Of a DNA stretch of 64,000 bases, positions 1 through 64,000 are shown piece by piece. The stretch is from Salinisphaera orenii subsp. orenii MK-B5 (lineage in GTDB: Bacteria; Pseudomonadota; Gammaproteobacteria; Nevskiales; Salinisphaeraceae), in assembly GCF_003788635.1 (NCBI RefSeq), contig NZ_AYKH01000044.1:62001-126000 (forward strand), in the 5' to 3' direction. The number at the start of each line of letters is the position of its first letter. Positions within the stretch are counted from its first letter, which is position 1. The notes under the pieces were generated by a model. The model worked only from the letters and a program-made list of their open reading frames with translations. It was not told the origin of the DNA and ran no database searches. The position numbers and the translations under genes were made by a program.

Positions 1-1
1 C

Positions 2-1897
<1,896 letters not shown>

Positions 1898-1935
1898 CCC
1901 GGCCAGCGGCGGCCAGACCGACCGCGTGCCGGCTG

Positions 1936-2490
1936 CTACTGGCGCCGGCGCCTGTTCTTGCGGGCGGCGATCAGGGCGTCGGCGGCGGCGGCGAGATCCG
2001 TATGGCTCTCGACGTCCGCGAGTGCCGGTGCGTCGGTATCGACGCGCTTGCCGGTTTCGACGAATATCGGGTGCAGGCCCGCGGCCCGTGCGGCCTCGAC
2101 GTCCGTGACGCTGTCACCGACGAAGGGCGCACCGCGGATCGTGCGCCCGAGTCGGCGTCCCATGTCCTCGAACAGCCCGATTTGCGGCTTGCGACAGCCG
2201 CAGCCATCGTCGGGGCCGTGCGGGCAGAAGAAGATGCCGTCCACGTGGGTGCCGAGATCGGCCAGCATGCGTGTCATCTTGTCGTGCACGGCGAACAGGC
2301 CGTCGTAATCGAACAGGCCACGGGCGAGGCCGGACTGGTTGCTGGCCACCATCACGGTCAGACCCGCGTGCTTGAGCCGCACGATGGCCTCGAGGCTGCC
2401 GGGGATCGGCCGCCACTCCGCCGGCGACTTGATGAAGTCGTCGCTGTCTTCGTTGATGACGCCGTCGCGATCGAGGATGACCAGATTCAT
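1936..2490 (-). CDS. gmhB: D-glycero-beta-D-manno-heptose-1,7-bisphosphate 7-phosphatase
   Basis: This cytoplasmic HAD phosphatase removes the C7 phosphate of heptose bisphosphate during synthesis of the ADP-heptose used in the LPS inner core. The 184-residue protein is full length for the family. It starts MNLVILDRDGVIN, whose DRD is the catalytic Asp pair. It carries the SNQSG motif, a zinc-binding cysteine cluster (FCPHGPDDGCGCRKP) typical of GmhB, and the GDSVTD magnesium motif. It ends 38 bp from gyrB and starts 4 bp from the glyS stop, so it is probably co-transcribed with glyQS. Histidinol phosphatases share the fold but usually lie in his operons. Confidence 0.93.
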   Translation of the reverse strand: MNLVILDRDGVINEDSDDFIKSPAEWRPIPGSLEAIVRLKHAGLTVMVASNQSGLARGLFDYDGLFAVHDKMTRMLADLGTHVDGIFFCPHGPDDGCGCRKPQIGLFEDMGRRLGRTIRGAPFVGDSVTDVEAARAAGLHPIFVETGKRVDTDAPALADVESHTDLAAAADALIAARKNRRRRQ

Positions 2491-2494
2491 GGGA

Positions 2495-4563
2495 TTAGTC
2501 TAGCGCCAATCGCGAGACGTCCACCACCTGGCGGCACAGGCCGTCGAGCGCCTGCAGCAGGGCGAGGCGATTGTCGCGCAGCGCCGGGTCGTCGACCATC
2601 ACCATGACCTGATCGAAAAAGGCGTCGAGCGGTTCGGCCAGCATCGCGACCTGCTCCAGGGCCGGTTCATAGCGCCGAGTCTGCACCGCCTCCGCGATCG
2701 CATTCTGGCGTGCCGCCATGCTTTCGGCCAGCGCACGCTCGGCCGGTTCGGTAAGACGCGCGGACTCGAAACCCGCGCCATCCGCGGCCACCGCGTTCTT
2801 GCGCAGGATGTTGCGTATCCGCTTGTGGGCGGCGCAGACGACCGCGGCCGCGGGCAATTCGGCGAAGGCGGTTACGGCCCGGATGCGCGCCTCGAAATCG
2901 GTCATGTCCACGAGATCGAGGGCGGCCACGGCGTCGAAGCGGTCGCCGCTGATGCCGCGATCGCCGTAATAGCCGCGCAGACGTTCCATGTGGAACATCC
3001 ACAGGGCGGCGGCCGTATCCTCGGCCCCATCCACGGGCTGCAGTGCGACGGCGGTGTCGATCGCACTCGCGAGGTCGATCGGAAGCTCGGCTTCGATCAG
3101 CGTGCGCAGCACGCCGAGGGCGGCCCGGCGCAGCCCGAACGGATCCTTGTCGCCGCTCGGGCGCTTGCCGATGGCGAAGATGCCCGCCAGCGTGTCGAGA
3201 CGATCCGCCAGCGCGAGCAGTTGGCCGACGCGCGTCGATGCGATCGGCGCTCCGGCGGCCGCCGGAGCGTACTGCTCGGCCAGGGCCGTGGCGACGGCCT
3301 CCGGCTCGCCGGCGTCGCGGGCGTAATAGCAGCCCATCACGCCCTGAAGGTCGGGAAACTCGTCGACCATTTCGGTCAGCAGGTCGGTCTTGGCGAGTGC
3401 CGCGGCGCGTTCGACGTGGTCGTGCTCGGCACCGACGGCGGCGTTGAGATGCCGCATGAGGCGGCCGATGCGCGCGCTCTTGTCGGCCAGCGATCCCAGC
3501 TCCTTCTGGAAGCTCACGCGGGCCAGGCCGTCGATGTGGGCCTCGAGACCGTGCTGGCGATCCTGCTCCCAGAAGAACAGGGCGTCGGCCAGCCGTGGCC
3601 GCACCACCCGTTCATTGCCGGCGATCACCTGGGCCACGTCGGCGCTGTCGATGTTGGCCACCGTCACGAAGGCGGGCAGGAGTGCGCCGTCCGGCCCCTC
3701 GACCGGGAAGTAGCGCTGGTGCCCTTCCAGCGTGGAGATCAGTACCTCGCGCGGTAGAACCATGAAGCGCGCGTCGAAGTCGCCGCTGATCCCCACCGGC
3801 CATTCCACGAGTGCGGATACCTCCTCCGCCAGGGCGTCGTCGATCAACGCCCGCCCGCCGCGCTCGGCGGCGGCGGCCTCGACCTGCTCGACGATGCGGG
3901 CCTTGCGACGGTCGGGGTCGACGATCACGCAGCCGGGATCGCGCAGCCGGGCGGCATAGTCGGCCGCTCGAGCGAGCGCGATGGGCTCGGGGTGATGGAA
4001 TCGGTGCCCGCGGGTGACGCGATCCGCGCTTTCTTCGAACACCGTCAGCGGGACGATGGTGTCGTCGTGCAGCGCCACCACCCAGTGAACCGGCCGCACG
4101 AAGGCCGCCTCGGAGTCGCCCCAGCGCATGCGTTTGGGGATCGGCAAACGGCGCAGCACCTCGTCGACCGCCGGCTGAAGCAACGACGCGAGCGGTTTGC
4201 CCGGTTCGGTGCTGCGATAGACGAGGCGTTCGCCCTTGTCGCTATCCTCGCGTACGAGTGCCTCGACCCGGGTGCCCAGCGATCGCGCGAAGCCCTCGGC
4301 CGCGGCCGTCGGCGCGCCCTCGTCGTCGAAGGCGATCGCCACCGTCGGGCCGGCCTTCTCGATGGCCGCCGGCGCGGTTTCGGCCGCGACGTCGTCGATG
4401 GTCACGGCCAGACGGCGCGGCGTCGCGTGACGCGTGACGGCGCCGCGCTCCAGGCCCGCCTCGTCCAGGGCAAGGGCGAGACCGTCGGCGAATGCATCGG
4501 CCAGTCGACGCATGGCGTTCGGCGGCAGCTCCTCGACGCCGATCTCGATGAGCAGCGGTGCGG

Positions 4564-4567
<4 letters not shown>
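2495..4567 (-). CDS. glyS: Glycine--tRNA ligase beta subunit
   Basis: GlyS is the large subunit of the alpha2beta2 bacterial glycyl-tRNA synthetase and supplies the tRNA-recognition and anticodon-binding parts. The start is set at the ATG at 4567, giving [19 protein letters not shown] and 690 residues, nearly the same as E. coli GlyS. The frame is open further upstream but only through glyQ. Start and glyQ stop overlap as ATGA, which implies translational coupling. Family hallmarks include [18 protein letters not shown] and the C-terminal DALR-like helical region. It belongs to the minus-strand glyQ-glyS-gmhB operon. Confidence 0.97.
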
Positions 4568-5460
<893 letters not shown>

Positions 5461-5486
5461 GCCAGAACCCCTTGAAACAGGCCGGA

Positions 5487-5492
5487 AGTATA
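5487..5492 (-). promoter_or_regulatory. Candidate -10 element of the glyQS operon
   Basis: Read on the minus strand this hexamer is TATACT, one base from the sigma-70 -10 consensus, about 27 nt before the glyQ ATG. No convincing -35 hexamer is visible at 17 bp, so only the -10 is proposed. Confidence 0.35.
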
Positions 5493-5526
5493 ACGGAAGC
5501 CGCCCCGTTCACGGCAGATCGCGGTC

Positions 5527-5543
5527 TGAACCAAAACAGTGCA
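5527..5543 (+). promoter_or_regulatory. NtrC-type enhancer site 1 upstream of glnA
   Basis: The 17-mer TGAACCAAAACAGTGCA matches the known NtrC palindrome TGCACC-N5-GGTGCA at 5 of 6 bases in each half. It lies about 125 bp upstream of the start predicted from the sigma-54 promoter, comparable to the E. coli glnA enhancer. The cognate regulator ntrC is encoded 3.5 kb downstream. Confidence 0.68.
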
Positions 5544-5555
5544 TATCGACTCGAA

Positions 5556-5572
5556 AGCATCGTTTTCGTGCA
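5556..5572 (+). promoter_or_regulatory. NtrC-type enhancer site 2 upstream of glnA
   Basis: AGCATCGTTTTCGTGCA matches TGCACC-N5-GGTGCA at 4 of 6 and 5 of 6 bases. Its centre lies 29 bp from site 1, close to three helical turns. That places two dimers on one DNA face, as expected for cooperative NtrC binding. Confidence 0.6.
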
Positions 5573-5582
5573 TTATGTGCGC

Positions 5583-5588
5583 GATAAT
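5583..5588 (+). promoter_or_regulatory. Possible upstream sigma-70 -10 element for glnA
   Basis: GATAAT is a good -10 hexamer directly downstream of NtrC site 2. In E. coli the NtrC sites overlap the sigma-70 promoter glnAp1 and repress it, so the layout is suggestive. The -35 region is poor, so this is tentative. Confidence 0.3.
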
Positions 5589-5633
5589 GTGGCGTTCGCC
5601 GCCCCTGTGCCCCGATGAAGCGCGTCCGTGACG

Positions 5634-5648
5634 TGGCATGGAAACTGC
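5634..5648 (+). promoter_or_regulatory. Sigma-54 (RpoN) promoter of glnA
   Basis: TGGCATGGAAACTGC fits the -24/-12 consensus TGGCACG-N4-TTGC, with the invariant GG and GC separated by the required 10 bp. Transcription would start near 5660, about 57 nt before the glnA ATG. Together with the two NtrC-type sites upstream this forms a complete NtrC-dependent control region. Confidence 0.78.
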
Positions 5649-5716
5649 GTTTATAGTGGTTGTCCTCGCGACACTGCCGCCGACACGGCAGCCGAGTCCA
5701 CACACAAGGAGTCATC

Positions 5717-7126
5717 ATGTCGAGTAGCGAAGCGCTCAAACTCATCAAGGAAAGCGAAGCCAAGTTCGTGGACTTCCGCTTCTGTGACACGCGCGGCAAG
5801 GAACAGCACATGACCATGCCGGCGCATGTCGTCGACGAAGAGTTCATGGAAGAAGGCAAGATGTTCGACGGCTCGTCCATCGACGGCTGGAAGGGCATCA
5901 ACGATTCCGACATGGTGATGATGCCGGACGACAGCACCGCGGTGCTGGATCCGTTCTTCGAGGAGCCCACGGTCATCATCCGCTGTGACGTCCTCGAGCC
6001 GAACACCATGATGGGCTACGAGCGCGACCCGCGTACCGTCGCCAAGCGTGCCGAGGCCTATCTCGCCTCCACCGGCATCGCCGACACCGCCCTGTTCGGG
6101 CCGGAGGCCGAGTTCTTCGTGTTCGACTCCGTGTCCTGGCACAACGAGATGAAGGGTGCCGGCTTCTCGATCGATTCCGAAGAGGCCTGGTGGAGCAGCA
6201 ACAAGGCCTATCCGGAAGGCAACATGGGCCATCGGCCCGGGATCAAGGGCGGCTATGTCCCCGTGCCGCCCGTCGACTCCCACCAGGACGTGCGCTCGGC
6301 CATGTGCCTGGCCATGGAAGAGATGGGTCTGACTATCGAAGTGCACCACCACGAAGTGGGCACCGCCGGTCAGGGCGAGATCGGCATGCTGTTCAACACG
6401 CTGGTGAAGAAGGCCGATGAGCTGCTCGTCTACAAGTACTGCGTGGCCAACGTCGCCCACAGCTTCGGCAAGACCGCGACCTTCATGCCCAAGCCCCTGG
6501 TCGGCGACAATGGCACCGGCATGCACGTGCACCAGTCGCTGTCCAAGGACGGCAAGAACATCTTCTCCGGCGAGGAGTACGGCGGCCTGTCCGAGGAAGC
6601 CCTGTTCTACATCGGCGGCATCATCAAGCACGCCAAGGCGATCAATGCCTTCGCCAATGCCTCGACCAACAGCTACAAGCGCCTGGTCAAGGGCTTCGAG
6701 GCCCCGGTGCTGCTGGCCTATTCCGCCCGCAACCGCTCGGCCTCGATCCGCATCCCGTGGGTCTCCAGCCCGAAGGCGCGTCGCATCGAGGTCCGCTTTC
6801 CGGATCCGACCGCGAACCCGTATCTCGCCTTCACCGCGATGATGATGGCCGGTCTCGACGGCATCCAGAACAAGATCCATCCCGGCGAGGCCATGGACAA
6901 GGATCTCTACGATCTGCCGCCGGAAGAGGAAAAGGCCATCCCGACGGTGGCCCAGTCGCTGGAGGAGGCGCTCAAGGCGCTGTCCGACGACCGCGACTTC
7001 CTCAAGAAGGGCGACGTGTTCACGGACGATCTCATCGACGGCTACATCGAGCTCAAGATGGAGGAAGTGCTGCGTCTCAAGATGAGCACGCATCCGGCCG
7101 AGTTCGAGATGTACTACTCCTGCTGA
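5717..7126 (+). CDS. glnA: Type I glutamine synthetase
   Basis: GlnA condenses ammonia and glutamate to glutamine with ATP and is the main ammonia-assimilating enzyme. The ATG at 5717 follows an AAGGA ribosome site 6 nt upstream and gives 469 residues, the same length as E. coli GlnA. Visible family motifs are [10 protein letters not shown] near the N-terminus, the ATP-binding [10 protein letters not shown] and the [15 protein letters not shown] region. Tyr398 in DLYDLPPEE corresponds to the GlnE adenylylation site. Sigma-54 and NtrC signals lie upstream and a strong terminator follows. The ntrBC genes are encoded downstream. Confidence 0.98.
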
Positions 7127-7167
7127 TTCAGGGGAGATCGGAGCCGGCGTCGCCGGCCCCGATCGGC

Positions 7168-7200
7168 GGGGCGCGTCCGTTGTCGGGCGCGCCCTTTTTT
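7168..7200 (+). terminator. Rho-independent terminator of glnA
   Basis: A GGGCGCG/CGCGCCC stem (7169-7175 with 7188-7194) is followed immediately by six T residues. It lies 42 bp after the glnA stop and separates glnA from the DUF4124 gene. Confidence 0.85.
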
Positions 7201-7229
7201 ATGTTCGGTCGCTGCGCTAGATTCATCGC

Positions 7230-7919
7230 ATGAGGATGCTCGCCACCGTCGTCGTCGCTGTCCTGTGCGCCACGGGCGCCGCCCACGCCGACATCTACAC
7301 CTGGGTCGGCGCCGACGGCGTGCGCCATTACAGCGATACCCCGGACAGCAGTCGAGCCGAGCGCGCCGACCTGCCGGGCATCCAGAATGTCGAGGGCGAT
7401 CCCGACGCGCTGCAGCGGCTGCAGGACGAGTTCCAGGCCGGCCGAGCCCGGGGCGAGCCCCCCGATTCACGCCGGCCCGAGCTGGTTCGGCCCGAGGCCG
7501 GGCGGACCTTCCGTAACGCTCGCGGCGTCGTGCCGATAGCGCTGACCATCGGCGGCGGAGCCGATCTGCGCGACGGCGAACAGATCACCTATTATCTGGA
7601 CGGCAGCCCGATCCCGGAGTCGCCCACCGACGAGACCCGCCTGGAACTGGCCAACGTCGCCCGCGGCACGCACACGCTCAGCGCCGCACTGCTCTACGAG
7701 GGTCGGGAACTGCGTCGAACCGAGCCGGTGACCTTCTATGTCCAACCGCCCGCCGCGATATCGCCGCTCAATCCGGACTCGCAGAACGGGGGCGGTGACG
7801 ACCGCGGCGAGAATCTCGACGGGGTTGCGACCGCGCCGCCGGCGGGTAACGCCGACGGCGCGCCGGCCGCACCGCGATTCACGCCGGGCAGCGGCGGTGC
7901 GCCGTCGGCGCCGAGGTAG
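7230..7919 (+). CDS. DUF4124 domain-containing periplasmic protein
   Basis: This 229-residue protein starts with a signal peptide (MRMLATVVVAVLCATGAAHA). The DUF4124 signature follows directly: DIYTWVGADGVRHYSDTP, which resembles a small thioredoxin-independent beta module of unknown function. Residues about 90-175 look like an immunoglobulin-like beta domain, and the last 50 residues are Pro/Ala/Gly-rich and probably disordered. An ATG two codons downstream (7236) is an alternative start. Genes with DUF4124 often sit between glnA and ntrB in gammaproteobacteria, as here, but no role in nitrogen control is established. Confidence 0.85.
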   Translation: MRMLATVVVAVLCATGAAHADIYTWVGADGVRHYSDTPDSSRAERADLPGIQNVEGDPDALQRLQDEFQAGRARGEPPDSRRPELVRPEAGRTFRNARGVVPIALTIGGGADLRDGEQITYYLDGSPIPESPTDETRLELANVARGTHTLSAALLYEGRELRRTEPVTFYVQPPAAISPLNPDSQNGGGDDRGENLDGVATAPPAGNADGAPAAPRFTPGSGGAPSAPR

Positions 7920-8003
7920 CGCGTACCCCGGCTGCGGCGCGGCCGGCACCGGCGTATGTTGTAGGCCGCACATACTGGCCCGAGTCTTGCTTCTGCAGTG
8001 GCC

Positions 8004-9072
8004 ATGACACCTCGCGACAGTACCGGTATCCGCCCCGACACCATCCTCGACAATCTCAAGACGGCGGTGGTGTGTCTGGACCACCGCATGCGCGTCACCT
8101 ACCTCAACACCGCCAGCGAGATGCTGTTCGGGGTCTCGGCGCGCCACTGCGGGCGCGAACCGTTCGACAAGGCGCTGCCCTACCTCGCGGATCACCGCGA
8201 AAAGCTCGCCAGCGCACTGGCCGAAGGCGCGGCCTTCACCGAGCGGGAGCTGCATCTGCGCGCCGGCGGTGGCGAACCGCTGACCGTGGACTGCACAGTC
8301 ACGCCCTTCACCGACCGCAACGGCGAAGCGGCCCTGCTGCTGGAATTCCTGTCGCTGGATCGCCAGCTGCGGATCTCCCGCGACGATCAGATGCGCATCC
8401 AGAATCTGGCCAACCGCGAGATGATCCGGGGGCTGGCCCACGAGATCAAGAATCCGCTCGGTGGGCTGCGGGGCGCGGCCCAGCTGCTCGAGCGCGAGAT
8501 CGGCGATGACGAGCTCAAGGAGTTCACCGCCGTCATCATCCGCGAGGCCGATCGGCTGCAGAACCTGGTCGACGGTCTGCTCGGGCCGCGCCGGCCGCCG
8601 AACAAGCAGGCGATCAACATCCACGAGCCGCTGGAACACGTGCGCGCGCTGGTCGGTGCCGACCTGAGCGCCGACGTCGCCCTGGTGCGCGACTACGATC
8701 CGAGCATTCCCGAGATCGAGGCCGACCGCGAGCAGCTCATCCAGACGTTCTTCAACGTGGTCGGCAACGCCGTGACCGCGCTCGACGGCTCCGGCGAAAT
8801 CATGCTGCGTACCCGGACCCAGCGCCTGTTCACCATCGGCGGCGTGCAGCATCGGCTGGTGCTCCGGGTGGACGTCATCGACAACGGGCCGGGCATCCCC
8901 GCCGACCTGCTGCCGCGCATCTTCCATCCGATGGTCAGCTCGCGGGCCGAGGGCACGGGCATGGGCCTGCCGATCGCGCAGTATCTGGTGCATCTGCACC
9001 AGGGCCTGATCGAGTGCGAAAGCCGCCCGGGCCAGACCGTGTTCAGCGTATTTCTGCCTTTGGAGGCGATTG

Positions 9073-9080
<8 letters not shown>
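8004..9080 (+). CDS. ntrB: Nitrogen regulation sensor histidine kinase NtrB (GlnL)
   Basis: NtrB phosphorylates and, with PII, dephosphorylates NtrC according to nitrogen status. From the ATG at 8004 it has 358 residues; a GTG two codons upstream (7998) is an alternative start. Residues about 10-125 are a PAS sensor domain without membrane segments, so it is cytosolic. The phospho-acceptor His is in GLAHEIKNPLGGLRGAAQLL near residue 146. The ATPase domain has an N box (FFNVVGNAVTAL) and a G box (DNGPGIP, GTGMGLP). It overlaps ntrC by 8 bp, which indicates coupled translation. Confidence 0.96.
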
Positions 9081-10557
<1,477 letters not shown>

Positions 10558-10560
10558 CGT

Positions 10561-11919
10561 CTAGCCGCCGCGATCGGGCGGATTCGTGCCGGTTTCACCC
10601 GCATCGCGGTCGTGCAGACGCCGCGTGTTCGGCGGTCGGCCGGTGATCAGGCGGTCGCCGGTGCGGCGGGTGAAGTATTTCCACACCCACTGCAGCATCA
10701 CCCGAAGCCGGCGCTCGCTGCCGATCAGCGCGTAGATGTGGACGAGCACCCAGAGCAGCCAGGCCGAGAAACCGGACACGGTCATCCACGGTAGATTGCC
10801 CACCGCACGGTTGCGGCCGATCACGGCCATGCTGCCCTGGTCCCGGAAGGCGAAATCGCGCACCGGCTTGCCGGCGGCCCGGCGCTTGAGCAGACGGGCG
10901 ACGTATTCGCCCTGCTGGATCGCGGCCGGCGCCAGCCCCGGCACGGCCCGACCGCGGCGATCGGTGGCCGCGGCTAGGTCGCCGATGACGAAGATCTCCG
11001 GATAGCCGGGCAGTGACAGATCGGGGGCCACACGCAGCCGGCCGCCGCGCTCCGGGCGCGTGCCGGTGCGCTCGGCCAGGATCTCGCCGAAGACCGAGGC
11101 GCGCACACCGGCGGCCCAGAGCACCGTGTGCGAGGCCACACGCCGCTCGCCGTCCGGCCCTTTCATGACCACCCCGTCGCCGTCGATGTCGGAGACCAGG
11201 GTGTCGGTCACGATCTCGACGCCGAGTTCGGCGAGCATCGCCTCGGCCTTGCGCGAGAGTTTCTCCGGATAGACCGGCAGCACGCGGCTCGCGCCCTCCA
11301 CCAGCATGATGCGGGCCGACTGCGGGTCGATGGCACGGAAGTCGTCGACCATGGTGCGATGAGCGAGTTCGGCGATCGCACCGGCCAGCTCCACCCCGGT
11401 GGGTCCGGCGCCGACGATGACGAAGTTCAGCCAGGGCGCGCGTTCGTCCCTGTCGCTGGTAAGCTCGGCGGTCTCGAAGGCATGGAAGATCCGGCGGCGC
11501 ATGCGCAGCGCGTGTTCCACCGTCTTCAGGCCCGGGGCGTCGGCGGCCCACTGGTCGTTGCCGAAATAGGCGTGCTTGACGCCGGTGGCCACGATCAGCG
11601 TGTCGTAGGTGAGCGTACCCGCCTCGTGACGGATCGTCCGGCGCGCCGGGTCGATGTCGTAGACGGTGCTCATGAGCGTGCGCACGTTCTTCTTGCGCCG
11701 CAGCGTCACGCGGTGCGGCGTACAGACGTCGCCGGTGGTCAGCATGCCGGCGGCGACCTGGTAGAGCAGAGGCTGGAAGGTATGGAAGTTGCGCTTGTCG
11801 AGCAGGGTCACGTCGAAGCCGGTGGCGCCGAGCTTGCGGGCGGCGAACAGGCCGCCGAAGCCGCCACCGACGATGACCACGCGGTGGCGTTCGTTATTGT
11901 TATGGCTGGTTTCAGTCAT
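10561..11919 (-). CDS. ndh: Type II NADH:quinone oxidoreductase (NDH-2)
   Basis: NDH-2 is a single-subunit, non-proton-pumping FAD enzyme on the inner face of the cytoplasmic membrane that passes electrons from NADH to quinone. The 452-residue protein has an FAD dinucleotide fold at the N-terminus (VVIVGGGFGGLFAARKL) and a second NADH-binding fold (FVIVGAGPTGVELAG). A later FAD motif reads EIFVIGDLA. The FHTFQPLLYQVA segment is typical of NDH-2. The C-terminal 60 residues contain a hydrophobic and amphipathic stretch likely to anchor it to the membrane. Its ribosome site GGGGGAAAGC lies just before the ATG. It converges on ntrC with only 3 bp between them and diverges from the NRDE gene. Confidence 0.93.
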   Translation of the reverse strand: MTETSHNNNERHRVVIVGGGFGGLFAARKLGATGFDVTLLDKRNFHTFQPLLYQVAAGMLTTGDVCTPHRVTLRRKKNVRTLMSTVYDIDPARRTIRHEAGTLTYDTLIVATGVKHAYFGNDQWAADAPGLKTVEHALRMRRRIFHAFETAELTSDRDERAPWLNFVIVGAGPTGVELAGAIAELAHRTMVDDFRAIDPQSARIMLVEGASRVLPVYPEKLSRKAEAMLAELGVEIVTDTLVSDIDGDGVVMKGPDGERRVASHTVLWAAGVRASVFGEILAERTGTRPERGGRLRVAPDLSLPGYPEIFVIGDLAAATDRRGRAVPGLAPAAIQQGEYVARLLKRRAAGKPVRDFAFRDQGSMAVIGRNRAVGNLPWMTVSGFSAWLLWVLVHIYALIGSERRLRVMLQWVWKYFTRRTGDRLITGRPPNTRRLHDRDAGETGTNPPDRGG

Positions 11920-11993
11920 GCTTTCCCCCGTGAAGCAGCACCGCTGAGCTTAGCAAGAAAGCGGCGCGTCCCCGCGCCGCGACGGGGCCCGGC

Positions 11994-12776
11994 ATGTGCC
12001 TGATCGCCTTCGCCTGGCAGCGTCACCCGCGCTGGCCGCTGCTGGTGGCGGCCAACCGCGACGAGTTCCACGCCCGGCCCACACGGTCGGCGACGTGGTG
12101 GCGGCATCCCCGCGGCCTGTTCGCCGGGCTGGACGAGCGCGGCGGCGGCAGCTGGTGCGGCGTCGACCGGCGGGGACGTTTCGCGGCCGTGACCAACGTC
12201 CGCGGCAGCACCCCGGCGGCGGCCGACGCCCGTTCCCGCGGCCTGCTCGTGCGCGGCTACTTCGAGCAGACCGCGGGGGCGGCCGTCTGGGCGCGGCACA
12301 TCCACGCCGAGGGCGCGGCGTTCGGGCCCTTCAATCTGCTGGTCGGTGACCGCGATGCGTTGTGGTTCGTCTCCAACCGCGGCCCGGTGCGCCACCGGCC
12401 GCTGCGGCCCGGGATCCATGCGATCTCCAACGGCCACTGGGGCGATCACTGGCCGAAGACCGAACGCGCGCAGTCGCAGCTCGGCGAGTGCGTTGCCGCG
12501 GACGACGTCGAGCCGCCGACGCTGTTCGAGCTGCTCGCCGACACCGACGGCGCCCCGGATGCCGCCCTGCCGGATACCGGCATCGGGACCGAGCGCGAAC
12601 GCTTTCTCTCGCCGTTGTTCATCGCCGGTGCCGCCTACGGCACGCGGGCCTCGACGGTGATCCGCCGGTGCGTTGACGACCGGATCGAGTTTCACGAACG
12701 CAGCTTCGACGCCACGGGCACGGTCACCGACCGCGTCGACGAACACTGGACGATGACCCGGGAGACACCGACATGA
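11994..12776 (+). CDS. NRDE family protein (TANGO2-like)
   Basis: The 260-residue protein begins MCLIAFAWQRHPRWPLLVAANRDEFH. This gives the Met-Cys start and NRDE motif that define the family (Pfam NRDE; human TANGO2). The fold is thought to be of the N-terminal nucleophile type, with Cys2 as candidate nucleophile, but the substrate is unknown. Human TANGO2 has been linked to haem and lipid handling. Its stop overlaps the start of the downstream peptidase as ATGA, so the two are translationally coupled. It diverges from ndh across 74 bp. Confidence 0.88.
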   Translation: MCLIAFAWQRHPRWPLLVAANRDEFHARPTRSATWWRHPRGLFAGLDERGGGSWCGVDRRGRFAAVTNVRGSTPAAADARSRGLLVRGYFEQTAGAAVWARHIHAEGAAFGPFNLLVGDRDALWFVSNRGPVRHRPLRPGIHAISNGHWGDHWPKTERAQSQLGECVAADDVEPPTLFELLADTDGAPDAALPDTGIGTERERFLSPLFIAGAAYGTRASTVIRRCVDDRIEFHERSFDATGTVTDRVDEHWTMTRETPT

Positions 12777-14728
12777 GCGAGATCCGCGCCTACGGCAGCT
12801 GGCCGTCGCCGATACGGGCCGCGCACGTGGCCGCCGCCGGCCGTCGCTTCACCGATCTGGCGGTCGATCCGGCCGCCCCGGCGGGCGAAGGCCTCTACTG
12901 GCTGGAAAGCCGACCGGCGGAAGCCGGCCGCAACACCATCATGCGCCGGACGGCGGACGGCGGGGTCGAATCGCTGCTCGCCGCGCCCACGGGCGCGCGC
13001 AGTGCGGTGCACGAATACGGGGGCGGCGCGTTCACCGTGCACGCCGGCGTGGTCTGGTTCGTCGATGCAGCGGATCAGGCGATCCGACAGCGCGATACGA
13101 CGGGCGCGCTCCGCGCGGTGACCGACCCCGCCGCCGGCGTGAACCACGCCGACCTGCAGTACGACGCCGTCCGGGGCCGGCTGATCGCGGTGGTCGAGAC
13201 CCCGCGCGGCGAGACCGAGCCCAGGGCCACGATCGAGGCGATCACGCTCGAGGGCGAGCGCACGGTGATCGCCGAGGGCCACGACTTCTACGCCAGCCCG
13301 CGGCTGTCGCCCGACGGCTCGCGTCTCGTCTGGCTGGCCTGGAGTCACCCGGACATGCCCTGGGACGCGACCGAACTGTGGCAGGCCGAACTGGCCGCCG
13401 ACGGCGGTATCGGCGCGCCCCGCTGTCTGTGGGCGCCCGCGGACGCCTCGCTGTTCGGGCCGCTGTTCGACCCCGCCGGCCGGCTCTACATCGTCTGCGA
13501 CGCCGACGACTGGTGGAACATCCACCGCGAGACCGCGACCGGCTTCGAAGCCCTCACCCGCGAGCGCGCGGAGTTCGGCCAGCCGCAGTGGGTGTTCGGC
13601 CAGAGCACCTGTGCCTTCGCCGACGACGGCACGCTCTACGCCCTGGCCACGCGGGACGGCATCTGGCAGCTCGGCCGCGTGGACACGGTCAGCGGCGCGT
13701 TCACCCCGCTGCCCACGGTCGCCGATTTCTTCGAGCATCTGCACGTGCTCGGCGAGCGGCCGGTCGCGGTCGCGGCGAACGCGGCCATGCCGAAGCAGAT
13801 CCTCGCCTTCGCGGCCGACGGCACCCCCGAGGTCCTGCGTGCCGGCGACGGCCTGCCGGACACCGCCGTACTCTCCCGGCCCGAGGCCGTGACCTGGCCC
13901 ACCGCCGATGGCGACGTCGCCCACGGCCTGTTCTATCCCCCGGCCAGCGCGGACAGCGTCGGTCCGGCGGACGAGCGGCCGCCGCTCATTCTCAAGTGTC
14001 ACGGCGGGCCGACCGGGGCGACCAGTACGGCGCTGGATGCGCGCATCCAGTACTGGACGTCGCGCGGCTACGCCCTGCTGGACGTCAACTATCGCGGCAG
14101 TACCGGCTATGGCCGCGCCTACCGCGGCAAACTGGGCGGCGCCTGGGGCATCGCCGACGTCGAGGACTGCGTGCACGGCGCGCGTTATCTGGCCGAACGT
14201 GACGCCATCGACGCCGATCGTGTGCTGATATCGGGCAGCAGCGCGGGCGGCTACACGGTCCTCTGCGTGCTCACCTTCACTGACATCGCCGCCGCCGGGG
14301 CCAGCTATTACGGCATCGGCGATCTGACACGTCTGATGGCCTCGACGCACAAGTTCGAGTCCCGCTATCTCAAGCGCCTGATCGGCGAGGAGGAATCCCT
14401 GCTGGTCGCGCGCTCGCCGCTGGCGCATGCCGACCGCCTGAGCTGTCCGGTGCTGTTCCTTCAGGGGCTCAGGGACCGGGTGGTGCCGCCGGATCAGGCC
14501 GAGACCATGGCCCGGGCGCTGGCCGATCGCGGCGTGCCGGTCGCCCACGTGACCTTCCCGGAAGAGCGCCACGGCTTCCGCGACGCCGACAACATCGTCC
14601 ACGCGATCGAGGCCGAGCGCAGCTTCTACAGTCGCGTGCTCGCCATACCCGCCGCCGAGCCTCCGATCGAGCTCACGATCGCGAACGTCGACGACCTCGG
14701 GGCATCGGCGACCGGCCCTCGCACGTAA
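12773..14728 (+). CDS. S9 family serine peptidase (acylaminoacyl-peptidase type)
   Basis: This is a 651-residue prolyl-oligopeptidase-family enzyme. Residues about 1-380 form a beta-propeller-like region with repeated strands (for example SPRLSPDGSRLVWLAWSHPDMPWD), and the C-terminal 260 residues form an alpha/beta hydrolase. The nucleophile is Ser490 in GSSAGGY, the Asp is in GLRDRVVPP, and the His is in EERHGFR. No signal peptide is visible, so it is probably cytoplasmic. It is coupled to the NRDE gene by a 4-bp overlap. The exact specificity (dipeptidyl versus acylaminoacyl) cannot be read from the sequence. Confidence 0.92.
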   Translation: MSEIRAYGSWPSPIRAAHVAAAGRRFTDLAVDPAAPAGEGLYWLESRPAEAGRNTIMRRTADGGVESLLAAPTGARSAVHEYGGGAFTVHAGVVWFVDAADQAIRQRDTTGALRAVTDPAAGVNHADLQYDAVRGRLIAVVETPRGETEPRATIEAITLEGERTVIAEGHDFYASPRLSPDGSRLVWLAWSHPDMPWDATELWQAELAADGGIGAPRCLWAPADASLFGPLFDPAGRLYIVCDADDWWNIHRETATGFEALTRERAEFGQPQWVFGQSTCAFADDGTLYALATRDGIWQLGRVDTVSGAFTPLPTVADFFEHLHVLGERPVAVAANAAMPKQILAFAADGTPEVLRAGDGLPDTAVLSRPEAVTWPTADGDVAHGLFYPPASADSVGPADERPPLILKCHGGPTGATSTALDARIQYWTSRGYALLDVNYRGSTGYGRAYRGKLGGAWGIADVEDCVHGARYLAERDAIDADRVLISGSSAGGYTVLCVLTFTDIAAAGASYYGIGDLTRLMASTHKFESRYLKRLIGEEESLLVARSPLAHADRLSCPVLFLQGLRDRVVPPDQAETMARALADRGVPVAHVTFPEERHGFRDADNIVHAIEAERSFYSRVLAIPAAEPPIELTIANVDDLGASATGPRT

Positions 14729-14730
14729 AC

Positions 14731-14747
14731 ACATGTCCGGCACATGT
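14731..14747. repeat. Small palindrome after the S9 peptidase
   Basis: Two ACATGT hexamers, each self-complementary, flank CCGGC and are followed by TTTT. It may act as a weak terminator for the NRDE-peptidase pair or as an operator near the tamA promoter; the sequence does not decide. Confidence 0.3.
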
Positions 14748-14877
14748 TTTGGGTCGCGGCCCGCGCGTCGGCTAAGCTGGAACGCCTCGCGCGAGCCCGG
14801 CGCGTCGGGCCGGTTCACCAGGGCGGATCGTTTTTGACGGGGTTGGCGATGACACAAACCGATTGCGCGCGGTGGAT

Positions 14878-16737
14878 ATGCTGAAGCCGTGCCGCACGGG
14901 CCGGCGCCTGCGCCACGCCTCGCTGTGGCTGGGCATCGCGGCGGGCGCCGGACTCGGCGTCGTGCTCATCGCGCCCGCGTTCGCGGATACCGTGAACGTG
15001 CGCATCGAGGGTCTGGACGATCCGCTGCGGGCCAATGTGCGCAAGTCGCTGTCGGTCGCCGCCGCGCACGAGGAACCCTGGTCGGAGCGCCAGATCGAGC
15101 GCCTCTACCGGCTTGCGCCCAACGAGATCCGAAACGCGCTCGCGCCGTACGGCTATTACAACCCCGAGATCGACAACACGCTGACCGAGGCCGAGGGCGA
15201 GACCGGCGCCTGGCAGGCGGCGTTCGACATCGAGCACGGACCACCGACGAAGGTGACGCGGCTCAACCTGGGGGTGCGCGGGCCGGGCGACGAGTTTCCG
15301 GATGTGCGCGAGGCGCTGGCGAACACCCGGCTGGCCGAAGGCGAACGTTTGATTCACGCCGATTATTCGGCCACCAAGTCGGCGCTCTACAACGCCGCCT
15401 ACGATGCCGGGTATCTCGACGCCCGTTTTCCGGAGGCCGCGATCCGGGTGAATCCTGAGGACAACACGGCCGAAATCGACCTCGTCCTGTACACCGGTGA
15501 GCGCTACTACTTCGGCGATGTCCATATCGAGCAGGACATTCTCGACGACGACTTCGCCGACCGCTTCGTGCCGATCCAGCCCGGGGACCCGTTCAACGCC
15601 GAACGGCTGATCGACACCCAGCTGATCCTGTCGGACACCGACTACTTCGACAAGCTCGAGATCCAGGCCGATCGCAACGCCGCCGAGCGCGCCGCGCCGG
15701 TGCAGAACTGGTTCTACGACCTGCTGTATCCGCCCCAGGATCCGCTCATGTCCATCGGTCAGCTGCGAGTGCCGGTCAACGTCGAGGCCTCGCCGAGCAA
15801 GCCGCAGAGCTACACGATATCCGGCGGCTACGGCACCGACACCGGGCCGCGCGTCGGTTTCGGCGTGCGTTTTCGGCACCTGAACAGGCGCGGCCACCAG
15901 TTCCGCAGCGATCTGCGACTGTCGGCCGTCGAGCAGACCCTGCAGGCGGCCTACGACATTCCGATCGAGGACGTGGCCGAGGACCGGCTCAGCTTCATAG
16001 CCAACGTCTCGAATCAGGAGTTCGGCGACATCACCTCGATCAACTACGGCATCGGCGCGGTCCGCGATACCGGCTGGTCACTGGGGCGCAAGCGCGCCTA
16101 CATCAATCTCGAGCGTGAGAGCTACGATCTGGGCGACGGCGCCGGCGACCGCAATGCGACCCTGCTCTATCCCGGCTACACGCTGACGCTGCAAAAAGCC
16201 GACGATCTGCTCAACACCCGCAAGGGCGTGAGCGCCTCACTGGACGTGCACGGCGCCAGCGAGGCGCTGCTGTCGAGCGTGGATTTCGTCCAGGCCAAGT
16301 TCACGGGCAACGCGGTGCTGCCGCTGACCTCGCGTTCGCGGCTGCTGCTGCGCACCGAACTCGGGGCCACCGAGGTCGACGACTTCGCCCGCCTGCCGCC
16401 CTCGCAGCGTTTCTTCGCCGGCGGCGACCGCAACGTGCGCGGCTACGGCTACCAGCAGATCAGCCCGGAGAACGGCGACGGCGAGAACATCGGCGGGCGC
16501 TATCTCGCGGTCGGCAGCATCGAGGCCGACTACCGCGTCTACAAGGATTACGGCGTGGCCGCCTTCTTCGACATGGGCGATGCCGCCAATACGACCAGCT
16601 TCGACTTCAAGCGCGGCGTGGGCATCGGCTTCCGCTGGGTCTCGCCGGTGGGCATGATCCGGCTGGATCTGGCGCATCCGCTGGACGACGAGGACAGCGA
16701 CTTCCGCATCCACTTCAGCCTCGGCCCCGACCTGTGA
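14878..16737 (+). CDS. tamA: Translocation and assembly module outer membrane protein TamA
   Basis: TamA is an Omp85-superfamily beta-barrel that works with TamB in outer membrane biogenesis. The frame is open from a TTG at 14863, but the ATG at 14878 gives a good signal peptide (MLKPCRTGRRLRHASLWLGI..., cleavage after AFA). About 619 residues remain. Residues about 25-270 form three POTRA-like domains. The rest is a 16-stranded-type barrel including the Omp85 lid motif RFFAGGDRNVRGYGYQ and a C-terminal strand RIHFSLGPDL. The stop overlaps the tamB GTG start. Confidence 0.95.
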   Translation: MLKPCRTGRRLRHASLWLGIAAGAGLGVVLIAPAFADTVNVRIEGLDDPLRANVRKSLSVAAAHEEPWSERQIERLYRLAPNEIRNALAPYGYYNPEIDNTLTEAEGETGAWQAAFDIEHGPPTKVTRLNLGVRGPGDEFPDVREALANTRLAEGERLIHADYSATKSALYNAAYDAGYLDARFPEAAIRVNPEDNTAEIDLVLYTGERYYFGDVHIEQDILDDDFADRFVPIQPGDPFNAERLIDTQLILSDTDYFDKLEIQADRNAAERAAPVQNWFYDLLYPPQDPLMSIGQLRVPVNVEASPSKPQSYTISGGYGTDTGPRVGFGVRFRHLNRRGHQFRSDLRLSAVEQTLQAAYDIPIEDVAEDRLSFIANVSNQEFGDITSINYGIGAVRDTGWSLGRKRAYINLERESYDLGDGAGDRNATLLYPGYTLTLQKADDLLNTRKGVSASLDVHGASEALLSSVDFVQAKFTGNAVLPLTSRSRLLLRTELGATEVDDFARLPPSQRFFAGGDRNVRGYGYQQISPENGDGENIGGRYLAVGSIEADYRVYKDYGVAAFFDMGDAANTTSFDFKRGVGIGFRWVSPVGMIRLDLAHPLDDEDSDFRIHFSLGPDL

Positions 16738-19700
16738 GTGCGACGGGCGACAACCGGCCGGCGGACGGCAAGCCCGCCGCGCCCGAGCCGAAGAAGCGGC
16801 GACGGCGCGGGCGCCGGCTGTGGCGGGTCCTGAAGTGGACGCTGCTGGTGCTGCTGCTGCTCATCGTGGTCCTGGCCGGCCTCGTGGCCTGGGTCGCCGG
16901 GACCCGCTCCGGGCTGGATTTCGCCTGGGGCCAGATCGGCCCGCGCCTGCCCGAGGGCATCGAGGTGGCGAGCGTGTCCGGACGCCTGATCGGGCCGCTC
17001 GAGGTGCGCGGCGTGTCGGTCGAGACCGAGACCATGGACCTGTCCGTCGATGCGGTGGACCTGGACTGGACCGCGGCGGAACTGCTCTCGCGCACCGTGC
17101 ATCTGAAGAATCTCGCCGTGCGCGGCGTGGATTACAAAGCGACCGGGGTCGCCGCCGAGGAACCGCAGCCCGAGTCCTCCGAGGAGCCTTTCTCCCTGCC
17201 CGAGGCCATCGACCTGCCCGTGGTGGTCCAGATCGACCGCGTCGCCCTCGACGACGTCTCGGCGACCACGGCGCCCGAGGCCGAGCCGTTCGTGCTCGAT
17301 CGGGCGCGGCTGGTCAACGCCCGGCTGGACGAGACCGACTGGCGCATCGAGTCGCTGACCGGCACCGGGCCGATGTTCGATCTGGAGGCCGGCGCCCGGC
17401 TCACTCCGCGCGGCGGTTATGCCACCAATCTGGATCTCGACGCCACGCTGCGGCTGCCCGACCTGGCGCCGATCGAGGCCGAGGCCCGCCTGGAGGGCGA
17501 GCTCGCCGACCTCGATCTCGACGCCGCGGTGGCCGCCCCCTACAACCTGGACCTGACCGCCCATCTGGCCGATGCACTGAGCGCGCCCGCCGTCGACGCC
17601 CGGCTCATGCTGCAGGACGTGCGTACGCGTGCCATCCGCGAGGACCTGCCCGAGATCGGCGCGGACGCCACCGTCACCGCTAAGGGCCCGATCGACGCGC
17701 TGGCGGTGAACCTCGACGCGGCCGTCGACAGCGCCGACTACGGCCGCGCCAACCTGTCGACGGCGCTTGAGTACACCCCGGAGGCGGTGCACATCGACCG
17801 CCTGCGGCTGACCAGTCCGGACATGCCCGGCGAGCTTGGCGCCGAGGGGCGAATCGCCCTGTCCGAGGGCAACGCCATGGACGTGACCCTGGACTGGAGC
17901 CAATTGCAGTGGCCGCTGGCCGGGGCGCCGGCCTATCGTTCCGAACAGGGGCGCGTGACGCTCACCGGCGAGCTGACCGACTACGCCCTGGACACCGAAC
18001 TGGCCTGGCAGGTGATCGGCCAGACCGAGGGTCGGCTCGCGCTCAACGGCACCGGGAGCATGGAGGCCTTCGAACTCGAGACCCTCGACGTCAGCGGCGG
18101 CCCGGGGGAGATCGGCGGCAACGCCAGCGTGCGCTGGGCGCCGGCGCTGGACGTCAGCGCGCATCTGGAAGGCAAGGGCATCAATCCCGGTGCGATCGTC
18201 GCCGATGTGCCCGGCGACTTCGACCTCGTGGCCGACGTGCGCGCACGCCAGGAGGGCGACCGTCTGACCGCCGACATCGATCGCCTGACCGCGGACGGGC
18301 GGCTGCGCGGCCAGCCGTTGGAGCTGGACGCCCGGGCCCGGTATCTGGGCGATCACGTGCAGGTCGAGCGCTTCCGCCTGGTGTCCGGCGCCACGACGGC
18401 AGAGATCAGCGGCCGCTTCGGCTGGACCCCCGAGGCCGCCCTCGACGGGCGCTGGTCGATCGACTCCAGCGATCTGTCCACGGCCTGGCCGACGCTGGCG
18501 GGCCGTATCAAGAGCAGCGGCCGGGTCACCGGCCGCGTGCAGGCGCCCAGCGTCGAGGCCACGCTCGACGCCGACGATATCGTCTTCGGCGAGAATCGCG
18601 TGGCCCGGGCCTCGCTGGACGCGCGCGTGGACTGGTCCGGCCGCAGCGCCTCCGAGGTGGCACTGGACGTCACCGGCGTCGATGCGGGCGGCCAGGCCAT
18701 CGACCGGGTCGCGCTCATCCTGGACGGGACGCCCGCCGAGCACGCGCTCACCGCCGAGCTCGACAGCGACATCGCCCGTGCCGACATCGGCCTCGACGGC
18801 AGCCTGGACAAGGCGAGCATGGACTGGCGCTACACCCTGCAGCGGCTGCAGGCCGCCTATGGCGAGCTGGCGCCGTGGACCCTGGCCGGCTCCGCCTCGG
18901 GGCGCGTCTCGGCCGATGCCCAGTCGATCGAGGACGCCTGTCTGACCTCGGGCGAGGCGCGGCTGTGCCTGAGCGGGGCCAACGACGGCCAGGGCAGCCG
19001 CGCGCAGATTGAGCTCGCCGACCTCGCCTATGCGTACGCCCGGCCCTTCTTCCCGGAAGGGCTCGACGTGGACGGCGCGCTCTCGGGCCGTATCGAGGCC
19101 GCGCTGCCGGCCGGCGCCGAGCCCGACATCGACGCCCGGCTGACCACCAGCGGCGGCGCCGTGCGCATGACCCAGCCCGACGACAGCGTGGTCGAGGTGA
19201 TCGACCTGGCCCCGGGCACGATCGACCTGCGCCTGGACAACAGTGCGCTCGACGCCGCCGTCGACCTGCCGCTGGTTGGCAGCGGCGGCCTGAACGCGGA
19301 CGTCGGCGTCGAGCCCGGTTCGGCGCCGCTGACCGAGCGCGCGCTGGCCGGGCGGGTGACACTGGATATCCCGGATCTGGGCGTCATCGCCCGGCTGTCG
19401 CCGGAGGTGGACGAGTTCGCGGGCGGCATCTCGGGCGATCTCGGCATCGACGGCAGCATCGCCCGGCCCGATGTCCGCGGCGATCTGGCGCTGGAGGCAT
19501 CGCGCATCGTGCTCGTCTCGCCCGGGCTCACGCTCACCGGCGTGCGCCTGGCCGCCACCGGCCGCGGCGACGTCATCGACATCGACGCGGCCGCCGAGTC
19601 CGGCGGCGGCACGCTGAGCGCCGACGGTGCGATCGCGCTCAACGACGACGGCCAGGACGTGAACCTGTCGATCCGCGGGGATCGGTTCCAGGTGGTCAAC

Positions 19701-20615
19701 ATCCCCGACGCCACCGCCTATGCCAGCCCGGACCTCGACATCGCGGTCACGCCGGAGCGCGTCGACGTCACCGGGAGCGTGACCGTGCCGGAAGCCTCGA
19801 TCACCCCGCGCGACCTGCCGGAGTCCGGGGTGACCACGGTTTCCGGCGACCAGGTGATCGTCACCGAGGAAGCCGCCGGCGACAGCGCGGTCGCCCGCGC
19901 CGTGCATGCCGATGTCGAGGTCGTGCTCGGCGACGCGGTGCGCATCGAGGGCTTCGGGCTCACGGCCAACCTCGAGGGCAGCCTGCGGGTGGTGCAGGAG
20001 CCGGGCGATGTCACCACCGGTACCGGCGAGATCCGCATCGTCGACGGCGCCTATCGGGCCTACGGCCAGAATCTGGATATCCAGGAGGGCCGCATCCTGT
20101 TCGCCGGCGGGCCGGTGAGCCAGCCCGGACTGGACATCCGCGCCGCCCGCTATCCCGCGGAGGACATTACCGTGGGCGTGGAGGTCCGCGGCAGCATCGC
20201 GGATCCGCGCCTGACGCTGTTCTCGGAGCCCGGCATGGGTCAGTCCGAGCAGCTGTCGTGGCTGCTGCTCGGGCGGCCGCTGGACGGCGCTTCCGGTCAG
20301 GAGTCGAGCCTGGTGGCGCGCGCCGCGCTCGCGCTCGGCATGGACCGCGGCAACAACGTGCTCAAGGGCGTGGGCGACCGGCTCGGCGTGGACGAGATCG
20401 GCATCGGCAGCGGTGCGGGCCAGAGCAGCGACCAGGCCGCCTTCACGGTCGGCAAGTATCTCTCGCCCAATCTCTATGTCAGCTACGGCATCGGGCTGTT
20501 CCAGCCGGTGTCGACGGTATCGCTGCGCTATACCCTGAGTTCGCGCTGGCGCCTGGAGACCCAGTCGAGCAGCATCGCCTCGGGCGGCGACCTGATCTAT
20601 TCGTTCGACCGCTGA
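16734..20615 (+). CDS. tamB: Translocation and assembly module inner membrane protein TamB
   Basis: TamB is an AsmA-like periplasm-spanning protein, a partner of TamA and one of the bridges thought to move phospholipids to the outer membrane. The GTG start overlaps the tamA stop (GTGA). After a Lys/Arg-rich cytoplasmic leader the single membrane anchor is at about residues 35-58. It is followed by more than 1,100 residues of repetitive beta-strands forming a hydrophobic groove. The DUF490/TamB C-terminal domain includes RIVDGAYRAYGQNLDI, LLGRPLDGAS and the final KYLSPNLYVSYGIGLF region. At 1,293 residues it is of normal length. Confidence 0.96.
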   Translation: MSATGDNRPADGKPAAPEPKKRRRRGRRLWRVLKWTLLVLLLLIVVLAGLVAWVAGTRSGLDFAWGQIGPRLPEGIEVASVSGRLIGPLEVRGVSVETETMDLSVDAVDLDWTAAELLSRTVHLKNLAVRGVDYKATGVAAEEPQPESSEEPFSLPEAIDLPVVVQIDRVALDDVSATTAPEAEPFVLDRARLVNARLDETDWRIESLTGTGPMFDLEAGARLTPRGGYATNLDLDATLRLPDLAPIEAEARLEGELADLDLDAAVAAPYNLDLTAHLADALSAPAVDARLMLQDVRTRAIREDLPEIGADATVTAKGPIDALAVNLDAAVDSADYGRANLSTALEYTPEAVHIDRLRLTSPDMPGELGAEGRIALSEGNAMDVTLDWSQLQWPLAGAPAYRSEQGRVTLTGELTDYALDTELAWQVIGQTEGRLALNGTGSMEAFELETLDVSGGPGEIGGNASVRWAPALDVSAHLEGKGINPGAIVADVPGDFDLVADVRARQEGDRLTADIDRLTADGRLRGQPLELDARARYLGDHVQVERFRLVSGATTAEISGRFGWTPEAALDGRWSIDSSDLSTAWPTLAGRIKSSGRVTGRVQAPSVEATLDADDIVFGENRVARASLDARVDWSGRSASEVALDVTGVDAGGQAIDRVALILDGTPAEHALTAELDSDIARADIGLDGSLDKASMDWRYTLQRLQAAYGELAPWTLAGSASGRVSADAQSIEDACLTSGEARLCLSGANDGQGSRAQIELADLAYAYARPFFPEGLDVDGALSGRIEAALPAGAEPDIDARLTTSGGAVRMTQPDDSVVEVIDLAPGTIDLRLDNSALDAAVDLPLVGSGGLNADVGVEPGSAPLTERALAGRVTLDIPDLGVIARLSPEVDEFAGGISGDLGIDGSIARPDVRGDLALEASRIVLVSPGLTLTGVRLAATGRGDVIDIDAAAESGGGTLSADGAIALNDDGQDVNLSIRGDRFQVVNIPDATAYASPDLDIAVTPERVDVTGSVTVPEASITPRDLPESGVTTVSGDQVIVTEEAAGDSAVARAVHADVEVVLGDAVRIEGFGLTANLEGSLRVVQEPGDVTTGTGEIRIVDGAYRAYGQNLDIQEGRILFAGGPVSQPGLDIRAARYPAEDITVGVEVRGSIADPRLTLFSEPGMGQSEQLSWLLLGRPLDGASGQESSLVARAALALGMDRGNNVLKGVGDRLGVDEIGIGSGAGQSSDQAAFTVGKYLSPNLYVSYGIGLFQPVSTVSLRYTLSSRWRLETQSSSIASGGDLIYSFDR

Positions 20616-20776
20616 AGCCCGGCCCGTGTCAACGGCGACTCGCGGGCGCGTCGGGCCGGCCGGCTACGCGCACGCCCAGCCGCGGGACCGGGCGGACACG
20701 GTGCAACACGGTCGGGCCCTGGGCCTTGCGTGCCGCCCGGGCCTGTCGTCGACGGCCGGGCCGGTGACCGCGCGGT

Positions 20777-21358
20777 TCAGCCGCGGGAGGGCGGCGGTGT
20801 CCGCCGGCCGCGCAGGCGATACACCGCGTAGCCGATCAGCGCCGCGGCGAGGACCACGACCACCAGGATCTGTTCCACGTCCTGGATATGGGCCAGCGCC
20901 TTCTGCACGGCATCGGCGAGATAGACGCCGATGGTGGTGATGGTGCCGACCCAGAGCAGGGTGCCGAGGCCGGCGAGCAGGAAGAACCGCCACGGCGAGA
21001 CGCCGAGCGAGCCGAGCACGAAGGGGGTGACGTAGCGCAGGCCGTAGAGAAAGCGAAAGCCGATCATCACCGGCGCGCCGTAACGCTCGAGCAGCCGTTC
21101 CACGCGAGCGGTCTTGGCCCGCCAGCCCGGGCGGCGGTCGAGGGCCGGCCGGCCCATGCGGCGGCCGATGTGAAAGAAGAGGTTGTCGCCGAGCACGGTG
21201 CCCACGATCGCGGCCGCGGCCACGCCCTCGACGGTGAGCATGTCGCGCAGGGCGGCGAAGACGCCGATGAGGATCGAGGTCTCGCCCTCGAAAAAGCAGC
21301 CGATCGCCACGGCGATATAGCCGTATTGGCCGATCAGGTGGTGCAGGGTTTCGGTCAT
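20777..21358 (-). CDS. DedA family inner membrane protein
   Basis: This 193-residue DedA/VTT-family protein belongs to a group of membrane proteins implicated in undecaprenyl-phosphate or phospholipid flipping and in proton-motive-force homeostasis. It shows the family features: the re-entrant motif FFEGETSILIGVFAALR near residues 22-38, GDNLFFHIGRRMG, and RFLYGLRYVTPFVLGSLGVSPWRF with conserved Arg and Pro. Hydrophobic helices follow, the last ending near residue 180. It converges on tamB and lies 7 bp after the esterase stop, so the two are probably co-transcribed. Confidence 0.93.
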   Translation of the reverse strand: MTETLHHLIGQYGYIAVAIGCFFEGETSILIGVFAALRDMLTVEGVAAAAIVGTVLGDNLFFHIGRRMGRPALDRRPGWRAKTARVERLLERYGAPVMIGFRFLYGLRYVTPFVLGSLGVSPWRFFLLAGLGTLLWVGTITTIGVYLADAVQKALAHIQDVEQILVVVVLAAALIGYAVYRLRGRRTPPPSRG

Positions 21359-21365
21359 GGCCGGT

Positions 21366-22028
21366 TCAACCGCACAGCCGCTCGGAGAGCCAGCGGCCGA
21401 TGGTCGCGATCTGGGGCAGGCAGACCTGGTGCTGCATCGGGTACTCGTGCCAGGCCACGTCGTAGCCGGCGTCGGTCAACGCGTCGCGGCTGTCGCGCCC
21501 GAGCGCGATCGGTACCACTGGGTCCTCGGTGCCGTGGGCCATCAGTATCGGCGTGTCGCGGTTGGCCGGCGCGGCCTCGGCGGCCAGCGTGTCCGCCAAC
21601 GGTAGATAGGTCGAAAGGCCCATGACGCCGGCCAGGCGTTCGCCGTGACGCACCCCGGTGTGCAGCGCGATGGCCCCGCCCTGCGAGAAACCGGCGATGA
21701 CGATGCGCTGGGTCGGAATCCCGCGCTCGATCTCGGCGGCGATCAGCGCCTCGATCTCGGCGGCGCTGGCGTGGATGCCCTCGGCGTCCTGCTTGTCGGC
21801 GATCGCCATGCCCTTGATGTCGTACCAGGCGCGCATCGGCATGCCGTTGTTGACCGTCACCGGCCGCGTCGGCGCGTTGGGGAACACGAAGCGGATGCCG
21901 TGATCCGCCGGCAGCCCCAGTTCGTCGACCACGGGGACGAAGTCGTTGCCGTCGGCGCCCAGGCCGTGCAGCCAGATGACGCTCGCGCGGGCATCCGTGT
22001 CGGGGGCGATCTCGATACAGTCGAGCAT
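21366..22028 (-). CDS. Carboxylesterase (phospholipase/carboxylesterase family)
   Basis: This 220-residue cytosolic alpha/beta hydrolase is of the type of Pseudomonas carboxylesterase II and eukaryotic acyl-protein thioesterases. It has the oxyanion-side motif VIWLHGLGADGNDF, the nucleophile in GFSQGG, the Asp in GTEDPVVP and the His in MQHQVC. The family hydrolyses short acyl esters and lysophospholipids; the natural substrate is unknown here. It lies upstream of dedA in one operon and diverges from frmA. Confidence 0.92.
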   Translation of the reverse strand: MLDCIEIAPDTDARASVIWLHGLGADGNDFVPVVDELGLPADHGIRFVFPNAPTRPVTVNNGMPMRAWYDIKGMAIADKQDAEGIHASAAEIEALIAAEIERGIPTQRIVIAGFSQGGAIALHTGVRHGERLAGVMGLSTYLPLADTLAAEAAPANRDTPILMAHGTEDPVVPIALGRDSRDALTDAGYDVAWHEYPMQHQVCLPQIATIGRWLSERLCG

Positions 22029-22050
22029 GATGGGGCCGGTTTCGAAGTGA

Positions 22051-23316
<1,266 letters not shown>

Positions 23317-23340
23317 TCCAGCGCAGCCGAACCGGACATA

Positions 23341-23373
23341 CGCCGCGGCGCCGTATCGGTGCCGCGGCGTTTT
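23341..23373 (+). terminator. Hairpin with short T-run between frmA and fghA
   Basis: CGCCGCGGC (23341-23349) pairs with GCCGCGGCG (23361-23369), followed by TTTT. It may attenuate transcription, so that fghA is read by partial read-through or from its own promoter. Confidence 0.6.
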
Positions 23374-23400
23374 GCGCTCCACCATCCGAGAGATCCGATC

Positions 23401-24249
23401 ATGGAAAAGATTGACGAGCACAAGGCGTTCGGCGGCTGGCAGCGCCGCTACACGCATGCCTCCAAGGTCTGCAACTGCGACATGACGTTCGCGCTTTACG
23501 TGCCGCCGCAGGCGGACACCCAGCGCGTGCCGGTCGTCTACTGGCTGTCCGGCCTGACCTGCACCGATGAGAACTTCGTCAACAAGGCCGGCGCCCAGCG
23601 CGTGGCCGCCGAGCTCGGCGTGGCCGTCGTGGCGCCGGACACCAGCCCCCGGGGCGACGACGTCGCCGACGAGGACGTCTTCGACATGGGCAAGGGCGCG
23701 GGCTTCTACGTCAACGCTACCCAGGCGCCGTGGGCTTCGCACTACCAGATGTACGACTACGTGGTCAGCGAACTGCCGGCGCTGCTGGCCGACGAGTTCA
23801 ACACCACGCTCGACCTGTCCCGCGAGGCCATCTTCGGGCACTCCATGGGCGGCCACGGGGCGCTGGTCATCGGCCTGCGCAACATCGACCGGTTCGCGGC
23901 GATCTCGGCGTTCTCCCCGATCTGCGCGCCCACCGAGGTGCCGTGGGGCCACAAGGCCTTTCCGAAGTATCTCGGCGACGACCGCCAGGCATGGCTGGCC
24001 TACGACGCCACCCATCTGCTGTCGAACGCCGACAACGCCGAGGCGCTGCCGCCGATCCGGGTGGAGCAGGGTCTGGCGGACAACTTCCTCGACGAGCAGC
24101 TGCATCCGCATCGGCTCGAGGAGGCCGCGGAGCAGGTCGGCGCCGACGTCGAGGTGAACCGGCGCGAAGGCTACGATCACAGCTATTTCTTCATCGCCAG
24201 TTTCATGGAGGACCATCTCCGCTTTCTCGGCCGCCATCTCGGCGTCTAG
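23401..24249 (+). CDS. fghA: S-formylglutathione hydrolase
   Basis: FghA hydrolyses S-formylglutathione to formate and glutathione, the second step of glutathione-dependent formaldehyde detoxification after frmA. From the ATG at 23401 it has 282 residues, standard for the family. It has the esterase D motifs YWLSGLTCTDENFVNKAGAQ, the nucleophile Ser in GHSMGGHGA, and the C-terminal His in YDHSYFFI. It is separated from frmA by 84 bp that contain a hairpin. Confidence 0.97.
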   Translation: MEKIDEHKAFGGWQRRYTHASKVCNCDMTFALYVPPQADTQRVPVVYWLSGLTCTDENFVNKAGAQRVAAELGVAVVAPDTSPRGDDVADEDVFDMGKGAGFYVNATQAPWASHYQMYDYVVSELPALLADEFNTTLDLSREAIFGHSMGGHGALVIGLRNIDRFAAISAFSPICAPTEVPWGHKAFPKYLGDDRQAWLAYDATHLLSNADNAEALPPIRVEQGLADNFLDEQLHPHRLEEAAEQVGADVEVNRREGYDHSYFFIASFMEDHLRFLGRHLGV

Positions 24250-24313
24250 GCGCGACGGTCACGGCGGCGCCGCACTGCTAGACTGAGCGCCCCACTCCGT
24301 TGTACCGACGACG

Positions 24314-24547
24314 ATGAAGGCGAGCTCCATCGCACTGGCGCTGACCGTGTTCGCGACTGCCCTTCTGGCCGGCTGTGGCCAGAAGGGTCCGCTCTATCTG
24401 CCCGGCGAGGCGCCGGAATCCCAGACCGACGGCGCCTTCGGCCTAGACGCCGAAGACGAGTCGGAAGCCGCGACCGGGAACGCCGCCGGCCGCTCCGGCG
24501 ACGCGTCGTCGAACGACGGCGTGTCAATGCCCGACGACGCCTCCTAG
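24314..24547 (+). CDS. lptM: LptM-like small lipoprotein
   Basis: This 77-residue lipoprotein has a lipobox at residues 18-21 (LAGC) and the diagnostic continuation GQKGPLYLPGEAP of LptM/YifL. In E. coli LptM stabilises the LptD-LptE translocon that inserts LPS into the outer membrane. The remaining 45 residues are acidic, Ser/Gly/Asp-rich and probably disordered. It is two bases upstream of lysA, the usual position of this gene beside lysA or dapF. Confidence 0.88.
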   Translation: MKASSIALALTVFATALLAGCGQKGPLYLPGEAPESQTDGAFGLDAEDESEAATGNAAGRSGDASSNDGVSMPDDAS

Positions 24548-24549
24548 CC

Positions 24550-25812
24550 ATGGATCATTTCGTCTACCGCGGCGGCGTGCTGCACGCCGAGGACGTGCCG
24601 CTGCCCGATATCGCGGCGCGCTTCGGCACGCCGTGCTATGTCTACAGCGCAGCCACGATCACGCGCCATTACCGGGTCTTCGAGGCGGCGCTGGCCGACG
24701 TCGACCACGAGATCTGCTTCGCGGTGAAGGCCAACGGCAATCTCGGCGTGCTCGGCCTGCTGGCGGATCTGGGCAGCGGCTTCGATATCGTCTCGGTGGG
24801 CGAGCTCGAACGCGTGATTACCGCCGGCGGCGATCCGGCGCGGGTGGTGTTTTCCGGCGTGGGCAAGCGCGTCGACGAGATCGAGCGCGCGCTCGAGATC
24901 GGCATCGCCTGCTTCAACGTCGAGTCGGAGGCCGAGCTGGTGCGCATCGACGCGGTCGCGCAGCGCCTGGGGGTGCGCGCGCCGATCTCGCTGCGCGTAA
25001 ATCCGGACGTCGACGCGGGCACGCACCCCTACATCGCCACCGGGCTCAAGGAGAACAAGTTCGGGGTGGACATCGGCCGGGCGGAGACCCTGTATGCGCG
25101 GGCCGCCGACATGCCCGGGCTGGCCGTCCGCGGGGTCGACTGCCACATCGGCTCTCAGCTGACGCGGCTGGCGCCGTTTCGCGACGCCATCGATCGTGTG
25201 CTGGCGCTCATCGACCGGCTCGCCGCGCGCGGCATCACCGTCGACCACCTCGATGTCGGCGGCGGGCTCGGCATCCGCTATCGCGACGAGACCCCGCCCT
25301 CGCCGGCCGAGTACGCGGCCGCGCTGAGCGAGCGGGTGGCCGGACGCGATCTCAAGCTGGTCTGCGAGCCCGGACGGGTGCTGGTCGGCAATGCGGGCAT
25401 CCTGCTCACGCGGGTCGAGCTGCTCAAGCCGGGCGCCGAGCCCGAGGATCGGCATTTCGCGATCGTGGACGCGGCCATGAATGACCTGCTGCGTCCCGCG
25501 CTCTACGACGGCTGGCACGCGATCGTGCCGGTCGCCGAAGCCGGCGCGGTCGCCCCGCGCCCCTGGGAGATCGTCGGCCCCATCTGCGAGACGGGCGATT
25601 TTCTCGGCCACGATCGCGAACTCGCGCTGGCCGAGGGCGATCTGCTGGCCGTGCGCAGTGCCGGCGCCTACGGCTTTGCCATGGCGTCCACCTATAACGC
25701 CCGCCCGCGACCGCCGGAAGTGCTGGTCGACGGCGCGGCGGCGCACGAGGTGCGCGCCCGCGAGACCGTGGCCGATCTGATGCGCGGCGAGCGGCGACTG
25801 CCGATCGCCTGA
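24550..25812 (+). CDS. lysA: Diaminopimelate decarboxylase
   Basis: LysA is the PLP enzyme that converts meso-diaminopimelate to L-lysine, the last step of lysine synthesis. The 420-residue protein has the PLP lysine K60 in CFAVKANGN, the glycine-rich phosphate-binding GGGLGIRY, EPGRVLVGNAG, and the substrate-binding Cys in GPICETGDFLG. Length and motifs are complete. It directly follows lptM; dapF, often next, is absent here and polA follows after 357 bp. Confidence 0.97.
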   Translation: MDHFVYRGGVLHAEDVPLPDIAARFGTPCYVYSAATITRHYRVFEAALADVDHEICFAVKANGNLGVLGLLADLGSGFDIVSVGELERVITAGGDPARVVFSGVGKRVDEIERALEIGIACFNVESEAELVRIDAVAQRLGVRAPISLRVNPDVDAGTHPYIATGLKENKFGVDIGRAETLYARAADMPGLAVRGVDCHIGSQLTRLAPFRDAIDRVLALIDRLAARGITVDHLDVGGGLGIRYRDETPPSPAEYAAALSERVAGRDLKLVCEPGRVLVGNAGILLTRVELLKPGAEPEDRHFAIVDAAMNDLLRPALYDGWHAIVPVAEAGAVAPRPWEIVGPICETGDFLGHDRELALAEGDLLAVRSAGAYGFAMASTYNARPRPPEVLVDGAAAHEVRARETVADLMRGERRLPIA

Positions 25813-26169
25813 GACCGCTGCGGCCGCGCGAATGCTCTGCCGGGCGGGCCGACGCGTCAGGTGACGGCTAGCCGAAGAGCGCGCACGCGTATCGCGGAAT
25901 CGCCGCGGCCGGCGGCGATGCCCGGTCCGAGCGAGGCCGCAGAGGTGCCGGTGCTGCTGGTCCTGACGACGGGAACAGCGGGCCTCCCCGGTGATTCGGG
26001 TGTCCGGCCGAGCGCCCGCGGCGAGTGGCAAGCATCGGACGACGACGACCGCATTGCGCTGTTCCGGCGTCCGGGCCGAGAACGACCGGCGACGACCGCG
26101 TTAAGCTGGTGCCTCCATGTTTCCCCGCCGGCCGGTTCGCCTGTCGGCGCATCGACCTTCGTGACTGCC
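25813..26169. other. Gene-free interval between lysA and polA
   Basis: This 357-bp stretch can be read as an in-frame extension of polA, but the polA homology begins only at 26170. No convincing terminator, repeat or additional gene was seen. It presumably holds the polA promoter. Confidence 0.5.
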
Positions 26170-28875
26170 ATGCCCCAAGACACCGCGCCCGCCGGCGGGC
26201 CGCTGATTCTCATCGACGGCTCGTCGTGGCTGTATCGCGCCTATCACGTGCTGCCGCCGCTGACCAACGCCGACGGCGAGCCCACGGGCGCGATCTACGG
26301 CATGACCAACATGCTGCGCAAGTTCCTGCGCGAATACGAATCGGACCGCATCGTGGTGGTCTTCGATCCCCGCGGGCCCACGTTCCGCAACGAGCTGTTC
26401 GCCGACTACAAGGCCAACCGCCCGCCGGTGCCCGAGGAGCTCTCGGCGCAGTTCGCCGGCATCCGCGAGGTCGTGGTCGCCCTCGGTCTGCCCCTGTTGC
26501 AGATCGACGGCGTCGAGGCCGACGACGTCATCGGCACGCTCGCCGCACGCGATACCGGCGAGGTGCTGATCGTGACCGGCGACAAGGACATGGCCCAGCT
26601 CGTCGACGAGCGCGTGCACCTGCTCGACACGATGCAGGACAAGCGCACCGACGTCGCCCGCGTGCACGAGAAGTTCGGCGTGGGCCCGGCGCTGATCACC
26701 GACTATCTCGCCCTCGTCGGCGACAGTTCCGACAATATTCCCGGCGTGCCCAAGGTCGGGCCCAAGACCGCGGCCAAGTGGCTGGATCAGTACGGTTCGC
26801 TGGAAGGCGTGATCGCGCACGCGGACGCCATCGGCGGCAAGGTCGCCGACAATCTGCGCGCCGCCCTGGACGATCTGCCGCTGTACAAGGATCTGGCCAC
26901 GATCCGCTGCGATCTGGAGCTCGGCGCGGCCGGGGAAGCGCTCACCCGCGGCGCGGCCGATCGCGAACGGCTCGCCGAGCTCTATCGCGGTTATGCGTTC
27001 CACAAGTTCCTCGAGGACATGGAGGCCGCGCCGGCGAGCCCGGCCGATACCTCCGAGGCGCCGGCCGAAACCCGTTATCACACCGTGCTCGACGCCGACG
27101 CGCTCGAGGCGATGATGGCCAGGCTGGAGGCCGCCGACCTGATCTGTGTGGACACCGAGACCGATTCGCTCTCGGCGATGGCCTCGAATCTCGTCGGCCT
27201 GTCCTTCGCCGTCGAGCCGGGCGAGGCCTGGTATGTGCCGGTGGCCCACGACTACATGGGCGCACCGGAACAGCTCGATCGCCAGACCGTCATCGACCGG
27301 GTGCGCGGCGTGCTGGAGGACCCTGCCGTTTCCAAGCTCGGCCAGCACATCAAGTACGACGTCAACGTCCTGCGCCGCCACGGCATCGACATGGCCGGGC
27401 TGGATCACGACACGATGCTGGAGTCCTATGTGCTCAACAGCACGGCCACGCGTCACGACATGGACTCGCTGGCCCAGCGCTACCTCCAGCGCGGCACCAC
27501 CAAGTTCGAGGACGTCGCCGGCAAGGGCGCCAAGCAGATCACCTTCAACCAGGTGGCGCTGGACGTCGCCACGCCCTACGCCGCGGAGGACGCCGACATC
27601 ACGCTGCAGCTGCACCATCGGCTGCACGGCGAGCTGGCGGGCATCCCTCGGCTGGCTGCGCTCTATGAAGAGATCGAGATGCCGCTCATGCCGGTTCTGG
27701 CGCGGATCGAGGCCAACGGCGTGCTCGTCGACCGCGATCTGCTGGGCCGGGTCAGCCGGGAAATGGCCGAGCGAATGCAGGCGGTCCAGACGGCCGCCTT
27801 CGAGGCCGCGGGCGGCGAGTTCAATCTGGGCTCGCCGGCCCAGCTCAAGGAGATCCTGTTCGACCGGCTCGAACTGCCGGTGATCCGCAAGACGCCCAAG
27901 GGCGCGCCGTCGACCGCCGAGGACGTGCTGCGCGAGCTCGCCGACCGGCACACGCTGCCGGCGATGATCGTCGACTGGCGCGAGCTGTCCAAGCTGCGCT
28001 CGACCTACGCCGACAAGCTGCCGACCCAGATCAATCCGGACACCGGGCGCATCCACACCTCCTATCACCAGGCGGTGGCCGCCACCGGCCGGCTGTCGTC
28101 GTCCGATCCCAACCTGCAGAACATCCCCATCCGCACCGAGGCCGGCCGGCGCATCCGCGAGGCGTTCATCGCGCCCCCGGGCCACAAGATCCTGGCCGTG
28201 GATTATTCCCAGATCGAGCTGCGGATCATGGCGCATCTGTCGGGCGATCCCGGCCTGCTGGCCGCCTTCAACGAGGAGCGCGACATCCACGCCGCGACCG
28301 CCGCCGAGGTCTTCGATACGTCGCCGGCCGAGGTGAGCGCCGACCAGCGGCGCGCCGCCAAGGCGATCAACTTCGGGCTGATGTACGGCATGTCGGCCTA
28401 CGGTCTCGCCAAGCAGCTCGAGACCTCGCGCGAGAACGCGGGCGCCTACATCGAGCGCTTTTTCGAGCGCTTCGCCGGCGTGCGTCGTTACATGGACGCG
28501 ACGCGCGAACGCGCGCGGGCCGACGGCTACGTCGAAACGCTCTACGGTCGCCGGCTGTACCTGCCGGAGATCAACTCACGCAACGGCGCGCGCCGTCAGG
28601 GGGCGGAGCGTGCGGCGATCAACGCGCCGCTGCAGGGCACGGCGGCGGATCTGATCAAGAAGGCGATGATCGACGTCGACGCGTGGTTGCGAAGCTCTGG
28701 TGAACCGGCGCGCATGATCATGCAGGTCCACGACGAGCTGGTCTTCGAGGTGCCGGACGCCGAGGCCGAACGGCTGGCCGACGAGATCGCGGCCCGCATG
28801 CGCGGCGTGGCCGCGCTGGATGTGCCGCTGCTGGCGGAGGCCGGTATCGCCGACAACTGGCAGAAAGCCCACTGA
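26170..28875 (+). CDS. polA: DNA polymerase I
   Basis: Pol I removes RNA primers and fills repair gaps. The frame is open from 25861, but the start is placed at the ATG at 26170 (MPQDTAPAGGPLILIDGSSWLYRAYH), giving 901 residues against 928 in E. coli. Residues 1-290 are the 5'-3' exonuclease (DGVEADDVIGTLA, GDKDMAQLV). The 3'-5' exonuclease keeps its acidic pair in VDTETDSLS, so proofreading is probably active. The polymerase domain shows motif A (VDYSQIELRIMAHLSG), motif B (RRAAKAINFGLMYGMSAYG) and motif C (QVHDELVFE). Downstream lies the sRNA locus. Confidence 0.97.
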   Translation: MPQDTAPAGGPLILIDGSSWLYRAYHVLPPLTNADGEPTGAIYGMTNMLRKFLREYESDRIVVVFDPRGPTFRNELFADYKANRPPVPEELSAQFAGIREVVVALGLPLLQIDGVEADDVIGTLAARDTGEVLIVTGDKDMAQLVDERVHLLDTMQDKRTDVARVHEKFGVGPALITDYLALVGDSSDNIPGVPKVGPKTAAKWLDQYGSLEGVIAHADAIGGKVADNLRAALDDLPLYKDLATIRCDLELGAAGEALTRGAADRERLAELYRGYAFHKFLEDMEAAPASPADTSEAPAETRYHTVLDADALEAMMARLEAADLICVDTETDSLSAMASNLVGLSFAVEPGEAWYVPVAHDYMGAPEQLDRQTVIDRVRGVLEDPAVSKLGQHIKYDVNVLRRHGIDMAGLDHDTMLESYVLNSTATRHDMDSLAQRYLQRGTTKFEDVAGKGAKQITFNQVALDVATPYAAEDADITLQLHHRLHGELAGIPRLAALYEEIEMPLMPVLARIEANGVLVDRDLLGRVSREMAERMQAVQTAAFEAAGGEFNLGSPAQLKEILFDRLELPVIRKTPKGAPSTAEDVLRELADRHTLPAMIVDWRELSKLRSTYADKLPTQINPDTGRIHTSYHQAVAATGRLSSSDPNLQNIPIRTEAGRRIREAFIAPPGHKILAVDYSQIELRIMAHLSGDPGLLAAFNEERDIHAATAAEVFDTSPAEVSADQRRAAKAINFGLMYGMSAYGLAKQLETSRENAGAYIERFFERFAGVRRYMDATRERARADGYVETLYGRRLYLPEINSRNGARRQGAERAAINAPLQGTAADLIKKAMIDVDAWLRSSGEPARMIMQVHDELVFEVPDAEAERLADEIAARMRGVAALDVPLLAEAGIADNWQKAH

Positions 28876-28935
28876 GTCGTCGAAATAGCAGCCAGGTGAC
28901 TGTTCTCGCTGGAATAAAAAATTTCGAAAATTTTC

Positions 28936-28963
28936 GGAACTCGGTGCATCCGTGCCGGTCTGA
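28936..28963 (+). promoter_or_regulatory. Sigma-E/AlgU-type promoter of sRNA unit 1
   Basis: GGAACT (28936-28941), 17 bp, then TCTGA (28959-28963) fits the ECF sigma-E/AlgU consensus GAACTT-N16/17-TCTGA. An A/T-rich patch lies just upstream. The predicted RNA begins about 7 nt further at the G of stem I. Confidence 0.72.
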
Positions 28964-28969
28964 TATTTC

Positions 28970-29082
28970 GTAAGCGCGATGCTTGCCCGCTTTTCTCCCT
29001 GAGCGGTAACCCAATCCGGTTCTCCCCCAAGACCGGAGTGCTTGCCCCGACGGTATTCCCCCTGCCGTCGGGGTTTCTTTTT
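28970..29082 (+). ncRNA. Predicted sRNA unit 1 of the polA-engB tandem array
   Basis: This is a predicted small RNA of about 113 nt with no plausible reading frame. Stem I pairs GTAAGC (28970-28975) with GCTTGC (28981-28986). Stem II pairs CCGCT (28987-28991) with AGCGG (29002-29006) around the loop TTTCTCCCTG. Stem III pairs TCCGGT (29015-29020) with ACCGGA (29032-29037) around a C5 loop. The terminator stem CCCCGACGG/CCGTCGGGG (29045-29073) is followed by a T-rich tail. Units 2 and 3 repeat the same plan. The interval polA-engB is where Spot 42 or ErsA lies in related bacteria; sequence similarity to these was not established. Confidence 0.75.
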
Positions 29083-29119
29083 GCGCGTCGTCCCGGTCCG
29101 AAATTTTCACGGGCCCGCG

Positions 29120-29147
29120 GGAACTCGGCCGCAGCGGCCCTGTCTGA
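29120..29147 (+). promoter_or_regulatory. Sigma-E/AlgU-type promoter of sRNA unit 2
   Basis: GGAACT (29120-29125), exactly 17 bp, then TCTGA (29143-29147). The spacing is the same as in units 1 and 3, although the spacer sequence differs, which argues that the hexamers themselves are selected. Confidence 0.72.
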
Positions 29148-29153
29148 ATCCAT

Positions 29154-29267
29154 GCAGGCGCAATGCCTGCCCGCTTTTCTCCCTGAGCGGTAACCCCCAA
29201 TCCGGTTCTTCCCCCGGAACCGGATCATTGGCCCCGACGGTTTCCCCCATCGTCGGGGCTTTTTTTT
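29154..29267 (+). ncRNA. Predicted sRNA unit 2 of the polA-engB tandem array
   Basis: This is a paralogue of unit 1, about 114 nt. Stem I is GCAGGC/GCCTGC, where unit 3 has GCAAGC/GCTTGC, so a pair has changed A-T to G-C with pairing kept. The CCGCT-loop-AGCGG stem II and its loop TTTCTCCCTG are identical. Stem III is extended to CCGGTTC/GAACCGG around a C-rich loop. The terminator CCCCGACG/CGTCGGGG carries the longest T-run of the three (eight T). No open frame with a ribosome site overlaps it. Confidence 0.75.
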
Positions 29268-29337
29268 CGCGCCACGCGATGGCCTGGCGTGCCCGGTCCG
29301 ACGCTCTGCCCGGCCGCAAAAAATTTGACGTCCGGCC

Positions 29338-29365
29338 GGAACTCTTCGCGACGGTCCCGGTCTCA
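29338..29365 (+). promoter_or_regulatory. Sigma-E/AlgU-type promoter of sRNA unit 3
   Basis: GGAACT (29338-29343), 17 bp, then TCTCA (29361-29365). The -10 differs from units 1 and 2 at one base, so this copy may be weaker. An A6T3 stretch lies just upstream. Confidence 0.65.
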
Positions 29366-29371
29366 TGTCAT

Positions 29372-29481
29372 GCAAGCGCAATGCTTGCCCGCTTTTCTCC
29401 CTGAGCGGTAACCCCGAATCCGGTCTCCCCAGACCGGATGGATCGCCCCGACGGTATTCCCCCTGCCGTCGGGGCTTTTTT
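29372..29481 (+). ncRNA. Predicted sRNA unit 3 of the polA-engB tandem array
   Basis: This third paralogue is about 110 nt. It begins 7 nt after its -10 element at stem I (GCAAGC/GCTTGC), followed by the invariant stem II with loop TTTCTCCCTG. Stem III is CCGGTCT/AGACCGG, which covaries with CCGGTTC/GAACCGG of unit 2. It ends with a CCCCGACGG/CCGTCGGGG terminator and six T residues. The three units recur at 184 and 218 bp, so the array is a tandem duplication that has diverged mainly in its promoter spacers. Confidence 0.75.
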
Positions 29482-29523
29482 ATCCCTGAGCAATCAGCGA
29501 TCTGGGCTAGTTATGACACAGAA

Positions 29524-29555
29524 AAACCGGCGCGTCGACTCGACGGCGCCGGTTT
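29524..29555 (-). terminator. Terminator of the 67-residue Fur-box gene
   Basis: AAACCGGCGC (29524-29533) pairs with GCGCCGGTTT (29546-29555). Read on the minus strand the stem is followed by a T-run. It lies 36 bp after the stop of the minus-strand gene at 29591 and also closes the sRNA array from the other side. Confidence 0.75.
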
Positions 29556-29590
29556 CCCGACCAATGGCCGTCAGCAGTCGATGAGCGCGC

Positions 29591-29794
29591 TCATTTCGGC
29601 GGAGAAACGCCGGTCGAATCAACGAGTTGGTCGCGCAGGCTCAGCAACATGAGCTCGTGGAACAGCGATTTGATCGCCTGGGAGCGGTGTTCGCGGGCGT
29701 CCCAGGCCATGCGCAGGGTGCCCGACTCGGCGTCGAGGATCTCGAGCCGCGGCGAGCCTTCACGATCAAGCCATGCCTTGATGTCGTACGCCAT
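29591..29794 (-). CDS. Small protein of unknown function behind a Fur-like box
   Basis: This 67-residue protein starts MAYDIKAWLDREGSPRLEIL. The frame is open 18 codons further upstream, but only the ATG at 29794 has a purine-rich stretch (AGAGGG) before it. It has no signal peptide or membrane segment; the C-terminal half (HELMLLSLRDQLVD) is a probable amphipathic helix. I do not recognise the family. A Fur-type box lies 43 bp upstream and a strong terminator follows, so it looks like an independent, iron-regulated gene downstream of engB. Confidence 0.7.
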   Translation of the reverse strand: MAYDIKAWLDREGSPRLEILDAESGTLRMAWDAREHRSQAIKSLFHELMLLSLRDQLVDSTGVSPPK

Positions 29795-29836
29795 TGTGAT
29801 CGCCCTCTGGTGGATGGCGATTCGAGAATACATAGG

Positions 29837-29849
29837 AATGATTCTCATT
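29837..29849 (-). promoter_or_regulatory. Fur-box-like operator
   Basis: AATGATTCTCATT, read on the other strand AATGAGAATCATT, matches the core of the known Fur consensus GATAATGATAATCATTATC at 11 of 13 positions. It touches the engB stop codon and precedes the small gene at 29794 at a distance suited to repression by Fe-Fur. This AT-rich motif stands out in the GC-rich surroundings. Confidence 0.55.
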
Positions 29850-30460
29850 TACAAGTCGTCGACATCCGGCGGATAGGCCAGCGCCGCGATCGTCTCGCGC
29901 GCCTCGTCGATGCCGAAACGCTTGCTGGCCGAGAACAGCTGCGCGCTGGCGCCGTCGACCCTGCGCTCCACGCCGCGCAGTGCCTCGATCTGCTGACTCC
30001 GGGGCAGCTTGTCCGCCTTGGTCAGCACCAGATGAAAGGCCAGCCCATAGGCGCCGCCCCATTCGAGCAGCTGGCGATCGAAATCGGTCAGCGGCCGGCG
30101 CGCGTCCATGATCAGCACCACGCCGGCCAGCGGCTCGCGCTGACCGAGGTAGTGCTCGATGAGCGCCTGCCAGGCGGCCTTGGTCTTCGGCGGCACGCGG
30201 GCATAGCCGTAGCCGGGCAGATCGGCGAAGCACAGGGCTTCGCCCACGAAGAAGTTGATCGCCTGGGTGCGGCCCGGCGTCTTGCTCGTGCGCGCCAGGC
30301 CCGTGCGCCCGCAGATGGCGTTCAGTGCGCTCGACTTGCCGGCATTGGAGCGCCCGGCGAATGCGATCTCGGGGCCCGCAGGCGCCGGAAAAGCGCGGGG
30401 CGTGGGCGCGGAGCACACGAATCGCATGTGATTGAAGTCGTTGATGTGGAGCGCACTCAT
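29849..30460 (-). CDS. engB: Ribosome biogenesis GTP-binding protein EngB (YihA/YsxC)
   Basis: EngB is a small GTPase needed for large ribosomal subunit assembly. The start is placed at the ATG at 30460 (MSALHINDFNHMRFVCSAPT), giving 203 residues; the frame is open upstream without conserved sequence. G1 is GRSNAGKSS at residues 36-44, G2 TPGRTQ, G3 DLPGYGYA, and G4 is LTKADKL. Position between polA and cytochrome c4 is conserved in gammaproteobacteria. It transcribes towards the sRNA array. Confidence 0.95.
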   Translation of the reverse strand: MSALHINDFNHMRFVCSAPTPRAFPAPAGPEIAFAGRSNAGKSSALNAICGRTGLARTSKTPGRTQAINFFVGEALCFADLPGYGYARVPPKTKAAWQALIEHYLGQREPLAGVVLIMDARRPLTDFDRQLLEWGGAYGLAFHLVLTKADKLPRSQQIEALRGVERRVDGASAQLFSASKRFGIDEARETIAALAYPPDVDDL

Positions 30461-30631
30461 GAACACGGCATCCGGTTGTAGCGTGGTGGCGTGGGGCGTC
30501 GCGACCGGTCGGGACTGCGGCCGTGGCACCGGGTGGTATACAATAAATCCGTTTTCCACTGACGGTTGCAATCCGGTGGTCGCCGGCGCGCCGTCATTGT
30601 GCTGCCGATCCGTATCGGGGACGAATAGGAC

Positions 30632-31621
30632 ATGACCAAGCGCTTCTTTGTGTTGTTCGGGCTGATGATGTGTGCTGGCGCCGCCGGTGCCGAGCCGCTG
30701 GTTGACGGCGATGCCGAGGCCGGCCAGGAGAAATCCGCGTCCTGTGCAGCCTGCCACGGCCCGCAGGGCAACATGGAATCGGAGCAGTTTCCAAAGCTCG
30801 CGGGCCAGGGTGCGCCCTACATCTACGAGCAGCTCAAGCTCTTCAAGTCCGGAGAGCGACAGAACGCGGTGATGGCCGGCCAGGTTGCAGGTCTGAGCGA
30901 GCAGGACATGCGGGACATCGCGGCCTATTTCGCCGACCAGCAGACCCGCCCGGGGGCCGCGAACGAGAAGATCGCTCCGGCGGGCGCCAAGCTCTATCAC
31001 GGCGGCGACATCGAAGAGGGCATCCCCGCCTGCGCCGGCTGCCATGGGCCGGCCGCGCTCGGCAATGCGGCCGCGAAGTATCCGCGGCTGTCGGGTCAGA
31101 ATCCGCAGTATATCGCAGCCCAGCTCAAGGCCTACCGCGACGGCGAGCGCAGCGGCTATGCCAAGGCCGAGATCATGAACGCCGTTGCCGAGGAACTCGA
31201 CGACGAGGACATTCAGGCGCTGGCGTCCTATGTGGCCGGCATCGCCCCCGCCCGGGAAGGGTTCACTAACGACATGGGCGCGTTGATGCAGCAGGTCGCC
31301 GGACCCGCCGCGGCCGGTGGTGGCTCGAGTTCGGGGGGCGGGTCATCCGAATCCGGCGAGGCCTCGAGCGATGACGGCGGGTCCGCCGCGTCGAACGACG
31401 GCGGGGCCGACAGCGCGGGCGAGTCGAAGACTTCCGATAGTGAAGGCAGCGACAGCAGTTCCGGTTCGGAACAGGCCGGTGCGAACGGCGACGACGGCGC
31501 CAATGCCAAATCCGCCGACGATAGCGGAAAGGCCGAGGGTGACGAGGCCTCCGCCGACTCGGGCAGCGGCGACGGTCAGGCCGACGACGCGAACGACGGC
31601 GAATCGCAGGACGGTGAATAG
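30632..31621 (+). CDS. Dihaem cytochrome c4 with a long acidic tail
   Basis: This periplasmic or membrane-attached dihaem electron carrier usually feeds terminal oxidases. It has a signal peptide (residues 1-20, ending AGA) and two cytochrome c domains with haem sites CAACH (38-42) and CAGCH (134-138). The two PKLAGQ/PRLSGQ motifs of cytochrome c4 are present, with Met ligands expected after each. Residues 212-329 are an unusual Ser/Gly/Asp/Glu-rich, acidic, low-complexity extension that ordinary c4 lacks (normally about 200 residues). A TACAAT -10 hexamer lies at 30539. dsbA follows after 2 bp. Confidence 0.92.
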   Translation: MTKRFFVLFGLMMCAGAAGAEPLVDGDAEAGQEKSASCAACHGPQGNMESEQFPKLAGQGAPYIYEQLKLFKSGERQNAVMAGQVAGLSEQDMRDIAAYFADQQTRPGAANEKIAPAGAKLYHGGDIEEGIPACAGCHGPAALGNAAAKYPRLSGQNPQYIAAQLKAYRDGERSGYAKAEIMNAVAEELDDEDIQALASYVAGIAPAREGFTNDMGALMQQVAGPAAAGGGSSSGGGSSESGEASSDDGGSAASNDGGADSAGESKTSDSEGSDSSSGSEQAGANGDDGANAKSADDSGKAEGDEASADSGSGDGQADDANDGESQDGE

Positions 31622-31623
31622 TC

Positions 31624-32277
31624 ATGCGCGGTCTGGACCATCATCGTGTCGCGGCCTTCGTCGTCGGTCTGCTTATGTGCGCGCTTTCGACCAGTATCTT
31701 CGCGCAGGGCCTGGTCTCGCGTTATGTCGAGGGCGAGCACTATCAGGCGATCGAGGCGCCCGTGGCGACGCCGGACGACGACCGGATCCACGTGGTCGAG
31801 TTCTTTCTCTACAGCTGCCCGCACTGCTATCACCTCGAGCCCGAGGTCGAGGCCTGGCGTGAGCAGCTCGGCGATGATGTCGCCTTCTCGCGCGTGCCGG
31901 TGCTCTTCGGGGGGGGCGGTCAGAAGTACGCCCGGCTCTACTACGCCGCGCAGCGCCTCGGCGTGCTCGACGAGGTGCACGCGGACATCTTCCGCGCCAT
32001 CCACGAACAGGGTCGACGCCTGTTGTCGCAGTCGGACATGCGCGCGTTCATGGTGGACCACGGCGTCGACGGTGCGCGTTTCGATGCGGCCTTCGACAGC
32101 GATGCCGTCCGCGAGAAGGTGGTGGCGGCCGGCGAGATGATGCGCGCGTTCAACGTCACCGCGACCCCGAGCCTGGGTGTCGCCGGGCAGTACTGGATCA
32201 GCGGCCGCAGCGCGGGTAGCAACGACGCGATGTTCGACGTGGCCGACTACCTCATCCGACGGCAGCGCGAGGAGTAG
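31624..32277 (+). CDS. dsbA: Thiol:disulfide interchange protein DsbA
   Basis: DsbA is a periplasmic oxidase that introduces disulfide bonds into secreted proteins. The 217-residue protein has a signal peptide ending SIFA (about residue 27), the active site CPHC at residues 65-68 in FFLYSCPHCYHLEPE, and the cis-proline region TATPSLGV. The helical insert is present. It is 2 bp downstream of the cytochrome c4 gene, which it may help to mature; the same cytochrome c4-dsbA order occurs in pseudomonads. Confidence 0.95.
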   Translation: MRGLDHHRVAAFVVGLLMCALSTSIFAQGLVSRYVEGEHYQAIEAPVATPDDDRIHVVEFFLYSCPHCYHLEPEVEAWREQLGDDVAFSRVPVLFGGGGQKYARLYYAAQRLGVLDEVHADIFRAIHEQGRRLLSQSDMRAFMVDHGVDGARFDAAFDSDAVREKVVAAGEMMRAFNVTATPSLGVAGQYWISGRSAGSNDAMFDVADYLIRRQREE

Positions 32278-32304
32278 TATCCCGGGCGAGTCGACGGCTC
32301 TCGC

Positions 32305-33528
32305 TCAGTCGGCCTCGTTCTCCAGCACGATCCGCCAGCGGCCGTCGTCACTGCGCTGCCAGTACTGGGTCTTGCGGTCCTCGGAGCTATAGTTGTTGCT
32401 CCGATAGGCCTGGTCGAAGGTGACCTTCACCATCTCCTTCTCGCCGGGATAGCGGAAGATGCTGAGCTGGTCGATATCGACCGATATGTTCTCCTTCCGC
32501 GCGTTGACCTTCTTCTTGTAGGCCGCGAAGGCGGCCTTGTCGCGGCCTTCGTCGCTGACGAAATCGGCATCGTAGTAGGCCAGGTACGCCGAGGTATCGA
32601 TCGCCTGCCAGCTGTGACGCCAGTCCTCGATCGCCGCGCGCACCTCGGTGCGGGTGGTGTCGGCCTCGGCGGGCGACACCCAGTCGACGCCCTGGGTCAT
32701 GATCACCGGGGTGGAGCCCACGTCGACGCGCTCGCGCAGGCGTTCGAAGTCGTCGTTGGCGATCACCACGCAGCCCTCGCTGGCCTGCGGCGAGCGGGCA
32801 TAGGTGGTGCGCGGCACGCCGTGAAGCCAGATCCCGTGGCCGGTGCGGCCACGGGCGCGATCCAGCGCGTTCGGGTAATTCACCGGCAGCGCGCCGATGC
32901 CGTAGAGCTTCGGCAGCTGGTGGTCGTTGAGATAGCGGGTGACATGATAGACCCCGACCGGGGTGCGCATGTCGCCCTCGGCCTCCTTGCCCGCGCCGCC
33001 GCTGCCGATCGTGGCGTAGAAGTCGGACACCAGTCTCGGCACGCCGTCGACGTTGGCGAACAGATAGACGCGGTTGTGCTCGAGGTCGGCGACGATGGCG
33101 TGCTCGTGCTCCGGTGCGAGCTGCACGATCGCGTTCGGCACCCGGCCGTCGGTCGCGGCGTTGCTGCGATGATTCCAGCGCGACTCGGCCTCGGCGAGCA
33201 AGGCGTCGCGCCGCTTGGCCACGTCCTCGCCGATCAGCGGATCGATACTGCGCCCGGCGCGCGCGACCATCAGTTCGCCGTAGACGAGCTGGGCTAAACG
33301 AAAGTTCGGCCGCTCGTCGATCAGATCGGACAGGTCGTCGATCGCGCGGTTGTAGTCGCCCCGGCGCGCGAGTTCGATCACCGTCATCAGCCGTGTCTCG
33401 GCCTCCGAGTGCAGCGGGGGCCGAGAGGTCGCCGGTGGTTCGCTGTCGGCCGTCGCGGACGGCGCCCCGAGGGTGCCGCCGAGCAGGCCCAGGGCGAGTG
33501 CGATCAGGCGTGGCGCGGCTGGTGTCAT
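32305..33528 (-). CDS. L,D-transpeptidase with C-terminal NTF2-like (Cds6-type) domain
   Basis: This is a 407-residue exported enzyme with a signal peptide ending about residue 27 (PSATA). Residues about 45-130 are helical and TPR-like. The YkuD catalytic domain (about 150-285) shows the HGVP motif and the catalytic Cys in ASEGCVVI. Residues about 295-405 form an NTF2-like domain seen in a subset of L,D-transpeptidases. It should act on peptidoglycan or attach proteins to it. Its ATG overlaps the stop of the upstream TPR gene, whose C-terminus is related to its own. Confidence 0.92.
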   Translation of the reverse strand: MTPAAPRLIALALGLLGGTLGAPSATADSEPPATSRPPLHSEAETRLMTVIELARRGDYNRAIDDLSDLIDERPNFRLAQLVYGELMVARAGRSIDPLIGEDVAKRRDALLAEAESRWNHRSNAATDGRVPNAIVQLAPEHEHAIVADLEHNRVYLFANVDGVPRLVSDFYATIGSGGAGKEAEGDMRTPVGVYHVTRYLNDHQLPKLYGIGALPVNYPNALDRARGRTGHGIWLHGVPRTTYARSPQASEGCVVIANDDFERLRERVDVGSTPVIMTQGVDWVSPAEADTTRTEVRAAIEDWRHSWQAIDTSAYLAYYDADFVSDEGRDKAAFAAYKKKVNARKENISVDIDQLSIFRYPGEKEMVKVTFDQAYRSNNYSSEDRKTQYWQRSDDGRWRIVLENEAD

Positions 33529-34487
33529 CGTCCCTCGTCCACCGTGGTCTCCCGCAGAATACGCCAGCCGCCGTCGGTGCGCGTCAACAGCAGGCGCTTG
33601 CGGGTCCGGTCACTGTAGCGCGGTGATTGATAGCGCTGGGTGAAACTCACCCGTACCCGGTCTTCGGCGATCCGTTCGATCTGCGGGGCGTCGATATGGA
33701 TGTGGATATCGTCCGGCCGGGCGAGACGCGCCTTGCGTACCGACAGCCACTGCGCACGGCTGAGATCGTCGCCGGGATCGAAATCCTCGGCATAGAAATC
33801 CGTGTAGGCCGCGAAATCCTGGTTCGACCAGGCGATCGCCCAGGCGCGCACGCTCTGGAGAATGCTGCGATCGTCGTCCGCCGGCGCGGCCGGGTCCGGC
33901 TCGGACGTATCGCCGGTTACCGGCCGGCGGACGGGCGCCGGCGCCTCGGTCTGCCCCGGGGCGACCGACTCCTGCGCGTAGTAGAAGCGATCAAGCAGGG
34001 TCAGCGGGGTCTTGGAATCGACCGCGTCGGAATCCAGCGCGTTGCGGTAGGCCAGCTCCGCGAGCGCGGTGTAGACATCGCCGAGGTTGCGGTGTGCGGT
34101 CGCGTAGGCAGGCTGTGTGGCCAGCGCCTTCTCCAGCCAGTCGCGGGCGGTCTCGAGCTCGCCGCGCTCGGCGTGCAGGACCGCGAGGTTGTTCGCCGGC
34201 TCCGGCCGCAACGGATAGTCCGTCGCGAGATCCTCGTAGGCGTCGATCGCGGCCTGGATCTCGCCGCGACCGGCCAGCGCCCGGGCGTGCAGAAAGCGGG
34301 CGTCGCGATCGCCCGGGTGGGCTTCCAGATAATCCGCGGCCTGGCTTGCGGCTGCCTCGAAATGGCCGGCATCGATCTCCGAATGCAGATCGTCCAGCGT
34401 GACCGTCGCCGCGATCGCCAACGACGGCAGCACGATCAGTGCCCCGAGACGGCGGGCGCAGCGACGCGCGGCGGATCGTCGCGTCAC
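33525..34487 (-). CDS. Exported TPR protein with C-terminal NTF2-like domain
   Basis: The frame is open to an ATG at 34547, but the GTG at 34487 gives a normal signal peptide (residues 1-26, ending LAIA) behind a GAGG site and is preferred. The TATAAT on the minus strand at 34570-34565 would then leave a leader of about 70 nt. Three to four TPRs span about residues 35-150 (for example AHRNLGDVYTALAELAYRNA). A linker follows, and a C-terminal domain of about 110 residues (WSNQDFAAYTDFYAEDF...) resembles that of the next gene. The two overlap by ATGA, so the product is probably a partner of the L,D-transpeptidase. Confidence 0.85.
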   Translation of the reverse strand: MTRRSAARRCARRLGALIVLPSLAIAATVTLDDLHSEIDAGHFEAAASQAADYLEAHPGDRDARFLHARALAGRGEIQAAIDAYEDLATDYPLRPEPANNLAVLHAERGELETARDWLEKALATQPAYATAHRNLGDVYTALAELAYRNALDSDAVDSKTPLTLLDRFYYAQESVAPGQTEAPAPVRRPVTGDTSEPDPAAPADDDRSILQSVRAWAIAWSNQDFAAYTDFYAEDFDPGDDLSRAQWLSVRKARLARPDDIHIHIDAPQIERIAEDRVRVSFTQRYQSPRYSDRTRKRLLLTRTDGGWRILRETTVDEGR

Positions 34488-34717
34488 GGGTGGTTCATCC
34501 TCTGTGCCCCTCAGTACGTCGCCGAAGTTGGATGTCGACGATCGCATCTCACAAATGACCGAAAATTATACAAAATCGGTGGCGGTACCCGGGTCGTCCG
34601 ACAGCAATGCTGGTGGGAGGCCCGCCCGGCAGGGTATTTTAGAATGCTCATTTTTAGCCGAACGCGCAGGCTGGGCCCGTACGAGTCGCCGTGGCCGACT
34701 GCAATCTGGAGATCGAC

Positions 34718-36172
34718 ATGCTGATACCGGTCCTGCTCGCCGGTGGCACCGGGACGCGTCTGTGGCCGCTTTCGCGCCAGAGCCGTCCCAAGCAGTTTCT
34801 GGCGCTCACGGGCGACGCCACCCTGCTCGAACAATCGCTTGCACGGGTGCGCCGGTTGCCGGATCTGGGCGAGCCGCTGCTGATCGGCAGCGCAGAACAC
34901 CGCTTCGTCATGGCCGAGCAGATGCGCGCCGCCGAGATGCCGGGACGCGTGCTGCTGGAGCCGGCGGCACGCAACACCGCGCCGGCGGTCGCGGCCGCCG
35001 CGCTGGAGGCGCGTGCGCGCCACGGTGGTGCGGCCGAGCTGCTGGTCATGCCCACCGACCACGCCATCGGCGACAACGATTTGTTCGCCCGCGCCGTGGC
35101 GCAGGCGCGGGCGGGCGCGGCCGCCGGGCGGCTGACGCTGTTCGGCGTGACCCCAGACCGGCCCGAGACCGGCTACGGCTACATCCAGGCGGGTGAGACG
35201 CTGGCCGAGGGCACGCGCGCGGTGCAGCGTTTCGTGGAAAAGCCCGACGCCGAGCGTGCCGCGGCATATCTGGCGGCGGGCGACTACTTCTGGAACAGCG
35301 GCATGTTCCTGTTCACCGCCGACGACTATCTCGACGCGCTGGCCGAATACGCCCCAGAGATCCACGCCGCCGCCAGCCGCGCCCACGCCGAGGCCGAGGC
35401 CGACATCGACTTCCTGCGTCTTGATGCCGAGGCGTTCGCCGCCTGCCCGAGCGATTCCATCGACTACGCCGTCATGGAAAAGACCGAGCGTGCGGTCATG
35501 GTCGCGCTCGACGCCGGCTGGAACGATCTCGGCAGCTGGTCCGCCGTGGGCCGCGCGGTCGGCGCCGATGCGGCCGGCAACAGCCGCCGCGGCGATGTCT
35601 GGCTCGAGGACGCCGAGAACTGCGTCGTGCACAGCGACGGCCGCCTGGTGGCCGCGCTCGGTCTGCGCGACACCCTGGTCGTGGAGACCGCCGAAGCGGT
35701 GCTCGTGGCCGACCGCGGCCGCGAACAGGAGATCAAGGGGCTGGTCGAGTCGCTGCGCGCGGCCGGCCGTGCCGAAGCCACGGAATACCGCAAGGCCTAT
35801 CGGCCCTGGGGCAGCTACGAACAGATCGCCGCCGGGGCGCGTTTCCAGGTCAAGCACATCCGCGTCACGCCGGGCGGCCGGCTGTCGCTGCAGAAGCACC
35901 ATCACCGGGCCGAGCACTGGGTCGTCGTCCACGGCACCGCCCGGGTGACCTGCGACGGCCGCGAGAGCCTGCTCACCGAGAACCAGTCCACCTACATACC
36001 GCTCGGCGCCGTCCATCGGCTGGAAAACCCCGGCAAGGTCGATCTGGACCTCATCGAGGTCCAGTCCGGAAGCTATCTCGGCGAGGACGACATCGTGCGC
36101 TTCGACGACGTCTACGGCCGCGCCGATGCCGCGCCCGAGCCCGCCGCGACCGACGGCAAGGAGTCTTCCTGA
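34718..36172 (+). CDS. manC: Mannose-1-phosphate guanylyltransferase / mannose-6-phosphate isomerase
   Basis: This bifunctional enzyme makes GDP-mannose and can supply mannose-6-phosphate for polysaccharide synthesis. The ATG at 34718 follows GGAG by 6 nt and gives 484 residues, the usual length for type II enzymes; a GTG at 34691 is an alternative. The N-terminal nucleotidyltransferase motif is [13 protein letters not shown], with FVEKPD and GYGYI downstream. The C-terminal cupin isomerase region shows [25 protein letters not shown] and [18 protein letters not shown]. It overlaps manB by one base (TGATG). Confidence 0.96.
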
Positions 36173-37527
36173 TGGGTCAGTACTATCCGTTCTTCAAGGC
36201 CTACGACGTTCGCGCCCGGGTGCCGGACGAGCTCGACGCCGATCTCGCCCGCCGCATCGGCCGGGCCTACGCGGCCGAAATCGGCGCGCGGACCGTGGTC
36301 GTCGGCCGCGACATGCGCCTGTCCAGCGCCGAACTGGCCGATGCCCTGATCGAGGGCCTGACCGCCGGCGGCGCCGATGTCCTCGACATCGGCCTCTGCG
36401 GCACCGAGGAGGTCTACTACGTCACCTTCAGCCAGGCCACGGACGGCGGCATCATGGTCACCGCCAGCCACAACCCGAAGGATTACAACGGCCTGAAGTT
36501 CGTGCGCGAGGGCGCGCGGCCGATCTCCAGCGATACCGGCCTGTTCGATATCGAGAAACGCACCCACGACAACGACTTCCCGACCCCGGCGCGCACCGGC
36601 GAGCGCCGCGCGCTGGATCATCGGCCGGGCTACATCGACTTCCTGCTCGGCCAGATCCGCCCCGAGAATCTCAGGCCGCTGCGCATCGTGGCCAACCCGG
36701 GCAACGGCTGCGCCGGGCTGATCGTCGAGCCGCTGTCCGAGCGGCTGCCGCTGGAGATCGTGCGCCTGCACTTCGAGCCGGACGGCGAGCTGCCCAACGG
36801 CATCCCCAACCCGCTGCTGCCCGAGAACCGCGAGGCCACGGCCGCCGCGGTGCGCGAACACGGCGCCGATTTCGGCGTCGCCTGGGACGGCGACTTCGAC
36901 CGCTGTTTCTTCTTCGACGAAAACGGCGAGTTCATCGAGGGCTACTACATCGTCGGCCTGATCGCGCAGATGCTGCTGGCCATGAACCCCGGCGAGGCCA
37001 TCGTCCACGACCCGCGCCTGACCTGGAACACCCTCGCCCAGGTGCGCGAGAACGGCGGCACGCCGGTCCAGTCCAAGTCCGGCCACTCGTTCATGAAACA
37101 GGTCATGCGCGAGGCCGACGCCCTCTACGGCGGCGAGATGAGCGCGCACCACTACTTCCGCGACTTCTCCTACGCCGACAACGGCCACATCCCGTGGCTG
37201 GTGATGGCGCAGTTGATCTCCGAGTCGGGCAAGCCGTTGTCCACGCTGGTTGCCGAGCGCATCGCGGCCTACCCGGCTTCCGGCGAGATCAATCGCGAGA
37301 TCGGCGACCCCGACGCCGCCCTGGCCGATCTGGAGCGCCACTACGGCGCGGCCGCCCAGTCCATCGAGCACGTCGACGGCCTGTCCATGGACTTCGGCGA
37401 ATGGCGCTTCAACGTGCGCAAGTCCAACACCGAGCCGGTGGTCCGCCTCAACGTCGAGACCCGCGGCGACATCGAACTCATGCGCGCGAAGACCGACGAG
37501 CTGCTCGCCCGTCTGGCGGCTGCCTGA
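36172..37527 (+). CDS. manB: Phosphomannomutase
   Basis: ManB interconverts mannose-6-phosphate and mannose-1-phosphate, feeding manC. The 451-residue protein has the active-site phosphoserine in [11 protein letters not shown], the Mg-binding loop WDGDFDRC, the sugar-binding [12 protein letters not shown] and the phosphate-binding [13 protein letters not shown]. This is the CpsG/ManB type, shorter at the N-terminus than AlgC. It is translationally coupled to manC. The products would feed exopolysaccharide or O-antigen synthesis, though no glycosyltransferase is in the window. Confidence 0.95.
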
Positions 37528-37532
37528 CCGCC

Positions 37533-38585
37533 ATGCGGGATCGTTCGGGGATGGCGCTGCGCGTCGAGGCCGACCGCCTGTACCTGCTGGACCAGTCGCG
37601 GCTGCCGCAGGAGCAGCGCTGGCTGGCGATCGACGACGTCGATGCGCTGGTCGAGGCCATCCACGCGCTGCGCACCCGCGGCGCGCCGATGATCGCGATC
37701 GCGGCGGCGCTGCTGGTGGCCGTGCGGGCCGAGCGCGGCGACGATCGCGATGCTCTCGCCGAGGCCGTCGCCCGGCTGCGCCGCGCCCGGCCGACCGCGG
37801 TCAACCTGATGCACGCCATGGACGCGCTGGCCGACGCACTCGCCGCTCCGGACTGGCGCGCGGCCGTGATCGCGAGCGCCGAGGCGCTGCACGACGGCGA
37901 CCGCGCGCTCTGCGACGCCCTGGCCGCCCACGGCGCGGCCCTGATCGGCGCCGGGGAGCGCATTCTCACCCACTGCAACACCGGCGGTCTGGCCACGGCC
38001 GGCATCGGCACCGCCCTGGGCGTCATCCGGCGCGCGCACGAACAGGACAAGGGCGTTTCGGTATGGGTCGACGAGACCCGGCCGCTGCTGCAGGGCGCGC
38101 GCCTGACGGCCTGGGAGCTCGGTGAGCTGGGCGTGCCGTACCTCCTGATCACCGACAGCATGGCCGCCGGGCTGATGGCCGCGGGGCGCGTGGACCGGGT
38201 GATCGTCGGCGCCGATCGGATCGCCGCGAACGGTGATGTCGCCAACAAGATCGGCACCTACGGCCTGGCGGTGCTCGCCCGCCACCACGGCGTGCCGTTC
38301 GCGGTCGCCGCGCCGCACACCACGCTGGATCCGGCCTGCGCGACCGGCACCGCGATCCCGATCGAACAGCGCGCCGCCGCCGAGGTGCGCGGCGTGACGG
38401 GCGCCGCCGGTGAACTGTGCTGGGCGCCCGCCGACGCGCCGGTCGACAACCCGGCCTTCGACGTCACCCCGGCGGCGCTGGTCGACCACTGGGTGCTGGA
38501 TACGGGCGTATTCGATGCGGCGGCTGTCGCCGCCGGCGCTCTGACCCACGGCGGGGCGGGCCTGCCGGCCGCTGCGCCGGGCTGA
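37533..38585 (+). CDS. mtnA: S-methyl-5-thioribose-1-phosphate isomerase
   Basis: MtnA converts methylthioribose-1-phosphate to methylthioribulose-1-phosphate in the methionine salvage pathway. The start is the ATG at 37533, 5 bp after the manB stop, giving 350 residues, typical of the family; the upstream open frame runs through manB. It has the catalytic Cys in [14 protein letters not shown], the [11 protein letters not shown] loop, and the Asp in [18 protein letters not shown]. Its place at the end of a mannose operon is unusual. A degenerate enolase-phosphatase lies 0.8 kb further on the other strand. Confidence 0.94.
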
Positions 38586-38998
38586 GCGCCGCGGAGACCG
38601 GTGCTCCGATCGGCCCGCGGCGGCGACGGATCAGCGCGGGCCCGGCGCCTGCGAACGATCGTGGCCCGGATGACGCGAATGCCGGGCCGTGGTGCCGCGT
38701 CGTGCGCGCGTCGGCGGGCCGTCGCGGCGTGACCGGAGCGGTTTCCGGCGGCCATTGAATGCGGTTCGAGTTCGAGTCCACGCCCGGTAAGGTCCCGCGG
38801 CCGTGTCGTGGGCCGACCACTAGGGTGATCTTCGACGACGGTGTGCGTCGGGGCGTACCGGGGCAAGGTCGCCTCGCCGCCCGGAGGTGTGCCGCGATGG
38901 CGATCAGGCCGGAACTGCGCGGGGCCGTGCGGTCGCTGCACTCGGCTGCAGCGCGGACGGGGTGTCGTCCGCTCGACTCGGTGATCGCTGCGGTCTAG
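38586..38998 (+). other. Gene-poor interval between mtnA and repeat copy A
   Basis: This is about 410 bp without a recognisable gene. An open frame of 79 codons (38759-38998, starting MRFEFESTPG) has fairly high third-position GC, but it has no ribosome site and no recognised family. Its stop falls in the CTAG that borders repeat copy A. I do not call it a gene. No clear terminator was found. Confidence 0.4.
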
Positions 38999-39287
38999 GG
39001 GCTGTTGATGTCTCGCAGGAGTCCGCGCCCAGCGCTTTTATCCCGCAATACGAGGCGTAGTGCGGCCCCGTGCAGTCACGCTGCACCAGCGTGCTGAAAC
39101 GCCGGATTGCCGCATCTTGTGAATGTCATGGGCGCCTGTCCCGAAGGATTGGGCCGCCCATTGAACAAGGGTGCGCGCTCGGCGGCGTTGTGAGCCTGGG
39201 CCGTGGTACGCCCAGAGCCGGCGGCTCGCGCCTTGGCGGACACGATGTGCGGTCTCCAACGCGGCGCGTACGAAACGTCAACAGGCC
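38999..39287 (-). mobile_element. Dispersed 290-bp element, copy A (MITE-like)
   Basis: Reverse-complemented, this copy aligns along its whole length with copies B (45731-46025) and C (63192-63480). The ends are inverted repeats built on CTGTTGA and TCAACAG, here GGCCTGTTGACGTTTCGT at one end and GGGCTGTTGATGTCTCG at the other. It is flanked by CTAG and CTGG, compatible with a mutated 4-bp YTAR target duplication of IS5 type. An internal hairpin CACGCTG-GTG-CAGCGTG is conserved with copy B. It encodes nothing recognisable. Confidence 0.7.
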
Positions 39288-39370
39288 CTGGCGTGCGACG
39301 GCCGTCCGGCAGGCCGTAGGCTACGTCCGCCACCGGCCGCAGGGGCGGCGGTGCCCCGGTGCGGCGGGTC

Positions 39371-40045
39371 TCAGAGCAGTTCGATGGCGTCGAAACCGGG
39401 CACCCAGGGGTGGGTCTCGCGGCGTTCGGCCCGTTCCGCGGCGGCGTCGTCGCGGGCGATCCAGCAGGTTTGCCAGCCGGCGGCCGCGGCGGCGTCCAGC
39501 GCATCGCCGCGGCTGGACAGGAACAGCAGGGCGGCCGGCCGTTCGCCCAGCGCCTCGGCGATCGCCCGGTAGCTGGCCTGGTGCGTGGTCCCGCCCATGC
39601 GGGTGTCGAAGTGGCCGCCGAACAGGTCGCCGAGATCGCCGCGGTCGCTGCAGGCGAGCATCAGCCGCTGCACCGGGGCCGGCACCGCGGCATAGACGAA
39701 CAGCGCCCGGTGATCGTCGGCCCAGGCCTGAAGCCCCGCCGCGGCGTCGGCGTGGATGCGGGCGGCGATGTCGGGGTCGGCCACGCGATTCGAGCCGACG
39801 GTCGGGGCGTCCGGGTCGGCGGCCGGCAGCTGCGCGGCGAGCTCGGCCAGCACGCGCTCGACGTCGGCCTCGGGTTCGCCGGCCTGTTCGCGCAGGGCGT
39901 CGAGACAGGCGACGACCGCCGGATCGTCCGGATGCGCCCGGACGTAGCGGGGCAGGTCGTCGGCGGCGGTGGTGGCGTCGACCGTGGTACCGACGAGATC
40001 GGTGACGATGGCCACCACGTCGGGGCTGGTGTTTTCCGGGTTCAT
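39371..40045 (-). CDS. Enolase-phosphatase E1 (MtnC)-like protein with lost active-site residues
   Basis: The 224-residue protein aligns with acireductone synthase MtnC of methionine salvage throughout: AIVTDLVGTT at the start, LPRYVRAHPDDPAV, then FGGHFDTRMGG and ASYRAIAEALG. Only the first HAD Asp is kept. Motif I has DLV for DIE, motif II has YAAVP where YSSGS is expected, motif III lacks the Lys (GGTTH for GGKxE), and motif IV has FLSSR for FLSDV. It is therefore probably catalytically dead or repurposed. It is the last gene of the minus-strand operon starting at 43228 and lies near mtnA. Confidence 0.75.
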   Translation of the reverse strand: MNPENTSPDVVAIVTDLVGTTVDATTAADDLPRYVRAHPDDPAVVACLDALREQAGEPEADVERVLAELAAQLPAADPDAPTVGSNRVADPDIAARIHADAAAGLQAWADDHRALFVYAAVPAPVQRLMLACSDRGDLGDLFGGHFDTRMGGTTHQASYRAIAEALGERPAALLFLSSRGDALDAAAAAGWQTCWIARDDAAAERAERRETHPWVPGFDAIELL

Positions 40046-40074
40046 CGGCGCGTTCCGGGCGGGCTCACGGGGCT

Positions 40075-40692
40075 TCAGGCGCGGGCGCTGGGGCGCTCGG
40101 ACACGGCCGCGTGCCAGCGCGCGAGATGCGGCCGCTCGTCGCCGATGCGCAGCTTGATCACCCGCGCGAAGTCCACGGCGCAGACGGCGGTGATGTCGGC
40201 CACGGTGAAGGCCTCGCCGGCGACATGGCTGTGCTGGGCGAGGTGGCGGTCCATGAAGTCGAACATGGCCGTGGCGCGCTCGAAGCTGATCTCGCCGAAC
40301 TCGGCCGAGCAGCGTTCGCGGTCCTTGAAGTGGCCGGTGATGTTGCGGAATGCCATGGCGACCGGGAACAGCAGGTTAAGCTCCATGCGCCGGTTCCACA
40401 TCTCGACCACGGCCCGGTCGCGGGCGTCGCGGCCGAGCAGCGGCGGTTCGGGGTGGAGTTCCTCGAAATAGCGACTGATCGCCATGGAATCGCCGAGGCA
40501 CAGGCCGTCGTCCAGCTCCAGCGTGGGCACCGTTCCCATGGGATTGCGGCGCCGGTAGTCGTCGCCGAGATTGTCGCCGGCGGCGAGATCGAGCTGCACC
40601 ATCTCGATACTGTCGAGGTCGATGCCCTTTTCGGCCATGAACATGCGCGCCCGGCGCGGATTCGGGGCCTGCTGGGTGTCGTAGAGCTTCAT
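40075..40692 (-). CDS. Glutathione S-transferase
   Basis: This is a 205-residue cytosolic GST. The N-terminal thioredoxin-like domain carries NPMGTVPTLELDDGLCLGDSMAISRY (the cis-Pro/VP motif and the SxAI glutathione-binding segment are recognisable within it). The helical C-terminal domain includes GEAFTVADITAVCAVDF. The N-terminal catalytic residue is not obvious from the sequence. It lies 34 bp downstream of the phosphotransferase gene and 29 bp before the MtnC-like gene, as part of a five-gene operon. Confidence 0.92.
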   Translation of the reverse strand: MKLYDTQQAPNPRRARMFMAEKGIDLDSIEMVQLDLAAGDNLGDDYRRRNPMGTVPTLELDDGLCLGDSMAISRYFEELHPEPPLLGRDARDRAVVEMWNRRMELNLLFPVAMAFRNITGHFKDRERCSAEFGEISFERATAMFDFMDRHLAQHSHVAGEAFTVADITAVCAVDFARVIKLRIGDERPHLARWHAAVSERPSARA

Positions 40693-40726
40693 GTCGGGTC
40701 TCCTGGTGGGTGGGTCGTCGCCGCGT

Positions 40727-41794
40727 TCAGGCCGCGGCGCGGATCTCGCGTTCGCACTGCGCGGCGAGCACGTTGACCGCCTGCCCGAAGCCGGCGAAGC
40801 GCTCGTCCTGCGTCTTGCCCTCCACGTAGCGCTTGTAGATCTGCTGGAGGATGGCCGCCAGCCGGAACAGGCCGAACACGCGGTAGAAGGGCCAGTCGTC
40901 GATGGCGAAGCCGGTCTTCTCGCGATAGCGGGCGAGCATCTCGTCGCGGGTGAGCATGCCGGGCAGCTGGGTCGGGCCCATGCGGATGTCGATCAGCGGC
41001 TGCGGATCGTCGGCCTGCACCCAGTAGGCCATGGAGCAGCCGAAGTCCATCACCGGGTCGCCGACGGTGGCCATCTCCCAGTCGAGCACGCCCACGATCC
41101 GGGTCAGGTCCGCGTCGAAGACCACGTTGTCGAGCTTGTAGTCGTTGTGGATGATCGCGCGCCGCTGTACGTCGGGCATGCGCGCGTCGAGCCAGTCCAT
41201 GATCGTCTCGCAGTCGGCCACGTCGTCGGTGCGGGCGTTGCGATAGCGCTTGTTCCAGCCGCCGATCTGGCGCTCGATGTAGCCCTCGGGGCGGCCGAAG
41301 TCGGCCATGCCGGCGGCATCCACGTCGGTGGTGTGCAGCGCGGCCTGCACGTCGAGCAGCTGCTCGCACAGGCGCGCGGCCCCGGCTTTCGAGAGTTCGA
41401 CGTCGGCGGGCAGGTCGCGGCGCAGGATCACGCCCCGCAGCCGGGCCATGATGTAGAACTCGGCGCCGATCACGGATTCGTCGGTGCAGTGCAGGATCGG
41501 CCGCGGCGCCGGGTCGAAGACCGCATGCAGGCGGCTGAGCACGCCGTATTCCCGCCCCATGTCGTGGGCGGAGGCCACGTTGCTGCCGAACGGCGGCCGG
41601 CGCAGCACGTACTCGGCGCCGTCGACCACCAGCAGATAGGTCAGGTTCGAGGCGCCGCCCGGGAACTGGCGCACCTCGATGTCGCCGGCGGCCGGGACGA
41701 GTTCGGGGGCGTGCTCGCGGCAGTAGGCGGTCAGCGCGGCGGCGTCGAGCGCTTCGCCTTCGCGGACGTCGGTCGCGGAGTCGATATCGGTCAT
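40727..41794 (-). CDS. APH-type phosphotransferase family protein (ACAD10/11-like kinase)
   Basis: This 355-residue protein has an aminoglycoside-phosphotransferase-like kinase fold. It has a glycine-rich loop FPGGASNLTYLLVV, the catalytic HNDYKLDNVVFD and the metal-binding GVLDWEMATVGDP. Homologues, including the kinase domain of ACAD10/11, act with acyl-CoA dehydrogenases on hydroxylated fatty acids. This is known for the family and only inferred here, because no dehydrogenase gene is adjacent. It is encoded 13 bp after the TetR gene. Confidence 0.9.
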   Translation of the reverse strand: MTDIDSATDVREGEALDAAALTAYCREHAPELVPAAGDIEVRQFPGGASNLTYLLVVDGAEYVLRRPPFGSNVASAHDMGREYGVLSRLHAVFDPAPRPILHCTDESVIGAEFYIMARLRGVILRRDLPADVELSKAGAARLCEQLLDVQAALHTTDVDAAGMADFGRPEGYIERQIGGWNKRYRNARTDDVADCETIMDWLDARMPDVQRRAIIHNDYKLDNVVFDADLTRIVGVLDWEMATVGDPVMDFGCSMAYWVQADDPQPLIDIRMGPTQLPGMLTRDEMLARYREKTGFAIDDWPFYRVFGLFRLAAILQQIYKRYVEGKTQDERFAGFGQAVNVLAAQCEREIRAAA

Positions 41795-41807
41795 GGTTGC
41801 GAGCCTC

Positions 41808-42524
41808 TCATGGTTCGGCGGTCAGGTGGGCCTCGGCGGCGGCGATCACCATCGCCGCGTAGGCGTCGACGTCCAGACCGCGGTCGCCGTGCTTGCGGCG
41901 CTTGAGATACCAGTCCTGCAGCATGGCCTTGATCAGCCCGGCCGCGGGTTCGGGCGCCAGCGCGCGATAGTGGCCGGCCGCCTGGCCGGCGCGGATGATG
42001 TCGGCGAGCACGGTCTCGGAGGCGCGCTCCATGGCCATCGCCTCGCGGCGGCGCGGCGCGGCCAGATGGTGGGCCTCCATGTAGAGAAAGAAGAACCAGT
42101 CGCGCAGCGCCTCGGTCACGTAGATATGGGCGCGCACCGCCGCCGCCAGCCGCTCGCGGGGGCCGGCGACCTCGGCCAGGGTGTCGTCGAGCACGCGGTG
42201 CAGCGTACGCCCGATCTGGCGCTGGACGATCTGGGCCAGCTCGTCCTTGCTGCGGATGTAGGCGTAGAGCCCGCCCAGCGACAGGCCGCTGGCGGTGGCC
42301 AGCTCGCGCAGCGTCATGCCCGCGAAGCCGCTGCGATTGGCCAGGCGCAGCATGGCGCCGACGATACGCGCGAGATTGTCGGCCGCCACCGCGGGTTTGC
42401 GCACACTGATCGAGTGCTCGCCGCCGGCCACGATCTGTGCGCACAGCGCGGTCGTGGTCAGTTCGTGGCGCTGCGCGAAGCGGCGCAGCGAAGGCACGGG
42501 CTCGGACGCGGCGTCGGCGGTCAT
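41808..42524 (-). CDS. TetR family transcriptional regulator
   Basis: From the ATG at 42524 the protein has 238 residues. An N-terminal extension of about 45 residues precedes the helix-turn-helix, whose recognition segment reads [27 protein letters not shown] (in two overlapping parts, [13 protein letters not shown] and [12 protein letters not shown]). The remaining helices form the ligand-binding and dimer domain. It is the second gene of the operon; a 14-bp palindrome upstream of the first gene (43269-43282) is its most likely operator, giving autoregulation. The ligand may be an acyl-CoA, given the neighbours, but this is inference. Confidence 0.9.
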
Positions 42525-42526
42525 GG

Positions 42527-43228
42527 TCAGCGAAAGGTGACCAGCGCGGGATCGCCCGCGGCGTGCTGGGCGGATATGTCGTTGAAGCCGGTCAGACGCC
42601 ACCCGGCGCGGGTCGAACGCAGGCTGCTGACAGCACCGTTGTGGACCGACCAGTTGAGCTCGAGCGTGCGGGCGGGGCCGGCGTCGGTCGCCGCGGCCAC
42701 GGCCACCGCGATCGGGCCCCCGGAGGTGAACACCGCGACGCGGGCGTCCCGCGGCTGCTCGCGGTGGAGCCGATCCAGGGCGGCCTGCACGCGGGCCCGG
42801 AACGCGTCCCAGCGCTCGCCCACCGCCTCGGCCCGCGGCGCATCGGCGATCCAGGCCCGGGTCACGGCCTCGAAGGTCTTCTGGAACAGCCGCCGATCGC
42901 GGGTGATCTCGTCGCGCCGGGCCGCGAGCCCGGCATCGGCCTCGAGCACGCCGGGCAGATAGGCCGTGAACAGCGCTTCGGCGTCGTATTCCGCGAACCC
43001 GGGGTCAGTCGTCAGGGTCGGTGCGGAGTCCCAGTGGGCCAAGGCCAGCTCGGCGGTGTGGCGTTGACGCTGCATGCCGCCCGTCAGCGCGGCGTCGACG
43101 TGCAGGCCGCGTTCGGCCAGCTGTCGGCCGACCAGCCGCGCCTGGCGTTGTCCGGTCTCCGACAGCCGGTCGTAGTCGTCGGTGCCGAAGCGGGCCTGGC
43201 CGTGGCGGATGAGCAGCAACTCGGACAT
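42527..43228 (-). CDS. Histidine phosphatase family protein
   Basis: This is a 233-residue phosphoglycerate-mutase-like phosphatase with the ATG at 43228 (MSELLLIRHGQARFGTDDYD). The phospho-acceptor His is in LIRHGQ, followed by the Arg pair region of the active site (SETGQRQARLVGRQL) and the C-terminal second catalytic segment VFTSGGPI. In VFTSGGPI the usual His of VSHGG-type motifs is replaced by Ser, which is notable. It is the first gene of the minus-strand operon and ends 3 bp before the TetR start. The substrate is unknown. Confidence 0.88.
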   Translation of the reverse strand: MSELLLIRHGQARFGTDDYDRLSETGQRQARLVGRQLAERGLHVDAALTGGMQRQRHTAELALAHWDSAPTLTTDPGFAEYDAEALFTAYLPGVLEADAGLAARRDEITRDRRLFQKTFEAVTRAWIADAPRAEAVGERWDAFRARVQAALDRLHREQPRDARVAVFTSGGPIAVAVAAATDAGPARTLELNWSVHNGAVSSLRSTRAGWRLTGFNDISAQHAAGDPALVTFR

Positions 43229-43268
43229 CGGGCGACTATAGGCAGGCCGCCGGCCGCGGTCAACGAAA

Positions 43269-43282
43269 AACGGACGTTCGTT
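43269..43282. promoter_or_regulatory. Candidate TetR operator upstream of the operon
   Basis: AACGGACGTTCGTT is a near-perfect 14-bp palindrome (one mismatch pair), of the size and style of TetR-family operators. It lies 40 bp before the first ATG of the operon that encodes a TetR regulator. Confidence 0.5.
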
Positions 43283-43286
43283 CGAT

Positions 43287-43313
43287 GGTATGGCCTCGCC
43301 GTGAGGCCATACC
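43287..43313. repeat. Perfect 11-bp inverted repeat upstream of the TetR operon
   Basis: GGTATGGCCTC (43287-43297) is repeated inverted as GAGGCCATACC (43303-43313) around GCCGT. No T-run follows on either strand, so it is not a classical terminator. It may be a second operator or, if transcribed, a leader hairpin. Confidence 0.5.
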
Positions 43314-43597
43314 GAGCGGGCGATGACGGCGAGTCGGTCGGGCGCGGCCCGGACGCCGCCCTGGTGCACGACCGCACCGACAGTGGCCGCGGCTTCAGGC
43401 GGAGTCGGGCTAGCGGTACCCGGCGTTTCAGTTCGTTCAAACGTCCGGTGGGTGTGTCACCGGTACGGGCCGCGAGTCGGCCGGGCGCGTGCTCGGCCGC
43501 GGCATTTCGGAATCGTACCGCGCTGCGGCCGCCGCTTTGGGTGCTTGAATCCGTGATCGCCTCGTCAAACCTGCCACTCCGGCGTTGGCTCATGGCG

Positions 43598-43639
43598 GCC
43601 TGGGGCGGTGGCCCGTGGGTACGGGCGACCGCCCCAGGC
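43598..43639. repeat. Long hairpin 1 in the gene-free interval
   Basis: GCCTGGGGCGGT (43598-43609) pairs perfectly with ACCGCCCCAGGC (43628-43639), and the inner GCCCG (43611-43615) pairs with CGGGC (43622-43626). The total is 17 base pairs. No T-run follows. Confidence 0.6.
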
Positions 43640-43755
43640 GGCGCTCGCGCGGCACGCCTGGACGGGCGCTCACAAAGACACTGACGGCGGTGGAACCGGC
43701 ACGTCGCGCGGAAGGTTCACGATGCCGTCGGCCGCATCCGTGGGCCGAGGCCGCC

Positions 43756-43793
43756 CCGCTCGGCCCGGCCGATTCACGGCCGTGGCCGAGCGG
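43756..43793. repeat. Long hairpin 2 in the gene-free interval
   Basis: CCGCTCGGCC (43756-43765) pairs with GGCCGAGCGG (43784-43793), and the inner CGGCCG copies pair around ATTCA. There are sixteen base pairs with one bulge and no T-run. Confidence 0.6.
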
Positions 43794-44245
43794 CGGCTGG
43801 GCGTTGCGTCGCTGCATGACGCCGGCGTGTCCGGTGCGGAGACGAGCGGAAAGCACTTTACCGCGCCGGGAGCGAATATCGGCACGGGTTCGGTCGTGAC
43901 GGCTCGCGGTATCGGCTGATACCGGGGCTGTGACGGGTCGCGGCGGTGTCGATGCCCTGCGTGCGTGAGCTGGCCCGGTATGGCGTCCTCACCCCGCATC
44001 AGGCCGATGTTGCGATCGGCGTGCCTCGAGCGGCTGCGTTCGCCTCGCGTGCCGACAAGACCGCGGCCCGTCCGGCGGCATGCCGTGCCCGTTCGCTCGA
44101 ACCGTACGCGGCGAGACACCGGGCCGCGGCCCGTGGCGGGCAGGCGCACGGTTCGCCCGGCGTGATCGCCATCTACGTCGCTACGCCGGCCGCCGTGGGT
44201 GCCGCGGCTTCTCGCTTCGGGTTGCGCCTCGGATGAGGCGTGCGC

Positions 44246-45085
44246 TCACGTGCTGTCTTCCGCGCCGGCGCCGGTTGGCGGACCGAAGTCGGGCGCCCGG
44301 GCGGCGGTGTCGATGTCGAAATAGGCCACCATCACGGCGTGGAGCCGGGGATGCGCGGCCGCGAGTGCGCCGCCGCGCTGGAAGAAGGCCTCGACGGCTA
44401 CGGCGAAGAACTCGGTGGGGTTCTCGGCGCCGTAGACGTCGATCACCGGCGAGCCCTCGGCGCGCAGCCGCTCGAAGGCGTCGCCGAAGGCGCCCGACCA
44501 GCCGGCGAAGTCGTGCATCGGCGGTGCGCCCTCCGCTTCGGGGGCGGCGAAGTCCAGCAGGTGCGCGAACTCGTGCAGGACCACGTTGTGATCGGCGCCG
44601 GCCAGGGCTTCCTCGATGTCGCGCCATGAGAGGATCACGCGGCCGCCGGCCCAGGCCTCGCCGGAGGCGAGCATGGGCAGATCGTCCACCAGGCCGTGCT
44701 CGTCCGGGTCGTCCTGCGGGATGTAGAAGGCGTCCGGATAGACGAGAATCTCCCGCGGCAGGACGAAGTCGCCGGGCTCGGCGCCCAGACAGAGCAGGCT
44801 CGCCTGGCCGGCGATCACCCGTTCCATTCCGCGGGTCACGGTGAGGCCGTTGCAGCCGATGAACGACACCTCGGCCAGCAGGCGCGCGCTGTGCTCGAGC
44901 AGTCGCTCGCGCTGATCCGCATCCAGCAGGTCGCGCCACGGCAGCGCCGCGACGAGGGCGTCGCGCTCCCGCGCATCCAGATCCGCCGGCGCCCGCCAGC
45001 GGCGCCGCAGGTGCGGATAGGCCATAATCAGCGCAGCAATCGCCAGCGCCCCGGCGATGACCAGGATCGCGCCGCCCGCGTTCAT
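44246..45085 (-). CDS. mtfA: M90 family zinc metallopeptidase, MtfA-like
   Basis: This 279-residue protein has the zinc motif HEFAHLLD, in which two His and the Glu are the catalytic signature, and a downstream conserved segment AENPTEFFAVAVEAFF supplying the third ligand. In E. coli MtfA is a peptidase that binds the glucose-PTS repressor Mlc. Here an extra N-terminal membrane helix (residues about 5-25) precedes the conserved part (WRAPADLDARERDAL), as in many longer homologues. It diverges from the small membrane protein gene. Confidence 0.9.
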   Translation of the reverse strand: MNAGGAILVIAGALAIAALIMAYPHLRRRWRAPADLDARERDALVAALPWRDLLDADQRERLLEHSARLLAEVSFIGCNGLTVTRGMERVIAGQASLLCLGAEPGDFVLPREILVYPDAFYIPQDDPDEHGLVDDLPMLASGEAWAGGRVILSWRDIEEALAGADHNVVLHEFAHLLDFAAPEAEGAPPMHDFAGWSGAFGDAFERLRAEGSPVIDVYGAENPTEFFAVAVEAFFQRGGALAAAHPRLHAVMVAYFDIDTAARAPDFGPPTGAGAEDST

Positions 45086-45145
45086 GCCGGTGGCCGGGGA
45101 CTAGGATGGTGGAGGGCGTCACGCACGAGCGGGTCGGGCTGGATC

Positions 45146-45730
45146 ATGTCGTTGCTGTCGATCGTACAGAGCATTTTCGGAACCGTGACGTCCTTCGTCA
45201 TCTGGTCGGGGCTCGTGTATCTGTTCTACGTGCTGCGCAACCGCAGCCTGGAGCACAAACTGCGGCAGCTCATCCGGCCTTCACGCAGCGACCCCGACGA
45301 GGATCGCGTGCACGTCATCTGCGCCAACGGCACCGATGTGCGTGTGACCGTGCGGGACGTGCGCCTGATCACCACCGACGACAACCACATCAGCCTGACC
45401 TATCTCGGCGACACCGGCGACGTGATATCGCCGCGCCGGCCCAACGACATCATCGCGCGTCGTCGCAACGGCGTGACCATGAGCGAGGAGAAGGCCGGCC
45501 TGATCGAGCGCAACTTCGTCGAACTGCCGGCCCAGACCGCCGGGCTCTGGGCACTGACCGCGGCGCAGGTCGGCCAGGCGGATTCGCGCTTCGCCCAGTG
45601 TCTGCTCGTGATCGACTATCCGACTCTGCTCAACACCCGCAAGCTGATGGTGGTCACCGCGACCGACGACATCGTCGCGGCGCTCAACGACGATTTCCGC
45701 ACCTATCTCGCCGAGCGCGATCTCGGTTAG
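45146..45730 (+). CDS. Hypothetical single-span membrane protein
   Basis: The start is set at the ATG at 45146 (MSLLSIVQSIFGTVTSFVIW), giving 194 residues. The open frame extends far upstream, but only antisense to mtfA. One membrane helix covers residues about 5-28, followed by basic residues and a soluble domain of about 150 residues with beta-strands (RVHVICANGTDVRVTVRDV). I recognise no family. The stop codon TAG lies in the TTAG that borders repeat copy B. Confidence 0.75.
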   Translation: MSLLSIVQSIFGTVTSFVIWSGLVYLFYVLRNRSLEHKLRQLIRPSRSDPDEDRVHVICANGTDVRVTVRDVRLITTDDNHISLTYLGDTGDVISPRRPNDIIARRRNGVTMSEEKAGLIERNFVELPAQTAGLWALTAAQVGQADSRFAQCLLVIDYPTLLNTRKLMVVTATDDIVAALNDDFRTYLAERDLG

Positions 45731-46025
45731 AGCCTGTTGACGTGCCGTAAGCACGCCGCGTTGGAGGCCGCAAGCCGTGGCTGGCAAGGCGCGGGCCGCC
45801 GGCTCTGGGCGTGCCACGACCCCGGCTTGCAACGCCGCCGGACGCGCATCGTTATCGAATGGGCGGCCCAACCCAACCCTTCGGGACACGCGCCGATGGA
45901 ATTAACAAGAGGCCGCAATCCAGCGTTGCAGCACGCTGGTGCAGCGTGACTGCACGGCGCGCACTACGCCTCGTCTCGCCGAAAAGCTGCGCTTGGCGCG
46001 GACGCGGACGAAACCTCAACAGACT
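45731..46025 (+). mobile_element. Dispersed 290-bp element, copy B (MITE-like)
   Basis: This is the best preserved copy, 295 bp. The left end reads AGCCTGTTGACGT and the right end, reversed, AGTCTGTTGAGGTTTCGT. It is bordered by TTAG on the left and CTAG on the right, both YTAR. These two tetramers contain the TAG stop codons of the converging neighbour genes, so the element exactly fills the space between them. The central hairpin CACGCTG-GTG-CAGCGTG is intact. No transposase or other coding sequence is inside. Confidence 0.75.
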
Positions 46026-46922
46026 CTAGGACGGCTCGTTGGCCACGCCGTGGGGCACGTGGCCGGCGGCGACCCGGCCCGCGGCCCGGCCGATGTGGCT
46101 GGCCTGGTCGTCGAAGAAGATGTCGGCGCCGAAGGCCTCCAGGAAGCGTTCCTTGCTCATGCCGCCGAGAAACAGCGCCTCGTCGATCCGGATGTGCCAG
46201 GCGCGTAGCGTGCGGATGACGCGCTCGTGCGCGGGGGCGCTGCGCGAGGTCACCAGCGCGGTGCGGATGGGGCAGTCGGCTGGATCGAACTCGCCCTGGA
46301 TCCGGGTGAGCGCTTCCAGGAACGCCTTGAACGGCCCGCCGGGCAGCGGTTCGTCGGCGGCGCTGGCCTCGCTGGCCGTGAACGCCGCCAGCCCCTGCTC
46401 CTTGAAGATGCGTTCGGCGTCGTCCGAGAACAGCACCGCATCCCCGTCGAAGGCGATCCGGAGCGCGCCCTCGCCCCGGTCGAGCGACTGGCCCGGACCG
46501 ATGGTCGCCGCGGCGCAGCCGGCATTCAGCGCCGCGCGCACGTCGTCCGGATCCGCGGACAGGAACAGATCGGCCCCGAAGGCGCCCACGTAGCGATACG
46601 GGGAACTGCCACTGGTGAACGCCGCTCGTGTGATCGGCAGGGCGTGGTGGGCGATGGAGTTGAACACCCGCAGGCCCGTATCGGCACTGTTGCGCGACAG
46701 CAGGATCACCTCCACGCGCTCGTGCTCGGCGTCGTTGAGCGCGAGCAGCTTGCGTACCAGGTCGAAGGCCACCCCCGGCGCGAGCACGTCCTCCTCGTGC
46801 GCCATCTGGTAGTCGCAGTAGGCCTCGCGGCCGTGCTCCTCGAACACGCGATGGCTGTCCTCGAGGTCGAACAGCGCCCGCGACGAGATCCCGATGACGA
46901 GTTTCTGCTTGGGCTGATTCAC
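46026..46922 (-). CDS. 5'-nucleotidase (cytosolic NT5C1-like family)
   Basis: This 298-residue protein with a GTG start (MNQPKQKLVIGISSRALFDL) belongs to the bacterial 5'-nucleotidase family related to vertebrate cN-I, which dephosphorylates AMP or IMP. Recognisable parts are LLSRNSADTGLRVFNSI, AFDGDAVLFSDDAERIF with the DGD catalytic region, and FLGGMSKERFLEAFGADIFFDDQ near the C-terminus. It is cytosolic, with no signal peptide. Its TAG stop falls in the CTAG at the end of repeat copy B. Confidence 0.9.
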   Translation of the reverse strand: MNQPKQKLVIGISSRALFDLEDSHRVFEEHGREAYCDYQMAHEEDVLAPGVAFDLVRKLLALNDAEHERVEVILLSRNSADTGLRVFNSIAHHALPITRAAFTSGSSPYRYVGAFGADLFLSADPDDVRAALNAGCAAATIGPGQSLDRGEGALRIAFDGDAVLFSDDAERIFKEQGLAAFTASEASAADEPLPGGPFKAFLEALTRIQGEFDPADCPIRTALVTSRSAPAHERVIRTLRAWHIRIDEALFLGGMSKERFLEAFGADIFFDDQASHIGRAAGRVAAGHVPHGVANEPS

Positions 46923-47153
46923 GGCCGCCAGTGTAGCGTCGCCGGGACGCCGCGCCTATGAGTGGACCGGGACTGGGCCCCGGCCATGGCCCGCGAGTTC
47001 ATGTCTGCCCCGTGTATGTGCATGATTTGTGCGACATATTTGTGCAGGATTTTTTCGGAAATCTTTGATTCAGGGGCGTGGCACGCGCGTGAAGAATGGG
47101 TTACAGTGCTCTGAACCGGATCGTGTTTGGGGCACGATTTGGGGGGTTTATCA

Positions 47154-47164
47154 CAGGGAGAAAA
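47154..47164 (+). promoter_or_regulatory. Porin ribosome-binding site complementary to the sRNA array
   Basis: CAGGGAGAAAA contains the Shine-Dalgarno sequence of the porin ATG at 47167. It is an exact complement of TTTTCTCCCTG, present in all three sRNA units at 28991, 29175 and 29393. A G6 run at 47141-47146 lies at the right side to pair with the C-rich loop of stem III. Confidence 0.55.
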
Positions 47165-47166
47165 TC

Positions 47167-48567
47167 ATGAGCACGACACCGAAGCGCACCACGCGTGTGG
47201 GCGCAGCCGTCCGCGGCGTACTGGGTACGACCATCGCCGTACCGCTTTTGTTCTCGGCCATGCCGGCCGCGGCGCAGAGTCAGCAGCAGCAGATGCAGGA
47301 GCTGCGTCAGCAGATCCAGGAGCTGCAGGGCCGTTTCAACGACCTGCAGGCCCAGCAGCAGCGCACCGAACGGCGCGCGAAACAGGCCGAACAGGCCGCC
47401 GCGGAGACGTCCGCGTCCGATGACGACGTATCCGGCTTCAAGGTGGGCAACACCACCATCGAGCTGACCGGTTACATCAAGGCCGACGCCGTGTACGGCT
47501 TCGAGGACGACCACGGCGCTACGCTCGGACCGTCCGACGCCAACCTCACGCTCCGTGACGAAGGCACCGATAGCCCCGGAGATCCGCATCTTGGCGCGAC
47601 CGTCAAACAGACGCGTCTGAAGCTGTCGACCACCACGCCTACCGCCATCGGCGATGTCGGAAGCTACATCGAGATGGATTTCTACGGGCAACCTTATGAT
47701 GCCGGCTTCGACGGTGGCCCGGCCCCGCGTGTGCGCCGAGCTTATCTGACATTGGGCAACTGGCTGGTCGGCCGCGACTGGTCCACCTTCTCGGACTTCA
47801 ACTACGGCACGATGCTCAACTTCTACGGCCCGCAGGCCCAGTTGTTCGAGCGTCAGGCGGTTCTTCGCTATACGTTTGAGCTTCCCGAGAACCAGAGTTT
47901 GGACGTTGCTCTCGAAACGCCGGAAGGCGACGGCTTTGATGGCCCGGATGGCACAACGGCCAGTCCCTACACCGGCATCGACGATACCGACGAGCCGGTA
48001 CCGGACTTCGCGTTCCGCTATAAGAATGCGGTCAGCGACAGCTTCAACTTCCAGATTGCCGGTATTGCCCGCATGCTGCAGGGTGACGTGACCACGGCGA
48101 GCGATGGTCAGGGCGACGAAGACCGTGCCTTTGGCTGGGGCTTGGACGCGGGCGCGAGCTGGAGTCTGCCGACCGGCACTACCCTCATGGGCACCGTTTC
48201 TGGGGGTGAGGGAATCGGCAAGTACATCTACGCGCCGGCTGGTGGCACCGACGGCTACGTCACTAATGACGGTGACGTTGAAGCACTCAGCCGCTGGGGC
48301 TTCATCGGTACGATTTCTCAGGAGTTGGCCGAGAAGTGGACCACCAATCTGGTCTACGGCAAGGCTTATTCCGAGGATCCGGATGACGCTTCCTTCGACA
48401 CCGATGCTCTCCATGATGAGTCTTCGTCGCTGGCGATCAACCTGCTGTACACGCCGGTGGATCCGTTCACCGTCGGTATCGAGTACAACCACGTGGACTA
48501 CGAGCGGCAGAACGGCGTCGACGCCGACGCCGACAATATCCAGGCCTCGGCGATCTACAACTTCTAG
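47167..48567 (+). CDS. DcaP-like outer membrane porin
   Basis: This 466-residue outer membrane protein has a signal peptide ending at AAAQS (about residue 38). A Gln-rich coiled coil follows (QMQELRQQIQELQGRF, about residues 40-80), and then a beta-barrel that starts with LTGYIKADAVYGFED and ends with a C-terminal aromatic residue (SAIYNF). Coiled coil plus barrel is the layout of DcaP, a trimeric porin that takes up dicarboxylates and other small molecules. The leader of at least 100 nt upstream is AT-richer than its surroundings. A strong terminator follows. Its ribosome site is a likely sRNA target. Confidence 0.88.
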   Translation: MSTTPKRTTRVGAAVRGVLGTTIAVPLLFSAMPAAAQSQQQQMQELRQQIQELQGRFNDLQAQQQRTERRAKQAEQAAAETSASDDDVSGFKVGNTTIELTGYIKADAVYGFEDDHGATLGPSDANLTLRDEGTDSPGDPHLGATVKQTRLKLSTTTPTAIGDVGSYIEMDFYGQPYDAGFDGGPAPRVRRAYLTLGNWLVGRDWSTFSDFNYGTMLNFYGPQAQLFERQAVLRYTFELPENQSLDVALETPEGDGFDGPDGTTASPYTGIDDTDEPVPDFAFRYKNAVSDSFNFQIAGIARMLQGDVTTASDGQGDEDRAFGWGLDAGASWSLPTGTTLMGTVSGGEGIGKYIYAPAGGTDGYVTNDGDVEALSRWGFIGTISQELAEKWTTNLVYGKAYSEDPDDASFDTDALHDESSSLAINLLYTPVDPFTVGIEYNHVDYERQNGVDADADNIQASAIYNF

Positions 48568-48601
48568 ATCGCAGTCGACCGTCGCGGCGCGACCGCGTCA
48601 C

Positions 48602-48632
48602 GAAAAAGCCCCGGTTCGCCGGGGCTTTTTTC
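48602..48632 (+). terminator. Rho-independent terminator of the porin gene
   Basis: GCCCCGG-TTCG-CCGGGGC with flanking A5 and T6 forms a perfect, probably bidirectional terminator 35 bp after the porin stop. The TTCG tetraloop is especially stable. Confidence 0.93.
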
Positions 48633-48678
48633 GTGGACGGCACTGACCGGTCGCGGCAGGCGTCTGTAGAGTAGCGGC

Positions 48679-50487
48679 ATGACGCGCAAAGGCTCTTCCC
48701 GAACCCGTCGCCGCCGGGCGGCCGCCACCCCCGAGGGCGGTGATCCGCTCGCCGAAGGCATGGCGCTGCACCGCGCGGGCCGACTCGAGGCCGCGGAGCG
48801 CTGCTACCGCCGTCTGCGGCGTCGCGATGCCGGTTACGGCGAGGCCCTGCGTCTGCGCGCCGTGCTCGCGCATCAGCAGCGACGGCCGGAAGACGCCATC
48901 GCACTGCTGCGGCGCGCCGCCGAACAGCAGCCCCGCAATCCGGTGGTGCATCACACGCTGGCGGAGATCCTCCGCGCGGTCGGGCGCGATGCGGAGGCCG
49001 TTCCGGCCTATCGACGCGCCCGGGCGCTGGATCCGCAGCGTCATGCCACCGGCATCGATCTCGCCGACACCCTGGCCGCGGTGGGCGAATCCGACGAGGC
49101 GCTCGCGGTCTATCGCGCGGTGGCCGAGGCCGCGCCTGGCCACGACGACGCCCACGAACGCATCGCGATGCTCTGTCACGAGCGCGGCGAGCCCGGCGCG
49201 GCGCGCGCCGAGCTCGAGCGCTGGCGGGCGGCGGCCGGCTCGGCCGCGGCCACCCGACGGCGTCTGGGGGCGGCGTATGCCGCCATCGGCGCCTACGTGG
49301 AGGCGGCGGCGATCCATCGTGCGCAGATCGCCGCGGCGCCCGGGGACGCCGCCGCCTGTGCCGCGCTCGGCGGCGTGCTCCAGAGTCAGGGTGAGTTTGA
49401 GGAATCGCGCCGCTGGTTCGAGCGCGCCCTCGATATCGACCCCGGGCTGGGTTGGGTTTATGCCGCGCTGGTTGCCGACCGCGGCTACCGGCTGCCCGCC
49501 GAGCGCGAGGCCGCGCTCGGCGCGCGGGTCGAGGCCGAGAATACCGAGCCGACCGCGGGCATGCACATGCACTTCGCCCTCGGTCAGCTGCACGACCGGC
49601 GACGCGAGCATGCGCAGGCGTTCGACCATTTCCGGGCCGGCAATCGCCTGCACGCCGCGGCCGCACCCTTCGATCCGGCCACGTTCAGCGACCGCGTCGA
49701 CCGCATCATCGCCACGTGCAGCCCGACGTTCTTCGCCGAACGCGCCCACCTCGGCGATCCCAGCGAACGGCCGGTCTTCATCGTCGGCATGCCGCGCTCG
49801 GGCACCAGCCTGGTCGAGCAGATCATCGCCAGCCATCCACAGGCCCACGGCGCCGGTGAACTGGACGATATCCGCCGCATGGTCCGGGAGCTGCCCGCGC
49901 GGCTGGGCACGCGCCGACGCTATCCCGAATGCCTGGCCGATATCGACGCCGCCGGCGCGGGGGCGCTGGCCGAGCGCTATCTGGGCGCGCTCGACGCGCG
50001 CGCGCCGGCGGCGGCCCGGGTGACGGACAAGATGCCCTTCAACATGCTCTGGCTGGGACTGATCGCGCTGCTGTTTCCGAACGCCCGCGTGATCTACTGC
50101 CGGCGCGACGCGCTGGACAACTGCCTGTCCTGCTATTTCCAGATCTTCAGCCGCGGCCTGCGGTTCGCCTACGATCTGACGCATCTCGGCCACGTGTATC
50201 GCGAGCACGAGCGGCTGATGGCGCACTGGCGGCAGGCCCTGCCGTTGACGCTGCACACCGTGGATTACGAGACCCTGGTCGCCGAGGGCGAGGCCGGTAT
50301 CCGGCGGCTGATCGACTGCGCCGGCCTGCCCTGGGACGATCGCTGCCTGGATTTCCACCGCAGCGAACGCGAGGTGCGCACGGCCAGCGTCTGGCAGGTC
50401 CGCCAACCCGTATACGGCTCATCGGTGGCGCGCTGGCGCGCGTACGCGCCCTGGCTGGGGACGCTGCGCGAGGCGCTGGCGCGCTGA
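48679..50487 (+). CDS. TPR-repeat sulfotransferase family protein
   Basis: In this 602-residue protein, residues about 20-300 are tandem TPRs (for example AEILRAVGRDAEAVPAYRRARALDP). Residues about 355-600 are a sulfotransferase domain. The PAPS 5'-phosphosulfate loop is FIVGMPRSGTSLVEQ, the 3'-phosphate motif is YCRRDALDNCLSCYF. The acceptor is unknown; such fusions are common in marine proteobacteria and may modify proteins or glycans. There is no signal peptide. It is followed 27 bp later by the exonuclease gene. Confidence 0.92.
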   Translation: MTRKGSSRTRRRRAAATPEGGDPLAEGMALHRAGRLEAAERCYRRLRRRDAGYGEALRLRAVLAHQQRRPEDAIALLRRAAEQQPRNPVVHHTLAEILRAVGRDAEAVPAYRRARALDPQRHATGIDLADTLAAVGESDEALAVYRAVAEAAPGHDDAHERIAMLCHERGEPGAARAELERWRAAAGSAAATRRRLGAAYAAIGAYVEAAAIHRAQIAAAPGDAAACAALGGVLQSQGEFEESRRWFERALDIDPGLGWVYAALVADRGYRLPAEREAALGARVEAENTEPTAGMHMHFALGQLHDRRREHAQAFDHFRAGNRLHAAAAPFDPATFSDRVDRIIATCSPTFFAERAHLGDPSERPVFIVGMPRSGTSLVEQIIASHPQAHGAGELDDIRRMVRELPARLGTRRRYPECLADIDAAGAGALAERYLGALDARAPAAARVTDKMPFNMLWLGLIALLFPNARVIYCRRDALDNCLSCYFQIFSRGLRFAYDLTHLGHVYREHERLMAHWRQALPLTLHTVDYETLVAEGEAGIRRLIDCAGLPWDDRCLDFHRSEREVRTASVWQVRQPVYGSSVARWRAYAPWLGTLREALAR

Positions 50488-50514
50488 AGCCATCCACACC
50501 ACAGGGGCAGGCAC

Positions 50515-51528
50515 ATGACCGCCGTCATCGAGGTCACCGACCGGGGGCTCTACTGTCGCGCCGGGGATTTCCACATCGATCCCTGGCGGCCGGTGCCGCG
50601 CGCGCTGATCACCCATGCGCACGCCGATCACGCCCGCAGCGGTCATGGCCGCTACTGGGCCACGGCCGCCTCGGCGCCGATTCTCTACAAGCGCCTGGGC
50701 CAGAACATCGATCTTGTGGGTGTCGATTACGGCGAAACCCTCGAGTTCGGCGCCGCGCGGGTGTCGTTTCATCCGGCCGGGCATGTGCTCGGCAGCGCCC
50801 AGATCCGGGTCGAGGCGGGCGGCGAAGTCTGGGTCGCCTCCGGCGACTACAAGCGCGACCGCGACCCGACCTGTGCGGCGTTCGAGGTCGTGCCCTGCGA
50901 TACCTTCATCACCGAGGCGACCTTCGCGCTGCCCGTCTATCGCTGGGCGGATACCGCCGTGGTCGCGGCCGATATCCATGCCTGGTGGCAGGCCAATGCG
51001 GCGGCCGGCAAGACCAGCGTGCTGTTCGGCTATTCGCTCGGCAAGGCCCAGCGGCTGCTGGCCGAGCTCACCCGCTATACCGAGGCCACCGTCTATCTGC
51101 ACGGCGCGCTGGTGCCGCTCACCGGGATCTATCGCGACGCCGGGGTGCACATGCTCCCCACCGAGCCGGTCAGCGCCCAGGGCGCCAGGGCCGATTTCAG
51201 CGGCGCGCTGGTCATGGCGCCGCCCTCGGCCGCGGGCTCGCGCTGGATGCGCCGCTTCAAGCGCCACGAGACCGGTTTCGCCTCCGGCTGGATGCGTATC
51301 CGCGGCAACCGCCGCCGGCGCGGCTACGATCGTGGCTTCGTGCTTTCCGACCACGCCGACTGGCCGGGCCTGATCGAGACCATCGAACAGACCGGCGCGA
51401 CGCGCGTGCTCGCCACCCACGGGCGTACCGACGTGCTGGTGGCCTACCTGCGTGAGCGCGGCATCGATGCCGGCCCGCTGGCCACCGAATACGCCGACAG
51501 CGCCGAGGACGAGGCCGCGGCCGACTGA
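50515..51528 (+). CDS. Ligase-associated DNA exonuclease (metallo-beta-lactamase fold)
   Basis: This 337-residue protein resembles the beta-CASP nucleases annotated as ligase-associated exonucleases. It has the zinc motif THAHADHARSGH, HPAGHVLGSAQI, the Asp of VASGDYKRD and the C-terminal LSDHADWPGL. These proteins usually lie next to an ATP-dependent DNA ligase and a Lhr-like helicase, in a presumed DNA repair cluster. Neither is within the window, so this gene seems separated from its usual partners. The neighbours are a TPR-sulfotransferase and a patatin. Confidence 0.92.
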   Translation: MTAVIEVTDRGLYCRAGDFHIDPWRPVPRALITHAHADHARSGHGRYWATAASAPILYKRLGQNIDLVGVDYGETLEFGAARVSFHPAGHVLGSAQIRVEAGGEVWVASGDYKRDRDPTCAAFEVVPCDTFITEATFALPVYRWADTAVVAADIHAWWQANAAAGKTSVLFGYSLGKAQRLLAELTRYTEATVYLHGALVPLTGIYRDAGVHMLPTEPVSAQGARADFSGALVMAPPSAAGSRWMRRFKRHETGFASGWMRIRGNRRRRGYDRGFVLSDHADWPGLIETIEQTGATRVLATHGRTDVLVAYLRERGIDAGPLATEYADSAEDEAAAD

Positions 51529-52229
51529 TCCCGCAGGCGCGTATCCGGTGCGTTATGCTGATATTCGGTAGTGCACGATGCATGAGGCAGCCACCATGGT
51601 TCGAGCGAGGTTCGCGACGGGATGGGTCCGGAACAACGCCGCGACGCGTTGCCGCGACGGCATCATCGATGCCCGCGTCGGCCATGTCGGCGATGCCGTG
51701 GTCGGCCGGGCCGAGACCGAGCCGGTGCGCCTGCGTCGGGCCGATCGGCTCGACGCGTTCCGGGTCCCGCACGATCCGCCCGGCCCCCATCGGCGGGGGC
51801 CGGACGTCGGTTCCCGATGTCGCTCGGCGACGTTCACCGACGACGCAGCGCCGGCCGAGGCCGTCCGCGCGGGCCTCCCGATCCGTGAGCCGCTGTCGAC
51901 CGTCCATCAGGCCGAGTGCGTCGACCAGTGCTATCTCGGCCGTGTCGGCGGTGTCCGTTGCTAGTGCGTTGTTTTACCTTTGCTCGTGTCGTCAGCGAAA
52001 CGAGAGGCGGTCGGATACAGGGCACGCCACGCCGCCCGGGGTGGAAACCTCGTTGCAACCACGAAACACCGCGGGTGGTCGGCACCGGTTTCGCTCACGG
52101 GGTGCCTGACTCAGGACGCCGGTGTGGCGTCGCAGCCTTGTCGATGGCTAGGCCACCGGCGGCGTGCTGTGCCTGGGTGACTCGGGCAGACTCTGCTGAC
52201 ACGGAATAAGCTACGCCGGGAGCGCCGAT
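51529..52229. other. Gene-poor interval between exonuclease and patatin
   Basis: This is about 700 bp. The only frame with coding-like base use is 51578-51964, listed separately. The rest shows no convincing gene, terminator or repeat copy. The last 20 bp carry a GGGAG site for the patatin TTG start. Confidence 0.4.
51578..51964 (+). CDS. Doubtful hypothetical ORF
   Basis: This is a 128-codon frame beginning MHEAATMVRARFATGWVRNN. About four fifths of third positions are G or C, against about three fifths of second positions, which is coding-like. But it has no clear ribosome site, no recognised domain and little hydrophobic core. It could be a remnant of a real gene. A TATGCT hexamer lies 26 bp before the start. 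Confidence 0.25.
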   Translation: MHEAATMVRARFATGWVRNNAATRCRDGIIDARVGHVGDAVVGRAETEPVRLRRADRLDAFRVPHDPPGPHRRGPDVGSRCRSATFTDDAAPAEAVRAGLPIREPLSTVHQAECVDQCYLGRVGGVRC

Positions 52230-53738
52230 TTGGGGGGACGGGCCAGAACGCAAGTCAGCACGCCCGCGGGTACCGGTCGTTCGGCCGATGCCGGCGACGG
52301 CCGCGCCCGGGACGAGCGCGAGCGCCTGCAGCTCCAACGCATGGAGCGTTCGCTCGTTCGCGCCTGGCTGGCCGCGCCGTCGGTGCTGGCGCCGGCGGAC
52401 TACGAATGTCTGCGCTATGCCTTCGGGCTCGCGCGGCTGCACGTCTTCCGACCGGCCGGTCAGCCTCGTGACGTGCGCGTCAACCCGGAGGCCGTCGCCC
52501 CGCTTCGCGGCTGGCTGCTCGGCCATCTGCACGACAGCCTGCGCGGCGGCGAGGCGGCCGAGGCCAAGCTTGCCGTCTGTCGCGAGGCTGCCGCCCAGGT
52601 CCGCGCCCGGGCGATCGAGCTGCGCCGGCGTCTGCTGGCCGATCACCGGGACGACTTCGACGCCGCCGCACTCGACCGCGAGGCCGGGCGCCGGGCGCTG
52701 GTGGTGGTCGCCGGCGGCGGCGGCGGCGCCGGCTACGTCTATGCCGGCGCCTATGCGCGGCTGATGGAGGCGGGACTGATTCCCGACTACATCGTCGGCA
52801 ACTCGATCGGCGCCATACTCGGGATCTTCCGCGCCCAGCGCCGCCACGGCGACGTCAACGAGTACGTCGAGTTCGCGCGCCGGGTCAAGAACGCCGACAT
52901 CTTCAGCGCCGTGCGCCGGCGCAGCGAATTCTGCATGCCGGGGCTGCTGCATCTGCATCTGCGGGCGCTGCATCAGCGCATGGCCATCGGCGATCTGCGC
53001 CGGCCGCTGCGGCTCGATGAAATGGAGATTCCGCTGGATCTGGTGGTCGCCGGCATCCGCCGCCGGCCCTACGAGCGCCTGCCCTCGGACATCCGCTCGC
53101 CGGAGACCGGCATGGCCCGCTGGTTGCCGATGTGGCTGCAGGTCGCCGCCCGCTTCACCCGGCTGCTGCAGTTCTTCAACGCCGACATGGTCGAGCCCAT
53201 CGTGCTCGGCCGCGACAGCGATACCCGTCAGGTGCACGCCGTGGATGCGGCCGGCTTCTCGGCGGCCGTGCCCAGCATCCTGCAGTACGAGCCGGGCCCC
53301 GGCGCCGGCGTGACCCGCGAGATCTTCGCCGAGCTCATGGCGCGGCACGAACTGGCCGCCATCGTCGACGGCGGTGTCGCCGACAACGTGCCGGCGCGCA
53401 CCGCCTGGCGCGGTGTGGCGGCCGGGCGAGCGGGCACCCGCAACGCCTATTATCTGGCGTTCGACTGTTTCTTCCCGCGAATGGATCCCAAGAACCTCTG
53501 GCTGTGGCCGATCATGCAGACCGTACAGATGCAGATGCGGGTCAACCGCGTCTATGCCGACACCATGGTGCGTTTCCAGGAGACGCTCTCGCCGCTCAAT
53601 ATCGTGCCCGGGGGCGACGCGCTCGATCTGTCCGTGGGCTGGGGCTATCAGGAGATGGATCGCCATCTACCGGAAGTGCGTGAAATGCTGCGCCCCGTCT
53701 CGCTCGACCGGGCGGCGCCGGCCGCGCGCGCCTCGTGA
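52230..53738 (+). CDS. Patatin-like phospholipase
   Basis: The TTG at 52230 follows GGGAG by 7 nt and is the best start, giving 502 residues; the next in-frame ATG is about 37 codons later. A helical N-terminal region of about 155 residues precedes the patatin domain. That domain has the glycine-rich oxyanion loop VVAGGGGGAGYVYAGAYARL, the nucleophile Ser in VGNSIGA and the catalytic Asp in VDGGVADN. It has no signal peptide. Bacterial patatins hydrolyse phospholipids or act as effectors. The stop overlaps the next gene's GTG (GTGA), linking it to a membrane protein. Confidence 0.9.
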   Translation: MGGRARTQVSTPAGTGRSADAGDGRARDERERLQLQRMERSLVRAWLAAPSVLAPADYECLRYAFGLARLHVFRPAGQPRDVRVNPEAVAPLRGWLLGHLHDSLRGGEAAEAKLAVCREAAAQVRARAIELRRRLLADHRDDFDAAALDREAGRRALVVVAGGGGGAGYVYAGAYARLMEAGLIPDYIVGNSIGAILGIFRAQRRHGDVNEYVEFARRVKNADIFSAVRRRSEFCMPGLLHLHLRALHQRMAIGDLRRPLRLDEMEIPLDLVVAGIRRRPYERLPSDIRSPETGMARWLPMWLQVAARFTRLLQFFNADMVEPIVLGRDSDTRQVHAVDAAGFSAAVPSILQYEPGPGAGVTREIFAELMARHELAAIVDGGVADNVPARTAWRGVAAGRAGTRNAYYLAFDCFFPRMDPKNLWLWPIMQTVQMQMRVNRVYADTMVRFQETLSPLNIVPGGDALDLSVGWGYQEMDRHLPEVREMLRPVSLDRAAPAARAS

Positions 53739-54766
53739 CCATACGCGACGAGGCCCCGAGCCCGGGCGACATCGCAGACGGCCGGCGGACGCCGCGCGAG
53801 CGGCTCTACCTGCTGTGGGATTTCTCGATCATCGCGCTGGTCTCGGCCAATCTCGCGCTGATCCTGTTCGATGCCCTGTTCGCCGTGGGCTCGTTCGCCG
53901 GGCTGTTCGAGGCGGTCTGGCCGGCCGGCCACCAGTGGTACAAGAGCGCGGTCCACGAGAACTTCGTCACCATCGACCTGGTCTTCGTCGCCATCTTCGT
54001 GACCGATGTGCTTGCCGGCTGGGCGCTGGCGATCGCTGAGAAACGCCATTACCGTTGGTATTTCTATCCGTTCGTGCGCTGGTACGACGTGCTCGGCTGC
54101 ATTCCGGTGGCCGGCTTCCGCATGCTGCGCGTGCTGCGCGTGATCTCGATCGTCGTGCGGCTGCAGCGCCTGGGCGTCATCGATGTCCGTAACTGGGCCG
54201 TCTACAAGCACGCGATGATCTACTACGACATCGTGGTCGAAGAGATCTCCGACCGCGTGGTGATCAAGGTGCTCTCCGGCGCGCAGGAGGAGCTTCAGCA
54301 CGGCGGCAACGAACTCTCGCGCAAGGTCGTGCGCGATGTCGTCCAGCCGCGCCGGCAGCGGCTGGTGCAGTCCGCCAGCACGCATCTGGAGGAGGCGATC
54401 GTCAGCGCCTATCAGGCCAACCGAGAGCAGCTGCAGGCCTATGTCGCCGCGGTGGTCAATCGCGGTGTGGAGCAGAACCCGGCGCTGAAGAATCTCGAGC
54501 GGGTGCCGATGCTGGGCAGTTTCGTCAGCCAGGCGCTGGACCAGACGATCACCGACACGGTGAACAACGTGCTCGATGAGGCCGTGGCCGGGCTGTCCTC
54601 GGAGGATTTCGACGCGCTGGTGCAGAACGTCACCGACAGCGTGATCTCGCGGCTCGTCGACGAGGACATCGCCGAGACCTCCGAGCTGCGCGACGCGATC
54701 GTGGAAGTGCTGGATCTGGTCAAGGAACAGGTCGCCGTGCAGCGCTGGCGCGAGCACTTCGAGTAA
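53735..54766 (+). CDS. Voltage-sensor-like membrane protein without a pore domain
   Basis: This 343-residue protein is coupled to the patatin gene by a 4-bp overlap. Four helices match S1-S4 of voltage-gated channels: S1 about residues 28-48, S2 at VTIDLVFVAIFVTDVLAGWA, S3 at RWYDVLGCIPVAG, and S4 at FRMLRVLRVISIVVRLQR with Arg at every third position. No S5-pore-S6 follows. The remaining 190 residues are soluble, mostly helical, and probably oligomerise. This resembles Hv1 or voltage-sensing-phosphatase layouts more than a channel. The function is unknown. Confidence 0.78.
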   Translation: MTIRDEAPSPGDIADGRRTPRERLYLLWDFSIIALVSANLALILFDALFAVGSFAGLFEAVWPAGHQWYKSAVHENFVTIDLVFVAIFVTDVLAGWALAIAEKRHYRWYFYPFVRWYDVLGCIPVAGFRMLRVLRVISIVVRLQRLGVIDVRNWAVYKHAMIYYDIVVEEISDRVVIKVLSGAQEELQHGGNELSRKVVRDVVQPRRQRLVQSASTHLEEAIVSAYQANREQLQAYVAAVVNRGVEQNPALKNLERVPMLGSFVSQALDQTITDTVNNVLDEAVAGLSSEDFDALVQNVTDSVISRLVDEDIAETSELRDAIVEVLDLVKEQVAVQRWREHFE

Positions 54767-54788
54767 TCTCGGGGGACAACGTCACCGG

Positions 54789-55820
54789 ATGAGAGCCGCC
54801 ATGCACCACCCTCGCCATCGATCCCGCCGTGCGGTCGCGGCGACCTGCTGCATGCTTCTGGCCCTCGTGCTGGCCGGCTGCGATTGGAGCGAGGAGCTGG
54901 GGCTGAGCGGCGACGATGCGGACGAAGCCGACGGCACGCCGCCGGTGGCCGAGACCCGCGTGCCCGGCCTTCGTCTCGTGGCCTCGGAGCGGAGTTTCGA
55001 CAACAGCTACGATGCGCTGGTCGACGCGATTTCAATCCGGACCACTGTCGGCATCATCGCCGTCGATCATCGCGCGAATGCGGCCGGCGTGACGGGCAGC
55101 CTGCGGCCCACCCGCGTGCTCATCTACGATCCGGTCAACCGTACGGCGCCGCTGATCGCGGCCGACCCCAGGGCCGCGCTGGATCTGCCCCCGGCCATGC
55201 TCGTCTACCGTGACGGCGCGGACGAGACCGGCATCGCCTACAACAGCGCGGCCTATCTGGCCGCCCGGCACGATCTGGACGATGCCGAGGACGGCGCGCT
55301 CGAGGGGTTGGCGGACGAACAGCAGGCGATCGCGGAAGAGGCGGCCGCCGCCGATGTCGAAGACCCCGATTCCGCGGCCGGCATCGGCGAGAGCGAAGGC
55401 ATCGAACAGCGCGAGAGTGAAGCCGGTTTCGCGGCCACCGTGAATGCGCTCACCGCCGCGATCAACGACGACGCCGATCTCGGGCTGATCGATCGTGTCG
55501 ATCTGCAGGCGCGGGCCAACAGCACCGGGCGTGCGCTGGACCCGGCCTTCCTGTTCTTCGTCTCCGCGCCCGAGGACGCGACCGCGCTGCTGCGCGGGGC
55601 CCAGACCGCCGGCATCGATCTGCCGCTGCGCCTGCTCGTCACCCAGGCCGAGGACGGCACCGTCGCCATCCACTGGAACGATCCCGCCTTCATCGCCGAG
55701 CGCCACGGCATCACCGATCGCGACGACAGCGTGGCCGATCTCGCCGAGCGCCTGGAGGCGTTGGCCGACACCGCCGCGGACGCCACGACCGCAGGCGCCG
55801 CCGGCAGCGAGCCGCTCTAG
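54789..55820 (+). CDS. Lipoprotein with two DUF302 domains
   Basis: This is a 343-residue lipoprotein with lipobox LAGC (Cys31). The first DUF302 domain, about residues 58-155, reads GLRLVASERSFDNSYDALVD at its start and has VLIYDPVNRT and AMLVYRD later. The second (about 210-315) has diverged but keeps LDPAFLFFVSAPE and RLLVTQAEDG, with an acidic linker of about 50 residues between. DUF302 proteins are of unknown function; some bind haem or metals. It is 22 bp after the voltage-sensor gene, with a terminator 200 bp downstream. Confidence 0.85.
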   Translation: MRAAMHHPRHRSRRAVAATCCMLLALVLAGCDWSEELGLSGDDADEADGTPPVAETRVPGLRLVASERSFDNSYDALVDAISIRTTVGIIAVDHRANAAGVTGSLRPTRVLIYDPVNRTAPLIAADPRAALDLPPAMLVYRDGADETGIAYNSAAYLAARHDLDDAEDGALEGLADEQQAIAEEAAAADVEDPDSAAGIGESEGIEQRESEAGFAATVNALTAAINDDADLGLIDRVDLQARANSTGRALDPAFLFFVSAPEDATALLRGAQTAGIDLPLRLLVTQAEDGTVAIHWNDPAFIAERHGITDRDDSVADLAERLEALADTAADATTAGAAGSEPL

Positions 55821-56020
55821 CGCCCGTCAATACGGCATGCGGGCCCGCCCCGTCGCTAGGCGCTTCCGGAAAATGGACCCTGGGCGGCAAGACAACGTCG
55901 TGCGCGCCGCACAGTCACTTTCCCGCCCGCGTGCAACGGCGCTGCCTGCCGAACCTTGCCAATTCATGGGGCGTTTGGACCCTCGGGTTGGGCTGCCCGT
56001 GAAATTATTAACCCGGCGCC

Positions 56021-56046
56021 AAAACAGCTGAATCATCAGCTGTTTT
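56021..56046. terminator. Bidirectional terminator between DUF302 and mepK genes
   Basis: AAAACAGCTGA (56021-56031) pairs perfectly with TCAGCTGTTTT (56036-56046) around ATCA. The A4 and T4 ends fit use from both strands, between two converging genes. Confidence 0.7.
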
Positions 56047-56144
56047 CAACGCGCTTAAAAATAGAGGCCGGCGCAATTTTGTTCTCTACTTTCAAGCGCT
56101 TCGCGGCCTATGGCCGCTGCGAGCACGCTAGCGCATGCTTGCTC

Positions 56145-56184
56145 TATCAACCCGGCATGAACTTATTTTCGTGCCGGGTTGATA
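56145..56184. repeat. Perfect 13-bp inverted repeat
   Basis: TATCAACCCGGCA (56145-56157) is repeated inverted as TGCCGGGTTGATA (56172-56184). With two more pairs inside, the stem is 15 bp around an A/T-rich loop. No T-run follows. Confidence 0.6.
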
Positions 56185-56194
56185 ACCATGGGTG

Positions 56195-56303
56195 CCCGGC
56201 AGCGTTGCACGTGTTGATCATGGTGCGCTGCGATCGGCAACTCGCGCCTTGTGGAACACGAGGTGCGGTCTCCAACGCGGCGTTCGCATGGCGTGTTGAA
56301 GGC
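56195..56303 (-). mobile_element. Dispersed 290-bp element, fragment D
   Basis: About 110 bp match one end of copy A in the same orientation. The best conserved part is GTGCGGTCTCCAACGCGG, followed by a degenerate end (GTGTTGAAGGCC where copy A has GTCAACAGGCC). The rest of the element is missing, so this is a truncated, older copy. Confidence 0.55.
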
Positions 56304-56348
56304 CTCCGTCCGTATTCCCGTGAGCGGCGCTGCGGATCGCTCGGGGGC

Positions 56349-57302
56349 TCACCAGCGCGCGCGGTAGCCGCGGGCGTCGATGTGCACGAACGGCCCGTGG
56401 TGGGCATTGGCCGGGTAGGCGCTCAGGCCGCCGATCAGCTCGGGATGGGCCGCGTTCACGGTTTCCACGAGATCCGCCAGCCAGGCCGCATCGCGGGTAT
56501 CGACGGTGCCGTCGCCGTTGAGGTCGTCCATGCGGTCGTCGCCGTCGGCGTCCACGTAGATGTCGGCGGCGCCGCCGAACAGATGTCGGCTGTAGCGGGT
56601 GGTGTTGCCGATGTCGGCGTTGTACCAGGGCGTGCGGTAGCCGCTCATCACGGTGATGGTGTCGAGGGGAAAGCCGGCCTCGGCGAGTGCGCCGTGCAGG
56701 CGTTCGAGCTTGTCCAGCAGTCGCGGCTGCACCAGCACGTACTTCGGCCAGTGCTCCGGCTGCTGATGGCAGAGAAACTGGTCAAGCCGGAAATGCGGCG
56801 ACAGGCGGGTATCGCGGTTGGCGGGCGTCACCCGGATCAGCCCCGCCGGCGGCGCCGTGTCGGGCCGCCCGGCCTGGGGTTGCGGTTCGTAGCGGCCGAT
56901 GCGAAAGCCGTCCAGCGTGCGTCGCGCGTGATCCACCGGCGTCTTGACGAAGACGTTGAGGCGTACCTCCGCGGTGCCGCCCTCCGCGTGCACCACCAGC
57001 GGGTAGAGGCCGGGCCGCTCGGGGGCGCGCCAGCGCCAGGCGCGGCTGCCGGGCACGCCGGTGATGCGACCGCGGCCGCCGGTCTGCAGCACGGCCGCCT
57101 GGCCGGCGGCCAGGCCCGTCGCCCGGATGGGCAGCGTCCGGCCGGGCATGACGAAGGCGGCGAGGACATCGCCGCCTTCGCGCTGGTCGCCGGCGTGCAC
57201 GGTGAAGCGCGAGGGCGGCGCGTCCCGGGCCTCGGCCGCGGGCGCGATCGCCGCGCCCGCGACGAGCGCGAGCACCAGGCACAGTGTCCGCACCCGATGC
57301 AT
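56349..57302 (-). CDS. mepK: MepK-like peptidoglycan endopeptidase (YcbK, peptidase M15 family)
   Basis: This is a 317-residue exported protein with a signal peptide ending AEA (about residue 25). Residues about 30-150 form a beta-rich domain not found in the short E. coli MepK. The C-terminal peptidase M15 domain has VMSGYRTPWYNADIG, the zinc ligands in SRHLFGGAADIYVD and the HGPFVHIDARG motif. An inserted segment DADGDDRMDDLNGDGTVD looks like a calcium-binding EF-hand or dockerin-type loop. It lies 8 bp after ldtD; in E. coli MepK cleaves the 3-3 cross-links made by LdtD. Confidence 0.88.
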   Translation of the reverse strand: MHRVRTLCLVLALVAGAAIAPAAEARDAPPSRFTVHAGDQREGGDVLAAFVMPGRTLPIRATGLAAGQAAVLQTGGRGRITGVPGSRAWRWRAPERPGLYPLVVHAEGGTAEVRLNVFVKTPVDHARRTLDGFRIGRYEPQPQAGRPDTAPPAGLIRVTPANRDTRLSPHFRLDQFLCHQQPEHWPKYVLVQPRLLDKLERLHGALAEAGFPLDTITVMSGYRTPWYNADIGNTTRYSRHLFGGAADIYVDADGDDRMDDLNGDGTVDTRDAAWLADLVETVNAAHPELIGGLSAYPANAHHGPFVHIDARGYRARW

Positions 57303-57310
57303 CGGCCGGC

Positions 57311-59110
57311 CTAGGCCGCCTCGGCGGCCTGGTCGGACGACGGCACAGTCGTCGCGGCCTGACGCAGGGCCTCGTCAACGCGGCGGTCGTGTTCGTAGAG
57401 ATCGGGCCGGAACTGGACGCCCTCGTCGGTGACGAAGGCGGTCCAGTACATCAGATAGACCGGGATCGACTCGGCCAGATCCACGCGTTTGCGCGAGCCC
57501 TCGTGCAGGGCGTCGTCGATGCGCCCGGCGTCCCAGTCCGGCCGGCCGTCCAGCACAAAGGCGGCGAGATCGTCCGGCCGGGCGACGCGCACGCAGCCGT
57601 GGCTGAAGGCGCGCTCGGTACGGGAGAACAGACGTTCGGCCGGGCTGTCGTGGAGATAAACCGCGTATTCGTTCGGAAACATGAACTTGACGAGGCCGAG
57701 CGCGTTCCGCGCGCCGGCACGCTGGCGGATGAACAGTTCGCCGGCCTCGACCTGTGTGAGGCGTTCCTTACTGGGCTCCAATGGGGTCGCGTTCGGCCCG
57801 AAGGCGCGCACGATCTCGTAGCGGTTGGCCTCGAGATAGCCCGGCTCGGCCCGGGCCTCCGGCACGATCTCCTCGGCCGCGATGCCACGCGGCACGTTCC
57901 AGTAGGGCCGGAAGATCACGTACTGCATCCGGTCCGAGAACACGGGCGTCGCGCGGTCGTTGTAGGTCTCGCCGACCACCACCTTCATCGTGAGCGCGGG
58001 ACGGCCGTCCTCGAAGGCGCGCAGCCGGTATTCGGGAATGTTGACCATGATGTAGCGTTCGCCGAGATCGCCCGGCAGCCAGCGCCAGCGCTCCAGGTTG
58101 ATCTCGATGTCGCGGACCCGCCGCGTCGCCGGCACGTTGAGCGCGGCGAGCGTCTGTTCGCCTACGCGGCCGTCCACGGCCAGGCCGTGGCGGCGCTGGA
58201 AACGCTCGACCGCCGCGGCCAGGGCGTCGTCATAGCGCGGTGCGCGCGTTTCCGCTTCGGTGGCGGTGTCGGTCGATGCGGCCGTTGGCGAGTCGTCGTC
58301 GGGCGCCGGTGCTGTGTTGTCGCCGGACGGCAGATCCCCCGTCAGGCGCAGGCGTTCGCGCAGCGTGTTCACGCGGGCGTCGCGTACGCCGGGCTCCAGC
58401 AGCGGCCCCTCGGGCAGGGTGGGCCAGCCGCCGTCGTCGGCGATGGCGCGATAGTCGGCGAGCGCCTTGACCAGGCGCGTATAGCCGTCGTGCGGCGGGC
58501 GCAGTTCGGACAGCGCGGCATCCACATTGCCGTTCACGGCGGCGTGCTCGAGCGCGCCGACGTAGTCGGCCGGCGGCAGATCCTCGTACCAGCGGGGCCG
58601 CAGGTCGCCGGTTTCGACCCGGCCTTCGTGCAGGTCGGCGGCGTACTGCACGAACACGCGGCTGAGGGCGATGTCGAGTGCCGCGCGGTCGGCCGCGCTC
58701 AGGGTCTCGGGATCGGTGCGGGCCGCCTCCGCGCGCCGCGCCAGGGCATCGGCGCGGTAGTCGGCGGCGATCAGGCCCTGCCGATCCGCGCGCGCGACAG
58801 CCGCCAGCAGAGCCTCGACCGCCTCTCGCGGGCGACCCTCGGCGTCGAGCCAGGCGGGCGCGTGATCGTGCGCGGCGTAGTAGTCCGCCAGCGCCGCGTC
58901 AACGGTGGCCTCCGATAGCGCGCGCGTGCGCTCGCGGATCGCCCGCGCGGTGGCCGCGCCGGCCTGCGGCTCGGCGGCCTCGGAGGCCGTGTCGCTGGAA
59001 TCCGTCCGGTCCCGGGCCGTGCGTTCGGCGTCCGTGCGTTCGGGTGCGCCGCCGCAGGCCGCGGTCATGAGAATGAGTCCGGCCATCAGGCCGTTGCGTG
59101 CCGATTTCAC
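57311..59110 (-). CDS. ldtD: L,D-transpeptidase, YcbB/LdtD type
   Basis: This is a 599-residue cell-envelope enzyme that forms 3-3 peptidoglycan cross-links. A GTG start gives a signal sequence with a lipobox-like end (LMTAACGG), so it may be a lipoprotein. A helical scaffold domain spans about residues 60-240. A peptidoglycan-binding repeat follows (AVERFQRRHGLAVDGRVGEQT, in two parts AVERFQRRHGLAV and DGRVGEQTL). The YkuD domain has YLHDSP and the catalytic Cys in AFSHGCVRV. It is encoded upstream of mepK, as in E. coli. Confidence 0.94.
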   Translation of the reverse strand: MKSARNGLMAGLILMTAACGGAPERTDAERTARDRTDSSDTASEAAEPQAGAATARAIRERTRALSEATVDAALADYYAAHDHAPAWLDAEGRPREAVEALLAAVARADRQGLIAADYRADALARRAEAARTDPETLSAADRAALDIALSRVFVQYAADLHEGRVETGDLRPRWYEDLPPADYVGALEHAAVNGNVDAALSELRPPHDGYTRLVKALADYRAIADDGGWPTLPEGPLLEPGVRDARVNTLRERLRLTGDLPSGDNTAPAPDDDSPTAASTDTATEAETRAPRYDDALAAAVERFQRRHGLAVDGRVGEQTLAALNVPATRRVRDIEINLERWRWLPGDLGERYIMVNIPEYRLRAFEDGRPALTMKVVVGETYNDRATPVFSDRMQYVIFRPYWNVPRGIAAEEIVPEARAEPGYLEANRYEIVRAFGPNATPLEPSKERLTQVEAGELFIRQRAGARNALGLVKFMFPNEYAVYLHDSPAERLFSRTERAFSHGCVRVARPDDLAAFVLDGRPDWDAGRIDDALHEGSRKRVDLAESIPVYLMYWTAFVTDEGVQFRPDLYEHDRRVDEALRQAATTVPSSDQAAEAA

Positions 59111-59179
59111 GTGATGTGTCTTTGTTTTGGGGTCCCCGGCCGCGGATGCTATCGCAGCCGGGGACCCGGCGACAGCGGC

Positions 59180-59767
59180 TCAGCTTCGGGCGTTCTCGAT
59201 CTCGACCATGGGTCGGATGCGGCGCAGCCGTTCCAGCGGATCGTCGGTGGCCAGCAGGTCGTGCTTGGTGGCGGCGTCGAAGGGCAGCAGTTCGGTGAGC
59301 CGGGCGGACAGCCAGCTGGCCGAGTCGTAGTCGCTGCCCTGCTTGTCGTAGGGCAGGCCGACTTCCTCGATCAGCGCCGCGGCGATCTGCTTGAGGGCGG
59401 TGAACTCGATCGGGCAGGCGGCATCGGCGGATTCGTCGATGAACGTGACCTCGCCCCACCACAGGCCGTCCTCCGCCTGGCGCGAGGCGGTCAGCTCGAA
59501 GCGGCGGCGGCCTTCGACCGTGATGCCCAGCTGGCCGTCGTCCAGGCGGTCGAAATCGACGATGTCGACCCGCGTGCCCACGGCGTGCGGCGCGCTGAAT
59601 GCGCCCTCCGCGGCCGGCTGCGCGGCGCACACGCCGAACCCCGTGCCCGTCTTCATGCACCGGGCGACCATGTCCAGATAACGTGGCTCGAAGATGCGCA
59701 GCGACATGATGCCGCCGGGAAAGACCACGGTGGACAGGGGAAACAGGGGATATTCGGAATGATCCAT
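59180..59767 (-). CDS. LON N-terminal substrate-binding domain protein
   Basis: This 195-residue protein consists only of the LON substrate-binding (PUA-like) domain. It starts PLFPLSTVVFPGGIMSLRIF (motif FPLSTVVFPGG), then EPRYLDMVARC, with the typical later strand VGTRVDIVDFD and the helical C-terminus. It lacks the AAA+ and peptidase parts of Lon protease. Such stand-alone proteins are widespread but of unknown role. It diverges from the thioesterase gene at 60077. Confidence 0.92.
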   Translation of the reverse strand: MDHSEYPLFPLSTVVFPGGIMSLRIFEPRYLDMVARCMKTGTGFGVCAAQPAAEGAFSAPHAVGTRVDIVDFDRLDDGQLGITVEGRRRFELTASRQAEDGLWWGEVTFIDESADAACPIEFTALKQIAAALIEEVGLPYDKQGSDYDSASWLSARLTELLPFDAATKHDLLATDDPLERLRRIRPMVEIENARS

Positions 59768-60076
59768 AACGGTGCCGATCGGCTCGGTGACCTCATTGCA
59801 TCTTGTGTCGTATCGCCAGAGCCGGCCTCGGGGCGAAAAGCGGCCACCTGCGGCGTTCTGCCGCTCGACCCCGGGCCGGCGAACGGCGCGCCGTGCATCC
59901 GACCGCTGCTTGCTTCGCCGAGGGCACGAGAACCACGTGAAACAGGATGATGGCGATGCGTGGCCCCGGCGCCGGCGTCTGCCGTCGCCGGGGACTCTTT
60001 GGCCATTCTACGTGCTGGGGCGTTGTCGCGTTGCGAACCGTGACAGGGGCGCGGGCAGCGGCTAGGCTCACCGGCC
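59768..60076. other. Divergent intergenic region
   Basis: These 309 bp lie between divergent genes and must hold both promoters. One hairpin, CCCCGGCG (59964-59971) with CGCCGGGG (59986-59993), is followed by ACTCTTT, too poor for a confident terminator. No further gene is seen. Confidence 0.4.
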
Positions 60077-60535
60077 ATGGGCGAGGACATCGACAAGCGC
60101 GACCCGGCGGTCCGCGAGACCATCGCCGGGCGTTTCAACCGCATGATTCCGCACAACCAGGCGATCGGCCTGCAGGTGGCGGACGTCGCCGGCGAGCGCA
60201 TTCGCACCACGCTGGCCTACCGGGCGGACTTTCTCGGCGATCCGGAGGCCGGGCTCTGGCACACCGCGATCGGCACCACCGCGGCGGATTCGACCTGCGG
60301 GCTGGCCGTGTTCCTGGCCATCTCGGGGCTGGAGTCGGTGGCGACCATCGATCTGCGCATGGACTATCTGCGGCCCGCGGTCGCCGGCCGGGCGCTGGAG
60401 ATCGAGGCCGAGTGCTATCACGTCACCCAGTGCGTGGCCTTCGCCGAGGCCACGCTGCACCAGGGCGATCGCGAGCGCCCGACCGCCCGCTGCACCGCCG
60501 CGTTCATGCGCACCGGCCGCTCGGTGCTGGCATGA
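60077..60535 (+). CDS. PaaI-type hotdog thioesterase
   Basis: This is a 152-residue single-hotdog thioesterase of the PaaI/DUF4442 kind. It has NRMIPHNQAIGLQVADV at the start, the HTAIGTTAADSTCGLAV helix containing the usual Asp/Glu position, and TIDLRMDYLRPAVAGRALE in the central sheet. It would hydrolyse acyl-CoA thioesters. Its stop overlaps the start of a second hotdog protein, suggesting that the two form a heteromer. Confidence 0.85.
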   Translation: MGEDIDKRDPAVRETIAGRFNRMIPHNQAIGLQVADVAGERIRTTLAYRADFLGDPEAGLWHTAIGTTAADSTCGLAVFLAISGLESVATIDLRMDYLRPAVAGRALEIEAECYHVTQCVAFAEATLHQGDRERPTARCTAAFMRTGRSVLA

Positions 60536-61005
60536 GCGCCCGCGGCGAGCGCGTCCGGGCGGCGGTCGCCGCCGCCGACTACGCGCGCCTGATCGCGGCC
60601 ATTCCCTATGCCGGCTACCTCGGCATCGGCGTGGAGCACGACGGCGAGGCCCGCCGCTATCGCATGCCCTATCGCGATGAACTCATCGGCAACGCCCGCA
60701 AGTCGGCGCTGCACGGCGGCACCGTCGCCGGCTTTCTGGAACTGGCGATGCAGCTGGACGTGCTCATCGCCGAGGCCCAGCCGCGGCTGCCCTACGCGAT
60801 CGATTTCGCGATCGACTACTGGCGCTCGGCCGGCCCGCACGACTGCATCGCCGACTGCCGGCTGATCCGTTCCGGGCGCCGTCTGGCGCAGGTGCAGGCC
60901 GAATGCTGGCAGCAGTCGCGGGATACGCCGGTGGCCTTCGCCCGGGCCGATTTCCTGCTGCGGGCGTTCGACGACGACGATACGACGCCCGCACCCGGCG
61001 ACTGA
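60532..61005 (+). CDS. Second hotdog-fold thioesterase-like protein
   Basis: This 157-residue protein starts at the ATG overlapping the previous stop (ATGA). It has the hotdog pattern: IPYAGYLGIGVEHDGEARRY, LHGGTVAGFLELAMQLDVL for the central helix, and AIDFAIDYWRSAGPHDCI. The usual catalytic Asp may be replaced by the Glu in FLELAM. Pairing of two consecutive hotdog genes suggests a hetero-oligomer. TesB follows 74 bp downstream. Confidence 0.82.
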   Translation: MSARGERVRAAVAAADYARLIAAIPYAGYLGIGVEHDGEARRYRMPYRDELIGNARKSALHGGTVAGFLELAMQLDVLIAEAQPRLPYAIDFAIDYWRSAGPHDCIADCRLIRSGRRLAQVQAECWQQSRDTPVAFARADFLLRAFDDDDTTPAPGD

Positions 61006-61079
61006 ACGCGGTGCCCGCGCTCGCGATCGCCGCGATCGATTAGAATCGGGGTTTTTGCCGGTTTCGGCGGGGGTACGCC

Positions 61080-61970
61080 ATGCCCAGCGAGGGTCATCAT
61101 CTGGTCCAGGATCTGCTCGATCAGCTCGATCTGGAAGCGCTCGAACAACGTCTGTTCCGTGGCAGCTCGCGGGATCTCGGCGGCAAGAGCGTGTTTGGCG
61201 GCCAAGTCGCCGGCCAGGCCATGGTAGCGGCCACGCGCACCGTCGACCCGGCCTTTCTCGCCCATTCCATGCACGGCTATTTCCTGCGTCCGGGCGACAT
61301 GGGCGCGGCCATCGTCTACGAGGTGGACAACATCCGCGACGGCCGCAGCTTCGCCACCCGGCGGGTGCAGGCTATCCAGCACGGCCGGCCGATCTTTTCC
61401 ATGCTCGCCTCCTTTCACGTCGAGGAGTCCGGCTACACCCATCAGATGAGCATGCCTGACGTGGCCGGCCCCGAGGAGCTGGCCAGCCACGACGAACTGC
61501 GCCACGCCTGGGTGGACGCGCTCGACCGGGTGCCGGAGTCGCTGCGGGAGGCGGTCGGGCGCGAGGTCGCCATCGACATGCGCCCGGTGCGGCCCTGGAA
61601 CATGCTGGACCCGGACAAGCGCGAGGCCGAGCAGCACGTCTGGCTGCGCGCCAAGGCGCCCCTGCCCGACGATCAGGCCCTGCACCGTGCGGTGCTGACC
61701 TACGCCAGCGACTTCAACCTGCTGGCCACGTCGCTGTTCCCGCACGGCGTCTCCTTCTTCAGCCCGGGTATGCAGATGGCCAGCATCGACCACGCGCTGT
61801 GGTTCCATCGCGAATTCGCGGTCGACGACTGGCTGCTCTATTCCATGGACAGCCCCGGCGCCCAGGACGCGCGTGGCCTGGCTCGCGGCCTGATCTTCAA
61901 CCGCGCCGGTGAGCTCGTGGCCTCGGTCGTGCAGGAAGGGCTGATCCGCCAGCGCGAGCAGCCGCGCTGA
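61080..61970 (+). CDS. tesB: Acyl-CoA thioesterase II
   Basis: TesB hydrolyses medium- and long-chain acyl-CoA in the cytosol. The 296-residue double-hotdog protein has SVFGGQVAGQAMVAA near residue 38, HSMHGYFLRPGD, and the catalytic region TYASDFNLLATSL, whose Asp is part of the Asp-Thr/Ser-Gln triad. SIDHALWFHREF and SPGAQDARGLARG follow. Length and order are standard. A TAGAAT hexamer lies at 61041, 39 bp before the start. It is the third thioesterase in a row. Confidence 0.96.
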   Translation: MPSEGHHLVQDLLDQLDLEALEQRLFRGSSRDLGGKSVFGGQVAGQAMVAATRTVDPAFLAHSMHGYFLRPGDMGAAIVYEVDNIRDGRSFATRRVQAIQHGRPIFSMLASFHVEESGYTHQMSMPDVAGPEELASHDELRHAWVDALDRVPESLREAVGREVAIDMRPVRPWNMLDPDKREAEQHVWLRAKAPLPDDQALHRAVLTYASDFNLLATSLFPHGVSFFSPGMQMASIDHALWFHREFAVDDWLLYSMDSPGAQDARGLARGLIFNRAGELVASVVQEGLIRQREQPR

Positions 61971-62054
61971 GCCCGCGAGCGATGGTCGTCATGTCGCCGT
62001 CATCCGGGCCCGCCAGACTCGGGCGCCAGGGTTGCGCCTCGATCGGGGGCCGAG

Positions 62055-63191
62055 ATGGCCACATTCCGCCGCGACCGCCGGCGCATCGACCGGTTCGTGC
62101 TGGTCGTCTGTGCCGCGCTGATCGGCCCGGCCGCGGCGCCCGCGGCCATGGGCGGCCCGCCGGACGAGCGCGTCGATGAACGGGCTTCGGATCGCCCCGA
62201 GCGCGCCCTCCGGCCGCGTGGCCGCGATCACGCCCGGCGCCAGGCACGAGGCCACGACATGAGCCGGGAGCGGATCGTGATCGCCCACCGCGGCGCCTCG
62301 GGCTATCTGCCCGAACACACGCTGCCCGCCTACGCCATGGCCTACGCGCTCGGCGCCGACTATATCGAGCCGGACGTGGTGATGACCGCCGACGCGCAGC
62401 TCATCTGCCTGCACGACATCCATCTGGAATCCACCACCGACGTCGAACGGGGCTTCCCGGATCGCGCCCGCGACGACGGCCGCTGGTACGCCGCCGACTT
62501 CACCCTCGCCGAGATCCGCCAGCTCAGCGCGACCGAGCGCACCGGCGCCGACGGCGGGCGCGTGTTTCCCGGGCGCTTTTCCGCCGACGCCCGCGGTTTC
62601 CAGGTGCCCACCCTCGCGGCTCTCATCGAGATGGTGGCCGCGCTCAATCGCCAGACCGGGCGTGCGGTGGGCATCTATCCCGAGACCAAGGCGCCGGTCT
62701 TTCACGACGACGAGCATCTGCCGCTGGAGGCCGCGCTGCTCGAGATGCTGGCCGACCACGGCTACACCGGCCGCGACGCCCGCGTCTATATCCAGAGCTT
62801 CGGGTTCGACAACCTGCGCGAGATGCGCAGCGTGTTCGGCTCGGATCTGCCCATGATCCAGCTCATCGGCGACGGCGCGGCCTACGACGCCATGGTCACG
62901 CCCGACGGCCTCGACGCGATCGCGACCTACGCCGACGGCATCGGCCCGGACAAGACCCGCATCGCCACCACAGACGGCGCGCTCGTCACGCACGCCCACC
63001 AGCGCGGGCTGAAGGTGCATCCCTACACCTTCCGCGCCGATCAGCTGCCGGCCGGCGACACGCGGCTCGAGGACGAGTTGCGCCGTTATTACTTCGAGTA
63101 CGGCGTCGATGGCCTGTTCACCGACTTCGCCGATATCGCGGTCGAGGTCCTGCGTCCCGACTATCGCCCGCGGCTGTATCCGCGCGACTAG
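62055..63191 (+). CDS. glpQ: Glycerophosphodiester phosphodiesterase
   Basis: This periplasmic GlpQ-type enzyme splits glycerophosphodiesters from deacylated phospholipids into glycerol-3-phosphate and alcohol. The 378-residue protein has a signal peptide (about residues 1-30) and an Arg/Asp-rich linker of about 35 residues. The conserved part begins IVIAHRGASGYLPEHTLPAY, with the catalytic His. It continues with IEPDVVMTADAQLICLHD (metal Glu, Asp and second His), IYPETKAP and the final VDGLFTDFAD. Its TAG stop falls in the CTAG at the edge of repeat copy C. Confidence 0.94.
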   Translation: MATFRRDRRRIDRFVLVVCAALIGPAAAPAAMGGPPDERVDERASDRPERALRPRGRDHARRQARGHDMSRERIVIAHRGASGYLPEHTLPAYAMAYALGADYIEPDVVMTADAQLICLHDIHLESTTDVERGFPDRARDDGRWYAADFTLAEIRQLSATERTGADGGRVFPGRFSADARGFQVPTLAALIEMVAALNRQTGRAVGIYPETKAPVFHDDEHLPLEAALLEMLADHGYTGRDARVYIQSFGFDNLREMRSVFGSDLPMIQLIGDGAAYDAMVTPDGLDAIATYADGIGPDKTRIATTDGALVTHAHQRGLKVHPYTFRADQLPAGDTRLEDELRRYYFEYGVDGLFTDFADIAVEVLRPDYRPRLYPRD

Positions 63192-63480
63192 CGTTCATTG
63201 GGTTCCGTACGAGCGCCATGTTGAAGACCGCAGATCGTCTCCGGCGATGCGCACACCGCCGACTCTGGGTGCGCCACGCCCCAGGCTTGCAACGCCGCCG
63301 GGTGCCCACGGCAATTTAGGGGCGGCCCAGCCGGAAGGGACAAGTGTCCGTGACATTGACCGGGTGCGGCAATCCGGCGTTCTAGCCCGCTTGTGAAGAG
63401 TGATCGCACGGCGCGCATTACGCCTCGTCTTGCCTTAAGACAGCGCTTGGCGCGGACACGGACGAACCATCAACAGGCGC
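63192..63480 (+). mobile_element. Dispersed 290-bp element, copy C (MITE-like)
   Basis: This copy aligns with copies A and B over its whole length but is the most diverged of the three. The left end is degenerate (GGGTTCCGTACG) while the right end keeps CATCAACAGGC. Shared blocks include CACGCCCCAGGCTTGCAACG, CGGCAATCCGGCGTT and ATTACGCCTCGTCTTGC. The internal CACGCTG hairpin is lost. It abuts the CTAG containing the glpQ stop. Confidence 0.65.
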
Positions 63481-64000
63481 GATGCCTCCCGGTGGCGTCT
63501 GCCCGGCGCTCGCCCTGCAACGACGCCGGGCACGCCGAAATGTACTGATCCGGCGTCGGTCGTGTGTTCCGCGGAACACCGCGCGGCCTTCGCCATTTGC
63601 GTCTTTGGTCCGCGGCCCGTCGGTACCCGCCCACCGCTTCCGGCGGGGAGTGGAGAGGCGCAGCGGGGCGCCGCTTGTTGGGTGCTCGAGTCGGGCTGTA
63701 CCACGCCGTGGGACGCGATTTCCGCTGGAAGCCCAAGCGCCAGCGCCGTTGTCCGGCCAGCCCGCATTGCCGCTGGCGTCATTCGCGACGCTCCGCGGCG
63801 TTCGGCCACCGATCACGCGTCGAAACGGCTTCCGGTACGGACGGTGCGAGTCGGATCAATGGGTACGGGTCGTGCTGAATACGGTCTGGCCCGCGCGGAC
63901 GGCGACGGCGCCGGCCGCGCGGCACGGGTTTGTTCGGCAGCGAGTCTGTTCCCGCCCGGGCGATCACGGCCCCCATGTTCGAGCCGCCGGTGCGCGGCGG
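63481..64000. other. Gene-free interval at the window end
   Basis: This is about 520 bp with no supported gene; frames of around 100 codons occur on both strands but lack ribosome sites and recognisable products. A perfect 16-bp palindrome, GTGTTCCGCGGAACAC, is at 63564-63579. The next gene must start beyond the window. Confidence 0.4.

Follow-up and report, generated by a model that had tools for sequence, protein, structure and literature searches.

Introduction

MicA and RybB are RpoE-dependent porin repressors, in which RpoE induces the small RNA (sRNA) and the sRNA blocks the mRNA of an outer-membrane protein (OMP). Spot 42 is under the control of CRP and not of sigma E, and ErsA is present as one gene per genome. 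The sibling families OmrA/B, PrrF1/2, AbcR1/2 and the csRNAs are unrelated to the Salinisphaera units described here. These siblings, including the csRNAs of streptococci, comprise two to six genes, some of them in tandem, and none of those treated in the relevant part of the source is an array between polA and engB (PMC4211561).

ErsA is reported to be located between polA and engB (PMC8575079) and to be induced by AlgU (PMC5819304). Another polA-linked sRNA, sX13, was found by its authors only in Xanthomonadaceae, where it represses its targets through C-rich loops that act on G-rich motifs near start codons by 4C-4G pairing, independently of Hfq, and its levels rise in high salt, at 37 degrees and in minimal medium (PMC3771888). 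RpoE is not mentioned in the same paper, which already noted the common place of the polA-linked sRNAs Spot 42, alpha-r7 and sX13, described C-rich loops in both alpha-r7 and sX13, and asked whether further polA-linked sRNAs exist (PMC3771888).

The anti-hemB RNA (RF02837, Burkholderia RNA 7; ncS04 in Burkholderia cenocepacia) is described in its Rfam entry as a Burkholderia RNA. In B. cenocepacia, it was reported as a transcript of 105 nt that is covered at its start and binds Hfq, it showed no significant change in the seven conditions tabulated, and brief exposure to stressors, among them SDS, "largely" failed to induce sRNAs (PMC5688073). Anti-hemB was also tabulated elsewhere without locus detail in the part concerned (PMC3521395). 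In the literature searched, which was thin in subscription journals, no report was found on sRNAs of Salinisphaera, on ErsA and sX13 treated together, or on an RpoE-type sRNA array at polA-engB. One paper, which judging by its title deals with radiotolerance, mentions both Salinisphaera and sRNAs.

Organization of the tandem sRNA units

The window analyzed here is a stretch of 64,000 nucleotides from Salinisphaera orenii subsp. orenii MK-B5 (contig NZ_AYKH01000044.1), to which all coordinates refer. Its EngB protein shares 99% identity with that of Salinisphaera halophila YIM 95161, in keeping with the assignment to Salinisphaera. Positions 28936-29481 carry three homologous units, arranged as direct repeats on the + strand with spacings of 184 and 218 bp, each of which consists of a GGAACT-N16-GTCTNA promoter, a three-stem body and its own terminator. 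All three units lie within the 715 bp that separate the polA stop codon (28875) from a small minus-strand ORF (29591-29848). The features of the locus are listed below, where R1 denotes a covariance model of the units.

25861-28875, + strand: polA, DNA polymerase I, upstream flank (longest ORF, true start uncertain)
28936-28963, + strand: unit 1 promoter, GGAACT (-35) N16 GTCTGA (-10) (pattern match, conservation)
28970-29080, + strand: unit 1 predicted sRNA, predicted 5' end at about 28970, terminator at 29044-29074 plus T-run (fold z -5.8; R1 127 bits; terminator scan)
28987-29006, + strand: unit 1 stem-loop II, CCGCTTTTCTCCCTGAGCGG, proposed target-pairing element (conservation)
29120-29147, + strand: unit 2 promoter, GGAACT N16 GTCTGA (pattern match, conservation)
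29154-29267, + strand: unit 2 predicted sRNA, terminator at 29230-29260 plus T-run (fold z -6.8; R1 111 bits)
29171-29190, + strand: unit 2 stem-loop II, same sequence as in unit 1 (conservation)
29338-29365, + strand: unit 3 promoter, GGAACT N16 GTCTCA (pattern match, conservation)
29372-29481, + strand: unit 3 predicted sRNA, terminator at 29445-29475 plus T-run (fold z -7.0; R1 122 bits)
29389-29408, + strand: unit 3 stem-loop II, same sequence as in units 1 and 2 (conservation)
29591-29848, - strand: 85-aa ORF without Pfam match, between the array and engB
29849-30490, - strand: engB/yihA GTPase gene, convergent with the array (start approximate)

Each unit runs through stem-loops I, II and III into a 12-pair terminator with a T-run, and the bodies, measured from the start of stem I to the T-run, are 110-114 nt long, in agreement with the units of about 110 nt in the original prediction. 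Stem I begins at 28970, 29154 and 29372, that is, 7 nt past the -10 in every unit, as had been proposed. The sequence re-scan likewise bore out the coordinates, spacings, promoter elements and terminators of that prediction, whose GGAACT-N17-TCTGA/TCTCA corresponds to GGAACT-N16-GTCTNA in the notation used here. The folds of the three units are much more stable than those of shuffled sequences (z values as listed), with 0 of 200 shuffles as good. As a side observation, an ORF similar to the 85-aa ORF is present in seven of the 12 other Salinisphaera loci.

Conservation of the array within the genus

The 556-bp array was used as the query in 14 Salinisphaera genomes, and arrays of 3-6 copies, 50 copies in total, were found in the polA-engB gap of 13 of them, with 3, 5, 4, 3, 3, 4 and 3 copies in genomes G000-G006 and 4, 5, 6, 3, 4 and 3 copies in G008-G013 (counted by the conserved 20-mer, with up to four changes allowed). 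G007, in which no array was found, is 81% complete and may not have lost it. R1, which was built from 49 of the 50 copies (unit 1 of the window among them), one being a duplicate sequence, reproduced the 20-mer copy numbers in 12 loci when run without filters. Unlinked strong copies were sought with R1 across the genomes of the genus and none was found, the scores falling from 90.7 to 27.0 bits. All 12 Salinisphaera loci compared have polA upstream, in the same orientation as the array, and a convergent engB downstream. In G001, a transposase ORF, which we take to be of the IS5 family, is inserted between copies 2 and 3. The multiplied array is a trait of the genus and is not specific to this genome. 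In S. halophila (L002), three copies are present and stem-loop II is identical.

A tree of the copies, computed on 121 columns and modestly supported (9 of 46 inner branches starred), was labelled by first, middle and last array position, and these labels required 8 changes, compared with a shuffled mean of 21.4 and with 0 of 200 shuffles as low; genome labels required 35 changes, a count given without shuffle comparison. The first copies of different species form a few groups in the tree and the last copies do likewise, and some middle copies (G009_3/4 and G010_2-5) are recent local duplicates. Since the copies cluster by position more than by genome, several array positions are old. The identity kept by position across species suggests that the copies may not be fully equivalent, perhaps by way of stems I and III.

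Secondary structure and its covariation

In the 49-row alignment, stems I-III and the terminator show 95.3% standard pairs, and 16 of the 29 pairs are changed on both sides, compared with 7.6 in shuffles (0/500 as high) and with 2-6 such pairs in controls with a slid structure. Stem I, stem III and the terminator are variable and covarying within the genus, with stem I paired in 85% of alignment cells. Stem II is invariant within the genus (6/6 pairs, 49/49 rows), stem-loop II (CCGCUUUUCUCCCUGAGCGG) is nearly invariant, and its 20-mer is exact in 48 of the 50 copies. Stem II is thus fixed in sequence and not in pairing alone, which points to a sequence-specific partner. In a class-wide alignment, stem II covaries in four of six pairs, although this alignment was fitted to the R1 model and its pair counts are biased toward the model.

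Promoter elements and the sigma factor

The strict pattern GGAACY-N16/17-GTCTNA has three matches in the whole 3.67-Mb genome, located exactly at the three units. A control pattern read backward likewise has three matches in this genome, so one promoter match could be due to chance, while three in register ahead of three repeats hardly could. Across the genus, [GA][GA]AAC-N17/18-GTC is present in 50 of 50 copies from 13 genomes (N17 in 44, N18 in six). In the 44 N17 copies, the GGAAC and GTC positions contain 1.7-2.0 bits of information and the spacer positions 0.06-0.65 bits, except for the T right after GGAAC, which is found in 37/44; T follows GTC in 42/44 and the A of GTCTNA is present in 39/44. 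Because these elements are conserved over drifted spacers in 50 copies and 13 genomes, we regard the array promoters as real. The pattern is consistent with the earlier proposal of tandem sRNA genes, each with an ECF/sigma-E-type promoter.

In the genome of MK-B5, rpoE lies beside an RseA-type anti-sigma gene (PF03872, 46 bits) and an ORF that is presumably rseB-like. The rpoE gene was found in all 14 Salinisphaera genomes, and in all 14 a [CA]GAACT-N16-GGTC element is located 118-124 nt before its start. The -10 of this element reads GGTCTA in 12 genomes and GGTCCA in G000 and G003, with GGTCCA in the MK-B5 genome itself. GAACT and the 16-nt spacing therefore agree with the sRNA promoters, whereas the -10 differs (GGTCTA/GGTCCA versus GTCTNA), and the strict sRNA-type -10 pattern was found upstream of rpoE in 0 of 14 genomes. 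In 14/14 genomes of the genus, rpoE is preceded by an element that resembles the sRNA promoters and agrees with them in spacing, which makes RpoE the likely sigma factor for these promoters. An RpoE-type promoter, as in RpoE-dependent sRNAs that repress OMPs, is recognizable in the units at the level of sequence, with a -10 that is not identical to that of rpoE.

Comparison with described sRNA families

No Rfam family matched the window at gathering thresholds. Against the Rfam models, the units stayed below every cut-off, and the nearest families were anti-hemB (RF02837; 37.2, 36.5 and 35.7 bits for units 2, 3 and 1; cut-off 49.5) and sX13 (RF02232; 38.6, 38.0 and 35.7 bits for units 3, 1 and 2; cut-off 50; E from 1e-5 to 4.7e-5 in a 711-base search). 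The families named in the original prediction were more distant, since the ErsA/Pseudomon-1 model (RF01719; cut-off 50) gave 23.0 bits for unit 2 (E 0.038), 14.9 bits for unit 1 and no match to unit 3 up to E 10, and the Spot 42 model (RF00021; cut-off 80) matched unit 2 alone with 17.5 bits (E 1.1). Among Rfam families, anti-hemB alone matched homologous loci in the order and class at E <= 0.001 (37/40 loci, 42 matches), and its cut-off was passed in eight of 40 other loci scanned, including L069 and L074 of the same order and five named engB loci; among same-order homologues, L074 scored 52.1 bits, L069 49.8 bits and L076 a value printed as 49.5 bits. Judged by these scores, the array belongs to the anti-hemB lineage, yet we do not assign it to that family, since the units failed the 49.5-bit cut-off. 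The array is a multiplied branch of a known, widespread lineage, nearest to anti-hemB and sX13, and not the new sRNA family that had been suggested.

The Salinisphaera units lie beside engB, as do the matches in named loci that pass the anti-hemB cut-off, and they share with anti-hemB a CUCCC hairpin loop and a strong terminator, but they differ in being tandem, with one promoter per copy. The position downstream of polA, the three stems and the three C-rich loops are shared with sX13, which is treated as a single gene in the part of its description concerned (PMC3771888), while the Salinisphaera units are multiple and score below the sX13 cut-off.

The placement of the array at the Spot 42/ErsA locus, also part of the original prediction, was confirmed, as ErsA is described at polA-engB (PMC8575079) and as polA, sRNA and convergent yihA/engB follow one another in the same order and direction at E. 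coli spf. The units resemble ErsA in this position and, at the sequence level, in a sigma-E/AlgU-type promoter; their bodies are not recognizably alike, and Salinisphaera has 3-6 copies whereas ErsA is treated as one gene. Homology to Spot 42 was considered and could not be demonstrated, because R1 scored 11.2 bits at E. coli spf, barely more than the 10.9 bits of the next match within that 9-kb region. The logic proposed below for the Salinisphaera units is the same as that of MicA and RybB, which are unrelated to them in sequence and are single genes elsewhere in the genome.

Homologues outside Salinisphaera

R1 matched 83 of the 85 genomes of the order at E <= 0.01 (72/72 of the good ones, 21/21 genera) and 142 of the 377 genomes of the class at E <= 0.001 (137/367 of the good ones), the latter figure being probably a lower bound, with R1 knowing only Salinisphaera. 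Six loci from other genera of the order, selected for having several R1 matches, carry 4, 4, 3, 2, 3 and 3 tandem copies, so the copy count in relatives called for at the outset gave 3-6 copies in 13 of 14 Salinisphaera genomes and 2-4 in some other members of the order. The loci read in two other genera of the same family have one copy each, with whole-genome match counts of two and three.

Synteny, promoter and loop were counted outside the genus in the 44 best-scoring loci among the matches listed, which are not a random sample. In 36 of these 44 loci, the flanks covered show polA upstream on the same strand (27) or engB downstream and convergent (26). Some of the eight remaining loci are cut by contig ends. 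A GAAC[TC]-N-TC promoter precedes 41 of 46 best-scoring matches (47 matches, less a partial second match at L066), compared with 0.5 in shuffles (maximum 3), and two of the five misses read GGAACA. CUCCC stands within a hairpin loop in 45 of the 47 best-scoring matches, compared with 2.4 in shuffles.

Among 16 named engB loci outside Salinisphaera, seven have an R1 match beside engB (E <= 1; 27.8-36.5 bits), which come from Methyloversatilis (four), Thauera, Sulfuritalea and a Proteobacteria MAG. In six named loci, the distance from the R1 match to the engB match is 49-115 bp, and five of these six are above the anti-hemB cut-off. No R1 match was found at the engB loci of Azoarcus and of L011-L018 (Chlamydiae, a Bacillota MAG and alphaproteobacterial genera).

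Candidate target mRNAs

The complement of loop II placed as a ribosome-binding site, CAGGGAGAA-N1-8-ATG, occurs at 70 sites in the 14 genomes, compared with three for the backward pattern. However, the control site CAAGGAGAA is similarly frequent (75 occurrences, backward pattern once), so the number of sites alone is uninformative. The largest homology cluster behind CAGGGAGAA starts is a porin family with nine members, and such ribosome-binding sites also precede many unrelated genes. A porin of this kind is encoded in the window.

47154-47164, + strand: CAGGGAGAAAA, porin ribosome-binding site, predicted target site, exact 11-nt complement of loop II
47167-48567, + strand: DcaP-type outer-membrane porin gene (PF19577, 65 bits), predicted mRNA target

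In the leader of this porin, CAGGGAGAAAA is an exact 11-nt complement of loop II (UUUUCUCCCUG), and loop II pairs better with the porin start than with any other of the window's 1545 candidate starts outside the array's own antisense strand. When the whole stem-loop was paired with a longer stretch of the porin leader, the duplex energy was no better than that of shuffles (87/500 as low); only the ranking centred on the loop was better. The porin gene lies about 18 kb from the array.

Sixteen porin genes were found in 11 of the 14 genomes (17 rows, two of which are pieces of one gene), and the window's porin had no match at E <= 1e-10 in the other three. CAGGGAGAA stands before the start in nine of the 16 porin genes: it is retained in seven of eight close orthologues (at least 48% identity, the window's own counted) and is also present in two more distant porins, of G002 and G007. 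Seven porin genes, one close orthologue among them, are without the exact site; the G012 porin has AAGGGAGTT, and the six others have different purine-rich sites or an uncertain start. Outside the arrays' antisense strand, the 14-mer CTCAGGGAGAAAAG is exact only in the leader of the G004 porin. The DcaP-type porin is therefore proposed as a good candidate target.

Export signals were predicted for 35 of 58 genes behind target starts and for 13 of 55 behind control starts (p 1.2e-4), and per homology cluster for 16 of 32 targets and nine of 30 controls (p 0.13), using a crude rule of our own making and controls that include several copies of one transposase gene. ORFs shorter than 80 aa were excluded from this comparison (12 of the 70 target sites and 19 of the 75 control sites), and the control set of 56 sites counts one site twice (L259, L278), leaving 55 without the duplicate. 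A broad envelope regulon is suggestive only.

A second contact by way of upstream GGGG runs, attractive in the porin leaders, was rejected because such runs are not enriched overall (17/58 targets with a shuffled mean of 16, 11/56 controls with a shuffled mean of 18).

Proposed mode of action and alternative explanations

We consider it probable that the array comprises three sibling genes for trans-acting sRNAs, each transcribed by RpoE, whose loop II would block the translation of envelope mRNAs. Envelope stress would free RpoE, and RpoE polymerase would transcribe all three units separately, each ending at its own terminator. The RNAs would expose C-rich hairpin loops, of which loop II could pair with purine-rich ribosome-binding sites. 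The first mRNA bound would be that of the DcaP-type porin, followed perhaps by other G-rich starts of envelope genes, and the pairing would stop translation and lower the outer-membrane protein load. The parallel promoters may provide a fast and high RNA output, and a division of labour among the copies seems likely because they have kept separate identities. Gene structure, conservation, covariation, promoter conservation, synteny and copy number are seen in the sequences, whereas the transcription of the array, its RpoE dependence, its targets and the direction of regulation are predicted.

The sRNA genes might be the same and yet depend on a different ECF sigma factor, or only partly on RpoE. 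The rpoE element, whose -10 is without the final A of most sRNA promoters, would be consistent with this, as would the unresponsiveness of anti-hemB to the conditions tabulated for B. cenocepacia (PMC5688073). However, the same GAACT and the same 16-nt spacing, followed by a -10 that starts with GGTC, stand upstream of rpoE in 14/14 genomes, and ErsA, at the same locus, is reported to be AlgU-driven (PMC5819304), so that we regard this arrangement as improbable. The array could also be a general dosage device, in which identical siblings supply a large RNA pool, for instance for Hfq titration or unspecific blocking of G-rich ribosome-binding sites. Dosage and redundancy had been raised in the original prediction, and the idea keeps some ground in the identical loop II of 48/50 copies, in a copy number that varies from 3 to 6, and in CAGGGAGAA sites that stand before many unrelated genes and, per cluster, are not clearly richer in export signals than controls. 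It is weakened by the grouping of copies by array position across species, and it also has against it the porin site conserved in seven of eight close orthologues; we judge it unlikely, though it deserves more weight than the other alternatives considered here.

Two further explanations do without sRNA genes of the proposed kind. Three strong terminators in series after polA could be taken for insulation between polA and engB, formed by a stack of terminators or attenuators and not by independent genes, but a promoter is conserved on each of the 50 copies, and a terminator needs neither the covarying 5' stem nor the nearly invariant stem-loop II, which leaves insulation hardly credible. Small-protein genes or dual-function RNAs come to mind because a 13-codon ATG frame, MQAQCLPAFLPER, passes through units 2 and 3 and because SpfP is annotated within Spot 42 of E. 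coli. Nevertheless, an ATG frame of at least eight codons is present in only 21 of 50 copies, in three different frames, and unit 1 has none, so coding is just as far-fetched. Peptide coding as the cause of the conservation of stem-loop II was rejected as well, since the ATG frames are sparse and inconsistent in frame.

Biological implications

The locus ties together sRNA families that are known under different names, and an ancestral RpoE-induced RNA would be a testable reason for their common place. We tentatively suggest, as a possibility that falls somewhat short of even chances, that a single ancient RNA of the envelope-stress response, with an RpoE/AlgU-type promoter and a CUCCC loop, underlies the polA-engB sRNAs of Beta- and Gammaproteobacteria and has been filed separately as anti-hemB, sX13 and ErsA. 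Spot 42 would then be an enteric derivative rewired from RpoE to CRP, and Salinisphaera and members of its order would have multiplied the copies in place repeatedly, with an RpoE promoter and an identity tied to position retained in each. If this reading is true, the Salinisphaera array would act as an output stage of the envelope-stress response that is made up of several genes.

Sibling sRNAs raise the question of why several near-identical RNAs are retained. In this array, a nearly invariant seed loop is combined with drifting bodies and separately conserved promoters, so that seed, scaffold and promoter are separable in tests, and a single window contains the predicted sRNAs together with their best predicted target, the DcaP-type porin.

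Variation within and around the array

Genome G001 of Salinisphaera possesses a five-copy array (locus L105, 2376-3711), in which a transposase ORF, which we take to be IS5-like, is located between copies 2 and 3. Despite this ORF, all five copies score 96-110 bits against R1, the covariance model built from Salinisphaera array copies. In the window, a further ORF lies next to engB:

29591-29848, minus strand: 85-aa ORF between the array and engB

No Pfam family was matched by this ORF, and ORFs resembling it occupy the same position in seven of 12 other Salinisphaera loci.

Regulatory element and candidate targets

A conserved GAACT-N16-GGTC element is present 118-124 nt upstream of rpoE in all 14 Salinisphaera genomes (loci L129-L142), and is likely to be an autoregulatory promoter of rpoE. 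As well, CAGGGAGAA ribosome-binding sites precede lipoprotein-like genes in several Salinisphaera (L144, L150, L153, L158, L162, L164, L206, and L224), which are possible additional targets of the sRNA.

Matches outside the genus

The C-rich loop motif CUCCC is also present in the first-stem region of R1 matches from some relatives within the same order (L064, L065, L066, L068, and L077), so that these RNAs may display four C-rich loops. For three class-level matches of 60-65 bits (L079, L080, and L086), neither polA nor engB was matched within the fetched 1.5-kb flanks, and these are perhaps relocated sRNA copies. Finally, among the matches listed, pairs spaced approximately 180-260 bp apart were found in other families of the class (G164, G201, G274, G334, G370, and G406), suggesting that tandem duplication of this sRNA occurred repeatedly.
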